From positions 62,001 through 126,000 of the forward strand of contig JAPZUD010000007.1 in NCBI GenBank assembly GCA_027533425.1: 64,000 bases of DNA, written 5' to 3'. Made by a program: the position numbers and the translations under genes. Below the pieces are notes generated by a model, which saw nothing but the letters and a program-made list of their open reading frames with translations, ran no database searches and had not been told where the DNA came from. Below, piece by piece: positions 1-64,000 of this stretch. Origin of the DNA: Beijerinckiaceae bacterium. GTDB taxonomy: Bacteria; Pseudomonadota; Alphaproteobacteria; Rhizobiales; Beijerinckiaceae. Each line of letters starts with the position of its first letter. Position 1 is the stretch's first letter.

Positions 1-555
1 CATCGCAGCCACGGCGCTGGCGCCGCCGCCGACGCCGATGAAGCTCGCATCCTCGGCCTTGAGGCCTTCCTTCACCATCGCGTGCAGCACCGTGATGTAG
101 GTCGAGGAGCCCGGCGCCGTGACGCCGATCTTCAGGCCCTTGAAATCCTTCGCCGACTTCACCTTGTCCGCCAGCGCCTTCCGGACGCCGATCACAATGG
201 TCGGGAATCGCAGCATCTCGATGACGGCGCGGATATCCTGGTTCTTCGCCTGCATCCGGATCGTGTGCTCATAGGCGCCGGCGACGATATCGACCGAGCC
301 GCCGACAAGCGCCTGCAGCGAGCGGGCGCCGCCGGCAAAATCGTTGATCTCCGGATCCAGCCCGAAATCCTTGAAGAAGCCCTTCCGCTCGGCAACCGTC
401 AGCGGGAGATAGTAGAGCAGCGACTTGCCGCCCACGCCCATGATCACCTTCGACTTCTCGACTGCGGCGGCACGGCCGATCAGGCCGGGCGCGGCAATCA
501 ACGCAGACCCGGCAACACCCAGGGCCATCACGTTCCGGCGGGACAGTCTTTCCAT
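1..555 (-). CDS. ABC transporter substrate-binding protein (NMT1/SsuA-like), C-terminus cut off
   Basis: This is the N-terminal 185 codons of a periplasmic binding protein; the rest lies beyond the window start. The start ATG at 555 follows a GAGAGG ribosome site. The N-terminus carries a twin-arginine-like signal (SRRNVMALGVAG) and then a hydrophobic stretch ending in alanines. The mature part contains motifs typical of nitrate/sulfonate/taurine binding proteins, such as GGKSLLYYLPLTVAERKGFF and the later KGLKIGVTAPGSS. Permease and ATPase genes lie directly upstream on the same strand, so the three form one uptake transporter. The substrate cannot be told from sequence. Confidence 0.85.
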   Translation of the reverse strand, partial: MERLSRRNVMALGVAGSALIAAPGLIGRAAAVEKSKVIMGVGGKSLLYYLPLTVAERKGFFKDFGLDPEINDFAGGARSLQALVGGSVDIVAGAYEHTIRMQAKNQDIRAVIEMLRFPTIVIGVRKALADKVKSAKDFKGLKIGVTAPGSSTYITVLHAMVKEGLKAEDASFIGVGGGASAVAAM

Positions 556-668
556 CGATTTTTCCTCTCCTGCTAGTCTCGGCCGGTTCGCGGCCTTGTT
601 CTGCTCATCCTGCATATTGGCGACGGCCTTGGCAATCGACCTCGCCTTCCGGGGCCGGCCGCTTGCGG

Positions 669-1475
669 CTACTGGACCGTTCTTGTCTCGGTGGGCCGCC
701 AGACCAGCAGCGGCTTCTCGATCAGCGTGACGCAGAAATCGATCACCATCACGAAGATCATCAGGATCACCATGCCGGCGAACACGCCGGTCACGTCGAA
801 CACGCCCTCGGCCTGATGGATCAGGTAGCCGAGCCCCGCCGCGGAGCCGAGATACTCGCCCACCACCGCGCCGACCACGGCAAAGCCCACGGAGGTGTGG
901 AGCGACGAGAACACCCAGGACAGGGCCGCCGGCCAATAGACATGGCGCAGCAATTGCCGCTCGCTCATCCCGAGCATCCGTGCATTGGACAGCACGACCG
1001 GGCTGACCTCGCGCACGCCCTGATAGACGTTGAAGAACACGATGAAGAAGACCAGCGTCACGCCGAGCCAGACCTTCGACCAGATGCCGAGGCCGAACCA
1101 GAGCGCGAAGATCGGCGCCAGCACCACGCGCGGCAACGCATTCATCATCTTCACGTAAGGGTCGAACACGGCGGCCACCAGCGGCTTCCGCGCGAACCAG
1201 AACCCGATCAGCACGCCGGCCGTGGCGCCGATCACGAAGGCGAGTACCGCCTCGGTCAGCGTGATCATCAGATGCTTGTAGACCGTGCCCTCCCAGAACA
1301 TCAGGAAGACACGCTCGATCACCTTCAGCGGGGTGGAGAAGAAGAATTGCGGCAGCAGGTAATAGGGCTTGCCATCCGAACCGGTGCCCAGCGGCACGGT
1401 GGAGAAAACGTGCCAGAAGACCAGCACTACCACGGCCACCATGACCTGGAGAAACAGCAGCTTGGCGCGGCTCAT
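669..1475 (-). CDS. ABC transporter permease (SsuC/TauC type)
   Basis: The 268-residue product is an inner-membrane permease of the nitrate/sulfonate/taurine ABC family. It has about six hydrophobic segments, the first near residues 8-26. The cytoplasmic coupling loop with the EAA-type motif is seen around LSNARMLGMSERQLLRHVYW, and the protein ends with a hydrophobic helix before a short polar tail. Its start overlaps the ATPase stop by four bases (ATGA), which suggests translational coupling, and the binding-protein gene follows about 110 bases downstream. Length is normal for the family. The transported compound is unknown. Confidence 0.9.
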   Translation of the reverse strand: MSRAKLLFLQVMVAVVVLVFWHVFSTVPLGTGSDGKPYYLLPQFFFSTPLKVIERVFLMFWEGTVYKHLMITLTEAVLAFVIGATAGVLIGFWFARKPLVAAVFDPYVKMMNALPRVVLAPIFALWFGLGIWSKVWLGVTLVFFIVFFNVYQGVREVSPVVLSNARMLGMSERQLLRHVYWPAALSWVFSSLHTSVGFAVVGAVVGEYLGSAAGLGYLIHQAEGVFDVTGVFAGMVILMIFVMVIDFCVTLIEKPLLVWRPTETRTVQ

Positions 1476-2311
1476 GCGCGGACCTCCTTCGTAGCGTTGC
1501 CCAGGCCATAGGTCTTGCGGACCTCGTCGCGCAACGTGTTCCAGATTGCCGCGTGGAGACGGTGGAATTCCGGCTCGGACCGCACCTCGGCAATGTCCCG
1601 CGGGCGCGCCAGCGGGATCGGAAAATCACCGATGATCGAGGCGCGCGGCCCGGCCGACATGACGAGGACACGGTCGGAGAGGGCAATGGCCTCGTCAAGA
1701 TCATGCGTCACGAACATCACCGCCTTGCGATCGGCCTGCCAGAGATCGAGCAGCAGCTCGCTCATGATCAGCCGTGTCTGCGCGTCAAGGGGGCCAAAGG
1801 GCTCGTCCATCAGCAGGATCTTCGGCTCGCGCACCAGCACCTGCGCCAGCGCGACGCGTTTCTTCTGGCCGCCGGAGAGCTGGTGTGGATAGCGATCGCC
1901 GAAAGAGGCCAGCCCGACCTTGGCCAGCATCACATCGGCAGCCTCGAGCGACTGCCGCCGGGGCGTGCCCCGAACCTCGAGCCCGATCGCGACATTGTCA
2001 CGCGCGGTCTTCCAGGGCATCAGCGCATCCTGCTGGAACAGGTAGCCGGCCTGCGTGTTGAGCCCCTGCAGGCGCTGCCCGAAAATCAGGCTCTCGCCCG
2101 AAGAGGGCGGCATCAACCCGGCGGCAATGTTGAGCAGGGTCGACTTCCCGCAGCCGGTCGGGCCGAGAACGGCGACAAACTCGCCATCCGCCACGCGCAC
2201 ATCAACCGGTTGCACAGCCTCGTAGCGCCCGCCGCCGGTCAGGCCATAGGCCACGGAAACCGCGTTGAGCTGCACAGCCGGCATGGCAGCGCCATCAATA
2301 GGGGGCATCAC
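1472..2311 (-). CDS. ABC transporter ATP-binding protein (SsuB/TauB type)
   Basis: The 279-residue product is the ATPase of the nitrate/sulfonate-type importer. Walker A (GPTGCGKST) lies at about residues 50-58, the Q-loop at LFQQDALMPW, the ABC signature LSGGQ at about 145-149, Walker B (LLMDEP) at about 166-171 and the H-loop histidine in FVTHD near residue 200. A shorter start at the second internal ATG (MPAVQL, base 2284) would remove nine residues that look non-conserved, so the true N-terminus is uncertain. It is the first gene of the three-gene transporter operon and overlaps the permease by four bases. Confidence 0.9.
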   Translation of the reverse strand: MMPPIDGAAMPAVQLNAVSVAYGLTGGGRYEAVQPVDVRVADGEFVAVLGPTGCGKSTLLNIAAGLMPPSSGESLIFGQRLQGLNTQAGYLFQQDALMPWKTARDNVAIGLEVRGTPRRQSLEAADVMLAKVGLASFGDRYPHQLSGGQKKRVALAQVLVREPKILLMDEPFGPLDAQTRLIMSELLLDLWQADRKAVMFVTHDLDEAIALSDRVLVMSAGPRASIIGDFPIPLARPRDIAEVRSEPEFHRLHAAIWNTLRDEVRKTYGLGNATKEVRA

Positions 2312-2372
2312 GGCGCCCTCGTCCCGTGCTGGTCCTGCATCTCGTCCCCGAGCGTTTTTCTTGTTGCGCGCG

Positions 2373-2401
2373 AAGCTAGGTCAGGCCCGGATGCGGTTCA
2401 A
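2373..2401 (-). promoter_or_regulatory. Putative sigma-70-type promoter of the ABC transporter operon
   Basis: On the minus strand, TTGAAC (2401-2396) is followed by a 17-base spacer and TAGCTT (2378-2373), 62 bases before the ATPase start. The same TTGAnn-N17-TAgcnn pattern is found before tetR, ilvB and fumC in this window. No transcription data support it. Confidence 0.4.
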
Positions 2402-2407
2402 CAGAAA

Positions 2408-2424
2408 TTCCGGTCCAACCGGAA
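2408..2424 (-). terminator. Probable terminator of the endonuclease/phosphatase-family gene
   Basis: A perfect seven-base inverted repeat, TTCCGGT with its complement, has a three-base loop. On the minus strand it lies eleven bases after the stop at 2435 and is followed by TTTCTG. The short loop and weak T-run make it a modest terminator; it could also be an operator for the ABC genes downstream. Confidence 0.45.
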
Positions 2425-2434
2425 ACATGCGGCC

Positions 2435-3607
2435 CTATCGCAGGCGCAGGGTCACCGCCACCGGACAGTGATCCGAGGATTTCGGCCTGTCCCAGCCGAT
2501 CCGCGGGAAACGCGGCCCGTCATGCCGCGCTGCCCGCCACGGCTGACCCTGCCGGATGATGTCGGGAACCGCCTCCGGATTGGCCTCGGCAAGCGCCGGC
2601 GAGACGAGGATGTAATCGAGCTGGCAATAAACGTCATCCGGCGGGTGATACGCGGTCCAGCGATCCTCCGCCGGCCGCCGCGCCACGAGATTGACCGAAA
2701 ATCCGGGGTCCAGCAGCGCGCCGATTCCGCCCGGGCTTGGGCGCCCGGTCATCAGGTCGCGCGGGGCGGGGTCGCCGTCGATCTCCATGTAGTCGTTGAA
2801 ATCCCCGATCAGGGCCCAGTTGGCTGCCGCCGGGCCGCCGCGATGGCTTTCGAAACGCCGCTCGATCAGCGTCCGGATCGCCTCGGCCTCGGCCTGTCGG
2901 ATCACCCGCGTGGCCTCGCGCCCGCCGGTCATCGACTTGAGATGGCAGCAGAACAGCGTGAAATCGCGTCCGTCGATCTGGAACTCCGCCTCGACCAGAT
3001 CGCGCTTGAACACCCGGTCATCCCGCGTCAGCCTCCGGGGAGAATCAGGCGGCCCTTCCCGGATCTCCGAAATCCCCTCCGGCCAGACATCGACCTCCCC
3101 GAATGTCGTGGCCGCATGGCTGCGGATCGCGGTCCAGCCGACCCGCGACAGCAGGCCGATATCGATGCCGCGCCGGTCATTTCCATCGATCACGCTGAGA
3201 TGGCGGTAATTCACATCGGCGATCGCCTGCTCGCGCACCCGCCGGATCGCCTCGGCATCGAGGCCGGGATCCCGCGCCAGCGCCGCCTTGATCGTCCGGG
3301 CGACATGCGGGGATTCGAGTTTCTTGAGATAGGTCTCGCGGAAACTCCGCAGCGCGTCGGCGGAGTCAACCTCCTGCAAGGCGATGATGTCGGCCTGCGT
3401 CGCCAGCAGCGCCAGCGCCGTCAGCTGGCATTTCTCGTCGGATTGGGCAGCCTCGACAATCCGGCGGACGCGGGTCGCCTCATGGCGATCCTCGAACAGC
3501 ACGTTGCCGATCTGCTGGTCGGCCCGGCGCTGCGGATCCCAGAAATCGGGGCGGGAGAACAGGTTTTCGACATTGAAGGTCGCGAGGCGGAACGGTCGGC
3601 TCGACAT
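2435..3607 (-). CDS. Endonuclease/exonuclease/phosphatase-family protein
   Basis: The 390-residue product belongs to the DNase I-like/inositol phosphatase fold. Visible motifs are the N-terminal FNVENLFSRPDFW, the metal-binding glutamate in ALQEVDS, LIGDFNDYM in the second half, and the C-terminal SDHCPVAV with its Asp-His pair. ATG at 3607 is chosen because it has a CCGGAG ribosome site and because the longer open frame adds 42 residues without family motifs. There is no signal peptide, so it is probably cytoplasmic. The fold covers nucleases and phosphatases, and the substrate cannot be assigned. The SnoaL-like gene ends 31 bases upstream. Confidence 0.8.
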   Translation of the reverse strand: MSSRPFRLATFNVENLFSRPDFWDPQRRADQQIGNVLFEDRHEATRVRRIVEAAQSDEKCQLTALALLATQADIIALQEVDSADALRSFRETYLKKLESPHVARTIKAALARDPGLDAEAIRRVREQAIADVNYRHLSVIDGNDRRGIDIGLLSRVGWTAIRSHAATTFGEVDVWPEGISEIREGPPDSPRRLTRDDRVFKRDLVEAEFQIDGRDFTLFCCHLKSMTGGREATRVIRQAEAEAIRTLIERRFESHRGGPAAANWALIGDFNDYMEIDGDPAPRDLMTGRPSPGGIGALLDPGFSVNLVARRPAEDRWTAYHPPDDVYCQLDYILVSPALAEANPEAVPDIIRQGQPWRAARHDGPRFPRIGWDRPKSSDHCPVAVTLRLR

Positions 3608-3638
3608 CGGAACTCCGGAGCCGGCCTTCGCGCGGCAC

Positions 3639-4085
3639 CTACATGGCCAGTCCTGCAATACGGACGATCGTGAAGCTGTCGCAATATTCGCGAATGGTCG
3701 AGATCTTCCCGTCACGGAAGCCGAGCACCGCACAGAAATCGGTCTGGAAACGCTGGTTGGAAACAGTATGGATCATCGTGCCGGTTGTTTCCGCGGCTGC
3801 AGTATCTGCACCGACGACGATGTTCCGCACGGTCATGCCGTTCCAGACCCAGCGTTCGAACAGCCCCTTGAAATGGCTCCGCAGGGCCACCCGTCCGCGG
3901 ATGACGGGTGAAATCGGCTGTCCGGCAATCTGCCCCATCACCTCGTAATGGACATCCTCGCTCAGCTCGGCGAGGACCGCCTCGACATCGCCGGCCGCGC
4001 GTGCCAGCATGACACGCTCGATCATCGCCCGCATCGTGGCCGCGCGTTCGGGCGCGGAAACCAGAGTGCCATGCATCTTTGTCAT
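3639..4085 (-). CDS. Nuclear transport factor 2/SnoaL-like protein
   Basis: The 148-residue product has the pattern of the NTF2-like alpha+beta barrel family: an N-terminal helix (MRAMIERVMLARAAGDVEAVLAELSEDVHYE, about residues 19-49), a conserved Arg-Gly turn and C-terminal strands with FRDGKISTIREYCDSF. Members include ketosteroid isomerase-like enzymes and many proteins without a known role, so no reaction is assigned. The start ATG at 4085 has an AGGGG ribosome site; an upstream in-frame ATG would add 26 arginine-rich residues unlike the family. It may share a transcript with the endonuclease-family gene 31 bases downstream. Confidence 0.7.
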   Translation of the reverse strand: MTKMHGTLVSAPERAATMRAMIERVMLARAAGDVEAVLAELSEDVHYEVMGQIAGQPISPVIRGRVALRSHFKGLFERWVWNGMTVRNIVVGADTAAAETTGTMIHTVSNQRFQTDFCAVLGFRDGKISTIREYCDSFTIVRIAGLAM

Positions 4086-4230
4086 TCCCCTGCTATCGGC
4101 GGACCTGTTCCTGCGTGTCGGCCGAAGCGGGCGGATATTAGGCAAGCGCCTTATCAATTTCATCGGAAACTCCGTTCAAATCTTCGTAATTCGAAGGAAA
4201 TGACGCAAAATTCCGCAATGACCTCAGCAT

Positions 4231-4242
4231 ATTGTATACAAT
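4231..4242. promoter_or_regulatory. 12-bp perfect palindrome ATTGTATACAAT, possible operator
   Basis: The sequence reads the same on both strands and abuts the ilvC terminator stem. TTGTATACAA-like palindromes are typical operators of GntR-family (FadR subgroup) repressors. It lies about 145 bases upstream of the SnoaL-like gene, the only gene it could precede. No GntR gene is in the window. Confidence 0.35.
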
Positions 4243-4273
4243 AAAGCACAGGCGCGCATGGCGCCTGTGCTTT
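4243..4273 (-). terminator. Rho-independent terminator of ilvC
   Basis: A perfect 13-base-pair stem (arms 4243-4255 and 4261-4273) with a five-base loop lies about 48 bases after the ilvC stop on the minus strand. It ends in TTT and continues as ATTGTA, an AT-rich tail. Confidence 0.8.
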
Positions 4274-4320
4274 AGTCTAACGCCTTTACCATGCCGCAGG
4301 GCAGCGGCTGGCACAGGGCC

Positions 4321-5364
<1,044 letters not shown>

Positions 5365-6015
5365 TCAGGGTGCGGCCTGGCCGCCCCCGGGTTGAGCGCC
5401 GTAAAGCGCGAAGAACTGGCCGATGGAGCGGGAGGCCTCGGCGCGGATGCTTTCAGGGTCGAGAGCGGGCGCATCCCCCAGCAGAAGCCGGATCTGGACA
5501 TCGCGCGCCACTAGCCCGAACAGGGTGCGGAACGCCTCCTCGGCATCGGCGAAAGCCAGAAGCCCGGCCTTGCGTCCGGCTTCGAGCACAGGCTTCATCC
5601 GGCTGCCAAGGGCGAAGCGGCCATTGGCCAGCACGATGGCGCCAAGCGAGCGATCCGAACCTGCCTGCCCGATCGCCACGCGGTTGAGCGCCAGCGAGGT
5701 TTCCGAGGAAATCACGGTCAGCCAGTTGATGGCGAAGCTCTCGAGCCGGGCCGTCAGCGCCGCCCGGTCGAGCGGGTCCGGCCCCACGGCGGCCACATGC
5801 ACCCGCGCCGCCTGGTATTTCACGGTGGCGTTGAGCAGCCCGTCGCGGTCACCGAACCATTTGTAGAGCGTTTCCTTGGAGCAGCTGGCGCGGCGCGCCA
5901 CCGCGCTCATCGTCAGGCTGTTCCCGTCCGTCATGAGCTGGCGCAGAACCGCATCCAGCACCTCGGCCTGCCGGGCGCTGATCTCGGGTTCGGCAGGGGC
6001 GGCGAGAGCCGTCAT
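5365..6015 (-). CDS. TetR/AcrR-family transcriptional regulator
   Basis: The 216-residue product has an N-terminal TetR helix-turn-helix at about residues 33-65 (LTMSAVARRASCSKETLYKWFGDRDGLL); the C-terminal ligand-binding half has no recognisable specific family. An 18-base operator-like palindrome with an 8-2-8 layout lies 27-44 bases upstream of its start, just after a good promoter, which fits autorepression. ilvC starts 24 bases after its stop, so the regulator may also control ilvC through read-through. A branched-chain amino acid or keto-acid ligand is only a guess from this context. Confidence 0.9.
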   Translation of the reverse strand: MTALAAPAEPEISARQAEVLDAVLRQLMTDGNSLTMSAVARRASCSKETLYKWFGDRDGLLNATVKYQAARVHVAAVGPDPLDRAALTARLESFAINWLTVISSETSLALNRVAIGQAGSDRSLGAIVLANGRFALGSRMKPVLEAGRKAGLLAFADAEEAFRTLFGLVARDVQIRLLLGDAPALDPESIRAEASRSIGQFFALYGAQPGGGQAAP

Positions 6016-6041
6016 CGGGAGCCTGTCACGGGGCGGGATTG

Positions 6042-6059
6042 CCGTAACGAACGTTACGG
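6042..6059. promoter_or_regulatory. TetR-type operator: CCGTAACG-AA-CGTTACGG
   Basis: Two perfect eight-base arms are separated by two bases, centred about 35 bases upstream of the tetR start. It begins only a few bases after the predicted transcription start, so a bound dimer would block tetR transcription. The size and symmetry match operators of TetR proteins. Confidence 0.65.
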
Positions 6060-6068
6060 TTCGGCACT

Positions 6069-6097
6069 TTCCTACGCGAGTGCAACTCCCCGGTCAA
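6069..6097 (-). promoter_or_regulatory. Putative tetR-ilvC promoter
   Basis: On the minus strand, TTGACC (6097-6092), a 17-base spacer and TAGGAA (6074-6069) lie just upstream of the palindromic operator. The predicted start near 6062 gives a leader of about 47 bases before the tetR ATG. Confidence 0.5.
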
Positions 6098-6118
6098 ACG
6101 GATTCGTGCATCGTTCGG

Positions 6119-6730
6119 TCAACGGCCGATCAGGTCCATCACGGCCGGATAGAGCGAAGCGACGAGCAGCAGCGCCATGACGAGATTGAACCAGCGCACC
6201 TTCGCTGGATCGCGGAGGAAATTGCGCAGGGCCGCGCCGAATGCGGCCCAGAGCAGCGAGCCCGGCGTGCCCGTCAGCGCATAGACCAGCGTGATGATCA
6301 CCAGCGAGCCGGTATAGTTTTCCGGCACGGTATAGGCCGCGATGGCGCCGACCACCATCGCCCAGGCCTTCGGGTTGACCCATTGGAACGCCGCCGCCTG
6401 CAGGAAGGTCATCGGCTGGCCGGCCTGGGCTCCGCTCTCGCCGACCGGGCCCGACCGGGCGATCTTCCAGGCGAGCCAGAGCATATAGGCGATGCCAACC
6501 ACCTTGAGCGCCGTGTAGAGCGCGGGATAGCGGATGAAGACCTGCCCGAGCCCGAAGCCCGAAAGCAGCAGCATCACCGGAAAGCCCACATTGATCCCGG
6601 CCACATGCCAGAGCGTTCGCCTCAAGCCGAAATTCACGCCGGAGGCCAGCAGCATCATGTTGTTCGGCCCGGGCGTGACCGAACTGGCAAAGGCAAAGCC
6701 GAGAAAGGCGATCAACGTATCGAGGGGCAT
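6119..6730 (-). CDS. LysE-family amino acid exporter
   Basis: The 203-residue inner-membrane protein has the LysE/RhtB signature near the N-terminus (SSVTPGPNNMMLLASGVNFG, about residues 17-36) and about six hydrophobic segments. The family exports amino acids such as lysine, threonine or homoserine lactones. Its place between ilvN and tetR-ilvC makes relief of excess branched-chain amino acid or threonine plausible, but this is inference from context. It lies about 104 bases after ilvN on the same strand, and no clear terminator was seen between them. Confidence 0.85.
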   Translation of the reverse strand: MPLDTLIAFLGFAFASSVTPGPNNMMLLASGVNFGLRRTLWHVAGINVGFPVMLLLSGFGLGQVFIRYPALYTALKVVGIAYMLWLAWKIARSGPVGESGAQAGQPMTFLQAAAFQWVNPKAWAMVVGAIAAYTVPENYTGSLVIITLVYALTGTPGSLLWAAFGAALRNFLRDPAKVRWFNLVMALLLVASLYPAVMDLIGR

Positions 6731-6834
6731 CCGGGGCCTGCGACGGAAAGAGCGCGGACGCCAAGGCTAGGCGTGCCGGAAGCCGGGTTCAAACGAAAGG
6801 CTGGAATGGGTTCATGAGCGTCCGGAATGGTCGC

Positions 6835-7377
6835 TCACATCTCCTCCGCCCCGCGGGCAATCGCCGCCGCTCCGGTCCGCGACACCTCGACCAGTCCGAT
6901 TGCCGTCATCAGGTTGATGAAGCGCTCGACATCATCGGCCGGGCCGGCCAGCTCGAAGATGAAGGAGTTCAGCGTCGCATCGACGGTCTTGGCGCCGAAG
7001 GCGGTCGCGAGGCGCAGGGCCTCCATCCGGTGCTCGGCGCGATGCTCGCCATATTGCGCCACCTTGACGAGAGCGAGTTCGCGCTCGATCGAGGCCTTGG
7101 CCGAGAGGTTGACCACCTTGTGCACCGGCACCAGCCGGTCGAGCTGCGCCTCGATCTGGTTCAGCACCGAAGGCGTGCCCGAGGTCACGATGGTGATGCG
7201 CGAGAGATGCTTCTCGTGCTCGGTTTCCGAGACCGTGAGGCTCTCGATATTGTAGCCACGGCCCGAAAACATCCCGGCGATCCGCGCCAGCACGCCCGGC
7301 TCGTTATCGACCAGCACGCAGAAGGTCCGGCGCTCGGTCACGGGCTTTTCGGTCTGGTCGGCATAATGCGATTTCAT
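6835..7377 (-). CDS. ilvN: Acetolactate synthase small (regulatory) subunit
   Basis: The 180-residue product is the regulatory subunit of acetohydroxyacid synthase and normally confers valine feedback on the large subunit. An ACT domain spans about residues 17-90 (TFCVLVDNEPGVLARIAGMFSGRGYNIESLTV region), followed by the C-terminal ALS_ss_C domain. ATG at 7377 is preferred because the open frame upstream of it encodes a Cys/Arg-rich stretch unlike the family. The dehydratase gene ends 14 bases upstream, so ilvB, the dehydratase gene and ilvN appear to form one operon. Confidence 0.95.
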   Translation of the reverse strand: MKSHYADQTEKPVTERRTFCVLVDNEPGVLARIAGMFSGRGYNIESLTVSETEHEKHLSRITIVTSGTPSVLNQIEAQLDRLVPVHKVVNLSAKASIERELALVKVAQYGEHRAEHRMEALRLATAFGAKTVDATLNSFIFELAGPADDVERFINLMTAIGLVEVSRTGAAAIARGAEEM

Positions 7378-7391
7378 CTCGTCATTCCTCG

Positions 7392-8369
7392 TCACGCAGC
7401 AGCAGCGGCCGGGCTTGCGAGAACCCAGCGCTGGAAAAGGGCAAGATCGATATTGCCGCCGCACAGGATGACCCCGGTCTTGCCGGTCAGTCGGTCACGG
7501 TCCTGCAGGGCAGCCGCCAGCGGCGCCGCCCCGGCGCCCTCGGCAAGATTGTGGGTATCCGTCCAGTAGGCCCGGATCGCGGCGGCGATTTCATCATCCG
7601 TGACCTGCACGATGCGCGCGGCCCCCCGCGCGATGATCTCGAGCGATTCCGGATCGGGCACACGGGTCGCCATGCCATCGGCATGGGTGACGGCGCTCTC
7701 GGTCGAAACGAGCCGCCCGGCCGCGAAGGACAGGGCATAGGCCGGCGCGCCCACCGATTGCACGCCGATGATCTCGGTCTTCAGGCCGAGCAGGTCGCGG
7801 ACAAGAATACAGCCGCAAATGCCCGAGCCCTGCCCGATCGGCACATAGATCCGCGCGAGATCGGGATGGGCGCGCAGCAATTCCAGCGCATAGGTCGCCA
7901 CGCCGAGGACCAGATCGCGATGGAAGGACGGCACCATCTCGAGGCCCCGCATCCCGGCAAGGCGCATGGCTTCCTCGCGCGCGGCCTGGAAATCCTCGCC
8001 ATGCTCGATCAGTTCGGCCCCGAAAGCCGTCATCGCAGCGTTCTTCTCGGTGGAATTGCCGCGCGGCACGAGGATCGTCACCCCGACGCCATGCTGGCGG
8101 CCGGCAAAGGCGAGGCTCTGGCCGTGATTGCCGCGCGTCGCCGAGATGATGCCCGCCACGCCCGGCCGCTCGCGCTTCAGCCGGTCGAGATAGACCAGCC
8201 CGCCGCGCACCTTGAAGGCGCCGGTCGGGGTGTGGTTCTCGTGCTTCACGACCAGCTCCGCGCCGAGCCGGGCCGCCAGAAGCGGCCAGCTCCGCTGCGG
8301 GGTGGGCGGCATGGCCGCCTGCACCACGCCATGCGCGGCTTCGAGTTCGGCAAGGCTGAACATCGTCAC
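7392..8369 (-). CDS. Threonine/serine dehydratase-type PLP enzyme
   Basis: The 325-residue fold-type II PLP enzyme has its Schiff-base lysine in TGAFKVRGG (about residue 53), the phosphate-binding tetraglycine-like loop GQGSGICG near residue 180 and a C-terminal LCGGN. It would deaminate threonine to 2-oxobutyrate, the entry to isoleucine, or act on serine or a related amino acid. It lacks the C-terminal ACT-like regulatory domains of full-length IlvA (about 500 residues). The GTG start overlaps the ilvB stop (GTGA); an ATG six bases later is an alternative. It sits between the two AHAS subunit genes, which points to isoleucine synthesis, but EutB-like enzymes look similar. Confidence 0.85.
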   Translation of the reverse strand: MTMFSLAELEAAHGVVQAAMPPTPQRSWPLLAARLGAELVVKHENHTPTGAFKVRGGLVYLDRLKRERPGVAGIISATRGNHGQSLAFAGRQHGVGVTILVPRGNSTEKNAAMTAFGAELIEHGEDFQAAREEAMRLAGMRGLEMVPSFHRDLVLGVATYALELLRAHPDLARIYVPIGQGSGICGCILVRDLLGLKTEIIGVQSVGAPAYALSFAAGRLVSTESAVTHADGMATRVPDPESLEIIARGAARIVQVTDDEIAAAIRAYWTDTHNLAEGAGAAPLAAALQDRDRLTGKTGVILCGGNIDLALFQRWVLASPAAAAA

Positions 8370-10126
8370 ACCAGCTGCTTGCCCTTGGCGTCGATCACAT
8401 CGCCGACCTTGCCGGCGAAATCCGGCAGGATCATCTCGTTATGGGCCTTGCCCGAGGGGATCATCGGGAAGCAATTCTCTTCCTTGGCGACGAGGCAATC
8501 GAAGATCACCGGGCCGGGATAATCGATCATCTCCTGGATCGCGGCATCGAGCTGTGCCGGGTCAGCACAGCGGATGCCCTTGGCGTGATAGGCCTCGGCC
8601 AGCTTCACGAAATCCGGCAGGGCGCTCGAATAGCTCTCGGAATAGCGGCCGCCATGCAGCAATTCCTGCCATTGCCGCACCATGCCCATATACTCGTTGT
8701 TGAGGATGAAAATCTTGACTGGCAGGCGATACTGCGCCGCCGTCGACATTTCCTGCATGTTCATCAGGATGGAGGCCTCGCCGGCAATGTCGATCACCAG
8801 CGCATCCGGATGCGCCATCTGCACGCCGATCGCCGCCGGCAGCCCATAGCCCATCGTGCCGAGCCCGCCCGAGGTCATCCAGCGGTTCGGCTCATCGAAA
8901 TGGAAATGCTGGGCCGCCCACATCTGGTGCTGGCCGACTTCCGTCGTCACATAGGTCGAGCGGTCCTTGGTCAGCGCATAGAGCCGCTCGATCGCGTATT
9001 GCGGCTTGATGATGCTGTCGGAATTCTGGTAGCCGAGCGAATTGCGCGCCCGCCACCTGTTGATCTCGCCCCACCAGCTCTTCAGCGCCTCTGAATCGAC
9101 CTGGTACTTCTTCTCGCGCCAGATGCGGATCATCTCCGCCAGCACGCGGGTACAATCGCCGACAATGCCGATATCGGCCTTGACGTTCTTGTTGATCGAG
9201 GACGGATCGATATCGACATGGATCTTCTTCGAGCCCGGCGAGAAGGCATCGAGGCGCCCGGTGATCCGGTCATCGAAGCGCGCGCCGAGATTGATCATCA
9301 CGTCGCAGCCATGCATGGCGAGATTGGCCTCGTAGGTGCCGTGCATCCCGAGCATGCCGAGCCATTGCGGATTGTTGGCCGGGAAGGCGCCGAGGCCCAT
9401 CAGGGTCGAGGTCACCGGAAAGCCGGTGATCTGGGCGAATTCCCGCAGCAGGCGGCTGGCCTCGGGCCCGGAATTGATGATGCCGCCGCCAGTATAGAAG
9501 ACCGGCTTCTTCGCTTTCGCCATCAGGGCGAGCGCCGCTTCGATCCGGGCGGTATCGCCATCCATTTTCGGCCGGTAGGATTTGTGGATGATCTCGCCCG
9601 GGCCGTTATAGGCGCCGCGCGCGAACTGGATATCCTTGGGCACGTCGATCACCACCGGGCCCGGCCGGCCCGAACGGGCGACATAGAACGCCTCGTGGAT
9701 GATGCGCGGCAGATCCTCGATCCGCTTCACGAGGTAATTATGCTTGGTGCAATGGCGGGTAATGCCCACCGTGTCGCATTCCTGGAAGGCATCCGAGCCA
9801 ATGAGATGCGTTGGCACCTGCCCGGTGAAACAGACGATCGGGATTGAATCCATCAAGGCGTCGGTCAGGCCGGTCACGGCATTGGTCGCGCCGGGGCCCG
9901 AGGTCACCAGCACCACGCCCACCTTGCCGGAGGAACGGGCATAGCCCTCGGCCGAATGCACGGCACCCTGCTCATGGCGGACGAGGATGTGCTGGACCGA
10001 ATTCTGCTGGAACAACGCATCGTAGATGGGGAGAACCGCACCGCCCGGATAGCCGAAGATGTGGTTCACATCATGGTCCTGCAGCGCACGCACCACCATT
10101 TCGGCGCCGGTCATCATCTCACTCAT
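8366..10126 (-). CDS. ilvB: Acetolactate synthase large (catalytic) subunit
   Basis: The 586-residue ThDP enzyme condenses pyruvate with pyruvate or 2-oxobutyrate, the first common step of valine, leucine and isoleucine synthesis. The N-terminal PYR domain contains GYPGGAVLPIYDAL and the catalytic glutamate in RHEQGAVHSAEGYARSSG; the central FAD-linked domain follows. The C-terminal PP domain has the cofactor motif DIAGEASILMN...NNEYMG, with Glu-Ala where many relatives have Asp-Gly. It is preceded by an attenuator leader (10191-10345) and overlaps the dehydratase gene by four bases. Confidence 0.97.
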   Translation of the reverse strand: MSEMMTGAEMVVRALQDHDVNHIFGYPGGAVLPIYDALFQQNSVQHILVRHEQGAVHSAEGYARSSGKVGVVLVTSGPGATNAVTGLTDALMDSIPIVCFTGQVPTHLIGSDAFQECDTVGITRHCTKHNYLVKRIEDLPRIIHEAFYVARSGRPGPVVIDVPKDIQFARGAYNGPGEIIHKSYRPKMDGDTARIEAALALMAKAKKPVFYTGGGIINSGPEASRLLREFAQITGFPVTSTLMGLGAFPANNPQWLGMLGMHGTYEANLAMHGCDVMINLGARFDDRITGRLDAFSPGSKKIHVDIDPSSINKNVKADIGIVGDCTRVLAEMIRIWREKKYQVDSEALKSWWGEINRWRARNSLGYQNSDSIIKPQYAIERLYALTKDRSTYVTTEVGQHQMWAAQHFHFDEPNRWMTSGGLGTMGYGLPAAIGVQMAHPDALVIDIAGEASILMNMQEMSTAAQYRLPVKIFILNNEYMGMVRQWQELLHGGRYSESYSSALPDFVKLAEAYHAKGIRCADPAQLDAAIQEMIDYPGPVIFDCLVAKEENCFPMIPSGKAHNEMILPDFAGKVGDVIDAKGKQLV

Positions 10127-10190
10127 GGTCGTCTCCCGTGATCGGTCGGCTCATGGCGTCCTGGTTCGGCAGGGCGAAGGATCGGGCAAC

Positions 10191-10214
10191 AAAAAAGGCC
10201 CTCAGGGGGCCTTT
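10191..10214 (-). terminator. Attenuator terminator in the ilvB leader
   Basis: On the minus strand an eight-base-pair GC-rich stem (arms 10214-10207 and 10201-10194, with AAAGGCCC/GGGCCTTT ends) is followed by a run of six T. It lies 65-88 bases upstream of the ilvB start, inside the transcript, and not after any gene, which is the expected place for an attenuator. Confidence 0.85.
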
Positions 10215-10220
10215 GGATGC

Positions 10221-10265
10221 GCGCCGACAAGGAGTTCTGGCTCAGGCCAGCTCCGTCCTCGGCGC
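10221..10265 (-). promoter_or_regulatory. Pause-type hairpin overlapping the ilv leader peptide
   Basis: A long imperfect stem-loop covers the end of the leader reading frame and the bases after it. GCGCCG pairs with CGGCGC at the base, and GGAG-CTGGC pairs with GCCAG-CTCC near a four-base loop. It precedes the terminator hairpin by a few bases, as the 1:2 pause structure does in known amino acid attenuators. Confidence 0.7.
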
Positions 10266-10289
10266 ACTGCGTACAATAAGAAGCGACAT
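10242..10289 (-). CDS. ilvB leader peptide MSLLIVRSAPRTELA
   Basis: A 15-codon frame on the minus strand has ATG at 10289 and TGA at 10244-10242, and is preceded by a GAGGA ribosome site. Codons 3-6 are Leu-Leu-Ile-Val, the three end products of the pathway. Ribosome stalling there would change which downstream hairpin forms and so set read-through into ilvB. It is followed by a pause-type hairpin and a terminator with a T6 tail. This is the arrangement of IlvL/IvbL-type transcription attenuators; the peptide itself has no other function. It is too short for ordinary gene calling. Confidence 0.85.
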   Translation of the reverse strand: MSLLIVRSAPRTELA

Positions 10290-10316
10290 GGAATCCTCGT
10301 CGGCAATTCGGGCGGC

Positions 10317-10345
10317 ACGCTACACACCGCCGGAAACAGCGTCAA
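10317..10345 (-). promoter_or_regulatory. Promoter of the attenuated ilvB operon
   Basis: On the minus strand, TTGACG (10345-10340), a 17-base spacer and TAGCGT (10322-10317) would start transcription near 10309, about 20 bases before the leader peptide ATG. Position and consensus both fit. Confidence 0.6.
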
Positions 10346-10525
10346 TCCTCAATTTGTCCAAGCCTCCCGCGCTCCGTTCCCGGCGTGCCGAATCGCCGTT
10401 CCCGCACCGGCATGATCCTGTAGCCGGCTTTCGATCGGGCGGAACATCAGCCCGGATCGATCAGGCACCGTTTAAATTGATTATGCGGCACATACGATTT
10501 CTCAAGCATTGTCCCCCATCCTTCT

Positions 10526-11995
10526 GTGAGTTTTGTCATAGTCCCGGTGGAACCCCTGTTGAGTAACGAACTGTTCACCGCCGACCTCGAGGTCCGGTTG
10601 CGGAGTGCGGAAGCCAACCTGCTTCTGCGGCGTTTCCGTGCGGCGCGAAAGGCGTCCGGAGCAGCGACGATCGCCATGCTTGATCGTGATGTGATGAAGC
10701 AATACGGGCAGAATCTCGTGGTCATCGAGCCGGCGGAAAACGGGGAATTCGCATTCCTCTATGCCGGCTCCCAGGTGCCGGATGATGCCGGCGCCACCCT
10801 CGGGGCAAAAACCACCACGGTCATCAGCCGCGAGGCTGGCGAATTGTATCGCCTCGGCTGCCGGGAGGCCGGCCTCGCCGGCGACGCCGTCTGCGTGAAC
10901 CATCAATCCGGTCCGGAATCCAAGGTCCATCGCTGGGAATGCCTCTTCCTCCCCATCACCGATGCGGAAGGGCGCCCGATCCTTGTGGCCCTGTGCATTC
11001 CCCGTGAGTACAAGCACGAATTCTTCCGGGCGGTCCTCGATGCGATGCCGCATGGCGCCTTCGTGGCCGAACCCGTGCGGGATGCGCATAACGAGATCGT
11101 CGATGCGCGGATCATCGCCGCGAATGCCCGCGGCATCGAGATCTGCGGACATCCCGATCTTGATGCGCTCCAGGGCTGCTCGATCACGGGGGCCATGGGC
11201 GATGGCGCTCCCCTTGGCCCGTGGGACCGGCACCTCGCCGTCCTGCGCAGCGGCAAGGGCCAGAGCTTCGATCATCATCACCGGAGCGAGACCGGCTCGC
11301 ACTGGTACCAGATGCACGCCGCGCCGATGCGGGATGGCCTGCTCGTCAGCGTGGTCGACATCACCGAGATCAAGCAGGGGTTCCTCGAACTCGAACACCA
11401 GCGCAAGATGCTGCTGGACGAGATGGAGCAGCGGCGCGGCCTCGAGCAGGAACTCTGGGCCCTTGCGCATCACGATCCGCTGACATCCCTGCCGAACCGC
11501 CGGGCCTTCCGCGACGCGGCGATGCTCAAGCTGGCGGAAGCGCAGACCACCCACCGCCCTTGCGCGATGATCACGATCGACATCGATCACTTCAAGCGCG
11601 TCAACGATGCCTTCGGCCATGGCGCGGGCGACACGGTGCTTCGGCGCGTTGCGGACATCATCAAGGCGCCGTTGCGCCCGAATACCGATATCGCGGCCCG
11701 CATGGGGGGCGAGGAATTCACGATCCTGCTGCCGGACACCGATTCGGAAGCGGCCATTGTCTTCGCTGAAAAGCTGCGGCTGACGGTCGAGCAAAGCGTC
11801 GTTGTCACCGCCGAGCAGGAAATCCGCTGCACGATCAGCATCGGCATCGCCCTGAATCGCAAGACCTCCAACCTTGATGACCTGATCAACCGCGCGGACC
11901 GGGCGCTCTACACCGCCAAGCGCAGCGGTCGGAACAAGGTGGCGACCGAACTTGACGTCCAGGCCGGGCCAAAGAGCTCCATCGCGGCGGCCTGA
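10526..11995 (+). CDS. PAS-GGDEF diguanylate cyclase
   Basis: The product of up to 489 residues has an N-terminal sensory region with one or two PAS-like folds (about 40-150 and 165-290), a short coiled coil (LELEHQRKMLLDEMEQRRGLEQEL) and a GGDEF domain from about 315. The active site is GGEEF at 394-398, so it probably makes cyclic di-GMP. The residues that usually form the RxxD inhibitory site read PNTD, so product inhibition may be lost. The GTG at 10526 has no clear ribosome site; TTG at 10559 after GGTGGA is a possible start. There is no transmembrane segment. It is divergent from the ilvB operon. Confidence 0.9.
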   Translation: MSFVIVPVEPLLSNELFTADLEVRLRSAEANLLLRRFRAARKASGAATIAMLDRDVMKQYGQNLVVIEPAENGEFAFLYAGSQVPDDAGATLGAKTTTVISREAGELYRLGCREAGLAGDAVCVNHQSGPESKVHRWECLFLPITDAEGRPILVALCIPREYKHEFFRAVLDAMPHGAFVAEPVRDAHNEIVDARIIAANARGIEICGHPDLDALQGCSITGAMGDGAPLGPWDRHLAVLRSGKGQSFDHHHRSETGSHWYQMHAAPMRDGLLVSVVDITEIKQGFLELEHQRKMLLDEMEQRRGLEQELWALAHHDPLTSLPNRRAFRDAAMLKLAEAQTTHRPCAMITIDIDHFKRVNDAFGHGAGDTVLRRVADIIKAPLRPNTDIAARMGGEEFTILLPDTDSEAAIVFAEKLRLTVEQSVVVTAEQEIRCTISIGIALNRKTSNLDDLINRADRALYTAKRSGRNKVATELDVQAGPKSSIAAA

Positions 11996-12011
11996 CGCGC
12001 CGCGCAACGGC

Positions 12012-12917
12012 TCACAGGGCGGCCAGCGCCGCATCCGGATGCGCGACCCAATGCCAGTCCGGCGGCGCGAGGTAGCGCCGGGCGAAAATCACCTGCCTGC
12101 GTGCATAGGCCCGTGTGTCGGCCTGCCCGCGCGCGATCGCCGTATCGAGATCGATCCGCCCGGCGAGATGATCCGCCAGATGGGGCACGCCATGGGCTTT
12201 CATGATGCCGAGATTGCGTGGCAGGGCCGGCTGCCGCTCGACCAGCCGCCGGACTTCCTCAAGGGCGCCGGCCGCGATCATCGCCACGAAGCGGGCGTCG
12301 ATCGCCGCATGCAGCGGCGCACGTGGCGGATCGAGAAACACGCCGCGCCATTCCCCGGCCGCAAGCACGGGAATGCCGGGATTCTCCGCCAGCCATTGCG
12401 AATAGGTGCGCCCGGTCGCGTCCTGCAGCTCGATCGCCCGCAGCAGGCGCGGCGTATCGGCGGGGTGAAGCTGCGCCGCGCGCTCCGGATCCCGGCGGAC
12501 GAGTTCGGCATGAAGGTCATGGCCCGCTTCGGCGCGGGCCCGCCATGCCGCCCGGATGTCCGGCGGGATGGCCGGTGTCGGGACCAGCCCTTCCACGAGC
12601 GCACGGAAATAGAGGCCGGTCCCCCCGACTATAGCCAGCGGCGCGCCACCCGCACGCGCCTCGGCCACGAGCGGCGCAATCGCCTCGAGATAGCGCCCGA
12701 CCGAGAATTCCTCGCCGGCCGGCACAAATCCGTAGAGGGCATGGGGAACCCGCGCCGTCTCCTCCGTCATCGGCCGGGCCGAGAGCACGGCGAGATCGGC
12801 ATAGACCTGCATCGAATCCGCGTTCACGACCACGCCGCCCTGCCGCTCGGCAAGGGCGACGGCCAGGGCGGATTTTCCGCTGGCCGTGGGGCCGGCAATC
12901 AAAGTGGCGAAGGACAT
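12012..12917 (-). CDS. miaA: tRNA dimethylallyltransferase
   Basis: The 301-residue enzyme transfers a dimethylallyl group to A37 of tRNAs that read UNN codons. The P-loop GPTASGKS is at residues 9-16 and the family motif VNADSMQVYADL follows at about 31-42. The middle contains GGTGLYFRALVEGL, and the C-terminal part has the tRNA-contacting Arg/Lys-rich segment ARGQADTRAYARRQ before FARRY. Length is normal. It is divergent from serB with a 66-base gap, a common arrangement in this group. Confidence 0.95.
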   Translation of the reverse strand: MSFATLIAGPTASGKSALAVALAERQGGVVVNADSMQVYADLAVLSARPMTEETARVPHALYGFVPAGEEFSVGRYLEAIAPLVAEARAGGAPLAIVGGTGLYFRALVEGLVPTPAIPPDIRAAWRARAEAGHDLHAELVRRDPERAAQLHPADTPRLLRAIELQDATGRTYSQWLAENPGIPVLAAGEWRGVFLDPPRAPLHAAIDARFVAMIAAGALEEVRRLVERQPALPRNLGIMKAHGVPHLADHLAGRIDLDTAIARGQADTRAYARRQVIFARRYLAPPDWHWVAHPDAALAAL

Positions 12918-12983
12918 CTTGCCATTTCCCGACGAGGTCGATACCGCCGGTTCCTATCCTCTTGCTGCTGAGAAGGCGAGCCC

Positions 12984-13889
12984 ATGCCCCACTCCCCGTC
13001 GCGCGCCCTCGTGGCTACCCTCGTGAGCGCCCCGGGTGAGCGCTGCCTCGATATGGCGGCCATCGCGCGGGCCCGGTCGATGCTGCCGGCCGCGGAAGTC
13101 GCCATCCTGTCGACCGGCCATGCCGCGGATTTCCATTTCACCACTGCGGAAGATCCAGCCCGCTGGACCAGTGCCCTGCGCGAGGCCATGGGCGCGCTGC
13201 CGGTGGATCTGGTTGTCCAGCCCGGCGCCGGCCGCCGCAAGCGCCTCTTCCTCGCCGACATGGATTCGACCATGATTGGCCAGGAATGCATCGATGAACT
13301 CGCCGATGCCGCCGGGCTCAAGGCCCATGTGAGTGCGATCACCGAGCGGGCGATGCGGGGCGAGATCGCCTTCGAGCCGGCGCTGCGCGAGCGCGTCGCC
13401 CTGCTGAAGGGCCTTCCTGTCACGATCGTCGAGACGCTGATCGCCGATCGGATTACCCTGACACCGGGCGGGCGGGAACTCGTCGCCACGATGCGGCATC
13501 ATGGCGCCTATACGGCCCTCGTTTCCGGCGGCTTCACGGTCTTCACCGGCCCGATCTCGCAGAAGATCGGCTTCCACATGCACCGTTCGAACACGTTGAA
13601 TGTCGAGAACGGGCATTTCGCCGGAACCGTGGCGGAGCCGATCCTCGGGAAAGAGGCCAAGCGCCAGACCCTCGAGGAGCTGCGCGCCCGATTCTCGCTC
13701 TCGCCGGACGCCTCCCTGGCCGTGGGCGACGGCGCGAACGACCTCGCCATGCTTGGCGAGGCGGGGCTCGGCGTGGCCTTCCACGCCAAGCCCATCGTGG
13801 CCGAGGCGGCCCATGCCCGGATTGACCATGGTGACCTCTCGGCGTTGCTCTATTTCCAGGGTTACCGCGAGGAAGACATCCTGCATTGA
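12984..13889 (+). CDS. serB: Phosphoserine phosphatase
   Basis: The 301-residue HAD-family enzyme carries out the last step of serine synthesis. An N-terminal ACT-like region covers about residues 1-80. The catalytic motif DMDSTMI holds the nucleophile Asp92 and acid/base Asp94; motif II is LVSGGFTVFT, and motif III/IV is in VGDGANDLAMLGEAGLGVAFHAKP. Start ATG at 12984 follows AAGG. It converges with degP, and the inverted repeat at 13911-13944 lies between them. Confidence 0.95.
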   Translation: MPHSPSRALVATLVSAPGERCLDMAAIARARSMLPAAEVAILSTGHAADFHFTTAEDPARWTSALREAMGALPVDLVVQPGAGRRKRLFLADMDSTMIGQECIDELADAAGLKAHVSAITERAMRGEIAFEPALRERVALLKGLPVTIVETLIADRITLTPGGRELVATMRHHGAYTALVSGGFTVFTGPISQKIGFHMHRSNTLNVENGHFAGTVAEPILGKEAKRQTLEELRARFSLSPDASLAVGDGANDLAMLGEAGLGVAFHAKPIVAEAAHARIDHGDLSALLYFQGYREEDILH

Positions 13890-13910
13890 CGGCGCCTCAT
13901 GCGCCCATGA

Positions 13911-13944
13911 AAAAGGGCACCCGGCCTGCAGCCGGATGCCCCTT
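13911..13944 (-). terminator. Terminator between serB and degP
   Basis: A GC-rich stem (GGGCA and CCGGC arms with one mismatch) has a short loop. On the minus strand it ends in TTTT, so it suits degP, whose stop is about 20 bases before it. It may also stop serB transcripts. Confidence 0.7.
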
Positions 13945-13964
13945 GCTGGCTTCAAGACCGACCC

Positions 13965-15509
13965 TCAGTTGATCGGCAGCGTCACATAACGGAGCGTGCC
14001 TTCCGGGCCGGTGGCCACATAGAACAGCGCACGACGCTGGCCCTGGCTCTTCAGCGTGTCGAGCCGCTTGCGGATATCCGCCGCACTGCGAACCGCCTCG
14101 CGCTGGACCTCGACGATCACATCGCCGACCGAGATCCGGCGTTCAGCCGCGACAGAATTCGGATCGACCCGGGTGACGACCACGCCATCCACACCGTCCT
14201 TGATGTTGTAACGGCGACGCAGTTCGGCCGTGACCGGCGTGACATCCAGCCCGAGAACCGATGCATTGGCCGTGTTGTTCTGCGGTTCACGCGTCTGGAC
14301 AGAGGCCTGCTGCGGCGACTCATCGAGGCGCCCCAGCGTGACGCGCTTCAGGACTTCCTTGCCCCCGCGCCAGACCGTGACGTCGACTTCCTTGCCGATC
14401 GGCGTCTGCGCGACGATGCGCGGCAGGTCGTTCGACCGACGGATATCCTTGCCGTCGAAGCGGATGATGACATCCTCGCGCTCGAGACCGGCGGATTTGG
14501 CCGGGCCCTTGTCATCGACATTGATCACCATTGCTCCGCGGGCACGGCCGAGCTTGAGCGCATCGGCCGTATCATCATCCACATCCTGGATGGCGACGCC
14601 GAGCCAGCCGCGACGGGTCTCGCCGAATTCCTTCAGCTGTTCGATCACCGGCACGGCAATCGAGGCCGGCACCGAGAACCCGATGCCGATCGAGCCGCCC
14701 GACGGCGAGATGATGGCCGTGTTGATGCCCACCACATCCCCCTCGAGATTGAAGAGCGGACCGCCCGAATTGCCCTTGTTGATGGCTGCATCGGTCTGGA
14801 TGAAGCTGTCATAGGGGCCGGACCGGATATTGCGCTGCTTGGCAGAGACAATGCCGGCAGAAACCGAGCCGCCGAAACCGAACGGGTTGCCGATGGCGAT
14901 GACCCATTCACCGATACGCAGCTTGTCGCTGTCGCCAAACTTGACGAATTTCAGCGGCTTGTCGGACTTGACCCTCAGCACGGCGATATCGGTCTTGGCA
15001 TCCTTGCCCACGACCTCCGCCTTGAGTTCGGTGCCGTCATTGAATACCACGGTGATGTCGTTGGCTTCAGCGATGACGTGGTTGTTCGTCACCACTGTCC
15101 CGCCGGCATCGATCACGAAGCCGGATCCAAGCGACGAGGCGCGCTGGTTGGGCTGCGGACCCGGCGCACCGGGGCCGCCGGGGCCACCCGGCCCGCGCCG
15201 GTTGAAGAAATCGTTGAACAGGTCCTCGAAAGGCGAGCCCGGCGGCATCTGCGGCATCGGCACAGAGCGCTGGGCCTGGCGCTGGTTCGCCTTGATATTG
15301 ACCACCGCATCCATGACGCGCTCGGCCGTATCGGCGATCGCTTCAGGACCGCGCGCCTGGACCGTGGCGACATTCGGCAGCAGGACGACCACGGCCAGAG
15401 CCGCGGCCCCTGCCGCGCGACGCAGGCGCGGCATCAGGCCAGCACCCGGCTGCCCTGCCAGATCCGTCGTGAACCCGGTTTTCGCCGGGATGGTTTCCAT
15501 CGACATCAT
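13965..15509 (-). CDS. degP: Do-family periplasmic serine protease
   Basis: The 514-residue envelope protease/chaperone has an N-terminal hydrophobic export signal (about residues 30-52). A trypsin-like domain has the triad His144 (TNNHVIAEAND), Asp174 (TDIAVL) and Ser248 (GNSGGP). A Gly/Pro-rich loop is inserted at about 105-120. Two PDZ domains follow, from about 300 and 410. It degrades misfolded periplasmic proteins. The DUF2065 gene and hflKC lie upstream on the same strand, a layout common in alphaproteobacteria, although a stem-loop follows hflC. A start two codons later (MSME) is equally possible. Confidence 0.95.
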   Translation of the reverse strand: MMSMETIPAKTGFTTDLAGQPGAGLMPRLRRAAGAAALAVVVLLPNVATVQARGPEAIADTAERVMDAVVNIKANQRQAQRSVPMPQMPPGSPFEDLFNDFFNRRGPGGPGGPGAPGPQPNQRASSLGSGFVIDAGGTVVTNNHVIAEANDITVVFNDGTELKAEVVGKDAKTDIAVLRVKSDKPLKFVKFGDSDKLRIGEWVIAIGNPFGFGGSVSAGIVSAKQRNIRSGPYDSFIQTDAAINKGNSGGPLFNLEGDVVGINTAIISPSGGSIGIGFSVPASIAVPVIEQLKEFGETRRGWLGVAIQDVDDDTADALKLGRARGAMVINVDDKGPAKSAGLEREDVIIRFDGKDIRRSNDLPRIVAQTPIGKEVDVTVWRGGKEVLKRVTLGRLDESPQQASVQTREPQNNTANASVLGLDVTPVTAELRRRYNIKDGVDGVVVTRVDPNSVAAERRISVGDVIVEVQREAVRSAADIRKRLDTLKSQGQRRALFYVATGPEGTLRYVTLPIN

Positions 15510-15607
15510 GATCCTCGTTCATCTCCATGCCATCGCCGCCCGCGATGGCTATTTCAAAAGGTTCAATTGCGGCACAAACGCGACACAATCATCACTTTTT
15601 TCTGCGA

Positions 15608-15814
15608 TCACAACAGGTTGAACGCCGGAAAACCCTTGCTGGCCCAGACGAGGAAAACACCAAGCCCGGCCGCAGCAAAACCGAGAATGCGGAGAAGGCG
15701 CTCCGGCATCTCCGAGGCATCCCGAAGTGCCTTCCGCATCGCGCCCGGAAACGCGGCAAAACTCAGCCCCTCGATCGCGAACATCAGGGCCAACGCCGTG
15801 AGAAACTCATTCAT
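15608..15814 (-). CDS. DUF2065-family small membrane protein
   Basis: The 68-residue protein has two hydrophobic helices (about residues 4-22 and 45-62) with a short charged loop between them (RKALRDASEMPERLLR). This matches the DUF2065 family, which often lies beside hflC or degP in proteobacteria. The function is unknown; a role with the HflKC/DegP quality-control proteins is inference from its neighbours only. It lies about 140 bases after hflC and about 98 bases before degP. Confidence 0.85.
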   Translation of the reverse strand: MNEFLTALALMFAIEGLSFAAFPGAMRKALRDASEMPERLLRILGFAAAGLGVFLVWASKGFPAFNLL

Positions 15815-15924
15815 CGTCTCACACCACGTGGCCCGGAGGCAATGTACCCCCGCTCTGGAACAGCTCCCATGCGTGCCTCGCTTCTGCTTGATCCCGGGGG
15901 ATCAACGGCAAGTTTCACGAAGAA

Positions 15925-15947
15925 GGCCGGCGCTGGAGACGCCGGCC
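15925..15947 (-). terminator. Stem-loop after hflC
   Basis: A perfect eight-base stem (GGCCGGCG with its complement) has a seven-base loop and lies about 8 bases past the hflC stop. The minus-strand tail is TTCTTCG, so it is a fair terminator and may separate hflKC from DUF2065-degP. Confidence 0.55.
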
Positions 15948-15954
15948 CGTTGGT

Positions 15955-16830
15955 TCACTTGTCCCGGCCTGCCCCGGCCGGGTTGTTCAGATATTTGAAG
16001 AAATCGCTCTCCGGCGTGATGACGAGCCGTGTATCCCCCGATTTGAGGCCGGTTTCATAGGCCTGCATCGACCGGTAAAAGGCAAAGAACTCGGCATCGC
16101 GATTGTAGGAATCGGCGAGCAGACGGGTCCGTTCCGCTTCGCCCTTGCCGAGGGCTTCGCGGGCCAGCCGGTCAGCCTCGGCCTTGGTCACGGTGACCGT
16201 CCGGTCAGCCTGCGCGCGGATGCGGTCAGAGATTTCCGTCCCCTGCGCGCGCAATTCGGCCGCTTCGCGTTGCCGCTCGGTCTGCATCCGGCGGAACACG
16301 GCCTGGCTGTTCTGCTCCGGCAGGTCGGCGCGCCGGATGCGGATGTCGACAATCGCCACGCCAAGCGCCTGGGCCTCGACATTGACCTGGTCACGGATCC
16401 GGGTGATCAGCCCCTGCCGGTCATCTTTCACGACAAGCTGGAAAGTCGATTCACCGAGCACACGCCGCAGGGCCGCATCCATGAAGGTGCCGAGCTGCTG
16501 GTTGCCCCGGAGCATCGAGCCGCCAGTCGCCTGGAAGAAGCGGAGCGGGTTCTCGATCCGGTAGCGCGCGAAGGTATCGACAACGAGGCGCTTCTGGTCC
16601 GAGGTGATGGCTTCGACCGAAGGCGTCTCGAGATCGAGGATGCGCCGGTCCATGGAGATGACGTTCTGGATGAACGGCATCTTCACATTGAGGCCCGGCG
16701 TGGTGATGACGCGCCGTGGCTGGCCGAACTGGGTGACGATCACCTGTTCGGTCTGGTCGACCACGAAGAGCGCCGATCCGCCGACCACAAACAGGCCGGC
16801 GAGAAGGAAGGCGAGAGCGGAGCGGATCAT
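15955..16830 (-). CDS. hflC: HflC, FtsH protease modulator
   Basis: The 291-residue SPFH/prohibitin-family protein has an N-terminal membrane anchor (about residues 5-24) and a periplasmic band-7 domain beginning VVDQTEQVIVTQFGQPRRV. A coiled-coil stretch follows (RTVTVTKAEADRLAREALGKGEAERTRLLADSYNRDAEFFAFYRSM). With HflK it forms the large ring that encloses and restrains the FtsH protease. Its first base overlaps the last base of hflK, so translation is coupled. Confidence 0.95.
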   Translation of the reverse strand: MIRSALAFLLAGLFVVGGSALFVVDQTEQVIVTQFGQPRRVITTPGLNVKMPFIQNVISMDRRILDLETPSVEAITSDQKRLVVDTFARYRIENPLRFFQATGGSMLRGNQQLGTFMDAALRRVLGESTFQLVVKDDRQGLITRIRDQVNVEAQALGVAIVDIRIRRADLPEQNSQAVFRRMQTERQREAAELRAQGTEISDRIRAQADRTVTVTKAEADRLAREALGKGEAERTRLLADSYNRDAEFFAFYRSMQAYETGLKSGDTRLVITPESDFFKYLNNPAGAGRDK

Positions 16831-17969
16831 CAGCGCTTCTCCTGCCCGTTGGCGCCGCGGCGCATCAGGTCGTTGAGCGGCAGGAGCGGCACGACGCCGT
16901 TCTGCTGCTTGCCCTGGTCGATGATGATCTTGTCCATGCCGCCATAGATCCGTTCGATGGATTCGAGATAGAGGCGCTGCCGGGTGATTTCCGGTGCCTT
17001 CTTGTATTCGTCGAGGATCGAGATGAAGCGCGCCGCTTCACCTCGGGCATCCGCGATCATCCGTTCGCGCTCGGCCTCGGCCCGCTGGGTGATGCGCGAG
17101 GCTTCACCGCGCGCTTCCGGGATCACCTTGTTGGCATAGGTCTGCGCCTCGTTCTGCGCACGTTCCTGGTCGGCACGGGCCGCCTGGACATCGCGGAACG
17201 CATCGATGACCTCGGCAGGCGGGTCAACCTTCATCAGCTGGACCTGCTGCACGATGATGCCGGCGCCATAGCCGTTCAGCGTCTTCTGCATCAGTTCCTG
17301 CACCGCGCGCTCGATTTCAAGGCGGGCGCCGGTCAGGATCGGCTGGATGTCGCGACGGCCGACAATCTCGCGCATCGCGCTCTCGGCCACGGCCTTCACC
17401 GTGGCTTCCGGGCTGCGCAGGTTGAACACGAAGTCCTGGGGACGGCGGGCATCGACCAGCCAGAGAACCGAAAAATCAACGTCGACGATATTCTCGTCGC
17501 CGGTCAGCATCAGGCTCTCCTCGCGGATGTCCCGGACGCCGCCACGCGGGCCGGCACCGCTGCGCAGGCCGACTTCGATCGTCTGCACGCCGATGGTCGG
17601 CTTGTCGATCCGGCCGATCGGATAGGGCCAGTTCCAGTTCAGACCCGGCGCCGTGATCGAGGCGAAGCGACCGAACACGCGCTCGATGCCCATCTCGTTG
17701 GGCCGGACCGTGTAGAAGCCTGTCAGCATCCAGCCGACCACGGCCAGCAGGCCGAGGAAGGCGATGCCGACAGCGCCGAGCTTCGAAAGCCCGCCGCCAT
17801 CGCCGCCCGGGCCACCGCCCGGCAGCACGCGCCGCAGCTTGTCCTGGCTCCTCCGGAGGATGTCTTCGAGGTCCGGTGGCTCACGTCCGCCGCCGCCCGA
17901 GGGGCCGGAGCCCCATGGGTTTGGGTTTCGGGGGCCCTGCCCCCTTGGCTGCCAGGGTCCGTTACTCAT
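16830..17969 (-). CDS. hflK: HflK, FtsH protease modulator
   Basis: The 379-residue SPFH-family partner of HflC starts with a cytoplasmic Gly/Pro-rich tail (about residues 1-55). One membrane helix (GAVGIAFLGLLAVVGWMLTGF, about 66-86) follows, then a band-7 domain (TVRPNEMGIERVFGRFASITAPGLNWNWPYPIG region) and an alpha-helical Glu/Arg-rich segment at about 265-340. It is the first gene of the hflKC pair and overlaps hflC at one base. Confidence 0.95.
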   Translation of the reverse strand: MSNGPWQPRGQGPRNPNPWGSGPSGGGGREPPDLEDILRRSQDKLRRVLPGGGPGGDGGGLSKLGAVGIAFLGLLAVVGWMLTGFYTVRPNEMGIERVFGRFASITAPGLNWNWPYPIGRIDKPTIGVQTIEVGLRSGAGPRGGVRDIREESLMLTGDENIVDVDFSVLWLVDARRPQDFVFNLRSPEATVKAVAESAMREIVGRRDIQPILTGARLEIERAVQELMQKTLNGYGAGIIVQQVQLMKVDPPAEVIDAFRDVQAARADQERAQNEAQTYANKVIPEARGEASRITQRAEAERERMIADARGEAARFISILDEYKKAPEITRQRLYLESIERIYGGMDKIIIDQGKQQNGVVPLLPLNDLMRRGANGQEKR

Positions 17970-18035
17970 GAAGCGCTTTCTCTCCGGCCATTCCCGTTCT
18001 TGACGATGTTCATTTGGGTCTTCGACACGCGAAGG

Positions 18036-18572
18036 TCAACGCCGAAGGTATGTGACGAAGCGAAAGTCTGCCTCGTCATCGGCATTCTTGGTGAAGGATT
18101 GCCGGCTCGCTTCGCGCCAGACGAGAGGATCGATGGCCGGAAAAACCGCATCGCCTTCGGGCGACAGATCGACCTGGGTGATCTCGAGCCGGTCAGCGTG
18201 AGGCAGGAAATGGCGGTAGATCTCGCTCCCCCCGCCGATCATCACTTCGTCCTGCTTGTGCAGTTCCGCAAGGTTGCGGGCCAGCGCCAGCCCGCTTTCC
18301 GGGTCCGGCGCCACGGCGACACCCTCATGCGACCAGCCGGGATTCCGGGTGATGACAACCGTATGCCGGCCAGGCAAGGGCCTGCCGATCGAGTCGAACG
18401 TCTTGCGCCCCATCAGGATCGGCTTGCCCATGGTCAGCGCGCGGAAATGTCTCATGTCGGATTTCAGCCGCCAGAGCAGCCGGTTGTCGCGCCCGATGAC
18501 ACCGTTCCGCGCCACGGCAGCCACCACAACGATCCGGACCCCTGGCCCGGCAGCAGGATGCGCCGCCATCAC
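18036..18572 (-). CDS. folA: Dihydrofolate reductase
   Basis: The product of up to 178 residues reduces dihydrofolate with NADPH. The family pattern is complete: [20 protein letters not shown] with the substrate-side Trp, [27 protein letters not shown] for the cofactor phosphate, and [23 protein letters not shown]. The acidic active-site residue is Asp in LKSDM. The first one or two Met codons are alternatives. It overlaps thyA by four bases, so the enzyme that makes dihydrofolate and the one that recycles it are co-expressed. Confidence 0.95.
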
Positions 18573-19363
18573 ACCGCGACCGGTGCCTTGATGGCGGGAT
18601 GCGGGTCATACCCCTCGATGGCGACATCCTCGAAGCGGAACGCGAACAGGTCGGTCACGGCCGGATTGAGCTTCAGAACCGGCAAGGGCCGGGGCTGCCG
18701 CGTCAATTGCAGGCGCGCCTGATCGAGATGGTTGGAATAGAGATGGACATCCCCGAAGGAATGCACGAAATCGCCCGGCTTCAGCCCGGTCACCTGCGCG
18801 ATCATGTGCGTCAGCAGCGCATAGGAGGCAATGTTGAACGGCACGCCGAGGAACAGGTCAGCCGAGCGCTGGTAAAGCTGGCAGGACAGGCGCCCCGCAG
18901 CGACATGGAACTGGAACAGGCAATGACAGGGGGCCAGCGCCATGTCGGGAATATCCGCCGGGTTCCAGGCCGAGACGATCAGCCGGCGGGAATCCGGGTT
19001 GCGGCGGATCTCGACCAGCAATTCGGCGATCTGGTCGACAACCCCGCCATCCGGCTTGGCCCAACTCCGCCATTGCCGGCCATAGACGGGGCCAAGGTCG
19101 CCCGTCTCGTCGGCCCATTCGTCCCAGATCGAAACGCCGTTTTCCTTCAGGTACCGGATGTTGGTATCGCCCGCGAGGAACCAGATCAGCTCGTGGATGA
19201 TCGATTTCAGATGCAGCTTCTTGGTGGTGACGAGCGGAAAGCCCTTCGCAAGGTCAAAGCGCAGCTGCGCCCCGAAAAGCGAAAGCGTGCCGGTGCCGGT
19301 CCGGTCCTGCTTGGGAACGCCCTCGTCGAGGACGCGCTGCATCAGGTCAAGATAGGTCTGCAT
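18569..19363 (-). CDS. thyA: Thymidylate synthase
   Basis: The 264-residue enzyme methylates dUMP with methylene-tetrahydrofolate. Length and numbering match the E. coli enzyme: catalytic Cys146 in [12 protein letters not shown], the phosphate-binding Arg in [12 protein letters not shown], and [18 protein letters not shown] for nucleotide and folate binding. ATG at 19363 is chosen over a longer frame with 24 extra non-conserved residues. It is the first gene of the thyA-folA pair. Confidence 0.97.
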
Positions 19364-19412
19364 GGCCAGGTCCGGGGCTTGGCGACGGACACGATAGGCG
19401 GCGCATGATGAA

Positions 19413-19436
19413 AATGGCCGGTCGCAACCGGCCATT
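19413..19436 (-). terminator. Terminator of the DUF2853 gene
   Basis: A perfect ten-base-pair stem (AATGGCCGGT with its complement) has a four-base loop. On the minus strand it ends ATTTTC, about 50 bases after the DUF2853 stop and 50 bases before thyA. Confidence 0.8.
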
Positions 19437-19485
19437 CACAACCTGTCACGCCACAGGAAGGGCGTGGCGGCGGCGCCTGCGGGCG

Positions 19486-19806
19486 TCACTTCGGGTGGAA
19501 CATCGAGAGCTGCTTGAAATGCTCCGCGATCAGATAGTAGACGGTGATGCGCGACTTCGTGCGGTCTGCCTTCATCTTCTCGCATTGCGCCTTGACCACG
19601 GCGGTCAGGTCGGCATCGCTCTCCTTGCGGCCAAGCTTCTTCTTGCAGAAATTCTCGACCACGCGCTTGACCTCTTCCGGGTCGGAAGCGGCGACATAAC
19701 GCGTATCCGGCTTGCTCATCACGAGCGCATAGGTCTTGGCCATGCCAGTGACGGCAGCCTCATCCACCTTGGCGGTGTATTTCTTCACATCTGCAAGATG
19801 ATCCAT
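19486..19806 (-). CDS. DUF2853-family protein
   Basis: The 106-residue cytoplasmic protein matches the DUF2853 family: an N-terminal helix starting DHLADVKKYTAKVDEAAV, a central lysine-rich helix (VENFCKKKLGRKESDADL) and a C-terminal RITVYYLIAEHFKQLSMF. The function is unknown. ATG at 19806 is chosen because the 34 extra upstream residues do not look conserved. It is transcribed alone, with its own terminator, and is divergent from the tmRNA gene about 190 bases away. Confidence 0.8.
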   Translation of the reverse strand: MDHLADVKKYTAKVDEAAVTGMAKTYALVMSKPDTRYVAASDPEEVKRVVENFCKKKLGRKESDADLTAVVKAQCEKMKADRTKSRITVYYLIAEHFKQLSMFHPK

Positions 19807-19965
19807 GCACGTTCCCTCCCACACGACATTCATCGGAAGCCGGCCCGCAAGCCTGACTGCGCCGATAAATGGATCACGATTCCGGGACGAACGCCACCGG
19901 ATTTCCAAGAAAATCCACCATTCCGGAGCGAAATGCCACGGCGGCGAAGAATCTGCGTTTATCCC

Positions 19966-19994
19966 TTCAATTCGGCGCGCAACACCCCTATATT
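19966..19994 (+). promoter_or_regulatory. Putative ssrA promoter
   Basis: TATATT (19989-19994, five of six consensus bases) is preceded, after 17 bases, by a weaker TTCAAT (19966-19971). The predicted start near 20001 is where the tmRNA acceptor piece should begin. Confidence 0.5.
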
Positions 19995-20080
19995 GACGGT
20001 GTCGTCCTCGTGGCGACTATGGCGATAAACGGCTGTCGTAATAAACCCATCGGACCCGGGGGCGGTACCCGGCGCCTCCA

Positions 20081-20106
20081 CCTCAAGGCCGCATGCGGCC
20101 TTGAGG
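20081..20106 (+). other. Excised hairpin between tmRNA acceptor and coding pieces
   Basis: The 26 bases form a fully self-complementary palindrome (arms CCTCAAGGCCGCA and its complement) between the 3' end of the acceptor piece and the mature 5' end of the coding piece. In permuted tmRNAs this loop is cut out by tRNA-processing enzymes such as RNase P. Confidence 0.75.
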
Positions 20107-20191
20107 CGGGGGCGAAACAGGATCGACGAGGGCGTAAAGGGTAGACTTTCGCTCGGCATGATACCGCCGTTATCGGGTCAAACCTATAGTT

Positions 20192-20230
20192 GCGAATGAC
20201 AACTATGCTCCGGTTGCCCAGGCCGCGTAA
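20192..20230 (+). other. tmRNA tag reading frame ANDNYAPVAQAA
   Basis: The resume codon GCG at 20192 is followed by AAT GAC AAC TAT and so on up to TAA at 20228-20230. With the alanine carried by the tmRNA the tag is A-ANDNYAPVAQAA. The AND-N-Y start is the part bound by SspB, and the C-terminal Ala-Ala is the ClpX signal. Confidence 0.93.
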
Positions 20231-20394
20231 CGCGGTTTGGAATTCCGAACCTAAGTCCTTGCGGGTAGCACCGTAAGGCGGGGCCGGCAGGCGCCTGGCA
20301 ACAGAAGCCTGCCACTTTCCTGACCGCCGGGCTCCGCCTCTTTCCGGATCCGGAGAATCAGGGTCTTGTCCGGTAGCCGACGCCAAGGGGCCCC

Positions 20395-21051
20395 ATGAAC
20401 GATTCGCCGTCCGAAGACCTGATCCGCTATGATGTCATGGTGCAGGAAGCCCTGCTCGGTGTCGTGCGCAAGGTCCTGCAGGATGCCGCCAAATCGGGCC
20501 TGCCGGGCGAACATCATTTCTACATCACCTTCCGCTCGCAGGCGCCCGGCGTCCGGCTTTCCACCCGGCTGCGCGAGAAATATCCGGAAGAAATGACAAT
20601 CGTGCTCCAGCATCAGTTCTGGGACCTGATCGTCGGCGACCACAATTTCGAGGTCGGGCTGTCCTTCGGCGGCGTGCCGGAACGGCTGCTCGTGCCCTAT
20701 GAGGCACTGACCGGCTTCTACGATCCCTCCGTCCAGTTCGGGCTGAAATTCTCCCCGGACGAGGCGCAGGCGGACAATGATTCCGGCGAGGATCCGGAAG
20801 AGCCGACCGTCAAGGACCAGCTCGAGGCCATCGCGACGCTCGAGAGCGGCAAGTCACGCAAGCGAACGGCGCCGGAGCCGTCGACCGTGCAGGAAAACAG
20901 CGATCCGAAACAGGCCGAGGCGGTGGAGAAAGTGCCCACGGGCCGGAAATCTCGGGCCAAGCCGGTTGCTCCTGCCACACCCGAGGACGAGAAGCCCGCG
21001 GCCGGCGGCGCGGAAGTCGTCAGCCTCGAAGCCTTCCGGAAAAAGAAGTAA
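20395..21051 (+). CDS. sspB: SspB-family ClpXP adaptor (alpha type)
   Basis: The 218-residue protein tethers ssrA-tagged substrates to ClpXP. The folded domain covers about residues 8-125 (IRYDVMVQEALLGVVRKVL, HHFYITFRSQAPGVRLSTRL and the tag-groove strands EVGLSFGGVPERLLVPYEALTGFYDPSVQFGL). A long acidic, Pro/Lys-rich flexible linker follows (about 125-205). The conserved C-terminal tail VVSLEAFRKKK is the likely ClpX-binding motif. The start ATG has an AAGGGG ribosome site. It lies directly after ssrA, the gene for its own recognition tag. Confidence 0.93.
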   Translation: MNDSPSEDLIRYDVMVQEALLGVVRKVLQDAAKSGLPGEHHFYITFRSQAPGVRLSTRLREKYPEEMTIVLQHQFWDLIVGDHNFEVGLSFGGVPERLLVPYEALTGFYDPSVQFGLKFSPDEAQADNDSGEDPEEPTVKDQLEAIATLESGKSRKRTAPEPSTVQENSDPKQAEAVEKVPTGRKSRAKPVAPATPEDEKPAAGGAEVVSLEAFRKKK

Positions 21052-21060
21052 CCACTCCCC

Positions 21061-22263
21061 TCAGCGGCGTCCGAAGACCAGCGGCCACTGGTCGGGGCGT
21101 CCGGCCACGCCGTCGCACCGCGTTTTCTCGCGGAACTCCACGAGGGCGAGTTTGCCTTCGCGCGTCACGGCATGGCGTTCGAAAATGCCGCAATCCTGCC
21201 TGTCGCTGGCGGGATAGAGCGAGGTCACCGTCCGGCTGCGGACATCCCATTGCGCCGACATCAGCACACCGGAATCGAGCTTGCGGTCGAGCCCGCGTGG
21301 CGAGGGCGTTTCGAGGATCTCGTATTGCTGGTCCGGTGCCGGCAGGTAGACCAACGCGAATACCGAGGTCTGGTTCTGGCCGAACCGGTCACAGGGAATC
21401 TGCCAGATCGCGGATTCCTCCGACATCTGGAACCCGGTAATCCCGTTGCGCTGCGCCGGCACCGTGCATCCGAAGCGCTGGTTGATACCCTGCAGGAACC
21501 GGGCCGGAACCTGTTGCTGGCGCACCGAATAGCGCTCGAACATCTCCGGTCCGGGTGCCGGGCGGGCGGCAGGCGCTACCGGTGCCGGTGCGGAGGGCGG
21601 TCGGGTCTGGCTGCTGGCCGAGAGCGTGCCGCCGGCCGCAGCGGTTCCGGGCGAGAGCGTGCCGGCGGTCAGCGGCGCCCCGCCGGCATTCGGCGCGGCA
21701 GGCTGGGCGGGCCGCGCCGGCGGGGCGGCGGCGACCGGCGGCGCGGCGGCCGGGCCGGGCAGCGGCGCGCCGGAACAGCCCACCCCGCCCTTGACCGAAG
21801 CGCGGAAGGCCAGCTTGCCGAGCATCGTCACCATCAGCTTGCCGCTGGAAATCTCCACCGCCTCGCCCTGCTCGGGCTCGAGCTTGAGATCGAGCACGAC
21901 ATAGCCCTGCTCGTCCGGCATCTTGTAGAGCTGGAACGGGAAAACACCGTAGCCCTCGCTCTTCCCGCCGGTCCCCACGCGCTGGAGCGGGATGATCGTG
22001 GTCCCCACCTTGATCTGCGCCGCATCGCGCTGATGCGCCGTGCCGCGGAACTGCTCGGTGAAAATGAAGGCGAACCGGTCGGATTCGGGATCGCGGTTGG
22101 CCTGCCAGAGTGCCAGCGAACACCCCTTGGAGCGATCGACCTCGGCCTTGTCGAAGAGCTTCAGGTCGATCTCGTTCGCTGGCGGCGGAACATTCTGCGC
22201 CGATCCGCCCGCGGACCAGCCGCAGCCCAGCGCCAGGAATGTCGCGAACCCCAAACGTCTCAT
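21061..22263 (-). CDS. Secreted protein with DUF1176-like C-terminus
   Basis: The 400-residue product has a Sec signal peptide ([22 protein letters not shown]). An N-terminal globular region covers about 25-165. A strongly Pro/Ala/Gly-rich linker spans about 170-245. The C-terminal domain shows the DUF1176-like pattern of [21 protein letters not shown], a central aromatic strand and a Cys before QWPLVF. The function is unknown. ATG at 22263 is chosen because it starts the signal peptide. It is convergent with sspB and divergent from fumC. Confidence 0.65.
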
Positions 22264-22362
22264 GGCCTTGCCCCTGCTTGCCCGGAAACGTCGCATGGGC
22301 TGCCCTTCCTGTCAAAAGCACGGCTGGCTTGCGGGCCCCGCGCTCCCCGACTTGCGTCGCGG

Positions 22363-22391
22363 TTGAAGCCGCTCCCGCCGCGTGTTAGCGA
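22363..22391 (+). promoter_or_regulatory. Putative fumC promoter
   Basis: TTGAAG (22363-22368), a 17-base spacer and TAGCGA (22386-22391) lie 35 bases upstream of the fumC start codon. Confidence 0.45.
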
Positions 22392-22425
22392 GCGCAGCAT
22401 CCGACACGACCAGCGAGAGGCGATC

Positions 22426-23811
22426 ATGGCGACGCGCATCGAAACCGATACTTTTGGCCCGATCGAGGTGGACCAGGCTGTCTACTGGGGTGCACAGGCG
22501 CAACGCAGCCTCGGGAATTTCAAGATCGGCTGGGAAAAGCAGCCGCAGCCGATCGTCAAGGCCCTCGGCATCGTCAAGCGGGCCGCCGCCGAGGCCAATA
22601 TCGCGCTCGGCAAGCTGGATCCGAAGCTCGGCGCCACCATCATCGAAGCCGCGCAGGAAGTGATTGACGGCAAGCACGACGCGCATTTCCCGCTGGTGGT
22701 CTGGCAGACCGGCTCCGGCACGCAGTCGAACATGAATGCCAACGAAGTCATCTCGAACCGCGCGATCGAGATGCTCGGCGGCGAGATGGGCTCGAAGAAG
22801 CCGGTCCATCCGAACGACCATGTCAACATGTCGCAATCCTCGAACGACACCTTCCCGACGGCAATGCACATTGCCTGCGCGGCGGAAGTCGTCGAGCGGC
22901 TGCTGCCGGCGCTGAAGCACCTGCATGGCGCGCTGGATGCCAAGGCCAAGGCCTGGGCGCATATCATCAAGATCGGCCGCACCCACACGCAGGATGCGAC
23001 GCCGGTGACGCTCGGCCAGGAATTCTCCGGCTATGCGAAGCAGATCGAGAACGGCATTGCCCGCGTCGAGATGACCCTGCCGATGCTGATGGAACTCGCA
23101 CAGGGCGGCACCGCCGTCGGCACCGGCCTCGCCTCGCCGGTCGGCTTTGCCGAAAAGGTGGCCGAGAAGATCGCGGGCATTACCGGCCTGCCCTTCACCT
23201 CGGCGCCGAACAAGTTCGAGGCCCTCGCCGCGCATGACGCGATGGTGATGACCCATGGCGCCATCACCACCGTCGCGATGAGCTGCTTCAAGATCGCCAA
23301 CGATATCCGCTTCCTCGGCTCGGGCCCGCGCGCGGGCCTCGGCGAACTCGCCCTGCCGGAAAACGAGCCGGGCTCCTCGATCATGCCGGGCAAGGTCAAC
23401 CCGACGCAATGCGAGGCGCTGACCCAGGTTGCCGCCCATATCCACGGCAACAACGCCGCGATCGGCTTTGCCGGCAGCCAGGGCCATTTCGAGCTGAACG
23501 TCTTCAACCCGATGATGGCCTATAACTTCCTGCAATCGGTCCGGCTCCTTGCGGATGCCGCCGTGTCCTTCACCGACAATTGCGTCGTCGGCATCGAGCC
23601 GCGCCTCGACAATATCGAGGCTGGCCTGCGCAACTCGCTGATGCTGGTCACGCCGCTGAAGGAAAAATACGGCTATGACCGCGCCGCGAAAATCGCCAAG
23701 ACCGCGCACAAGAACGGCACGACCCTGCGCGAGGAAGCCATCAAGGACGGCATCCCGGCCGAGGATTTCGACGCGATCGTCCGCCCGGAAAACATGATCT
23801 CGCCAGGCTGA
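22426..23811 (+). CDS. fumC: Fumarate hydratase, class II
   Basis: The 461-residue enzyme interconverts fumarate and malate in the TCA cycle. The superfamily signature [13 protein letters not shown], the substrate-binding [13 protein letters not shown], the [17 protein letters not shown] region and [10 protein letters not shown] are all present. ATG at 22426 follows GAGAGG; the open frame extends far upstream, but that part is the antisense of the secreted-protein gene. A terminator follows. Confidence 0.97.
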
Positions 23812-23836
23812 ATAGCATTCTGACAATCGCCTTAAA

Positions 23837-23865
23837 CCGGGATTCATCACGAAACCCGGCTTTTT
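23837..23865 (+). terminator. Rho-independent terminator of fumC
   Basis: The stem CCGGG-TTC/GAA-CCCGG has one A-A mismatch and a five-base loop and is followed by C and five T. It begins 26 bases after the fumC stop. Confidence 0.8.
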
Positions 23866-23901
23866 ACCGGCGTTTAGGGGTTGTCAAACATGCCCGGCCT
23901 A

Positions 23902-23928
23902 AGCCCTTCCGGCAGAACAGGAAGGGCT
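23902..23928 (+). promoter_or_regulatory. Stem-loop that covers the ribosome site of the methyltransferase gene
   Basis: A perfect nine-base-pair stem (AGCCCTTCC with GGAAGGGCT) and a nine-base loop end five bases before the ATG at 23934. The 3' arm contains GGAAGGG, the best Shine-Dalgarno match at the right spacing, so the folded RNA would hide it. Confidence 0.55.
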
Positions 23929-23933
23929 AGGGC

Positions 23934-24626
23934 ATGGCATCAGCATCCGGAACGATCCAGACCGCGAACAAGATTTCCATCCAGGGCGAGGCCTCGCCGC
24001 TGAGTTCGTTCCGCCTGAAGCGCTTTGCCTATATCACGGCACTGATCGACAAGGTGGTGGCGGAGAAGGGCTCCGCCCGCATTCTCGATGTCGGCGGTAC
24101 TGCCGAATACTGGATGGCGGTCGAACCGCTCTGGAAGCGGCATGATGTGCATTTCACGCTCGTCAACCTCCAGGCCGAGCGCGTCAGCGATCCGCGCTTC
24201 ACCTCGCTGGCCGGCAATGCCTGCGCGATGCCGGAATTCGCGGATAACAGCTTCGATATCGTCCATTCCAATTCGGTTATCGAGCATGTCGGCCGCTGGG
24301 CCGCCATGCGCGCCATGGCGGCGGAAGTCCAGCGCCTGGCCCCGTGCTATTATGTGCAGACACCGGCGTTCGGCTTCCCGGTCGAGCCGCATTTCCGCGC
24401 CCCGTTCTTCCATTGGCTGCCCATGCCGATGCGCATCTGGTGGACGCGGCACATGGCCCTCGGCGCATTTCCGAAGGCAGCCACGCTCGATGATGCGATG
24501 CGCTTCTGCGAAGATGCGATCATGGTCGATGCCGTGCGGTTCCGGGCCCTGTTCCCCGAACCGGCCCGCATGATCAAGGAACGCTTCTTCGGCCTGACCA
24601 AGAGCTTCATTGCCATCCGCGACTGA
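23934..24626 (+). CDS. Class I SAM-dependent methyltransferase
   Basis: The 230-residue product has the Rossmann-type SAM site: ARILDVGGTAEYW (about residues 48-60) for motif I, an acidic strand end near FTLVNLQAERV, and FDIVHSNSVIEHVGRW (about 107-122) typical of Methyltransf_11 proteins. The substrate is unknown. The C-terminal half is rich in aromatic residues (HFRAPFFHWLPMPMRIWWTRH). Its ribosome site lies in a hairpin. It is followed by DUF4169 and ribbon-helix-helix genes on the same strand. Confidence 0.8.
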   Translation: MASASGTIQTANKISIQGEASPLSSFRLKRFAYITALIDKVVAEKGSARILDVGGTAEYWMAVEPLWKRHDVHFTLVNLQAERVSDPRFTSLAGNACAMPEFADNSFDIVHSNSVIEHVGRWAAMRAMAAEVQRLAPCYYVQTPAFGFPVEPHFRAPFFHWLPMPMRIWWTRHMALGAFPKAATLDDAMRFCEDAIMVDAVRFRALFPEPARMIKERFFGLTKSFIAIRD

Positions 24627-24684
24627 TGCGGGCATCCTCCGCCGGGACAGGCATTCCGGGCGGTTCAGGGCCAGCAGCACCACG

Positions 24685-24882
24685 ATGAGCGACACCATCA
24701 TCAACTTCCGGCAGGCCCGCAAGAAGCTGGCCCGCGCCGAGGCAGAGCGTCAGGCGCAGGAAAACCGCATCCGTTTCGGCCAGACAAAGGCGGAAAAGCA
24801 GGCCCGCAAGGCCGAGGAGATCCGTCGGACCCGCCTGCTCGAGGCGGGCCGTATCGAACCCGAACCCGATTCGAACCGCTGA
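24685..24882 (+). CDS. DUF4169-family small basic protein
   Basis: The 65-residue, mostly helical, highly charged protein starts MSDTIINFRQARKKLARAEA and continues with repeated Arg/Lys/Glu segments ending RTRLLEAGRIEPE. This matches DUF4169, a family of unknown function that often lies beside a ribbon-helix-helix gene near fumC in alphaproteobacteria. ATG at 24685 is chosen over a longer frame that overlaps the methyltransferase. The next gene starts four bases after its stop. Confidence 0.8.
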   Translation: MSDTIINFRQARKKLARAEAERQAQENRIRFGQTKAEKQARKAEEIRRTRLLEAGRIEPEPDSNR

Positions 24883-24885
24883 TCG

Positions 24886-25131
24886 ATGCCCGCCGTGATC
24901 AAGCGCAGCCTGCGCATTGCCGGGCACGCTACCTCGATCTCGCTCGAGGAGCCATTCTGGCGTTTCCTGAGACAGAAGGCGGAGAGCGAGGGGCGAAGCC
25001 TGAGCGCCTTGGTCGAGGAGATTGACCGCGAGCGCCGCGAGGGCAACCTCTCCTCGGCCATCCGCGTCCACCTGCTCGAATGGCTGATGGCCGGCGGCGC
25101 CATGGTGCCGCGGCCCGATAGGGGACACTGA
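24886..25131 (+). CDS. Ribbon-helix-helix domain protein
   Basis: The 81-residue product matches the RHH_4 type: a short strand (KRSLRIAGHATSISLE), then two helices (PFWRFLRQKAESEGRSLSALVEEIDRERR and NLSSAIRVHLLEWLMAG). Such proteins usually bind DNA as dimers, but no target is known. It starts four bases after the DUF4169 stop, so the two are co-translated. It converges with the AsmA gene. Confidence 0.8.
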   Translation: MPAVIKRSLRIAGHATSISLEEPFWRFLRQKAESEGRSLSALVEEIDRERREGNLSSAIRVHLLEWLMAGGAMVPRPDRGH

Positions 25132-25137
25132 CCGGCC

Positions 25138-28100
25138 TCAGCCCGGCGGCGCAGGCGCGGTCAGGTCAAGCGGTGCGGCCCGGGCGGGCGGCACGGCCAG
25201 TTCCTGCCGCTGCTGCGCCTCCCGACGGATCCGCTCCTCCTCAGCCCGCCGCGCCAGCTCGGCCTGACGGGCCAACTCGGCCTGCCGCGCCTGCTCTTCC
25301 CGGACGGCCCGCTGGCGCTCGAATTCCGCCGCCGCAGCAGCGCGACGGCGGATCGCGGCGGCCTCCTGCTCGATCACGGCTTCGACCTCCCGGATCTCGC
25401 GCTGCCGCCGCTCTACATACCGGTCTGCCCGCTGGCGTCGCAGATGGGCCGCGCGCTCGCGCAGGTCGGCCTCGAACGCCTCGGCCTTTTCGAGGTCACG
25501 CTGGATCGCCATGGCAAGGAAACCATTGAGCAGCGAGGCGACATCGATGCGCCGCTGCAGCGGCGACATGCCGGGGCGGCGCGGATCATACCGCGAGGCA
25601 AGGGTCAGCCCGATCTCCGGCGCGGCACCGCGCCAGCCTGGCGGAATTCCGGTCTGGCGAAGCTGGAACCGGGCCTCGACCTCGCGGCGAACGAGATCGA
25701 ACAGGATCGAGGGCTGGACAATCACCCCGCCAGCCTCGCCCGGACCGGCCGGTCCGGCAGCCAGGCTGACGCGCAACTGTCCATTGCTCATCCCCGCTGG
25801 CTGCAAACGGCCGGGCACGCGCCATTCACCCTGCTGCAGCGCGGTGTCGACAAGCGCCCCTACAGTGAGTTCGGTTACGGGATCGATCCTGTCGATGGGA
25901 ATCGCGCTCACCCGCTTCAGCGCATCCGGATCCAGCCCGGCCACAACCAGATCGTCAAAAGCGAGCTGGCCGGCCCCCGTCAGGCTGGCGACAAGATCCA
26001 GCCAAGTGCCTCCCGAGGCCGAAAAGGGCAGCGATCCGGAAAGCCTCCCCCCGGGCGCCGCGAGTGGCCAGCGGGCAAGGTCGAGCCGCCCCGCCGCCTC
26101 GATGAGATCGCCCTTCCGCAGCAACGTCAGCCCGCCCGAGACCCGGGCATCGCCCGAGCGGGCCTCGAACCCTTCCAGCGCGGCCGAGTCGGGGCCGAAA
26201 CGATAGACGAATTGTGGCCCGTCCAGCTGGCTGCCCCCGGGCAGGATCAACCGTTCGGCCTCGATCCAGAGGTCTCCGGCGAGAGGCGGCCGGACGGCCT
26301 CGCCGAAGACGGTCTTCGGCCAGCTGGTGCCGAAATCCGGCCAACCGCGGCCGATAGCCGGCGCCAGCACGCGCTCAAGGGAGAGTTCGCCCGCACGGAT
26401 CTGCCCCGCCACCTGCCCGGCGCGGGTCAGGTCAAAGGCGATCTCCCCCCGGATCGGAAGATCCCCCAGCCGGGCATCGAGATCGCCGAGGGTGATGGTG
26501 TCGCGTGAACCACGGAGGGTAGCGGCGATCCGGGCCGGCCGGCCATCGCCCAACGTCGCGCGGTTCCCGATCAGCGCACGCCCGATCCGGCCGGCATCCA
26601 CCGTCGTCAATGTCATCCGCCCCTCGACGGGGACGGAGCGGAACGGGTTCAGCCCGCCATCGAGGCGAAACTCGGTCTGGCCGAGCCGGGCCTCGACCTG
26701 CCCGGAAACAAGCCGGCGCGGATTGCCCTCGGCCCGGAAGGTGACGAGCCCCTCGCCCTCTCCGGCAGGCAGAGTGACACCGGAAAGCTGCGAGGCGAGG
26801 CGTGATCCGTCCGGATTGGCGAGGCGCCCTTCGACCGAGAGGTGGAGCTGGTCGCCTTTCAGCAGCGACTGGCTGCGCCCCCGCGCCTCGGTGCCGGCGA
26901 ACTTCCCGTCAAAGGCAATGTCCCATGTCGCCTCGCCGCCCTTGTCCTGCAAGCGGATATTGGCCACCGCGAGGGCCGGCTCCAACGCTGCGGCGCGCAT
27001 GACGATCATCTCCGTCACAGCCCCCGGCAGCAGCGCGGCCGCCACGCGGCTCAGCTCGCCGAGGCGCGGCGCATCGAGCTTGGCCGTCAGGTTGAGGCCA
27101 TCGCCGGAAGCGGTTCCGGTCAGCAGGATGCTCTCGCCGCGCGGCCCGGTCAGCTTGAGGTGGCGGAGCGTTCCGTTCTCCTGGGCCCGCTCGAGATCGA
27201 CATCGAGCCCGCCCATATCGTGGCCATCGACCACGAGACGGGCGATGGAGAGCCGCGTCGAGAGATCGAGGCCGGGCACCGGGCGGAGCGGGTCGAGCGC
27301 TGCCAGCACGCGACCGTCGAAGCGCTCGGCCCGGAGATCCAGCGCCAGCCGCGGCAGCGAACCGGCAAGCGCGCTGGCTGGCGCGAAGCGGCCCATGCCG
27401 CGCAATTGCCCGGCCGGGCTGTCGATCTCGAATTGTTCGAGCGCGATCCCCGCGAAGTCGCCCTTCAGCCGTACCCCGAGCCGGGCACGCTGCGGCAATT
27501 GCGCGAGATGCTCGCCGCCGCGCAACCAGCCGGCGAGGATGTGGAGCTCTTCGGTTTCCAGGCCAAGTGTCCCGTCAATCGCCGTCGGACCGGCCCCTTC
27601 CGCCCGCAAGAAGGCGAGACGGGTTCCGCCGGGAAGATCCGCCGAGGCGGCTTCCAGCCGGGCGGTGCCGCCCTCGAAACCGGTCCGGACAAGGACGTTC
27701 TGCACGAGCCCGCCGGGCAGTTGCAACACGCCGAGGCCAAGCTCGACCTCGCCATCCAGCCAGGGCACGGCCGGCACAAGGCCAGGATCGACACGGAACG
27801 GACGCCGCCCTTCCGGCGCTGTCGCGAGCAGGGCTGCCCCGTCGATGCGCTTCGCATCGAGGCGCCCCTTCAGCCGCGGGCGGGGCCCCGCCAGGTCGAG
27901 ATAGGCCTGGCCGGCCCAGGCAACACCCTGGTCCGCGCTGCCCAATGTCAGATTGACCGGATCGGCGATCATCTGGTTGCGCTGGACGACAAGGCGCGCA
28001 CTGCCCTGGAACGGCAGCTGGACCTTCTGCTCACCCATGACAGGATTACCGTTATAGCTGGCCGACCCGTCGAAGAGGGGCCGGCCCGCCACGCCAGGCA

Positions 28101-28761
28101 GCGCGAACCAGCCATCAAGCGCCATGCGCCAGCCGAAGGCCCGGTCCTCGAGCGTGCCCCGCAGCCGGGCACGACCCTTGTCGAACTGGCCGAGCTGGAT
28201 TTTGAGGTCACGCTGCTGTCCGGAATCCTGCAGCTGGATCCGGAGAGGGCCGGCAAGGTTCGGCGCCTCGATCCGCACGGTGAAGGGGCCGGCAAGAATG
28301 GCGCCGGCTGCGCCCGGAGCCTCGGCGAGGGAGAGCCTGTCGAGCAGCAGGGCCTCGAAGCCGATCGCCGGCAGGGCCGGCGCGCGGCCCTCCTGATCAA
28401 GCTGGTCAAGCCAGGGCCTGAGCGCCTCGAGGAACAGCACCGGCTCCCCGGCCTCTGCTTCGGCAAAAGCAAGCTTTCCGGAAAGCAGCGCTGTCGCGGA
28501 AAGCGCGAGATGCAGCCGCCGCATCTGTGCGACTGGCCGCTCGGCCGGCCCGATCGTGATGCGTTCCGCATCGAGTGTCGGTGTCGGCAGGAAGCGGATC
28601 GAGAGCGGGCCCGAGATCGTCACCGGCATGCCCAGCCGTTGGCTGACCAGCCCGGCCACCCGCAGGCGCTGGCTGTCCCAGTCGACAAAATGCGGCCCGA
28701 CCATCAGCGCGATCAGCGCCAGGGCAACGAGGGCTGCAAGGCCGGTCAGCAGATCCCGCAC
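25138..28761 (-). CDS. AsmA-family envelope protein
   Basis: The 1207-residue product has an N-terminal membrane helix (LLTGLAALVALALIALMVGPHF, about residues 4-25). A long periplasmic beta-rich region follows, with repeated AsmA-type strands starting near PVTISGPLSIRFLPTPTLDAERITIG. The C-terminal 180 residues are a charged coiled coil rich in Arg, Glu and Gln that ends in a Pro/Ala tail. AsmA-like proteins bridge the envelope and are linked to lipid transport and outer-membrane assembly. It starts with GTG. The coiled coil is unusual for the family. Confidence 0.8.
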   Translation of the reverse strand: MRDLLTGLAALVALALIALMVGPHFVDWDSQRLRVAGLVSQRLGMPVTISGPLSIRFLPTPTLDAERITIGPAERPVAQMRRLHLALSATALLSGKLAFAEAEAGEPVLFLEALRPWLDQLDQEGRAPALPAIGFEALLLDRLSLAEAPGAAGAILAGPFTVRIEAPNLAGPLRIQLQDSGQQRDLKIQLGQFDKGRARLRGTLEDRAFGWRMALDGWFALPGVAGRPLFDGSASYNGNPVMGEQKVQLPFQGSARLVVQRNQMIADPVNLTLGSADQGVAWAGQAYLDLAGPRPRLKGRLDAKRIDGAALLATAPEGRRPFRVDPGLVPAVPWLDGEVELGLGVLQLPGGLVQNVLVRTGFEGGTARLEAASADLPGGTRLAFLRAEGAGPTAIDGTLGLETEELHILAGWLRGGEHLAQLPQRARLGVRLKGDFAGIALEQFEIDSPAGQLRGMGRFAPASALAGSLPRLALDLRAERFDGRVLAALDPLRPVPGLDLSTRLSIARLVVDGHDMGGLDVDLERAQENGTLRHLKLTGPRGESILLTGTASGDGLNLTAKLDAPRLGELSRVAAALLPGAVTEMIVMRAAALEPALAVANIRLQDKGGEATWDIAFDGKFAGTEARGRSQSLLKGDQLHLSVEGRLANPDGSRLASQLSGVTLPAGEGEGLVTFRAEGNPRRLVSGQVEARLGQTEFRLDGGLNPFRSVPVEGRMTLTTVDAGRIGRALIGNRATLGDGRPARIAATLRGSRDTITLGDLDARLGDLPIRGEIAFDLTRAGQVAGQIRAGELSLERVLAPAIGRGWPDFGTSWPKTVFGEAVRPPLAGDLWIEAERLILPGGSQLDGPQFVYRFGPDSAALEGFEARSGDARVSGGLTLLRKGDLIEAAGRLDLARWPLAAPGGRLSGSLPFSASGGTWLDLVASLTGAGQLAFDDLVVAGLDPDALKRVSAIPIDRIDPVTELTVGALVDTALQQGEWRVPGRLQPAGMSNGQLRVSLAAGPAGPGEAGGVIVQPSILFDLVRREVEARFQLRQTGIPPGWRGAAPEIGLTLASRYDPRRPGMSPLQRRIDVASLLNGFLAMAIQRDLEKAEAFEADLRERAAHLRRQRADRYVERRQREIREVEAVIEQEAAAIRRRAAAAAEFERQRAVREEQARQAELARQAELARRAEEERIRREAQQRQELAVPPARAAPLDLTAPAPPG

Positions 28762-28857
28762 ACTATCTCCCGTTCATCACAGATCGAAAGGGCCAGACAG
28801 AATCAAAGCCCTCGCGATCGGTTCCCCGCCATAACCTAGCGCGAAAGGAGGCAATGA

Positions 28858-30264
28858 TCACGGCTGAAGCGTGACGATCTTCCCGGGATTCATGATGTTG
28901 TCCGGATCGAGGGCGCGTTTGATCAGCCGCATCGTATCAAGGGCGGGGGCGCCGAGTTCGGGCTCGAGATACTTCATCTTGCCCTGCCCGACGCCGTGTT
29001 CGCCGGTGCAGGTGCCTTCCATCCGGTGCGCACGCTCGACCAGCCGGGTCAGGAACCCCTTGACCACCGTCATTTCCGCCTCGCTGGCGGTATCAACCAA
29101 CACCGATGTGTGGAAATTCCCGTCGCCGACATGGCCGACAATCGGAGCGATCAGCCCACTGGCGGCAATATCGGCCTGCGTCTCCTCGATGCAATCGGCA
29201 AGGCGCGAGATCGGCACGCAGATATCGGTCGCGAAGGGCTTCACGCCCGGGCGCAGGGCCATGACGGACCAATAGGCATCATGCCGGGCCTGCCAGAGGC
29301 GCGTCCGGTCCTCCGGCTTGGTGGCCCAGTCGAACGGCCCACCGCCCAGATCGGCTGCGATCTCGCCGAAGCGTTCGGCCTGCTCTGCAACCCCCTGCTC
29401 CGTACCGTGGAACTCCACCAGCAGGACCGGCGTTTCCGGCATCGAGAGCTTGGAATAGGCATTCACCGCCTTGACCTGCACCGCATCGAGCAACTCGATC
29501 CGCGCGACCGGCAGCCCGGTCTGGATGGTCAGGATCGTGGCATCCGCCGCCGCCTTGACACTCGGGAACGGGCAGATTCCGGCCGAAATCGCTTCCGGCA
29601 GGCCATGCAGCTTCAGCGTGATCTTCGTGACAACGCCAAGCGTGCCTTCCGAACCGACGAAAAGCCGGGTGAGATCATAGCCGGCGCTGGTCTTCTTGGC
29701 CCGCCGCGCGGTGGTGACAATCTCGCCATTCGGCATCACCGCCTCGAGCGCGATCACATTGTCCTTCATCGTGCCGTAACGGACGGCATTCGTGCCCGAG
29801 GCCCGCGTCGCGACCATGCCGCCGATCGAGGCATCCGCACCCGGATCGATCGGGAAAAAGAGCCCATAGCTCTTCAGGTAATCGTTGAGTTCCTTGCGCG
29901 TCACGCCCGGTTCGACCACGCAGTCGAGATCCTCGGGATGGACCTCGAGGATACGCTTCATGCCCGAAAGGTCGATCGACACCCCGCCGCTCGGCGCGTT
30001 GAGATGGCCCTCGAGCGAGGAGCCGGCCCCGAACGGAATGACCGGAACCTTGTGCTCCGCGCAGACCTGCACGACCTGCTGCACCTCCTCCGCCGTTTCG
30101 ATGAAGACAACCATGTCCGGCGGCTGGGTCGCGAGCCAGGTCGTCGTATGCGCGTGTTGCTGGCGCACGGCCTCGCTGGTCACGCAGCGATTGCCGAAAC
30201 GCTGCTGGAGCGCGAGCGTGACCGCCGCGATCGTGGCGGGCGAAGGCTTCTGGAGATCGGCCAT
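28858..30264 (-). CDS. FAD-linked oxidoreductase (GlcD/D-lactate dehydrogenase type)
   Basis: The 468-residue flavoprotein has an N-terminal FAD_binding_4 domain with VPVIPFGAGSSLEGH (about residues 74-88) and the flavin-contacting ASIGGMVATRASGTNAVRYG. The C-terminal FAD-oxidase_C domain has VGHVGDGNFHT and GTCTGEHGVGQGKMKYL, which hold the metal/substrate histidines. It most likely oxidises D-lactate, glycolate or another 2-hydroxy acid and passes electrons to the respiratory chain. The exact substrate is open. Its promoter is overlapped by two inverted repeats, so it is probably substrate-regulated. Confidence 0.9.
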   Translation of the reverse strand: MADLQKPSPATIAAVTLALQQRFGNRCVTSEAVRQQHAHTTTWLATQPPDMVVFIETAEEVQQVVQVCAEHKVPVIPFGAGSSLEGHLNAPSGGVSIDLSGMKRILEVHPEDLDCVVEPGVTRKELNDYLKSYGLFFPIDPGADASIGGMVATRASGTNAVRYGTMKDNVIALEAVMPNGEIVTTARRAKKTSAGYDLTRLFVGSEGTLGVVTKITLKLHGLPEAISAGICPFPSVKAAADATILTIQTGLPVARIELLDAVQVKAVNAYSKLSMPETPVLLVEFHGTEQGVAEQAERFGEIAADLGGGPFDWATKPEDRTRLWQARHDAYWSVMALRPGVKPFATDICVPISRLADCIEETQADIAASGLIAPIVGHVGDGNFHTSVLVDTASEAEMTVVKGFLTRLVERAHRMEGTCTGEHGVGQGKMKYLEPELGAPALDTMRLIKRALDPDNIMNPGKIVTLQP

Positions 30265-30310
30265 GGGGTTCTTCCCTTGCGCTTGGCGGGACGGTTTCCC
30301 CGCCGCCTGT

Positions 30311-30348
30311 TTTGGGTCAGCATGATTGACCTAAACCGAAAGTCAATC
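30311..30348. promoter_or_regulatory. Two overlapping inverted repeats on the oxidoreductase promoter
   Basis: Repeat 1 is TTTGGGTCA-N7-TGACCTAAA (30311-30335, one mismatch). Repeat 2 is GATTGAC-N11-GTCAATC (30324-30348, perfect). They share the TTGAC half-site. They cover the predicted -35 and -10 boxes of the oxidoreductase gene, 47-84 bases before its start, which fits binding of a dimeric regulator. Confidence 0.5.
30319..30346 (-). promoter_or_regulatory. Putative promoter of the FAD-linked oxidoreductase
   Basis: On the minus strand, TTGACT (30346-30341), a 16-base spacer and CATGCT (30324-30319) lie 55 bases before the start codon. The -35 is strong and the -10 is weak, as expected for a regulated promoter. 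Confidence 0.4.
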
Positions 30349-30362
30349 CGCCGCTTCCGGCT

Positions 30363-30869
30363 TTACCGATTCAGGAAATCGCCCTTGCCGAGTTCCACGC
30401 CGCAATGCCGCAGGATGGCGTAGGCCATCGAGGCATGGAAATAGAAATTCGGCAGCACCACTTTCGCGAAATAATCCTGCCCGGTCATCTCGAGTTCCGG
30501 CGCATTGCGGCCGAGCTTGATCTTCAGGACACGGCCATCCGAGCCGGCATAGAGCGCGGGATCGATCGTCGCAATGAAGGCTTTTGTCCGTTCCACCCGC
30601 GCCTTGAGATCGGCAATGCTCGTCTCCTCGTCGGCCCAGCCGGGAACCTCCTGACCTGCCATGCGCGCCGCCGCGCCCTTGGCGAAATCGCAGGCGATCT
30701 GGATCTGCCGGGTGAAGGCGAACATATCCGGGTAGAGCCGCGCCTGGAGATAGACGGCCTCCTCGATCTTCCGGGCCTCGGCATGGGCCGCCAGCTTGTC
30801 GAGGATGCGGACAAGGGCATCGAGCGTCTGGCCGAGCGTGGTCAGGCCGGTCATGGTCATGGTCGACAT
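30363..30869 (-). CDS. DUF1993-family protein
   Basis: The 168-residue product matches DUF1993: an N-terminal helix (GLTTLGQTLDALVRILDKLAAHAEAR), the conserved ARLYPDMFAFTRQIQIACDFAKGAAARMAG (about residues 43-72), and a C-terminal FYFHASMAYAILRHCGVELGKGDF. The fold is thought to be a DinB-like four-helix bundle; the function is unknown. ATG at 30869 starts the recognisable family sequence. It is about 100 bases upstream of the oxidoreductase on the same strand and is divergent from the YHS-domain gene. Confidence 0.85.
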   Translation of the reverse strand: MSTMTMTGLTTLGQTLDALVRILDKLAAHAEARKIEEAVYLQARLYPDMFAFTRQIQIACDFAKGAAARMAGQEVPGWADEETSIADLKARVERTKAFIATIDPALYAGSDGRVLKIKLGRNAPELEMTGQDYFAKVVLPNFYFHASMAYAILRHCGVELGKGDFLNR

Positions 30870-31039
30870 GGAAAGTCCTTCGCGGGGGCCACCGGGAAAC
30901 GGGGCGATGGCTTCTGGCATCGCGCATCTCGCCGGGCATCGCAAGGGGCTTGCGCCCCCCTCACCGGTGCCTCACGACAACGTGGCTTGGGCGTGCACCG
31001 AGGGCCGGCCCATCCTCCTCTCGAAAAGGAGTTGGGTTC

Positions 31040-31528
31040 ATGCAACGGCGATCTCTGATCATCCTCGGCCTCGGCGCAGGCGCCCTCGCCGCCACCGGCC
31101 TGCCGCCCCGGCTCGCCGCCGCGATGCCCTGGGCCCGCCGCCCGGCCGCGATCGATACCACATTGAAGCCGGGCATCGCCCTCGCCGGCTACGATCCCGT
31201 CGCCTATTTCCGGGAAGGTAAGCCGCGGGAGGGCCGGGCCGATCTGGCGCTGAACCATGCCGGTGTCGAATGGCGCTTCGCCAGCGAGGCCAACCGGCAG
31301 GCCTTCACCGCCCGGCCGGACGCTTTCGCCCCGGCCTATGGCGGCTATTGCGCCTGGGCGGTCGCACAGGGCTACACGGCCAAGGGCGATCCGCTGGCCT
31401 GGCGGATCGAGAACGGGCGGCTCTATCTGAACTATGATCTCGCCGTGAAGGCGGAATGGGAGAAGGACATGGCTGGCAATATCTCCCGCGCCGACGGCCA
31501 TTGGCCCGGAATCGCCGGCAGCCGGTAA
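31040..31528 (+). CDS. Exported YHS-domain protein
   Basis: The 162-residue product has a signal peptide with twin-arginine flavour (MQRRSLIILGLGAGALAATGLPPRLAAAM). A YHS-type domain follows with GIALAGYDPVAYFREGKPREG (about 53-73) and YGGYCAWAVAQGY (about 105-117). YHS domains are small metal- or copper-associated modules. The ligand here is unknown. The start ATG at 31040 has an AAAGGAG ribosome site. An upstream in-frame Met would break the signal peptide. Confidence 0.8.
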   Translation: MQRRSLIILGLGAGALAATGLPPRLAAAMPWARRPAAIDTTLKPGIALAGYDPVAYFREGKPREGRADLALNHAGVEWRFASEANRQAFTARPDAFAPAYGGYCAWAVAQGYTAKGDPLAWRIENGRLYLNYDLAVKAEWEKDMAGNISRADGHWPGIAGSR

Positions 31529-31570
31529 GGCTCAGCACCACCGGACGCAATTGGCCGCATGAACCAGGCC

Positions 31571-31600
31571 CTGACTTATGCTACGAATCACGCATATAGC
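31571..31600 (+). promoter_or_regulatory. Putative uvrD promoter
   Basis: CTGACT (31571-31576), an 18-base spacer and TATAGC (31595-31600) lie 58 bases before the TTG start codon. The match to consensus is moderate. Confidence 0.35.
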
Positions 31601-31657
31601 AGGGTCCCAAAGGCGTCGGGCCATCAAGGCACCGCCGCCCAGATGTGAAGCAATTCG

Positions 31658-34063
31658 TTGTCCGATCCGTTCTCGCTCGATAGCTGGTCCTCTGCCGAGC
31701 CGGCCCCGAAACCGCAGCCACAGCCCGGCGGGCTGGCGGCGCGCGCCCGTGCGGCAGCCGCGCCGGCCACCTATCTCGGCGGCCTGAACCCGGAGCAGCT
31801 CCGGGCCGGGGAAGCGGTGGACGGGCCCGTCCTCGTGCTGGCCGGCGCCGGCACCGGCAAGACCAAGGTCCTGACAAGCCGCATCGCGCATATCATCGCC
31901 ACCGGGCGGGCCCGCCCGAACGAAATCCTCGCGATGACCTTTACCAACAAGGCCGCGCGCGAGATGAAGGAGCGCATCGCCCATCTCGTCGGCGCGGTGG
32001 CCGAAGGCATGCCCTGGCTCGGCACCTTCCATGCCATCGGCACGAAGCTGTTGCGCCGTCATGCCGAAGTGGTTGATCTCAAGCCGGATTTCACCATCCT
32101 CGACACGGATGACCAGATCCGCCTGATCAAGCAGATCCTTCAGGCCGAGGATATCGACGACAAGCGCTGGCCGGCGCGCGTGCTGGCGAACCAGATCGAC
32201 AGCTGGAAGAACCGCGCCCTCGCGCCGAACAAGGTTTCGGCCGGGGAATCCATCGGCTTTGCCGGCCGCGGCGCCGAGCTGTATGGCCTCTATCAGGACC
32301 GGCTGAAGACGCTCAATGCCGTCGACTTCGGCGATCTCCTGCTCGAGACGATCCGCCTCTTCCGCGACAATCCGGAAATCCTCGCGCAATATCAGGAACG
32401 CTTCCGCTACATCCTGGTGGACGAGTATCAGGATACCAACGTCGCCCAGTATCTCTGGCTCCGCCTCGTCGCGCAGGGAAGGCGCAACATCTGCTGCGTC
32501 GGCGATGACGACCAGTCGATCTATGGCTGGCGCGGCGCCGAGGTCGACAATATCCTGCGCTTCGAGAAGGATTTCCCCGGCGCCGTCGTCGTCCGGCTCG
32601 AACGGAACTATCGCTCGACTGGGCATATCCTCGGCGCTGCCGCGCGCCTGATCGAGAAGAACGAGGGCCGGCTCGGCAAGACGCTCTTCACGGAAGGCGA
32701 GTCGGGCGACAAGGTTACCGTCGCCTGCGCCTGGGATTCCGAGGAGGAGGCCCGGCAGATCGCCGACGAGATCGAATCGCTCCAGCGCAAGGGCCATGCG
32801 CTTGACGAGATGGCCATTCTCGTCCGCGCCTCGTTCCAGATGCGCGAATTCGAGGAGCGGTTCATCACCAATGCGATCCCCTATCGCGTCATCGGCGGCC
32901 CGCGCTTCTACGAGCGCGCCGAGATCCGCGACGCCCTCGCCTATCTCAAATGCGTCGCCTCCCCTTCGAATGACCTCGCCTTCGAGCGGATCATCAACAC
33001 GCCGAAGCGCGGCATCGGCGATGCGGTGCTCAATGTGCTGCACGGCTATTCCCGCGCCGAACGCGTGCCGCTGATGCAGGCCGCGCGCGTGCTGGTGGAA
33101 ACCGAGGAGCTTAAGCCGAAACAGCGCCAGACCCTGCGCGAGCTGATGGACAGCTTCTCGCGCTGGTCGGCGCAGGTCGAGACGATGCCGCATCACGAAC
33201 TGGCGGAACTGGTGCTGGAGGAATCCGGCTATACCGACATGTGGAAAAAGGACCGCTCGGCCGATGCCGCCGGCCGGCTCGAGAACCTCAAGGAACTCGT
33301 CCGGTCGATGGAGGAATTCGAGAATCTCGCCGGCTTCCTCGAACATGTCGGGTTGGTGATGGATGCTGCCTCGTCGGACAGCAGCGACCGTGTCTCGATC
33401 ATGACGCTGCATGCCGCCAAGGGCCTCGAATTCGAGACCGTGTTCCTGCCCGGCTGGGAAGAGGGCGTCTTCCCGCATCAGCGGGCGCTGGATGACCAGG
33501 GCAAGGCCGGGCTGGAAGAGGAACGCCGCCTCGCCTATGTCGGGCTCACCCGCGCCAAGCGCCGCGCCCGGCTGTTTTTCGCTACCAACCGCCGCATCCA
33601 CGGCCTCTGGCAGGCGGCCATCCCCTCGCGCTTCATCGACGAATTGCCCGCCGAGCATGTCGAGGTGATGGAGGGCCAGGGCACCTATGGCAGCCAGCAG
33701 CGCCAGATCTATGGCGGTGGCTATGGTGGTGGCGGCGGCAGCCGCTTCGACAAGGTGCAGCCCTTCCAGGGCTCGAGCTATTCCACCCCCGGCTGGCAGC
33801 GCGCCCAGGCCGCGAGCCAGGCCGGCTTCCGCCCCTCCGCTGCCCCGCAGGATCCCGGCCGGCGCGGCGGCCCGGCCCTGATCGAGGGGCGCGTCCTCGC
33901 CTCCTCCACCGGGAGTGCCTCGAAATTCGATGCCGGCGCCCGCGTCTTCCATCTCAAATTCGGCCCCGGCACCGTGGCCGAGGTGGATGGCAACAAGCTG
34001 ACCGTCGATTTCGACAAGGCCGGCCGCAAGATGGTGATCGACAGCTTCGTCCAGGCGGGGTGA
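31658..34063 (+). CDS. uvrD: UvrD/PcrA-family 3'-5' DNA helicase
   Basis: The 801-residue SF1A helicase unwinds DNA in nucleotide excision and mismatch repair. Visible motifs are Q-motif GLNPEQLRA, Walker A GAGTGKT (about residues 66-72), TFTNKAAREMKERI, motif II VDEYQDTN, motif III GDDDQSIYGWRGA, motif IV RLERNYRST, motif V TLHAAKGLEF and motif VI VGLTRAKRRARLFF. The C-terminal Gly/Ser-rich linker leads to a Tudor-like domain (FGPGTVAEVDGNKLTVDFDKAG). The start codon is TTG; no better start is available before the Q motif. Confidence 0.95.
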   Translation: MSDPFSLDSWSSAEPAPKPQPQPGGLAARARAAAAPATYLGGLNPEQLRAGEAVDGPVLVLAGAGTGKTKVLTSRIAHIIATGRARPNEILAMTFTNKAAREMKERIAHLVGAVAEGMPWLGTFHAIGTKLLRRHAEVVDLKPDFTILDTDDQIRLIKQILQAEDIDDKRWPARVLANQIDSWKNRALAPNKVSAGESIGFAGRGAELYGLYQDRLKTLNAVDFGDLLLETIRLFRDNPEILAQYQERFRYILVDEYQDTNVAQYLWLRLVAQGRRNICCVGDDDQSIYGWRGAEVDNILRFEKDFPGAVVVRLERNYRSTGHILGAAARLIEKNEGRLGKTLFTEGESGDKVTVACAWDSEEEARQIADEIESLQRKGHALDEMAILVRASFQMREFEERFITNAIPYRVIGGPRFYERAEIRDALAYLKCVASPSNDLAFERIINTPKRGIGDAVLNVLHGYSRAERVPLMQAARVLVETEELKPKQRQTLRELMDSFSRWSAQVETMPHHELAELVLEESGYTDMWKKDRSADAAGRLENLKELVRSMEEFENLAGFLEHVGLVMDAASSDSSDRVSIMTLHAAKGLEFETVFLPGWEEGVFPHQRALDDQGKAGLEEERRLAYVGLTRAKRRARLFFATNRRIHGLWQAAIPSRFIDELPAEHVEVMEGQGTYGSQQRQIYGGGYGGGGGSRFDKVQPFQGSSYSTPGWQRAQAASQAGFRPSAAPQDPGRRGGPALIEGRVLASSTGSASKFDAGARVFHLKFGPGTVAEVDGNKLTVDFDKAGRKMVIDSFVQAG

Positions 34064-34185
34064 AGCGCACAAAATTAATCGATAAATATCAAAGGCTTAC
34101 CCATAAAGAACTCGCGCGCAAGCCTTGGAGCGAGTTTGACACCAAAATAATACAAACGCTCGACGAAATCATTTCGAATTCGTAA
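34060..34185 (+). pseudogene. AT-rich 41-codon frame, probable remnant of a foreign gene
   Basis: A frame starting with GTG overlaps the uvrD stop (GTGA) and runs to TAA at 34183. It reads as natural protein sequence (KLIDKYQRLTHKELARKPWS, then a helix ending EIISNS) with codon use far more AT-rich than any neighbour. No family was recognised. It is either a tiny gene or the cut end of a gene that came in with the HicAB patch. Coding status is uncertain. Confidence 0.3.
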
Positions 34186-34379
34186 CGAATATGCATTTTC
34201 AGTGTTGATAGCTCAATTTTGGCGCGTGAATCAAATAGCTAATTCTTATGAACTTTCTTAAATTACCAATGACTTAGCGGTCCAATTGCCATCAAAAGTT
34301 CAGAGCATTTATTTATTGATTGCAAAGAACGACTGGGCGGAATCAATGGAAGACGCACCCACGAATCAGGAGCGTTGTC
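34064..34379. other. AT-rich intergenic patch of foreign composition
   Basis: Between uvrD and hicA the base composition falls sharply, to mostly A and T, against the GC-rich rest of the window. Besides the 41-codon frame and a possible hicAB promoter I see no gene, repeat or insertion-sequence end. It marks one edge of the inserted HicAB module. Confidence 0.6.
34286..34315 (+). promoter_or_regulatory. Possible hicAB promoter
   Basis: TTGCCA (34286-34291) with TTATTT or TATTTA 17-18 bases later (34309-34315) lies 65 bases upstream of hicA, in the AT-rich patch. Confidence 0.35.
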
Positions 34380-34577
34380 TTGTCTTCCGTGCCCACCAAC
34401 TCCCGCGACATTATCCGTCGTCTCCGTGACGAAGGCTGGACGCTGGTTCGTATCGAGGGGTCACACCACCAATTCAAGAGGGCGGGCACACGAGAGATCA
34501 TTACCGTGCCGCATCCCAAGAAAGACTTGCCTCGCGGCACCGCACGCCATATCGCCAAGCTGGCCGGTTGGGTGTAA
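34380..34577 (+). CDS. hicA: HicA-family toxin (mRNA interferase)
   Basis: The 65-residue product has the double-stranded RNA-binding-like fold of HicA: SRDIIRRLRDEGWTLVRIEGSHHQF, with the catalytic histidine in GSHH (residues 27-30), then REIITVPHPKKDLPRGTARHIAKLAG. HicA toxins cut mRNA until neutralised by HicB. The start is taken as TTG at 34380 because AGGAG lies seven bases before it; GTG at 34389 gives a slightly shorter protein. hicB starts nine bases after its stop. Confidence 0.88.
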   Translation: MSSVPTNSRDIIRRLRDEGWTLVRIEGSHHQFKRAGTREIITVPHPKKDLPRGTARHIAKLAGWV

Positions 34578-34586
34578 TGTCTAGCG

Positions 34587-34883
34587 ATGCAGCACTATCT
34601 CGCGATTGTTGAAGAAGGCGATGCGGACCATGCCTATGGCATCTGGTTCCCGGATATTCGTGGCTGCTTCTCGGGCGGCGACACCTTCGAGGAGGCCATG
34701 CTCAATGCGCAGGAAGCGATTGCGCTCCATCTTCAGCTTCTGATCGAAGACGGGATCGAGCTTCCTCGCGCACGCAGCCTCGCCGAGATGAAGGCCGACC
34801 CGGACGTGGCCGAAGATCTGAAATCGAATATCGTTGCTGCTATTCCCTTCAAGGGCATTTCCTTCCGCCCCGCAGCCGAATAA
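34587..34883 (+). CDS. hicB: HicB-family antitoxin
   Basis: The 98-residue product has the HicB partial RNase H-like fold: MQHYLAIVEEGDADHAYGIWFPDIRGCFSGGDTFEEAMLNAQEAIALHLQ, with the typical G-x-x-FPD-x-x-GC motif. It binds and blocks HicA. The C-terminal part (AEDLKSNIVAAIPF) resembles the short HicB type without an obvious helix-turn-helix, so how it would bind operator DNA is unclear. It is preceded by hicA, the usual order, and followed by prmA. Confidence 0.88.
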   Translation: MQHYLAIVEEGDADHAYGIWFPDIRGCFSGGDTFEEAMLNAQEAIALHLQLLIEDGIELPRARSLAEMKADPDVAEDLKSNIVAAIPFKGISFRPAAE

Positions 34884-34952
34884 GGCTCCTTCTCCCGAAG
34901 GCCGAACGGCCGCCCGAGCTTATGCGAGGGACCGCGCCGGAGGCGCAAGATC

Positions 34953-35972
34953 GTGACAAAGACGACCGCCACCATCCTCGCCCGCCTGATCACCGACGAA
35001 GCCCGCGCCACGCGGATTGCTGATGCCCTGTCCGAACTCTTCGAGCCGGAGGAACTCGCGGCCTCCGCCTTCGAGATGCCGGAAGCCGATGCCCTGCCCG
35101 CCGCCGTGCCGCGGCCGAAGCGGCAGGAGGCGTTCCGCGAGGGCGCGATGGGCACGCTCCTGCCCGATCAGGCCCTGCCCTGGCTGGTTGAACTGCATTT
35201 CGGCGAAGCGCCGGACGAGGCCGAGATCCGCGCTCTCGTGGCCGGCATTGCCGGCCCGGAAGCGGGTGCGGCCCTCGCCTTCGAAAGCATCGCCGCGCAG
35301 GACTGGATCGCCACCGCGCTCGAAGGGCTGAAGCCGGTCGATGCCGGGCGCTTCACCGTGCATGGCGCACATGATCGCGGGATCCTCGCCCCGAACCGGA
35401 TCAATATCGAGATCGAGGCCGCGCTCGCCTTCGGCACCGGCCATCATGGCACCACGCGCGGCTGCCTGCTGCATTTCGAGGATTGGGTGAAACGCCGCAA
35501 GCCGCGCCGTACGGGTGTTGCCCCGCGTGAGGCCATCGTCGATATCGGCACCGGCACCGGTGTGCTGGCCTTTGCGGCGGCCCGCATCACGCGCGATTTC
35601 ATCTGGGCGGGCGAGATGGACCCGGATTCGGTGCGCATCGCCCGGGCCAATGCCCGAATCAACGGCGTGGGGCCGCATGTGAGGCCGGTTGTCGCACGCG
35701 GCCTGCAGCACCCGGATCTCCGGGCGCGCGGGGCCTACACGCTCGTCTTCGCCAATATTCTCGCGCGCCCGCTGCGGGGCCTCGCACCGGAAATCGCCGC
35801 CGCCACCACACCGGGGGCGGAATTGATCCTCTCCGGCCTGCTGCTGCCGGATGTGCCGTCCGTTCTGGCGAAATACCGCGCCTTCGGCTTTCACCTCGTG
35901 GCGCAGCGGCATCTTGAAGGCTGGGCCAGCCTCCTGCTCCGGCGCGGTGGTGGCAAGCCGCGCCGCGCCTGA
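34953..35972 (+). CDS. prmA: Ribosomal protein L11 methyltransferase
   Basis: The 339-residue enzyme methylates ribosomal protein L11. The SAM site is VDIGTGTGVLAFAAAR (about residues 195-210), preceded by the PrmA motif AFGTGHHGTTRGCL and followed by FANILARPLRGLAPEIA, which resembles the NxLAxPL motif. The N-terminal domain covers about 1-130. The start is GTG at 34953. It is 69 bases downstream of hicB. Length is a little above the E. coli protein. Confidence 0.93.
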   Translation: MTKTTATILARLITDEARATRIADALSELFEPEELAASAFEMPEADALPAAVPRPKRQEAFREGAMGTLLPDQALPWLVELHFGEAPDEAEIRALVAGIAGPEAGAALAFESIAAQDWIATALEGLKPVDAGRFTVHGAHDRGILAPNRINIEIEAALAFGTGHHGTTRGCLLHFEDWVKRRKPRRTGVAPREAIVDIGTGTGVLAFAAARITRDFIWAGEMDPDSVRIARANARINGVGPHVRPVVARGLQHPDLRARGAYTLVFANILARPLRGLAPEIAAATTPGAELILSGLLLPDVPSVLAKYRAFGFHLVAQRHLEGWASLLLRRGGGKPRRA

Positions 35973-36009
35973 AAGAAGACTCGTCACCGCTGACCGGCCT
36001 TCGCGCATG

Positions 36010-36033
36010 AAAAAGCCCCGCCGGAGCGGGGCT
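36010..36033 (-). terminator. Second terminator after the small-gene pair (36122-36516)
   Basis: A perfect eight-base-pair stem (AGCCCCGC with its complement) and a four-base loop are followed on the minus strand by TTTT and C. It lies 38 bases after prmA on the other strand and may also act on prmA. Confidence 0.75.
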
Positions 36034-36074
36034 GATGGGGTCTCGTGCGCCCGGAGGCAGGGCGCAAGGAAGAG

Positions 36075-36114
36075 AAAAACCGGGCGGCCACCGGTCGGAA
36101 CCGGCCGGCCGCCC
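36075..36114 (-). terminator. First terminator after the small-gene pair (36122-36516)
   Basis: A GC-rich stem (GGGCGGCC with its complement, extended by ACCGG pairing) has a four-base loop. On the minus strand it lies about 8 bases after the stop at 36122 and is followed by TTTTTCTC. Confidence 0.75.
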
Positions 36115-36121
36115 CAGTCTG

Positions 36122-36247
36122 TTACTCGTGGCCGAAAGCGCCCGGATTCTGGCGGCGCATCTCGCGATGCAGAGCCGCGCCTTCCTGGAGGGCTTCGATG
36201 AAGAGGACGGTCTTGGCGTAGACGTTGGTCAGAAAAGCCATGATCAT
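36122..36247 (-). CDS. 41-residue protein of unknown function
   Basis: The frame begins MIMAFLTNVYAKTVLFIEA and ends RRQNPGAFGHE. ATG at 36247 has an AAGGAA site nine bases before it; a second ATG two codons later is possible. A central helix would be amphipathic. It is 29 bases downstream of the 79-residue gene, and two tandem terminators follow, so the pair forms a compact transcript. I recognise no family. Confidence 0.6.
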   Translation of the reverse strand: MIMAFLTNVYAKTVLFIEALQEGAALHREMRRQNPGAFGHE

Positions 36248-36276
36248 GGCGATGTTCCTTGTGTGAGAGGACGCGT

Positions 36277-36516
36277 TCAGCGGACGAAGGGGAGATCTTT
36301 CGTCGCCAGTTCGGCATCCGTCTGGGTTTCGGGGCGGATCCTGAAGCCGTAAACCAGCTCGAGCCGGGCAATTTCCCGCTCGGCAGCGCGGCGGCGGCTC
36401 GCCACCATGGCATCCATCAGGCGGCCGAAGAAGCCGCGGGAATTGGCTTCGACCTTCTCCGCGGTGTCAGTTCCACCAAGCGGAAGCAGCGCATTCGAAA
36501 AAGTCAGGCTAGCCAT
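36277..36516 (-). CDS. 79-residue protein of unknown function
   Basis: The product starts MASLTFSNALLPLGG and has a basic helix (GRLMDAMVASRRRAAEREIARLELVYGFR, about residues 30-58) and a polar tail. The ATG has a CAGGAG ribosome site eight bases upstream. The basic helix recalls small DUF1127-like proteins, but the match is not strong enough to name it. It is co-transcribed with the 41-residue gene, and the upstream region contains a plausible promoter. Confidence 0.65.
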   Translation of the reverse strand: MASLTFSNALLPLGGTDTAEKVEANSRGFFGRLMDAMVASRRRAAEREIARLELVYGFRIRPETQTDAELATKDLPFVR

Positions 36517-36595
36517 TGTCGTCTCCTGTGGTTGGGGTCCTGCACCCGAAGGTCTGGACCGCCGCATCCGGCGACTGCCGTTTGCCTTGACCATC

Positions 36596-36623
36596 AATGT
36601 AGACCTTTGTTGCATCGCAGCAA
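36596..36623 (-). promoter_or_regulatory. Putative promoter of the small-gene pair
   Basis: On the minus strand, TTGCTG (36623-36618), a 16-base spacer and TACATT (36601-36596) give a leader of about 70 bases before the ATG at 36516. Confidence 0.35.
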
Positions 36624-36777
36624 GGGATGCAGGCGCAACCAAGCCATGCAATAAATGCAGATCTAAGACACAAAGCCTTAATACATGTGCACATTTTGCA
36701 TAATCTTGCCGCAATCTGCCCCAGCTTCGCCATGATGAATCGGTTCTGCGCAAGGTGCCGGCAGGCTGGGCACAGCC

Positions 36778-36806
36778 TTGTGGCGCCGTCGGCGGGCCGC
36801 TAAGCT
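36778..36806 (+). promoter_or_regulatory. Putative promoter of the aminopeptidase P gene
   Basis: TTGTGG (36778-36783), a 17-base spacer and TAAGCT (36801-36806) lie 25 bases before the GTG start codon. Confidence 0.45.
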
Positions 36807-36830
36807 TGGCCACACGTTCGAGGCCGCCCT

Positions 36831-38675
36831 GTGAATCGCCCAGTCATCCAGAAATTTTCGACCGAATCCCGCGCCGACCTGTCCGGAGAGCGCATCTACC
36901 GCCTGCGCCAGGTGCTTGCTTCCCGCAAACTGGACGGCTGGCTTCTGCCCCGGGCAGATATCTTCCAGGGCGAATATATCCCTGCCAGCGAGAACCGGCT
37001 GGGCTGGTTGACCGGCTTCACCGGCTCGGCGGGCTTCGCGATCATCCTGAAACGCAAGGCGGCTTTGTTCGTGGACGGCCGCTACACCACACAGGCCCGG
37101 ACCGAGCTGGACCGCAAGGTCATCAAGCCGGTCGCGCTGGCCGAGACGGGCCCCGATGTCTGGCTCCGCCAGCAGGCCGGGAGCGCGTGGCGGATCGGCT
37201 ATGATCCTGCCCTTTTCACCGCGCGCGGGCTGAAGCGTTTCGAGAATGCGGCAGCCGAGGGCGACTTTACCCTTGTCGCGGAAGAATCAGATCTGTTCGC
37301 CGGGATCTGGGAGGATCGCCCTGCTGCACCGGCGACGCCGGTGATCGACCACCCGGTCGCCTTTGCCGGCGAGGAAACCGCCGAGAAGCTCGCGCGCCTT
37401 CAGGCCCGGCTGGCCGAGATGAAATGCGATGCGCTCGTTGTCTCGGAATGCCCGTCGGTGAACTGGTTATTCAACCTCCGCGCCAGCGATGTGCCCCATC
37501 TGCCCATCCTCCGCGCCTTTGCCCTGGTCCCGCGCGAGGGCAAGCCGGCGCTCTTCGTCGACCCGGCGCGGCTCGAACCTGCCCTCGCAAAGCGGCTCTC
37601 AGGCCTGGCCGAGATTGTCGCACCACGGGGCTTGCCCGGAGATGGCCGGGGTGAGCTCGCCACGCGGTTGCGCCAGATCGCGGCATCCGGCGCGCGGATC
37701 CGCCTCGACGAGGATACGGCGCCGGTCGGCCTCTCCGCACTGATCGTCGCAGCCGGCGGCAGGGCCGATCCCGGCCCCGACCCGCTGGCCCTGATGAAAG
37801 CCGCGAAAAACCCGGTCGAGATCGAGGGCTCGCGGCAGGCACACCGGCGTGATGGCTTGGCCATGGTCCGCTTCCTCCATTGGCTGGAGGGCGCGCTCGA
37901 AAAGGGGCCCGTCACCGAGATCGATGCCACCATCGCGCTGGAAGGCTTCCGGGCAGAAACCGGACAGCTTGTCGATATCTCCTTCGGCTCCATCGCCGGC
38001 GCCGGCCCGAACGCCGCCCTGCCGCATTACCGCGTCACCGAGGCGACCAACCGGCCGATCACGCCCGGCCTCTTCCTGATCGATTCCGGCGGGCAATATC
38101 GCGACGGCACGACCGACATCACCCGGACGATCGCGATCGGCACGCCAACGCGCGGCATGCGCGATGCCTATACGCGGGTGCTCAAGGGCATGATCGCCGT
38201 GTCCCTGGCCCTGTTCCCGCAAGGCACCAGCGGCGCCCAGCTCGATACGCTGGCCCGGCACCATCTCTGGCAGGCCGGCAAGGATTTCGACCATGGCACC
38301 GGCCATGGCGTGGGCTCCTTCCTGTCGGTCCATGAGGGGCCGCAACGGATCTCGAAGCTCGGCCACACGACCCTTCTGCCGGGAATGATCCTCTCGAACG
38401 AACCCGGTTATTACCGCGAGGGCCATTTCGGCATCCGCATCGAGAACCTCGTGATCGTCGAGGAACGCCATATTGTCCGGGCCGAACGCCGGATGCTCGG
38501 CTTCGAGACGGTGACGCTCTGTCCGATCGACACGCGCCCGGTCATCCGCTCGATGCTCTCCCGTGAGGAGCGGGCCTGGCTCAACGCCTATCATCGCCGC
38601 GTTCTGGACACCCTCTCGCCCGGCCTGTCCGGTGATGCGCTGGCATGGCTTGAAATGGCCTGCCGCCCGCTATGA
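36831..38675 (+). CDS. Xaa-Pro aminopeptidase (M24B), long form
   Basis: The 614-residue metallopeptidase removes an N-terminal residue before proline. Two creatinase-N-like domains cover about residues 1-310. The C-terminal pita-bread domain holds the metal ligands: Asp in DSGGQYRDGTTDIT (two aspartates), His in HGTGHGVGSFLSVHEGP, Glu in NEPGYY and Glu in IRIENL. The length matches the eukaryote-like XPNPEP1 type and exceeds E. coli PepP. The start is GTG. Its stop overlaps the start of the MFS gene by four bases (ATGA). Confidence 0.93.
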   Translation: MNRPVIQKFSTESRADLSGERIYRLRQVLASRKLDGWLLPRADIFQGEYIPASENRLGWLTGFTGSAGFAIILKRKAALFVDGRYTTQARTELDRKVIKPVALAETGPDVWLRQQAGSAWRIGYDPALFTARGLKRFENAAAEGDFTLVAEESDLFAGIWEDRPAAPATPVIDHPVAFAGEETAEKLARLQARLAEMKCDALVVSECPSVNWLFNLRASDVPHLPILRAFALVPREGKPALFVDPARLEPALAKRLSGLAEIVAPRGLPGDGRGELATRLRQIAASGARIRLDEDTAPVGLSALIVAAGGRADPGPDPLALMKAAKNPVEIEGSRQAHRRDGLAMVRFLHWLEGALEKGPVTEIDATIALEGFRAETGQLVDISFGSIAGAGPNAALPHYRVTEATNRPITPGLFLIDSGGQYRDGTTDITRTIAIGTPTRGMRDAYTRVLKGMIAVSLALFPQGTSGAQLDTLARHHLWQAGKDFDHGTGHGVGSFLSVHEGPQRISKLGHTTLLPGMILSNEPGYYREGHFGIRIENLVIVEERHIVRAERRMLGFETVTLCPIDTRPVIRSMLSREERAWLNAYHRRVLDTLSPGLSGDALAWLEMACRPL

Positions 38676-39883
38676 TGCAAGCCGGCTCGCGTTCGTTCCT
38701 GATCCTGCTCGTGGTCCTCTCCATGCTGGGGCCGCTGACGCTGAACATCATGTCGCCCTCGATTCCGGGGCTGGCGGATGCGCTCGGCACCTCGAAGGAC
38801 ATGGCCCAGCTGACCCTGTCGAGCTACCTGTTCGGCATGGCGCTGAGCCAGCTGCTGCTCGGCCCCTTCGCTGACCGGTTCGGCCGCCGCCCGGTGCTGC
38901 TTGTCGCGCTCGGTACTTATGTGGCGGCGAGTTGCGTTGCGGCCATCGCCCCGAATGTCGAGGTGCTGGTGGTGGCCAGGACGATCCAGAGCTTCGGCGC
39001 AACGGCCGGCCTGACGCTCGGCCGCACGATCATCCGCGACCTCTATGATCGGAGCACCGCCGCGAGCATGATCGGCTATGTCACCATGGCGATGATGATT
39101 GCGCCGATGGTCGCGCCACTGATCGGCGCCAAGATCGACGTCGCTTACGGCTGGCGGGCGATCATGGCCTATTGCGCTGTTCTCGGCGTACTCAGCCTCG
39201 CCCTCGCCTCCGCCAAACTGACAGAGACCCGACCGGCCTCTTTGGTAGCCGCCACCTCGCGCGAGGTGGCGCTGCGTACCGTGCAGTTGCTCGTGAACGG
39301 GCAGTACATGGCCTTCTGGGGCGCCAGCGCCTTCTGTTCCGCGCTCTTCTTTGCCTTCATCGGAACCGCGCCCTACCTGATGATCGACGTTCTCGGCTAT
39401 TCGAAGACCGCCTATGGCTACTGGTTCATGACGATCTCCGTCGGCTACATGGCCGGCAACTTCATTTCCGGCCGCCTGTCGCAGAAGCTCGGTATCGACA
39501 GGCTGATCGCCTGGGGCAACGTGGCCGGCCTCGCCGGCACGATCGGCATCCTGATCCCCGCCATGCTGGGTATCCTGAACCCGCTCGTGCTGTTCCTGCC
39601 GGCAATGATGATCTCCTTCGGCAACGGCATGGTGCTGCCGAATGCGATTGCCGGCGGTTTGAGCGTTGATCCGAAGGCTGCCGGTGCCGGCTCGGGCCTG
39701 ATGGGTTTCGGGCAGGTCGGCGTCGGGGCGGTGGTCAGCTTTGTCGCCGCCAAGCTCGGCCAGAACTCCGCTTTGCCACTCGCGCTCATGATGCTGGCCT
39801 GCGCGATTCTGGCCTACATGTCCGGCTGGGCAAGCCGCCATCCGGAACTAACGCAGAAGGGAGCAAGCCGGCATGCGCCATGA
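38672..39883 (+). CDS. MFS drug efflux transporter (Bcr/CflA type)
   Basis: The 403-residue inner-membrane protein has about 12 hydrophobic helices. The conserved MFS loop 2-3 motif reads LLLGPFADRFGRRPVLL (about residues 66-82), and the Bcr/CflA pattern at helix 5 reads GATAGLTLGRTIIRDLYDR. It would export drugs or metabolites with protons. It overlaps both neighbours by a few bases and is probably co-translated with the aminopeptidase and the FAD oxidase. Confidence 0.9.
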   Translation: MMQAGSRSFLILLVVLSMLGPLTLNIMSPSIPGLADALGTSKDMAQLTLSSYLFGMALSQLLLGPFADRFGRRPVLLVALGTYVAASCVAAIAPNVEVLVVARTIQSFGATAGLTLGRTIIRDLYDRSTAASMIGYVTMAMMIAPMVAPLIGAKIDVAYGWRAIMAYCAVLGVLSLALASAKLTETRPASLVAATSREVALRTVQLLVNGQYMAFWGASAFCSALFFAFIGTAPYLMIDVLGYSKTAYGYWFMTISVGYMAGNFISGRLSQKLGIDRLIAWGNVAGLAGTIGILIPAMLGILNPLVLFLPAMMISFGNGMVLPNAIAGGLSVDPKAAGAGSGLMGFGQVGVGAVVSFVAAKLGQNSALPLALMMLACAILAYMSGWASRHPELTQKGASRHAP

Positions 39884-41003
39884 CGTGATCGTCGTCGGTC
39901 TCGGCATCATGGGCTCGGCCGCCCTCGCCACATTGGCAGCCCGGGGCCGCAAGGTGCTCGGCATCGAGCGCTTCGATCTCGGCCATGCCATGGGTTCGAG
40001 CCACGGCGTCAACCGCATCATCCGCATCGCTTATTTCGAGGGCGCCGCCTATGTACCGATGGTCCAGCGTGCCGCGCGGCTGTGGGAAGCGCTCGGCGAA
40101 AGGCTCGGCGAGCGGATCCTCCATGTCACCGGCACGCTGGACCTCGCCCCGGATTCGCATTTCCTGACGCGGCAATCGCGCGAATCCTGCCTCGTCAACA
40201 ATCTGCCTTTCGAGGAACTGGACGCGCGCGAGATCATGCGCCGCTTTCCGGCCTTCCGCATCCCGCCGAACTATGCCGGCATCTTCCAGCCCGATGGCGG
40301 CTTCGTGGCCTCGGACCGCGCGTTGGCCGGCCTGCAGATGCTGGCCCTCGCCGATGGCGCCGAAATCCGCGCCCGGGAGGCAATGCTCGGCTTCGACCCC
40401 CTGCCCGGCGGCGGCGTCCGCGTCCGGACGGCCGGCGGCACCTACGAGGCCGACAGCCTGATCCTCTCGACCGGCGGCTGGATCGGCACCCATCTGCCCG
40501 CTCTCGCCGCTCTGGCCGTACCCGAGCGGCAGGTCCTCGGCTGGTTCCGGCCTGACAATCCGGCCGCCTTCCAGCCCGGCGCCTTCCCGACCTCGATCCT
40601 CTGGTCCGAAGCCGGCCATTTCTACCAGTTCCCGATCTGGGGCGCGCCGGGCTTCAAGATCGGCTGTCACCGCCATCTCAATCAGCAGGGCCCGGCCGAA
40701 ACCATGGATCGCGAGGTCCACCCGGAGGACGAGGCCCTGCTGCGCAGGGGTCTGGCCTTCGCCTTCCCGGAGGCCAACGGCGCCTGCCTGCGCCTGACCG
40801 CCTGCCATTACACCGTGACGCCGGACGAGCATTTCATCCTCGACCGCCTGCCCGGGGCACCGCAGGTCATCGTCGCCTCGCCCTGCTCGGGCCATGGCTT
40901 CAAGTTCGGCAGTGTGTTCGGCGAGGTCCTTGCCGATCTCGCGACCGGGCGCGAACCGGGCTTCGATCTCTCGATGTTCAGCCTGTCACGGTTCGGGCTG
41001 TAG
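39873..41003 (+). CDS. FAD-dependent N-methyl amino acid oxidase (MTOX/sarcosine oxidase type)
   Basis: The 376-residue flavoprotein has an N-terminal Rossmann site (VIVVGLGIMGSAALATLAARG, about residues 5-25), GSSHGVNRIIRIAYFE and a C-terminal SPCSGHGFKFG, where the Cys is the position that binds FAD covalently in monomeric sarcosine oxidase. It is close in size to SolA (N-methyl-L-tryptophan oxidase). The true substrate could be any N-methyl amino acid. It overlaps the MFS gene by 11 bases. Confidence 0.88.
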   Translation: MRHDVIVVGLGIMGSAALATLAARGRKVLGIERFDLGHAMGSSHGVNRIIRIAYFEGAAYVPMVQRAARLWEALGERLGERILHVTGTLDLAPDSHFLTRQSRESCLVNNLPFEELDAREIMRRFPAFRIPPNYAGIFQPDGGFVASDRALAGLQMLALADGAEIRAREAMLGFDPLPGGGVRVRTAGGTYEADSLILSTGGWIGTHLPALAALAVPERQVLGWFRPDNPAAFQPGAFPTSILWSEAGHFYQFPIWGAPGFKIGCHRHLNQQGPAETMDREVHPEDEALLRRGLAFAFPEANGACLRLTACHYTVTPDEHFILDRLPGAPQVIVASPCSGHGFKFGSVFGEVLADLATGREPGFDLSMFSLSRFGL

Positions 41004-41009
41004 CCCCTC

Positions 41010-44793
<3,784 letters not shown>

Positions 44794-44809
44794 GACTCCG
44801 GCGCCGGGT

Positions 44810-45703
44810 TCAGAGGCCGACGGTGCGCGTGAAGCCGCGGAAGGTGCGGCTGATCCACGAACCGGTATCCTCGCGCGGCTTCAGGCCACCGCCCTCAAGT
44901 AGCGCGAAAGCGTCCTTGTACCACTGGCTGTCCGGGAAATTGTGCCCGAGCACGGCGGCTGCCGTCTGCGCTTCATTGACGATTCCCAGCCCCATATAGG
45001 CCTCGACGAGGCGCGAGAGGGCCTCCTCGACATGACGGGTGGTCTGGTACTTCACGATCACCTCGCGATAGCGGTTGATCGCCCCCGTCCAGTTGCGGCG
45101 CTGCATGTAATAGCGGCCGACATCCATTTCCTTGCCGGCGAGTTGGTCCTGCGCGACGCGGATCTTGTCCTTGGCCTCGCGGGCATATTCCGAATTCGGC
45201 CATTTGCGGACGAGGTCATCCATGGTCTGGATGGTCTTTTCGGCGCGGTCCTGATCCCGGCTGATATCCGTGATCTGGTTGAAATAGCTCATGCCGACGA
45301 GGAACTGCGCATAGGGCGTGTCCGGGCTGGCCGGGTAGAGCTGCACATAACGCCGGCCATGATTGATCGCATCCGCATAATCGCCGCCCTCGAACGAGGC
45401 GAAGGTCGAGAGCAGGAGCGCCCGGCGCGACCATTGCGAATAGGGATATTGCTTGTCGAGCTCGACGAATTTCTTGCTGGCGCCGCCATAATCACGCGCC
45501 TCCAGCCGGGCAAGGCCGTCATTGAAGAGCACATCCGCCGGCTCGTCCTTGCCGATATCACTCTTCGGACCCTTGTCGTCGAACGGGTTGAGAGACGAGA
45601 TCGTCTCGCACGCCCCGACGGACAGCGCGATCAGTGCGCCAGCGAGCAAACGCGTGAGCCGGCCGGCCAGTCGCCCGGAATTCGCCTGCGAAGACGCCAT
45701 CAT
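44810..45703 (-). CDS. bamD: Outer membrane assembly lipoprotein BamD
   Basis: The 297-residue lipoprotein is part of the BAM complex that inserts outer-membrane beta-barrels. The signal peptide ends in a lipobox with Cys32 (LSVGAC). Five TPR-like helical repeats follow, starting at DVLFNDGLARLEARDYGGASKKFVELDKQYP, with the BamD-typical PYAQFLVGMSYF. The first Met codon at 45703 is chosen; a second Met directly follows. It starts a bamD-recN-ligA transcript, since a terminator lies upstream after lpxC. Confidence 0.95.
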   Translation of the reverse strand: MMASSQANSGRLAGRLTRLLAGALIALSVGACETISSLNPFDDKGPKSDIGKDEPADVLFNDGLARLEARDYGGASKKFVELDKQYPYSQWSRRALLLSTFASFEGGDYADAINHGRRYVQLYPASPDTPYAQFLVGMSYFNQITDISRDQDRAEKTIQTMDDLVRKWPNSEYAREAKDKIRVAQDQLAGKEMDVGRYYMQRRNWTGAINRYREVIVKYQTTRHVEEALSRLVEAYMGLGIVNEAQTAAAVLGHNFPDSQWYKDAFALLEGGGLKPREDTGSWISRTFRGFTRTVGL

Positions 45704-45844
45704 GAAAGCCTCACGCTCCAACCGCCGTGCCACACGCGCACAGCGCCCACACCATCGGTTCTTTTGAAGAAATCCGTCCCCGAGCGCAAGGGCATGGCGA
45801 CGAACATCGTAAATTCTCGTCAACCAATGTCGCGGCAAGAATAA

Positions 45845-45872
45845 GGCAGATCCTGAACAATGCAGATCTGCC
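45845..45872 (-). terminator. Terminator after lpxC, end of the dcw transcript
   Basis: A perfect eight-base-pair stem (GGCAGATC with its complement) has a twelve-base loop. On the minus strand it begins 16 bases after the lpxC stop and is followed by TTATTCTT. Confidence 0.65.
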
Positions 45873-45887
45873 GGATGCCCGGGACGG

Positions 45888-46820
45888 TCAGTTGGTATCC
45901 GGCGCGAAAGCCGCAGCCGGCTGGAGAAGCTCGCCGGCAGACCGGGCCGGGCGGCGCTGCGTTTCAACCAGCGCATAGGCCGAGCGATCCGCGAACAGCG
46001 CATCAAGGATCATGGCATTGAGCTTGTGACCGGGGCAGAAGGCCTTGTAATGGCCCTGGATCGCATACCCGGCCAGCGAGAGATCACCGATGGCATCGAG
46101 CAGCTTGTGCCGGACGAATTCGTTGGAGAAGCGCAGGCCTTCCGGATTGACCACGGAATCCTCGCCGACAGCGATGGTATTCTCGAGCGAGGCGCCCAGC
46201 GCGAGCCCGGCTTTCCAGAGACGCTCGACATCCCGCATGAAGCCGAAGGTCCGGGCAGCGGCGATATCGCGGCGGAAGGCGGTGGGATCAAGGTCGATCC
46301 CGAAGGCCTGGCGGCCGATCACCTTGCTGTCAAAGGCGATCTCGACATCGAGGCGGAAACCTTCGGCACGGGGGAGAAGCTCGACCACCGACTGGCCATG
46401 TTCGACCCGGACCGGCTTGAGAACCTTCACGACCTTGCGCGGCGCGGAGAGTGTGCGGAGGCCGACCTGGTCAATCGCCTCGACGAAGAGCCGGGAGGAT
46501 CCGTCGAGGATCGGCATTTCCGGCCCGTCGACCTCGACCAGCGCATTGTCGACACCGAGGCCGGCCAGGGCCGCCATCAGATGTTCGATCGTCGCCACGG
46601 TCGCGCCGGTATCATCGCCGATGACGGTGCAGAGCTGGGTATCGCGGACCGCATGGGAGCGCGCTTCGATAAGGCGCTCGCGACCATTGGCCAGCTGGGT
46701 GCGGAGGAACGTGATGCCGGAGCCGGCTTCCGCCGGATGGAGCACCACGCGGGCAGGACGACCCTGATGAACACCGATGCCTTCGATGACGACCTGGTCG
46801 GCCAGAGTGGTTTGTTTCAC
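45888..46820 (-). CDS. lpxC: UDP-3-O-acyl-N-acetylglucosamine deacetylase
   Basis: The 310-residue zinc enzyme carries out the committed step of lipid A synthesis. The first zinc ligand is His80 in TIEHLMAAL; the others are in FVRHKLLDAIGDL (His and Asp), and GHYKAFCPGHKLN carries the catalytic histidine. The substrate-side loop reads FGFMRDVERL. The start is GTG at 46820, with AGGGG eight bases upstream; an ATG further up lies in the leader hairpins. It follows ftsZ, with about 290 bases between them. Confidence 0.96.
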   Translation of the reverse strand: MKQTTLADQVVIEGIGVHQGRPARVVLHPAEAGSGITFLRTQLANGRERLIEARSHAVRDTQLCTVIGDDTGATVATIEHLMAALAGLGVDNALVEVDGPEMPILDGSSRLFVEAIDQVGLRTLSAPRKVVKVLKPVRVEHGQSVVELLPRAEGFRLDVEIAFDSKVIGRQAFGIDLDPTAFRRDIAAARTFGFMRDVERLWKAGLALGASLENTIAVGEDSVVNPEGLRFSNEFVRHKLLDAIGDLSLAGYAIQGHYKAFCPGHKLNAMILDALFADRSAYALVETQRRPARSAGELLQPAAAFAPDTN

Positions 46821-46836
46821 GTTGTATCCCCTATGC

Positions 46837-46902
46837 CCGGAGTTTGCTCCGGTGCCACACGCGCCCGGCCGAAGCCGGAGTCTCACCCGTTACAGAAACG
46901 GG
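46837..46902 (-). promoter_or_regulatory. Three tandem stem-loops in the lpxC leader
   Basis: Stem I is CCGGAG/CTCCGG (46837-46852), stem II CCGGC/GCCGG (46865-46878) and stem III CCCGTT/AACGGG (46886-46902); all are perfect. The arm at 46847-46852 can pair instead with CCGGAG at 46875-46880, which would break stems I and II. Stem I ends four bases from the lpxC ribosome site. Confidence 0.45.
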
Positions 46903-47041
46903 ATTACAGCGCGGGGTGGCGAAAGCAAAATCACTGTTTCTTACGCTCTGTAACACGCCAACGCCACACTGGAATTAGGCTAGCGAACCCGTTACGCGTT
47001 TAAAATCAGTGACTTGTAGGGGGGATTTGGTTTTTCTGCCT

Positions 47042-47068
47042 CCGATCCGCCATCATCGGGCGGATCGG
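47042..47068. repeat. Perfect 10-bp inverted repeat downstream of ftsZ
   Basis: Arms CCGATCCGCC and its complement have a seven-base loop and lie 44 bases past the ftsZ stop. The T-run (CTTTTG) is on the plus-strand side, so it is the wrong way round for an ftsZ terminator. It may instead slow RNA decay or help processing between ftsZ and lpxC. Confidence 0.5.
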
Positions 47069-47111
47069 CTTTTGTAAGACTTTGTTGACAAGTCTACCGG
47101 GTGCGGCCGAC

Positions 47112-48884
47112 TCACTTGGCCTGACGGCGCAGGAAGGCGGGGATTTCCAGCTGGTCATCCTCGAAGGCGCGGGCCTGGGCCGGAGCCGGAGCCACGCGCC
47201 CCTGCGCATCGAGCTGGCCCTGCGCCGGGCGATAGGCCGGCGGCTGCGGCGCCGGAGCAGCCGGGCGGCGGGCATACATCTCGTGCGTGGCACTCGGCTG
47301 GGCCGGAATTTCCGGCGCCAGCATCGGCTCGGCGGCGCGCGGCGCAACCGGGGCATCCTCCTCGCGGCGACCGCCAAGGCCGACAGCGGCAAGGCGCTGC
47401 ATCAGCGTCATGCGCTTCTGTTCCGGCGCCGGCGGCGCGGCGACGGCATCCTGGCGATTGGCCTGCAAGACGGCCTGGGCCGGGCGCGGCAGCTCGTCGA
47501 TCGACGGCATGCGCGGCTGGCGCGGCGGCAGCCTGTCGGGTGCCGGCGGGATAAACGGCTGCGAGGCGCGCGGCTCCTCGACGGGGGCCCGGGGCTCTTC
47601 CACCACCGGCTGGGCGAAGAAGGCCGCAGGACGCGGCGCGGTCGCCTCGACCAGCAGGCCCGGCATCTCGGCAACCGGCTCGGGCTGCGGCGGCAGGATC
47701 GGGGCCGGCGGAACCGGCATCGGCGCCGGGGCAACCGCAACCGGGGCCGGCATCGGAGCCGGAGCCGCCTGCGGGACCGGAATCGGCGCCGGCGTGGTCG
47801 GCATCTGGGCCGCGCTGGCCTGGACGCGCTGCGCCATCTGGGCGCGCAGGCGATCTGCCATCGCCGCGAGGCGCTGGTCGATCGTGCCCGACGGCTCGTG
47901 GCTGTCCTCGCGGGTGATGGCCGGATCAAGACCGGTTGCGACCACCGAGACGCGGATGATGCCGTCGAGGCTCTCGTCCTGCGTCGCGCCGAAGATCACG
48001 TTGGCATCGACATCCACTTCCTCGCGGATGCGGTTGGCGGCCTCGTCGACCTCGTAGATCTTCATGTCCGGGCCACCGGTGATCGAGATCAGCAGGCCGC
48101 GGGCGCCCTTCATCGAGGTCTCGTCAAGCAGCGGATTGGCGATGGCCGCCTCGGCGGCCATGATCGCGCGGCTCTCGCCCGAGGCCTCGCCCGTGCCCAT
48201 CATCGCCTTGCCCATGTCACGCATGACGGCGCGGACATCGGCGAAGTCGAGGTTGATCAGGCCCGGCTTCACGATGAGATCGGTCACCGAGGCAACGCCG
48301 GAGAGCAGCACCTGGTCCGCCATGGCGAAGGCCTCGGCGAAGGTGGTCTTCTCGTTCGCGATCCGGAACAGGTTCTGGTTCGGGATGACGATCAGCGTAT
48401 CGACCGCCTTCTGGAGTTCCGAGATCCCGGCTTCGGCGACACGCATGCGGCGCTGGCCTTCGAAATGGAACGGCTTCGTGACCACGCCGACCGTCAGGAT
48501 GCCCATCTCGCGGGCGACCCGGGCAATCACCGGCGCCGCACCGGTACCGGTGCCGCCACCCATCCCGGCGGTGATGAAGGCCATGTGGACATGGGCGAGC
48601 TGGTCACGGATCTCGTCGATCACCTCCTCGGCAGCAGAGCGGCCAACCTCCGGCTGCGAGCCGGCCCCGAGGCCCTCGGTCACCTGGATGCCCATCTGGA
48701 TCCGGCGCTCCGCATTGGAAAGCAGGAGGGCCTGCGCATCCGTGTTGGCTACCACGAAATCGACGCCGACCAGGCCGCAACGGATCATGTTGTTGACCGC
48801 GTTGCCGCCTGCACCGCCCACACCGAAGACGGTGATCCTCGGCTTCAGTTCCCGGATATCCGGCGCCTTGATGGTAATGGTCAT
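47112..48884 (-). CDS. ftsZ: Cell division GTPase FtsZ with long C-terminal linker
   Basis: The 590-residue tubulin-like GTPase forms the division ring. The N-terminal GTPase domain has [14 protein letters not shown] and the signature [13 protein letters not shown]. The C-terminal conserved peptide [15 protein letters not shown] binds FtsA and other partners. Between them is a Pro/Ala-rich disordered linker of about 250 residues (about 325-575), far longer than in E. coli (383 residues in all) but common in Hyphomicrobiales. It follows ftsA. Confidence 0.97.
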
Positions 48885-48985
48885 GGTTTGCCTCTTCTGG
48901 ATCCGGCCCGCCCGCCGGTTTGGAGCGATTGCGTGTCACATGTCCTGCCGGGTGGTCGCGCCGCCACGCGAACCCGGCCGGACGG

Positions 48986-50308
48986 TTAGAAACTGTCTCT
49001 CAGCCACTGCCCGACCCGGGCGATGTAGCCGCCCGTTCCGGTCATCGGCAGGGCGCTGCGCCGCCCCGCTTCGAAATATTCCTTGCCCGCCACCTGGGGG
49101 TAGACGAGCAGCCCGACCGCGCTGGCAAAGGCCGGGCTCTTCGCCGCTTCGGGCAGACCCTGGACCCCGATCGGCCGCGCAAGACGCACCGGCGTGCCGA
49201 AGACCCTTTTGGCGAGATCCGGCAGGCCGCCGAGTTGCGCCGTGCCGCCGGTCAGCAGCACATGCTGGCCCTTGGCGATGCGGTAGCCGTTCTTCTCGAG
49301 CCGCTCGCGGACGAATTCGACGATCTCCTCCGCCCGTGGCTTGACCACACGGGTAAGCTGGCCGAGCGGCAGCGAATGGGTATGGTCGCGGTCATCCTCG
49401 CCCACCTGGCGGATCGAGAGGATGTCGCGGCTGTCAGCCTCGGTCTCGATGCAGGAGGCGTAGCGGTTCTTGATCTTCTCCGCGTCCTCGAGGCGCATGG
49501 AGAGCCCGCGCGCAATGTCCAGCGTGATGTAATTCCCGCCCAGCGCGATCGCATCGCAATGCATCAGGTGGCCCTGATGAAAAACCGCGATCGACGTAGT
49601 GCCGCCGCCGATATCCACCACCACCGCGCCGAGCTCGGCCTCGTCATCGCACAAGGTGGACAGGGCCGAAGCATAGGGCGTGGCCACGAGGGCCTCGACC
49701 GCGAGATGGCCGCGTTCGACGGCCAGCATCAGGTTATGCGCGGCGAGCGGATCACAGGAGGCGATATGGAGATCGACGCCGAGTGCCTCGCCCACCATGC
49801 CTTTCGGCTCCTGGATGCCCCCGCCACCATCAAGCGAATAGCCGACCGGCAGCGCATGCAGGATCGAGCGGCCGGCATCCTGCGCATGGCTGGACGCCAC
49901 TTCGATGACCCGGGTGATATCGCCCTGCTCGACATTGCGGCGGTTGAGCGTGACCCGGCCGGCGAAATGCTGCGAGCCGATCCGGCCACCGGAAATATTG
50001 ACCAACGCGCTGGTGACCTGCACCCCGGCCATGCGCTCGGCCGAATCGACCGCGAGGCGGATCGCCTTCTCGGCCTCGCCGAGATCGATCACCGTGCCGC
50101 CCTTGATCCCGCGGGAACGCTGGTGGCCGATGCCGAGGATGCGCATGCGATGCGTGCGCCCGGACAGCACATCCGACCCTTCGATCGGATCAAGCCGCGC
50201 GATCAGGCAGACAACCTTGGACGTGCCGACATCCAGCGCCGAGAGGATGGCCGACTTGTTCGGCGGCACCGGCCGGATGCGCGGAATCATGGTGGAGGAA
50301 CCCCGCAT
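48986..50308 (-). CDS. ftsA: Cell division protein FtsA
   Basis: The 440-residue actin-like ATPase anchors FtsZ to the membrane. Phosphate-1 motif SALDVGTSKVVCLIA, VVVDIGGGTTSIAVFHQG for phosphate 2, and VLLTGGTAQLGGLPDLA for adenosine are visible. The C-terminal tail (YIARVGQWLRDSF) is the amphipathic membrane-targeting helix. The start at 50308 overlaps the ftsQ stop (TGATG) and has GGGGAGGG upstream; starts at 50329 or 50290 are possible. Confidence 0.95.
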   Translation of the reverse strand: MRGSSTMIPRIRPVPPNKSAILSALDVGTSKVVCLIARLDPIEGSDVLSGRTHRMRILGIGHQRSRGIKGGTVIDLGEAEKAIRLAVDSAERMAGVQVTSALVNISGGRIGSQHFAGRVTLNRRNVEQGDITRVIEVASSHAQDAGRSILHALPVGYSLDGGGGIQEPKGMVGEALGVDLHIASCDPLAAHNLMLAVERGHLAVEALVATPYASALSTLCDDEAELGAVVVDIGGGTTSIAVFHQGHLMHCDAIALGGNYITLDIARGLSMRLEDAEKIKNRYASCIETEADSRDILSIRQVGEDDRDHTHSLPLGQLTRVVKPRAEEIVEFVRERLEKNGYRIAKGQHVLLTGGTAQLGGLPDLAKRVFGTPVRLARPIGVQGLPEAAKSPAFASAVGLLVYPQVAGKEYFEAGRRSALPMTGTGGYIARVGQWLRDSF

Positions 50309-51228
50309 CACGATGCGCGCCCTCCCCATTTCTTGATCTTCTGCTGGATGGTCTCGCCGAATTGCGAAGCCGCTTCCTCGGTGAGGCGCAGGGCAATCCG
50401 GTCCGGCAGACGCAGGTCGATCGCCAAAGCGGCCTTCCTTGTCAGGCCATGCTGCTTTTCCAGCCGGGCGAAGGTTCTGAGCGCCTTGTCCGCGTCGATT
50501 TCGGGCAGGAGCACGTCGATTCCGTTCTGCAGCTTGATGGTCCAGCGGCGCTTCGAGACAAGGATGCCCGCGCGGATCTGGTCGCGCAGCTCGGGAACAT
50601 GCTCCAGCAGGGCCACGAATTCGCGGGCACGGAGATTGGCATCCGGCCCGACCACATGCGGCAGGCGGAGGAAACGCGGATCGCTGAGATCCTCGATCGC
50701 GGTGCCATCCTCGGCAATCACGCGGACCTGCCCGTCCTGCTGCCAGATAGCAAAAGGCACGCGCTCGCGGATCGTGATCAGCAGGCGGTCGGGATAAAGC
50801 TTGGTGACCATGGCCTCCGCGATCAGCGGCACCGATTGCAGGCGGTCCTGCATGGCCTTGGGATCGAGGAAGGGCAGCGATTGGTGGCCCTGCAGCCCGG
50901 AGAGATGGATCACCTCGTCCTGGGTGAGCTCGGAATGGCCACTGAGCACAATGTGGCGGACGCCGAAGCCGAAGGCCCGCGCGACCATATCGGCGATCGA
51001 ACCCTGCTCGGCAAGCATGCGGTCATAATGGCCGCCCATGACGAAGCCGGTTCCCGCGCTGGCGAGAATGAAGGCGATCGCGGCGCTCGAGCCGATGCCG
51101 CGCGGAATCCGCAGGCGCGACTGCGCCCGCCGGTTCGCGGCACGCTCGGCACGCCAAAGGGCGACGGCCTCGGCGTAAGCGCCGAACCGGGCCTTTAACG
51201 ATCGACCGAGGAATCCTCCACCATCCAT
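50308..51228 (-). CDS. ftsQ: Cell division protein FtsQ
   Basis: The 306-residue protein has a cytoplasmic basic tail, one membrane helix (SSAAIAFILASAGTGFVMGG, about residues 47-66), a POTRA domain (VRHIVLSGHSELTQDEVIHLSGL) and a beta domain with KLYPDRLLITIRERVPFAIW. It links early and late division proteins. Its start overlaps the end of ddl by 34 bases. Confidence 0.93.
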   Translation of the reverse strand: MDGGGFLGRSLKARFGAYAEAVALWRAERAANRRAQSRLRIPRGIGSSAAIAFILASAGTGFVMGGHYDRMLAEQGSIADMVARAFGFGVRHIVLSGHSELTQDEVIHLSGLQGHQSLPFLDPKAMQDRLQSVPLIAEAMVTKLYPDRLLITIRERVPFAIWQQDGQVRVIAEDGTAIEDLSDPRFLRLPHVVGPDANLRAREFVALLEHVPELRDQIRAGILVSKRRWTIKLQNGIDVLLPEIDADKALRTFARLEKQHGLTRKAALAIDLRLPDRIALRLTEEAASQFGETIQQKIKKWGGRAS

Positions 51229-52121
51229 TCCACGAGCTCGCCGAAGCTGAGGCCCTTATGGGCCGCGAGTTCGGGCACGAGTGAGGTCTCCGTCATGCCA
51301 GGTTGGGTATTCACCTCCAGGCAGACCAGCGTGTCGGTATCGTCGTCGTACCGGAAGTCAGCACGCGAGACACCACGACAGCCGAGCGCCTCATGCGCCC
51401 TTACAGCCATTTCTTGGACGCGCTGGTAAATATTTGGTTTAAGTTTTGCCGGCAGGACGTGAATTGACCCGCCCGCAGCGTACTTTGCATCGAAGTCATA
51501 GAAGGGGCCGGCCGTCGGCTGGATCTCGATCACGTCCAGCGCCTGCGCGCCGTCGTGGTATCCGATGACGCCGCAGGTCAGTTCCCGGCCCGGAATGAAG
51601 GGTTCGACCAGCATTTCGTCGCCCAGCGGCCAATCCGCGCTGCCGAGTTCCTGCAACGGATGGGTGCGACCTTCCTTCACGATGAAAACGCCGAAGGACG
51701 AGCCGTTCGCCACCGGCTTGGCGACAAAAGGCGGCTCCATGACATGGCGCTTCGCCAGCTCGAATCGCGACACGGTCAGCCCGGCCGCTACCGGCACGCC
51801 GGCAGCGGCCATGACCGTCTTGGCCCGGTCCTTCCGCATGGCAAGGCTGGAGGCCAGCACGCCGGAATGGGTGTAGGGCAGGCCCATGATCTCCAGCAGG
51901 CCCTGGACCGTGCCATCCTCGCCGAACGGTCCATGCAGGGCGTTGAACACGCAATCCGGCTTCAGCGCCGCCAGCACCTGCGCGAGATCGCGCCCGACAT
52001 CAACCTCGCTCACCCGGAAGCCCCGCTGCCGCAGGGCTTCGGCACAGGCCGCGCCGGATTTGAGGCTGACCGGCCGCTCGGCAGCCCAGCCGCCCATCAG
52101 AACCGCGATATGCTTGGCCAT
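51195..52121 (-). CDS. ddl: D-alanine--D-alanine ligase
   Basis: The 308-residue ATP-grasp enzyme makes the D-Ala-D-Ala dipeptide. The start ATG at 52121 gives MAKHIAVLMGGWAAERPVSLKSG. FNALHGPFGEDGTVQGLLE, PFVAKPVANGSSFGVFIV, EPFIPGRELTCGVIG and the metal-binding EVNTQPGMTETSLVPELA follow in family order. It lies between murB and ftsQ, the usual place in the cluster. Confidence 0.96.
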   Translation of the reverse strand: MAKHIAVLMGGWAAERPVSLKSGAACAEALRQRGFRVSEVDVGRDLAQVLAALKPDCVFNALHGPFGEDGTVQGLLEIMGLPYTHSGVLASSLAMRKDRAKTVMAAAGVPVAAGLTVSRFELAKRHVMEPPFVAKPVANGSSFGVFIVKEGRTHPLQELGSADWPLGDEMLVEPFIPGRELTCGVIGYHDGAQALDVIEIQPTAGPFYDFDAKYAAGGSIHVLPAKLKPNIYQRVQEMAVRAHEALGCRGVSRADFRYDDDTDTLVCLEVNTQPGMTETSLVPELAAHKGLSFGELVEWMVEDSSVDR

Positions 52122-52156
52122 GTCTGTCTCCTCGCCGCCCCGTCGGCGGCCAACGC

Positions 52157-53113
52157 TCACGCTTGATTGGGCGGGATGATACCGACCCGCTTCACTTCCC
52201 ATTCGAGATCGACGCCCCGCTCCGCCTTCACACGGCGGCGGATCTCCTCGCCGAGAGCCTCGATATCCGCGGCCGTCGCACCATCATGCGCGATCAGGAA
52301 ATTCGCATGCTTGCGCGACATTTCCGCCTGCCCGAACCGCAGGTCGAGCCCGCCCGCATCCCGCACCAGCCGCCAGGCCGAATGCCCCGGCGGGTTCTTG
52401 AAGGTGGAACCGGCCGTCCGCACCTTCGTCTCCTGATCCCGCTCGCGATGCTCCTGCACGCGGGCATTGATCGCGTGGATCGCCGCCGGTTCCCTCGGGA
52501 ACCCTTCGAGCAGCGCCTCGACAAAGATGGCGTCCGGCGCCACCCCGCAGCCGCGATAGACGAAGCCCATGGCAGCCCGGTCGAGCGTGATGATCTCGCC
52601 GGCCCGCGTCACCGCCTTCGCCTCGACGAAACGCTCCGCCGTCTCGCCCTCGATTTCCGGATTGGTGTTCGAGCGGGTGCCCGCATTCATCCGCAGCGCG
52701 CCACCGATCGAGCCGGGAATCCCGTAGAGGAATTCGAGCCCGCCGATCCCGGCCTCGGCCGCCTCCTGCGCCACCTTCCTGTCGGTCGCGAAGGCGCCCG
52801 CCCGGATGCGATGCCCCGGCTCGACCGCGATCCGGCCGAAGCCGCGCGGCGAGAACCGGATCACCACGCCCGGCACCCCGCCATCGCGGATGATCATGTT
52901 GGAGGCGAGGCCCAGAGGCATCAGCGGAATCTCCGCCGGCAGCCGGGCGAGGAAATAGGCGAGATCCTCGACATCCGCCGGCGTGAACAGCACCTGCGCC
53001 GGCCCGCCCACGCGCAGCCAGGTGAAGGGCGCCAGCGGCTCGTTCGCCAGCAGCCGGCCCCGCAGGTCCGGCATGCGCGCCTTCAGCTCGGGCGTGATGT
53101 CGGGAAAGGCCAT
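52157..53113 (-). CDS. murB: UDP-N-acetylenolpyruvoylglucosamine reductase
   Basis: The 318-residue FAD enzyme reduces enolpyruvyl-UDP-GlcNAc to UDP-MurNAc. FAD motifs are [21 protein letters not shown] and [20 protein letters not shown]; the catalytic serine is in [12 protein letters not shown], and the C-terminal [10 protein letters not shown]-like [20 protein letters not shown] is present. It is of the type I-like short form. It starts three bases after the murC stop. Confidence 0.95.
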
Positions 53114-53116
53114 CCC

Positions 53117-54523
53117 CTACCCTTTCAGCGCCGCCAGTTCCCCCGGCAGCGCATAGGCCCATTGCGTGATGTTCCCGGCGCCGAGGCAGATCACGTAATC
53201 GCCCGGCCGGGCGACAGCCGCGACATGGCGCGCCAGCCTGTCCGGCCCCTCAAGCGGCAGGACATGGCGATGGCCATGCGCCTTGATCCCCGCGACAAGG
53301 CCGTCGCGGTCAGCCCCGGCAATCGGCGCCTCGCCGGCCGCATAGGTATCGGCCACGATCACCGTGTCGGCATCATTGAAACAGGTCGAGAATTCCGCGA
53401 AGAGCGAGTGGAGCCGCGTATAGCGATGCGGCTGCACCACCGCGATCACCTGCCCCTTGGTCGAGGCGCGGGCTGCGCGCAGGACCGCGGCGATCTCGAC
53501 CGGGTGATGGCCGTAATCGTCGAAGATCGTCACGCCATTCCATTCCCCCGTCCGGGTGAAGCGCCGCTTGACGCCGCCAAACCCGGCCAGCCCTTCGCGG
53601 ATCAGGTCGACCGGCACGCCCAGCTCGAAAGCGACGGCGATGGCGGCCGTGGCATTGAGCGCGTTGTGATGGCCGGGCATCGGCAGGACCATGCGCGGCA
53701 ATTCCGTGACACGCCCGCTCTTGCGGTCGCGGATCACCACGTCGAAACGGCAGACGCCCCCCTCGAGATTGACGCCCATCAGCCGGACATCGGCCTGCGG
53801 ATTCTCGCCATAGGTGATGACCCGGCGATCCTCGATCTGGCCGACCAGCTCCTGTACCGTCGGATGGTCGATGCACATCACCGCGAATCCGTAGAAGGGC
53901 AGGTTGTCGACAAGGCTCCGGAAGGCCTTCTTGATCGCGTCGAACGTGCCGAAATGGTCGAGATGCTCGGGATCGATGTTGGTGATGATCGCCACATCCG
54001 CCGGCAGCTTCAGGAAGGTGCCGTCGCTTTCGTCGGCCTCCACCACCATCCAGTCGCCGCCGCCCAGGCGCGCGTTGGTGCCGTAGGCATTGATGATGCC
54101 GCCATTGATGACGGTCGGGTCGAGGCCGCCCTTGTCGAGCAGGGTCGCGACGAGGCTGGTCGTCGTGGTCTTGCCATGCGTGCCCGCAATGGCAACGCAG
54201 GTCTTGAGCCGCATCAGCTCGGCCAGCATCTCGGCGCGGCGGACCACGGGAATGCGGGCCTCGCGCGCGGCGACCAGCTCGGGATTGTCCCGCCGGATTG
54301 CGGTCGAGACGACGATCACGCCGGCCTCGCCGACATTCTCGGCCTTGTGCCCGACGAAACAGGTGATGCCCTTCTCGCGCAGGCGCTTCACATTGGCATT
54401 GTCCGAGGCATCCGAACCCTGCACCGTGTAGCCGAGATTGGCGAGGACCTCGGCAATGCCCGACATGCCGATCCCCCCGATCCCGATGAAGTGGATGGGG
54501 CCTGTCTCGCGCGGAATCTTCAT
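53117..54523 (-). CDS. murC: UDP-N-acetylmuramate--L-alanine ligase
   Basis: The 468-residue Mur ligase adds L-Ala to UDP-MurNAc. The N-terminal UDP site reads [22 protein letters not shown] (about residues 11-32), the ATP loop [20 protein letters not shown], and the C-terminal domain contains [17 protein letters not shown] at 54523 has GGAAG upstream; a GTG three codons earlier is an alternative. It follows murG and precedes murB. Confidence 0.96.
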
Positions 54524-54610
54524 CGACGTCACTTCCGAATGGGCCGCGCCACAGGCACGGCAGATCGAGCCCCTGCCCCGATTCGGGGGTGGGAAAACGC
54601 GTTTCGCCTA

Positions 54611-55705
54611 TCAGCCCTTGCGGGCAATGGAAAGCACCTCGCTTGCCAATCGCGAGGCTGCATCGGAAACGCCGGTGCCGCGCGCTGCCAGCGCCATGCG
54701 CTGCAGCCGGTCCGGATCATCGGCCAGCCGGTCGAGCAGATCGGCCAGCGAAACCGGCGTGAAAGCCGGCTGCAGGATGACGATCGCAGCGCCCGCATTG
54801 GCCAGCATCGCGCCATTGGCCGCCTGGTCCTGGTCGAGCGCGCCCGGCAGCGGCACAAGAATGGAGGGCCGGCCGATCACGCCGAGTTCCGACACCGTGG
54901 AGGCACCGGCCCGCGCGATGACGAGATGGCTCTCGGCCATGCGCTTCGGCAGGTCATCGAAGAAATGCTCGACCTGGTGCGCAACTCCCAGCTTTTCGTA
55001 CATTTTCGCGACGCGGAACACATCCTCGTCGCGCGCCTGCTGCGTCACGTGGAAACGCTTGCGCACCTCCTCCGGCAGGTTCTGCAGCGCATTCGGCACG
55101 ACATCGCTCATCACCCGGGCGCCCTGGCTGCCGCCGAAGACCAGCAGCCGCACCGTGCCACCCCGCTGCAGGGCGGGGTAGTCGATCTCCTTGGCATAGA
55201 GGACCGGCTTCCGGACCGGGTTTCCGGTCACGACAGTCTTGTCCGGGAAGAGGCTTTCCTTCAGCTCCAGCCCGGTGGCGATCCGCATCACCCGCGGCGC
55301 AAGGAACCGGTTCGCGCGGCCCATCACGGCATTCGCCTCGTGGATCAGCGTGGGAACACCCGCACTCCGGGCCGCGAGAATGGGCGGAACCGTGGGATAG
55401 CCGCCAAACCCGACCACGATCGCCGGATCCAGCGTGCGGATGAGCTTCCGCGCCTGCATCACGCCCTGGAACAGGCGCCAGAGGCCGCGCAGCTTCGATT
55501 TCAGGCCTGCGCCGGTCACCGTGCCGGTTGTGATCGTATGCACATCGCCGGGGAAGCGCTCGACCCAGGCATCGACCCGCGTATCCGTGACCAAAGCCAC
55601 CTTGTGGCCGCGGTTGACCAGCACTTCGGCCAGCGCCTCCGCCGGAAAGAGATGCCCCCCGGTTCCGCCGGCGGCCAGAAGGATAAGGCGGGATGCTTCG
55701 GCCAT
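54611..55705 (-). CDS. murG: UDP-GlcNAc transferase of lipid II synthesis
   Basis: The 364-residue GT-B glycosyltransferase makes lipid II from lipid I at the inner membrane. The N-terminal LLAAGGTGGHLFPAEALAEVL, the GFGGYPTVPPILAA motif and the C-domain LLVFGGSQGARVMSDVVP are typical; the UDP-GlcNAc site lies in ARAGASTVSELGVIGRPSILVPLP. It begins three bases after the ftsW stop, so they are probably co-translated. Confidence 0.96.
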   Translation of the reverse strand: MAEASRLILLAAGGTGGHLFPAEALAEVLVNRGHKVALVTDTRVDAWVERFPGDVHTITTGTVTGAGLKSKLRGLWRLFQGVMQARKLIRTLDPAIVVGFGGYPTVPPILAARSAGVPTLIHEANAVMGRANRFLAPRVMRIATGLELKESLFPDKTVVTGNPVRKPVLYAKEIDYPALQRGGTVRLLVFGGSQGARVMSDVVPNALQNLPEEVRKRFHVTQQARDEDVFRVAKMYEKLGVAHQVEHFFDDLPKRMAESHLVIARAGASTVSELGVIGRPSILVPLPGALDQDQAANGAMLANAGAAIVILQPAFTPVSLADLLDRLADDPDRLQRMALAARGTGVSDAASRLASEVLSIARKG

Positions 55706-55708
55706 GGG

Positions 55709-56884
55709 CTATCCTCCGGCAGGCTGGGGCATGGCACCGGGCGGCGCGGCCCGATGGGCCGGCATCCGGTCGGTCAGGGCAGATTTCGGGCGCTTGCGCG
55801 TCAGGGCAAGCAGGAAGCCGCTGCTGAGCGCAACCGAAAGCAGGGAGGAGCCGCCATAGGACAGGAACGGCAGGGTCATGCCCTTGGGCGGCACGAGGTT
55901 CAGGTTGACCGCCATGTTGATGAAGCTCTGCAGGCCGAACAGCATGATCAGCCCGGCTCCGGCCATCCGGCAGAAGGGATCGGCATTCGCGCGGGCGCGC
56001 ATCATCCCCCGCACGACAATGAAGCCGAAGACCAGCACCACGAGGATGCAGGTGATCGCACCGAATTCCTCGCCGATCACCGAGAACAGGAAGTCGGTAT
56101 GGCTGTCGGGCAGGCTGCGTTTCACCGTACCCTCACCCGGGCCACGGCCGAACCAGCCGCCGGAGAGGAAGCTTTCCAGCGCCATATCGGTCTGGAACGT
56201 GTCGCCATTGCCCTTGTTGAGGAACCGGTCGATGCGGTCCGTCACATGCGGCAGGAAGCGATAGGCGAGGAACAGCCCGCTGACACCGAGCCCGGCAAGG
56301 CCGATCACCCAGAGGATATGCAGGCCGGCAAGGAAGAACAGCCCGCACCACACCGCACTGATCAGGATGGTCTGGCCGAGATCCGGCTGGCGGATCAGCG
56401 GCACGACAGCCAGCGGCAGGATGAGCATGGCAATGGTGAGCGAGGGCATATCCTGCCGGCTCTGGCGTTCGGAAAAGGCCCAGGCCGCCATGACGACGAA
56501 GGCAGGCTTGAGAATTTCCGACGGCTGCAGCGAGAAGCCGGGCAGGTTGAGCCAGCGCCGGGCGCCTTTGACTTCCGCGCCATGGAACAGCGTCAGGATG
56601 ACCATCGCGAGGCCGCCGATGAAGAGCACCAGCGCAAGCCGCCGCACCTGCCGCGGATTGAGGAACGAGGTGCCGACCATGATCGCACCGGCCATCAGCA
56701 GGAAGGCAGCCTGGCGGTTGACAAAATGGAAGGTCGGCAGGCCGAGCTTGTTCGCGACAGGCGGATATGCGGCGAGGCCGAACAGGAAGCCGGACACCAT
56801 CAACGCGACGAACGAGAACAGCAACCAGCGGTCGATTGTCCACCACCACTCGCCAAAGGTTGTGCGTTCCGCGCGCGTGACCAT
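55709..56884 (-). CDS. ftsW: Septal peptidoglycan polymerase FtsW
   Basis: The 391-residue SEDS protein has about ten membrane helices and polymerises glycan at the septum together with FtsI. Family motifs include KGARRWLNLPGFSLQPSE, LIRQPDLGQTI and PDSHTDFLFSVIGEEFG. The C-terminal MTLPFLSYGGSSLLSVAL is complete. A short Pro-rich cytoplasmic tail follows. It lies between murD and murG. Confidence 0.96.
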   Translation of the reverse strand: MVTRAERTTFGEWWWTIDRWLLFSFVALMVSGFLFGLAAYPPVANKLGLPTFHFVNRQAAFLLMAGAIMVGTSFLNPRQVRRLALVLFIGGLAMVILTLFHGAEVKGARRWLNLPGFSLQPSEILKPAFVVMAAWAFSERQSRQDMPSLTIAMLILPLAVVPLIRQPDLGQTILISAVWCGLFFLAGLHILWVIGLAGLGVSGLFLAYRFLPHVTDRIDRFLNKGNGDTFQTDMALESFLSGGWFGRGPGEGTVKRSLPDSHTDFLFSVIGEEFGAITCILVVLVFGFIVVRGMMRARANADPFCRMAGAGLIMLFGLQSFINMAVNLNLVPPKGMTLPFLSYGGSSLLSVALSSGFLLALTRKRPKSALTDRMPAHRAAPPGAMPQPAGG

Positions 56885-56970
56885 CCGACCTCACTTGCCG
56901 GGTATCGATCCGCCGGGGGCGGATCGGGACCGGCACCTGCTCCGCGACGGCACCGGCAGGACCGGATCCG

Positions 56971-58359
56971 TCAGCTCTCCGAAAATCCAGCAAGCTGGCG
57001 GGCCAGGCTGCGGAAGTGATCGCCCCTGGCCTCGAAATTCGGAAACTGATCAAAGGAGGCGCAAGAAGGTGAAAGAAGGATTACCGGATCAGTGAATTTC
57101 GACGCATTGGCATCGGTCGCCGCAGCCGCGACGGCGTTCTCCAGCGTGCCGCAACGCTGGAAAGGCACCTTGCCTTCGAGCGTCGCGGCAAATTCGGCCT
57201 CGGCCGCGCCGATGAGATAGGCCTTCGCCACGCGCGGAAACAGCGGGGCAAGGCTCGAGATCCCGCCCTCCTTGGACTTGCCGCCGGCAATCCAGAACAG
57301 CCCCTCCTCGAAGGAAAGCAGCGCTTTCTCGGTTGAATCGGCATTGGTGGCCTTCGAATCGTTGACCAGCCAGGCCTTGCCCGCCCGGCCGACAGGCTCC
57401 ATCCGGTGCGCGAGGCCGGGAAAACTGGCCAGCCCGGCCTGGAGGACGCTCTCGTCGATGCCGAGCGCGAGGCAGGCCGCAAGCGCCGCCGCCGCGTTCT
57501 GCGCATTGTGGTCACCGCGCAGCGACGCAATCCCGGTCAGGTCGGCCAGCTTCCGTCCATGGCCGCGCCAGGCGAAGATCTCGCGCCCGCGGACATGGAT
57601 GCCCGCGCCAAGTGTCTCCTGCAAGGAGATGCGGACAATCGGCTTGCCGGTATGGTCGAGCCGGACCGCCACCGCCTCGGTAAAGGGGTCATCGACACCG
57701 ATCACCACCTTGTCCGCCGCCTTGACGAGCCGCTCTTTCACGCTCGCGTAATGCTCCATCGTGCCATGACGGTCGATATGATCGGGCGTGATGTTGAGCA
57801 GCACGCCGACACTGGGCTGGAGCGAGGGCGCGAGGTCGATCTGGTAGGACGACATCTCGATCACATGATAGCGGTCCATCGCCGGCGGAGGCAGGTCGAG
57901 GATCGGCGTGCCGATATTGCCCCCGAGCGCCACATCCTTGCCGGCATGGCGCAGCAGATGGGCGATCAGCGCTGTCGTGGTGGATTTGCCGTTGGTCCCG
58001 GTAATCGCCACGAAGGGTGCATCCGGGGCCAGCCGCCGGCGCTCGCGGCAATACAGCTCGACATCGCCGATCACCTCGATTCCGGCCTTCTGCGCCAGTT
58101 TAACGGTCCAATGCGGCTCGGGATGCGTCAGCGGCACGCCGGGGGAAAGCACCAGCGCCGAGAAGGCCGACCAGTCCGCAAGGCGGAGATCGGCCGTCTG
58201 CAGGCCCTTCGCTTCGGCCTTCGCGATCGCCGCCGGCGAATCATCCCAGACGGTGACGTTCGCCCCGCCCGCCGCCAGCGCAAGCGCCGTGGCAAGGCCG
58301 GAACCGCCGAGCCCGAACAGCGCGACGGCCTTGGATCGGAAGCTCTCGACGGGTGTCAT
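56971..58359 (-). CDS. murD: UDP-N-acetylmuramoylalanine--D-glutamate ligase
   Basis: The 462-residue Mur ligase adds D-Glu. The N-terminal nucleotide domain starts [23 protein letters not shown], the ATP loop is [18 protein letters not shown] (about residues 117-134), and [13 protein letters not shown] is the family motif of the C-terminal half. It begins ten bases after the mraY gene ends in transcription order and is followed by ftsW. Confidence 0.96.
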
Positions 58360-58369
58360 TGTCTTTCCC

Positions 58370-59452
58370 TCAGCGCAGTTTCAGCGTGGCAAGCCCGATC
58401 AGGGCGAGGATGACGGCGATGATCCAGAAGCGGATCACGACCTGCGGCTCCTTCCAGCCCTTCTTCTCGTAGTGGTGATGGATCGGCGCCATGCGGAAGA
58501 CGCGCTTCCCCGTCAGCTTGAACGAGGCGACCTGGATGATGACGCTCGCCGCTTCGAGCACGAACAGCCCGCCGACAATCGCAAAGACGATCTCATGCTT
58601 GGTCGCCACGGCCACCGTGCCGAGCAGGCCACCCAGGGCAAGGCTGCCCGTATCGCCCATGAAAACCTGTGCCGGTGGCGCGTTGAACCACAGGAAGCCG
58701 AGACCGGCCCCGATCACGGCGCCGAGGATGACGGCCAGTTCCCCCGTCCCGGGAACAAAGCGGATCTGAAGATAATTCGCGAAGATCGCATTCCCGGAGA
58801 GATAGGCGATCACGCCGAACGTGCCGGCGGCGATCATCACCGGCACGATGGCAAGGCCGTCGAGACCGTCGGTCAGGTTCACGGCATTGCCGGCCGCGAC
58901 AATCACGAAGGCACCGAAGACGAAGAAGAACATCCCGAGCTGGATCAGCATGTCCTTGAACACCGGAATGGCCACGGCATTCGCGAGATTGGGCGGAAAG
59001 CTGCGCGAGATGATGTAGCAGGCCATCAGGGCGATCAGCGCTTCCAGCGCGAGCCGCGCCTTCGAGGAAAAGCCCTTGTGCGATTGCTTCGTCACCTTGA
59101 GAAAATCGTCATAGAAACCAATGATCCCGAAGCCGAGCGTCACGGCCAGCACCGTCCAGACGAAGGAATTACCGAGATTGGCCCAGAGCAGGGTGGAAAA
59201 GACGATGCCCGACAGGATCATCAGCCCGCCCATGGTCGGCGTGCCGCGCTTGAGCAGGTGCGATTCGGGCCCGTCCTCCCGGATCGGCTGACCCTTGCCC
59301 TGCTTCACGCGGAGAAGGTCGATGATCATCGGCCCGAACAGCAGCACGAAGAACAGCGACGTCATCGTCGCGGCACCGGCCCGGAGCGTGATGTAGCGGA
59401 ACAGGTTGAGGGGGCCGAAGACGCTGGCGAAATCGGACAGCCAGTAGAACAT
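58370..59452 (-). CDS. mraY: Phospho-MurNAc-pentapeptide transferase
   Basis: The 360-residue membrane enzyme makes lipid I on undecaprenyl phosphate. It has about ten helices. The catalytic motifs are GFYDDFLKV (Asp pair), [11 protein letters not shown] and the substrate motif [16 protein letters not shown] at 59452 gives exactly the length of the E. coli protein; the longer frame adds 55 non-conserved residues that overlap murF. It lies between murF and murD. Confidence 0.97.
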
Positions 59453-59490
59453 GTCGAAAAATCCCCGCTCCGGTTCCTGTAAAATTCGTC

Positions 59491-60939
59491 CTAGAGATCC
59501 GGAAGCTCGGTCGCCAGCGCCGGGAACCGTTCCCGCATCGCCTTGACCACCCGCCCCATCCGGGACCCGAGGGACCCCTTGATCATCACCACATCGCCAG
59601 GCTGGATGGCATCGCACAGGATCGGCGCCAGAGCCTCGGCATTCTCCGCATACGCGCCCCGACGGTCGGCCGGCAAGCCCTGATAGAGGTTTCTCATCAG
59701 CGGACCTGCAGCGAAAACCAGATCGATATCCGCCTCGAGGATCGGCTCCTTCAGTCCCGCATGGAGCTGCGCGCCCTCCGGGCCAAGCTCGAGCATGTCA
59801 CCCAGCACGGCGATCCGGCGCCCGCGCGCTCCGCGCGGCACGCTGCCGGTCACGGCGAGCGCGGCCCGCATGGAGGAGGGATTGGCGTTGTAGCTCTCGT
59901 CGATCAGCAGGAATTGCCGGTCGCCGAGCCGCAACGCCTCGCGCTTGCCACGCCCCTCGACGCTGCCAAAATCCTGCAAGGCCAAGGCGGCAAGGGCGAG
60001 ATCGGCCCCGGCCACATGCGCCGCGCCCAGAACAGCCAGCGAGTTCATGGCCAGATGCCGGCCCGGCGCGCCGATCCGGTAGGTCACGGGAATGCCGAAC
60101 ACTTCGGCGGAGACAAGGCTGAAATCCGGATCGAGATGGACCTGTTTCAGCCGGATATCCGCGCCCACGCCGCTGCCGAACCGGACGATGCGCCCGGCCC
60201 GGCTTGCCCCGGCATGGGCGGCCAGCCGGGCCGCTTGCGGGTTGTCGATGTTCAGGATGGCCACGCCACCCGGTTCCAGCCCGGCAAAGATCTCACCCTT
60301 GGCATCAGCGATGCCCTCGATCCCGTGGAACTGCGCAAGATGCACGGGTTCGACCGTCGTGACGATGGCGATATGCGGGCGCACCATGGCGGTCAGCGGC
60401 AGGATCTCGAACGGATTGGACATGCCGATTTCGAAAACGCCGAACTGCGTTGCCCTGGGCATCCGCGCCAGCGTCAGCGGCACGCCCCAATGGTTGTTGT
60501 AGGACGCAACGGAGGCATGGACCCGCCCCTGCCCCGACAGGGCGATCCGCAGCATTTCCTTGGTCGAGGTCTTGCCGACCGAGCCGGTGATCGCGATAGC
60601 CGGCCCGGCCAGATCCGCCCGCCGCGCCACGGCCAGCCGCCGGAGACCCTCAAGCACGTCATCGACCATGATGACGGCAGCATCGGCCGGGAATTGCGCG
60701 TGGCGTTCCGCGTCGATCACCGCTGCGGCAGCGCCTTTCTCGAGCGCATCAGCCACGAAATCATGGCCGTCTCGCGCTTCCCCGCGGATCGCGAAGAAAA
60801 GGCCGCCGGGCTCGATCGTCCGCGTATCAATGGAAATCGAACCGACCGGCACCGGCAGGGCATGGCGTGTCTTGCCCTGCAGCCGGGCCAGCAGCTCGTC
60901 GCGGCTCCAGAGCGGCAGCTCTTCGGTACTCGATGTCAT
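59491..60939 (-). CDS. murF: UDP-MurNAc-tripeptide--D-Ala-D-Ala ligase
   Basis: The 482-residue Mur ligase adds the D-Ala-D-Ala made by Ddl. The ATP loop [14 protein letters not shown] is at about residues 117-130; [15 protein letters not shown], the family motif, is near 335. The C-terminal domain ends in [13 protein letters not shown]. The first four bases overlap the murE end (ATGA). Confidence 0.95.
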
Positions 60940-62471
60940 TTCAGCGCCTCGATGGCCGCGCGGGCCACGTCATGATCGGAAAACGGATAGGTGTTCGAGC
61001 CGATGATCTGGCCGGTTTCATGACCTTTGCCGGCGATGAGCAGGGCATCGCCCGGCTCGAGCAGTGCCACCGCATGCTGGATGGCAAGGGCACGGTCGCC
61101 CACCTCGAATGCCCCAGGCGCGGCAGCCATGATGGCGGCCCGGATCGCGGCGGGGTCCTCGCTACGCGGATTGTCATCGGTCACGATCACGCGGTCGGCC
61201 TTCTCGGCGGCGATCCGGCCCATGATCGGCCGCTTGCCGGGGTCCCGATCGCCGCCGCAGCCGAACACCACCACCAGCTTGCCCGAGACGAAGGGGCGCA
61301 AGGCCGAAAGCGCATAGGCCAAGGCTTCGGGTTTGTGGGCATAATCGACATAGACCGGTGCCGCATTGAACACGCCCGCCCGCTCGAGCCGCCCGGGCAC
61401 GCCGCGCAACTGGCCGAGCGCCTCGAAGACCAGCGTCGCCGGAGCCCCCGTTGCCAGGGCCAGGCCGGCCGCGAGCAGGGCATTCTCGATCTGGAACCCG
61501 CCGACCAGCGGCAGGTGGAAAGCATAACTCTTGTCGCGGAAGGTCACCGCCACCCGCTGCCCGAGGGCTTCAGGCTCGATGCTGTCGACGCGGATCGTCT
61601 CGCCGCGATGCCCGATTGTCTGCACCGCCCGCCCGGCAAGCCCCGCCGCAACCGCCACCTCCGCGCCACGGTCGCCGTCGAGATTGATCACCGCGGGCGC
61701 ACCGGCCGGCAGCAGCACCTCGAACAGTCGCAATTTGGCCGCGAGATAATCCTCCATCGTCGGGTGGTAATCGAGATGGTCGCGGCCGAGATTGGTAAAT
61801 CCGGCCGCCTTCAGCCGCACACCGTCGAGCCGGGCCTGGTCAAGCCCGTGGCTTGAGGCCTCCATGGCAAGATGCGTGATTCCCCGGCGCGCCAGCGAAT
61901 CCAGCGTACGATGCAGGGTGACGGGGTCAGGCGTCGTGAGCGAACCATATTCGGCACCACCGGGCCCGATCACGCCCAGAGTGCCGAGTGATGCCGCATC
62001 ATGCCCGCAATGCGCGAAGATCTGCCGGGCGAACTCCGCTACGGAGGTTTTGCCCGCCGTTCCGGTAACGGCGACAATCACCGGTGGCTGGTGCGGAAAC
62101 ATGTAGGCCGCCCCGCGCGAGAGTGCGACGCGCATGTCCGGCGCCTGCAGATAGAGCACGATGCGGTCGAGCCCGGCCGGGCGCGGTCCGATGCCGACAA
62201 TCGCCATCGCGCCGGCCTCGACCGCCGCCGGGATGAACTGCGCCCCGTCGACCTTGGTCCCCGGCATCGCGAAAAAGGCATAGCCGGACTGGACATCCCG
62301 GCTGTCTGCCGTCAGGCCGGCCAGCGGGACATCGGCGAAATGCCCGGCCGACAGTCCCAGCACGGAGGCAAGCCCACCGAGCGTCGGAAGCGAGCCGTTC
62401 CGCACCGTTCCGTTAGTCGAAGCGGCGGGGGCAGGATGCCCGGCCTCGGGGCGCGTGTTTTTCTTGGACAT
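60936..62471 (-). CDS. murE: UDP-MurNAc-dipeptide--meso-diaminopimelate ligase
   Basis: The 511-residue Mur ligase adds the third stem residue. The motif TDDNPRSEDP near the C-terminus contains DNPR, the sequence that selects meso-diaminopimelate. The ATP loop reads VTGTAGKTSVAEF (about 135-147), where most MurE proteins have TGTNGKTT. The first 30 residues (Pro/Thr-rich) are an extra tail; a later start is possible. It lies between ftsI and murF. Confidence 0.95.
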   Translation of the reverse strand: MSKKNTRPEAGHPAPAASTNGTVRNGSLPTLGGLASVLGLSAGHFADVPLAGLTADSRDVQSGYAFFAMPGTKVDGAQFIPAAVEAGAMAIVGIGPRPAGLDRIVLYLQAPDMRVALSRGAAYMFPHQPPVIVAVTGTAGKTSVAEFARQIFAHCGHDAASLGTLGVIGPGGAEYGSLTTPDPVTLHRTLDSLARRGITHLAMEASSHGLDQARLDGVRLKAAGFTNLGRDHLDYHPTMEDYLAAKLRLFEVLLPAGAPAVINLDGDRGAEVAVAAGLAGRAVQTIGHRGETIRVDSIEPEALGQRVAVTFRDKSYAFHLPLVGGFQIENALLAAGLALATGAPATLVFEALGQLRGVPGRLERAGVFNAAPVYVDYAHKPEALAYALSALRPFVSGKLVVVFGCGGDRDPGKRPIMGRIAAEKADRVIVTDDNPRSEDPAAIRAAIMAAAPGAFEVGDRALAIQHAVALLEPGDALLIAGKGHETGQIIGSNTYPFSDHDVARAAIEALK

Positions 62472-62495
62472 CCGGCTCTTCCCTGATCCGGCCGG

Positions 62496-64000
62496 TCATT
62501 GCCGGACGGGCATCGCCCCGATCCGCGCCACCAGCGGGAATGGTTGCTGGGGCAATTCGAACTTGGTTTCAAGCCCCAGCATCGGCCCGATCCGCTCCAC
62601 GATGCGGCCCGTCGTCGGCGCGGCATTCCAGCCGGACGTCGCATAGCCATGGGTTTCCGGCAAGCCCTTGGGCTCGTCAAGCATGGTCAGGAGGATGTAG
62701 CGGGGCTTGTCGGCGGGCATCACGGCCATGAAGGTCGTCAGCAGCCGGTTCTTTGAATAGCGGCCGCCGATGACCTTTTCCGACGTGCCCGTCTTGCCGC
62801 CGAGATAATAGCCGGGAATGTCGGCCCGGGTGGCGGAGCCCTTTTCCGCATTGAGCCGCATGACATAGCGCATCATCTGGCTGGTTTCGGGCTTGAGCAC
62901 CTGCACAGCGGCCTGCTCGGCCTCCTCGCGCGTGCGTTTGAGGTAGGTCGGCTGGATCATCCGGCCGCCATTGACGAGCGCCGCCGTTGCGGCCGTCGCC
63001 TGCAGCGGTGCCACGGCGAGGCCATGCCCGAACGCGATGGTCATCGTGTTGAGTTCGCCCCATTTCGCCGGCTTGATCGGCTCGGAGCTCTCCGGCAGCT
63101 CGGTGCGCATCCGGTCAAGCTGGCCCATTTTTTTCAGGAAGGCCTTGTGCCCCTCGACCCCGACCGCCAGCGCCATGCGCGCCGTGCCGATATTCGAGGA
63201 ATAGATGAAGATCTCCGGCACCGAGAGCGGCCGGCCCTTGCCCTTGTAGTCGCCGATCTTGAACCGGCCATAGCGCAGAGGCTGGCTGGCATCGAAGACC
63301 GAATTGAGCCGCACCTTGCCCGAATCCAGCGCCATCGCCGTCGTCAGCGCCTTGAAGGTCGAACCCATCTCGTAGACGCCGACCTGAAGCCGGTTGATAT
63401 TGTCCGGCTTCAGCGCATCGCCCGGATTGTTGGGGTCATAATCGGGCAGGCTGACATGGGCGATGATCTCGCCCGTGTCGACATCGAGCACCAGCGCCGC
63501 CGCGGCCTTGGCCTTGTATTTGTCGAGCGCCGCCGTCAGTTCCTCGCGCACGGCATGGGTGACGCGGACATCGAGCGCCAGTTCCAGCGGCTTGAGATCG
63601 CCGGCGCTTTGCAGCAGGCCCGCGCCCTTGAGATCGTTCAGGCCCTGGCTGTCGATGTATTTCTCGATCCCGGCAATGCCGACATTGTCGATATTGGCAA
63701 AGCCGAGCACATGCGCGCCGGCCATCCCGTTGGGATAGACGCGCTTGTTCTCCGGCAGGTAGCCGATGCCGGGAATACCGAGCCGGTGAATCTCGGCCTG
63801 CTGCTTCGGCGTCACCTCGCGCTTGATCCAGACGAAGCCGTTCTTCTTGCCGAGCTTGTCGCGCAATTCGCGGCCATCGAGTTCCGGGAAGACCGCGTTG
63901 ATCAGTTCCGCCGCTTCGTCCTTGTCGATCACCTTGCGGGGATCGGCAAAGATCGAGACCGTCTTCACATCCGTGGCCATGGTCACGCCATGCCGGTCGA
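62496..64000 (-). CDS. ftsI: Septal transpeptidase FtsI (PBP3), N-terminus beyond the window
   Basis: This is the C-terminal 500 residues of the class B penicillin-binding protein that cross-links septal peptidoglycan. The frame is open to the window end, and the sequence DRHGVTMATDVKTVSIFADP is a typical internal FtsI stretch, so the start lies outside. The active-site serine motif is STFK in YEMGSTFKAL, followed by SSN in IFIYSSNIG and KTG in LGGKTGTSEK. The N-terminal part covers the pedestal domain. It is followed by murE, 24 bases away. Confidence 0.95.
   Translation of the reverse strand, partial: DRHGVTMATDVKTVSIFADPRKVIDKDEAAELINAVFPELDGRELRDKLGKKNGFVWIKREVTPKQQAEIHRLGIPGIGYLPENKRVYPNGMAGAHVLGFANIDNVGIAGIEKYIDSQGLNDLKGAGLLQSAGDLKPLELALDVRVTHAVREELTAALDKYKAKAAAALVLDVDTGEIIAHVSLPDYDPNNPGDALKPDNINRLQVGVYEMGSTFKALTTAMALDSGKVRLNSVFDASQPLRYGRFKIGDYKGKGRPLSVPEIFIYSSNIGTARMALAVGVEGHKAFLKKMGQLDRMRTELPESSEPIKPAKWGELNTMTIAFGHGLAVAPLQATAATAALVNGGRMIQPTYLKRTREEAEQAAVQVLKPETSQMMRYVMRLNAEKGSATRADIPGYYLGGKTGTSEKVIGGRYSKNRLLTTFMAVMPADKPRYILLTMLDEPKGLPETHGYATSGWNAAPTTGRIVERIGPMLGLETKFELPQQPFPLVARIGAMPVRQ

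Follow-up and report, generated by a model that had tools for sequence, protein, structure and literature searches.

Attenuation of ilvBN is established in Caulobacter, according to a paper citing Tarleton 1994 (PMC4117421), and an ilvIH cis-regulatory element is listed for Sinorhizobium meliloti in another, citing Vitreschak 2004 (PMC2573895). Because of these two systems, the kind of element reported here is already known. The selective-charging theory was worked out for E. coli; according to that work, isoacceptors lose charge selectively and attenuators favour the codon most sensitive to shortage (PMC1183508).

Here we describe such an element in a 64,000-nucleotide stretch of a Beijerinckiaceae genome (assembly GCA_027533425.1, contig JAPZUD010000007.1, positions 62,001 to 126,000), hereafter the window. 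As read from the window sequence, every part of the leader falls within 10345-10191 of the minus strand, ahead of ilvB and the genes that follow it:

10317..10345, minus strand: promoter-like site TTGACG-N17-TAGCGT (sequence; similar site in 52 of 84 distinct leaders)
10295..10298, minus strand: Shine-Dalgarno-like GAGG (sequence)
10242..10289, minus strand: leader peptide ORF MSLLIVRSAPRTELA, 15 codons, ATG...TGA (similar frames in the genus and beyond)
10272..10283, minus strand: control codons Leu CTT, Leu CTT, Ile ATT, Val GTA (sequence and comparison)
10219..10267, minus strand: long hairpin (present in 84 of 84 leaders; covariation)
10267-10259 with 10227-10219, minus strand: helix 1 of the long hairpin, closing the inner hairpin
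10257-10229, minus strand: inner hairpin around the leader stop codon, enclosed by helix 1
10244..10254, minus strand: candidate antiterminator strand GGAGCUGGCCU, pairing with 10212-10205 (-10.4 kcal/mol; not above shuffles)
10191..10214, minus strand: intrinsic terminator AAAGGCCCCCTGAGGGCCTTTTTT, GC hairpin and six T (sequence; comparison)
8366..10126, minus strand: ilvB, acetolactate synthase large subunit, start at 10126
7392..8369, minus strand: threonine dehydratase-like gene, PRK06110 family, between ilvB and ilvN
6835..7464, minus strand: reading frame that contains ilvN, acetolactate synthase small subunit (its family match starts at residue 44)

The promoter-like site, leader frame, hairpin and GC-rich terminator with six T, all placed before ilvB by the original prediction, are found where it put them. 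The leader ORF reads ATG TCG CTT CTT ATT GTA CGC AGT GCG CCG AGG ACG GAG CTG GCC TGA, and codons 3-6 (10283-10272) are indeed Leu-Leu-Ile-Val. The 171-nt leader stretch folds with a z of -3.2 against dinucleotide shuffles, 1/200 of which were equally good. A promoter motif picked after the sequences were read (TTGA[CT]-N16-18-TANNNT) occurs at most 90 nt upstream of the leader in 52/84 distinct leaders, with 0.22 expected from mononucleotide shuffles; the other 32/84 have no such site. No Rfam family except two tmRNA models reaches its cut-off in the window, and none does so near the leader, so there is no riboswitch or T-box match. An alphaproteobacterial permuted tmRNA gene lies at 19962-20316 on the plus strand.

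Downstream of the leader the gene order is ilvB, threonine dehydratase-like gene, ilvN. A PRK06110-type gene stands between ilvB and ilvN in 10/110 ilvB loci, an arrangement that would place an enzyme of the isoleucine branch under the ilvB attenuator. Divergent from the leader is a diguanylate cyclase-like gene (10526-11995, plus strand; GGDEF-type by eye), a homologue of which lies opposite ilvB in 13/110 loci.

These 110 ilvB loci comprise the best 80 of 595 from named genomes and 30 from relatives, the window's genome among them, with some overlap of genomes between the two sets. A script that asked for a Leu/Ile/Val run in a leader frame, plus a terminator before ilvB, called 91 of them, of which two (L067 and L068) were judged false and removed. 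Leader and terminator therefore precede ilvB in 89/110 loci, representing 84 distinct leaders, and all three residues occur in 79 of these 84. The exact leader had been thought new; it is not peculiar to this genome, and its frame, its terminator and its Leu/Ile/Val codons are all conserved among relatives. Among the 19 uncalled loci, the covariance model R1 matches L079 (E 9e-4) and L073 (E 0.03), the latter with a shortened leader. The remaining 17, together with L067 and L068, make 19/110 loci without a leader by these tests and without an R1 match at E up to 1, including those of Hyphomicrobium and Parvibaculum; they count against the attenuator reading.

A second covariance model, R2, consisting of helix 1 and the terminator, was run on those genomes of the order that passed a 95% completeness filter. 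It detects the element in 268/347, with one match in the window's own genome. Several genomes have two R2 matches (e.g. G059, G469, G516, G546, G573 and G634). Across the class, R1 finds the element in 4/289 genomes, all four in the window's family; we do not read this scarcity as absence, since the model derives from near relatives and was run with strict filters.

The stretch from run to terminator forms a hairpin in all 84 distinct leaders, with the stop codon inside it. Helix 1 starts 0-8 nt past the end of the run, 0-10 nt separate its end from the terminator, and the hairpin has a mean z of -3.8 against mononucleotide shuffles (82/84 below -2). In an alignment of 82 R1-fitted matches, 92.1% of cells in helix 1 and the terminator stem are paired, 140 cells show changes on both sides (32.9 in shuffles), and 6/7 pairs of helix 1 change on both sides; this alignment leans towards helix 1, because R1 itself contains that helix. 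RNAalifold on a MAFFT alignment (A1) made with no structure fitting returns the same helix, with both-side changes in 3/7 pairs. Covariation of stems, proposed as a check on the locus, is thus seen for helix 1 in both alignments. Across 42 aligned leaders from the wider group around the window, GTA never varies, and the core of helix 1 (GCGCC/GGCGC) varies hardly or not at all. The pause-type hairpin predicted over the leader's end does exist, but it is long and two-part, extending from just past the Val codon almost to the terminator. A pairing proposed by eye between the window's 5' UTR (GCCGACGAGG) and the 3' side of the hairpin was dropped, as L084 and L085 change the 3' side.

Given the conserved Leu/Ile/Val leader ORF, the covarying hairpin and the conserved terminator before ilvB, the element is very probably a ribosome-mediated transcription attenuator of the ilvB operon. 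The conserved run and covarying stem likewise support the principle of IlvL/IvbL-type attenuation that was first proposed for it.

Within the runs, Leu is encoded by CTT/CTC in 111/113 cases (41% in ilvB of the same loci), Val by GTA in 95/134 (0.9% in ilvB) and Ile by ATT in 65/105 (9.8% in ilvB). By standard decoding, CTT and CTC are read by tRNA-Leu(GAG) and GTA by tRNA-Val(UAC), while ATT and ATC are expected to share one tRNA. The window's genome has 42 tRNA matches, including five Leu tRNAs and one gene each for tRNA-Val(UAC), (GAC) and (CAC); tRNA-Ile(GAT) is not among the 42, and is perhaps absent from the assembly. The last control codon is GTA in 68 of the 84 distinct leaders, GTG in 12 and another in 4. 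With one codon each for Ile and Val, the leader's selectivity had been called unclear, and this is partly answered by comparison: the last control residue is Val in 81/84 leaders, preceded by Leu in 22, Ile in 31 and Val in 31. From these counts, the control codons CUU/CUC, AUU/AUC and GUA look as though they were chosen by tRNA isoacceptor.

Another explanation, possible but unlikely in our view, is that these odd codons reflect not isoacceptors but selection for RNA that is unstructured and rich in A+U close to the start codon, or for RNA pairing. The preference for ATT over ATC fits it, given that one tRNA is expected to read both, and by eye the GUGGUG of rhizobial leaders could pair with CCACC on the 3' side of the hairpin. 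However, CTC occurs 44 times in the runs and CTG once, though both end in G or C, so A+T richness is not the whole reason for codon choice. A change from GTA to GTG or GTC that accompanies the absence of tRNA-Val(CAC) in several families also speaks against this explanation.

Many rhizobial leaders close their run with GTG GTG, and this change was followed in three sets of genomes. In the first, 40 genomes chosen with their leaders known, the tRNA-Val(CAC) pattern was missing from 12, and GTG occurred in the run in 11 of these 12 vs 3/28 of the others; completeness in this set is unstated, so a missing tRNA may be an assembly gap. Each of the 12 has a GAC or UAC gene. The second set, drawn from the R2 matches listed, holds 25 leaders without the CAC pattern and 35 with it, the latter hand-picked for family spread, and the third holds 30 genomes picked by tRNA status before their leaders were read; both have completeness of 95% or more. 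A looser tRNA pattern, run on all genomes counted as lacking tRNA-Val(CAC), moved G388 to present, as confirmed by ARAGORN. Five further genomes (G642, G394, G351, G398 and G652) have a looser match with CAC letters in which ARAGORN sees no tRNA. We dropped two third-set leaders (G652, not parsed, and G500, ambiguous) and removed three duplicate genomes (L032, L009 and G541).

The codon rule varied between sets, from 'run contains GTA' in the first to 'last two run codons' in the second; the final rule, whether either of the run's two last Val codons is GTA, was applied to all only after all three sets had been seen. By this rule, GTA is absent in 38/51 genomes without a detected tRNA-Val(CAC) gene vs 2/74 with one (the exceptions being G490 and L059), and 13/51 genomes without the gene keep it. 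The third set alone gives 12/16 vs 0/12 (p 7e-5). Within a single genus (g299), the runs of members with tRNA-Val(CAC) end in GTA GTA in 5/5 read (G421, G515, G534, G613 and G697), and those of the five read without it end in GTC GTG or GTC GTC (G451, G549, G591, G625 and G689). Seven genomes without tRNA-Val(CAC) have two or three tRNA-Val(UAC) matches (G630, G652, G676, G700, G434, G525 and G571), as if duplication had compensated for the missing gene.

The trend is not that of the genes themselves. In ilvB, GTA is rare in both groups (1.9% of Val codons without tRNA-Val(CAC), 1.0% with), and GTG makes up 29% without the gene vs 48% with it. Since GTG is rarer in ilvB where tRNA-Val(CAC) is missing, the leaders' shift to GTG opposes the gene trend. 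The G+C content of ilvB in the first set is 61% without tRNA-Val(CAC) vs 64% with.

Because related genomes are not independent, tree-based pairs were needed. An IlvB tree with 126 rows yields 12 supported independent pairs with a difference in tRNA-Val(CAC); the codon change is concordant in a mean of 5.3 of them, opposite in 0 and without difference in 6.6, and the sign test has a median p of 0.0625 (from 0.016 to 0.375). An alternative trait (any GTG in the run, or GTC in the last two Val codons) gives 6.6 concordant pairs and 1.1 opposite (median p 0.07). The earlier tree, smaller at 98 rows, supplied 9 pairs, of which 4.5 were concordant and 0 opposite (median p 0.125). Once relatedness is corrected, the codon-tRNA link is therefore borderline, a point in favour of RNA composition.

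A strict rule, by which leaders would use only codons read by tRNA-Val(UAC), fails, as some genomes without tRNA-Val(CAC) use GTC; our claim is consequently limited to codon choice following tRNA gene content. That codon choice follows valine tRNA gene content is, on these genome comparisons, suggestive but not proven, being borderline after tree correction with 12 pairs too few. GUA is expected to be read by tRNA-Val(UAC) alone. It is about an even call whether the final codon is held at GUA while tRNA-Val(CAC) exists, with GUG or GUC taking over where that gene is lost. If true, nature would itself have tested, several times over, the idea that the codons used in attenuators are those of the isoacceptor first to lose its charge; more than 120 natural variants of control codon and tRNA gene set would make selective charging testable across a bacterial order. 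In the literature searched, which left most subscription journals outside, we found no paper that compares species for a link between leader codons and tRNA gene content.

The same locus has a catalogued counterpart. The Rfam model RF02502 (Atu_C8) aligns across the entire leader, hairpin and terminator of the window, scoring 25.8 bits, below its gathering cut-off of 50 bits, and Rfam types it as an sRNA gene rather than a cis-regulatory leader. The model reaches its cut-off in 8/20 relatives' loci, each before ilvB, and matches in 7/21 genomes (2 above the cut-off), all just upstream of ilvB; there was no match in the window's genome (E 0.001) nor in 14 control genomes. In S. meliloti Ak57, a similar leader precedes annotated acetolactate synthase genes.

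A terminated leader could instead be mainly a trans-acting small RNA or the source of an active peptide, with attenuation in cis secondary. Rfam's typing agrees with such a role, and a model for it exists in Sinorhizobium, where rnTrpL RNA and the peTrpL peptide act, the peptide reportedly in trans (PMC7298713). It is nevertheless improbable as the main function, as every RF02502 match in these loci and genomes stands just before ilvB, the RNA encodes Leu/Ile/Val runs and the covariation fits a hairpin before a terminator. From these positions and alignments we conclude that Atu_C8 is the terminated ilvB leader, for which a further role in trans is possible. This corrects the label of a catalogued 'sRNA' family; in the literature searched, with most subscription journals and Rfam's family notes outside it, no paper equates Atu_C8 with the ilvB leader.

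Returning to attenuation in cis, with enough charged tRNA the ribosome would proceed to the stop codon and the terminator would form. When the charge of Val-, Ile- or Leu-tRNA is short, the ribosome would presumably halt on the last one or two control codons and cover the 5' strand of helix 1. The leader would then refold with the 5' arm of the terminator occupied, and RNA polymerase would read through into ilvB; in the window's genus the occupying strand may be GGxGCUGGCCU, which lies across the stop codon. Sensing would be graded, strongest for Val and the residue before it.

We modelled this by folding, with the forward edge of the ribosome 13 nt past the start of the A-site codon. In the model, a halt on the last codon, and less so on the one before, breaks helix 1 and frees the 5' arm for upstream pairing, so codon position may matter more than number, and the two Leu codons of LLIV may have little effect. 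Mean pairing of the terminator's 5' arm is 0.10, 0.11, 0.24 and 0.53 for halts on the fourth last, third last, second last and last codon, respectively. However, it is 0.48 without a ribosome and 0.49 with the ribosome at the stop codon, which counts against this reading, because both states should terminate. Engaging the 5' arm with the ribosome on the last codon yields a mean of -3.3 kcal/mol, vs -4.7 in shuffles (stronger) and -3.2 in the stop-codon state.

The pairing available in the genus joins GGxGCUGGCCU, at the stop codon, to AGGCCCCC at -10.4 to -18.0 kcal/mol; its mean z is -0.5, and shuffled letters are often as good. A candidate pairing matched by less than 5% of shuffles is found in 7/77 grouped leaders, including L004 (Bosea) and its close relative L101; by group, this is 1/16 in the genus, 4/26 in other near relatives, 2/2 of the Bosea type and 0/33 in the rest. 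As for a general antiterminator, ribosome-mask folding, engagement energy and duplex scans showed no excess over chance against shuffles. That folding does not demonstrate an antiterminator would suit a simple constitutive terminator in the leader, one that keeps basal expression low regardless of amino acids; this is a very remote prospect given the conserved amino-acid run, the codon choice and the spacing of run, helix and terminator.

The element is not confined to ilvB. In one genome (G614), a second R2 match precedes an MFS transporter gene rather than ilvB; its leader is MALVVVRERMGRMV, with a rhizobial hairpin and terminator. Such copies lie at:

L321, 90-235, and plasmid loci L322-L332 except L325: diverged Val-rich attenuator copy before an MFS transporter gene (large rhizobial replicons)

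A search of plasmid records returned 17 with similar DNA. Of 12 stretches opened, 10 have a transporter homologue downstream (45-70% identical) and 2 have ilvB; the strict form of the terminator was not found in 3 of the 10 transporter-linked stretches. The transporter scores 178.9 bits against the curated Bcr/CflA cut-off of 200.9 bits, and so falls below it. Some rhizobia thus carry a diverged copy of their ilvB-type attenuator ahead of an MFS transporter gene, a hint that a switch of this type can relocate to genes foreign to the pathway.

The attenuator itself is ordinary; its interest is in the codon-tRNA pattern, the relabelling of the Rfam family and the transporter copy. The Caulobacter crescentus ilvBN attenuator is like the window's in operon, class and principle. 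Two Phenylobacterium loci (L053 and L062) have leaders, MRNILVLVGRP and MRTILVLVGRP, with the same layout as in the window, although in both the leader and the inner hairpin are unlike those of the window. The S. meliloti ilvIH element shares the position and the proposed kind of control. Runs ending in GTG GTG are found in nine loci (Rhizobium, Sinorhizobium, Mycoplana, Nitratireductor and one further Rhizobiales), whereas the window's run ends in GTA. The multivalent branched-chain control of E. coli IlvL and IvbL rests on the same principle as the window's leader. Those leaders are about twice as long and hold many more control codons; the window's, in contrast, has four, with one each for Ile and Val.
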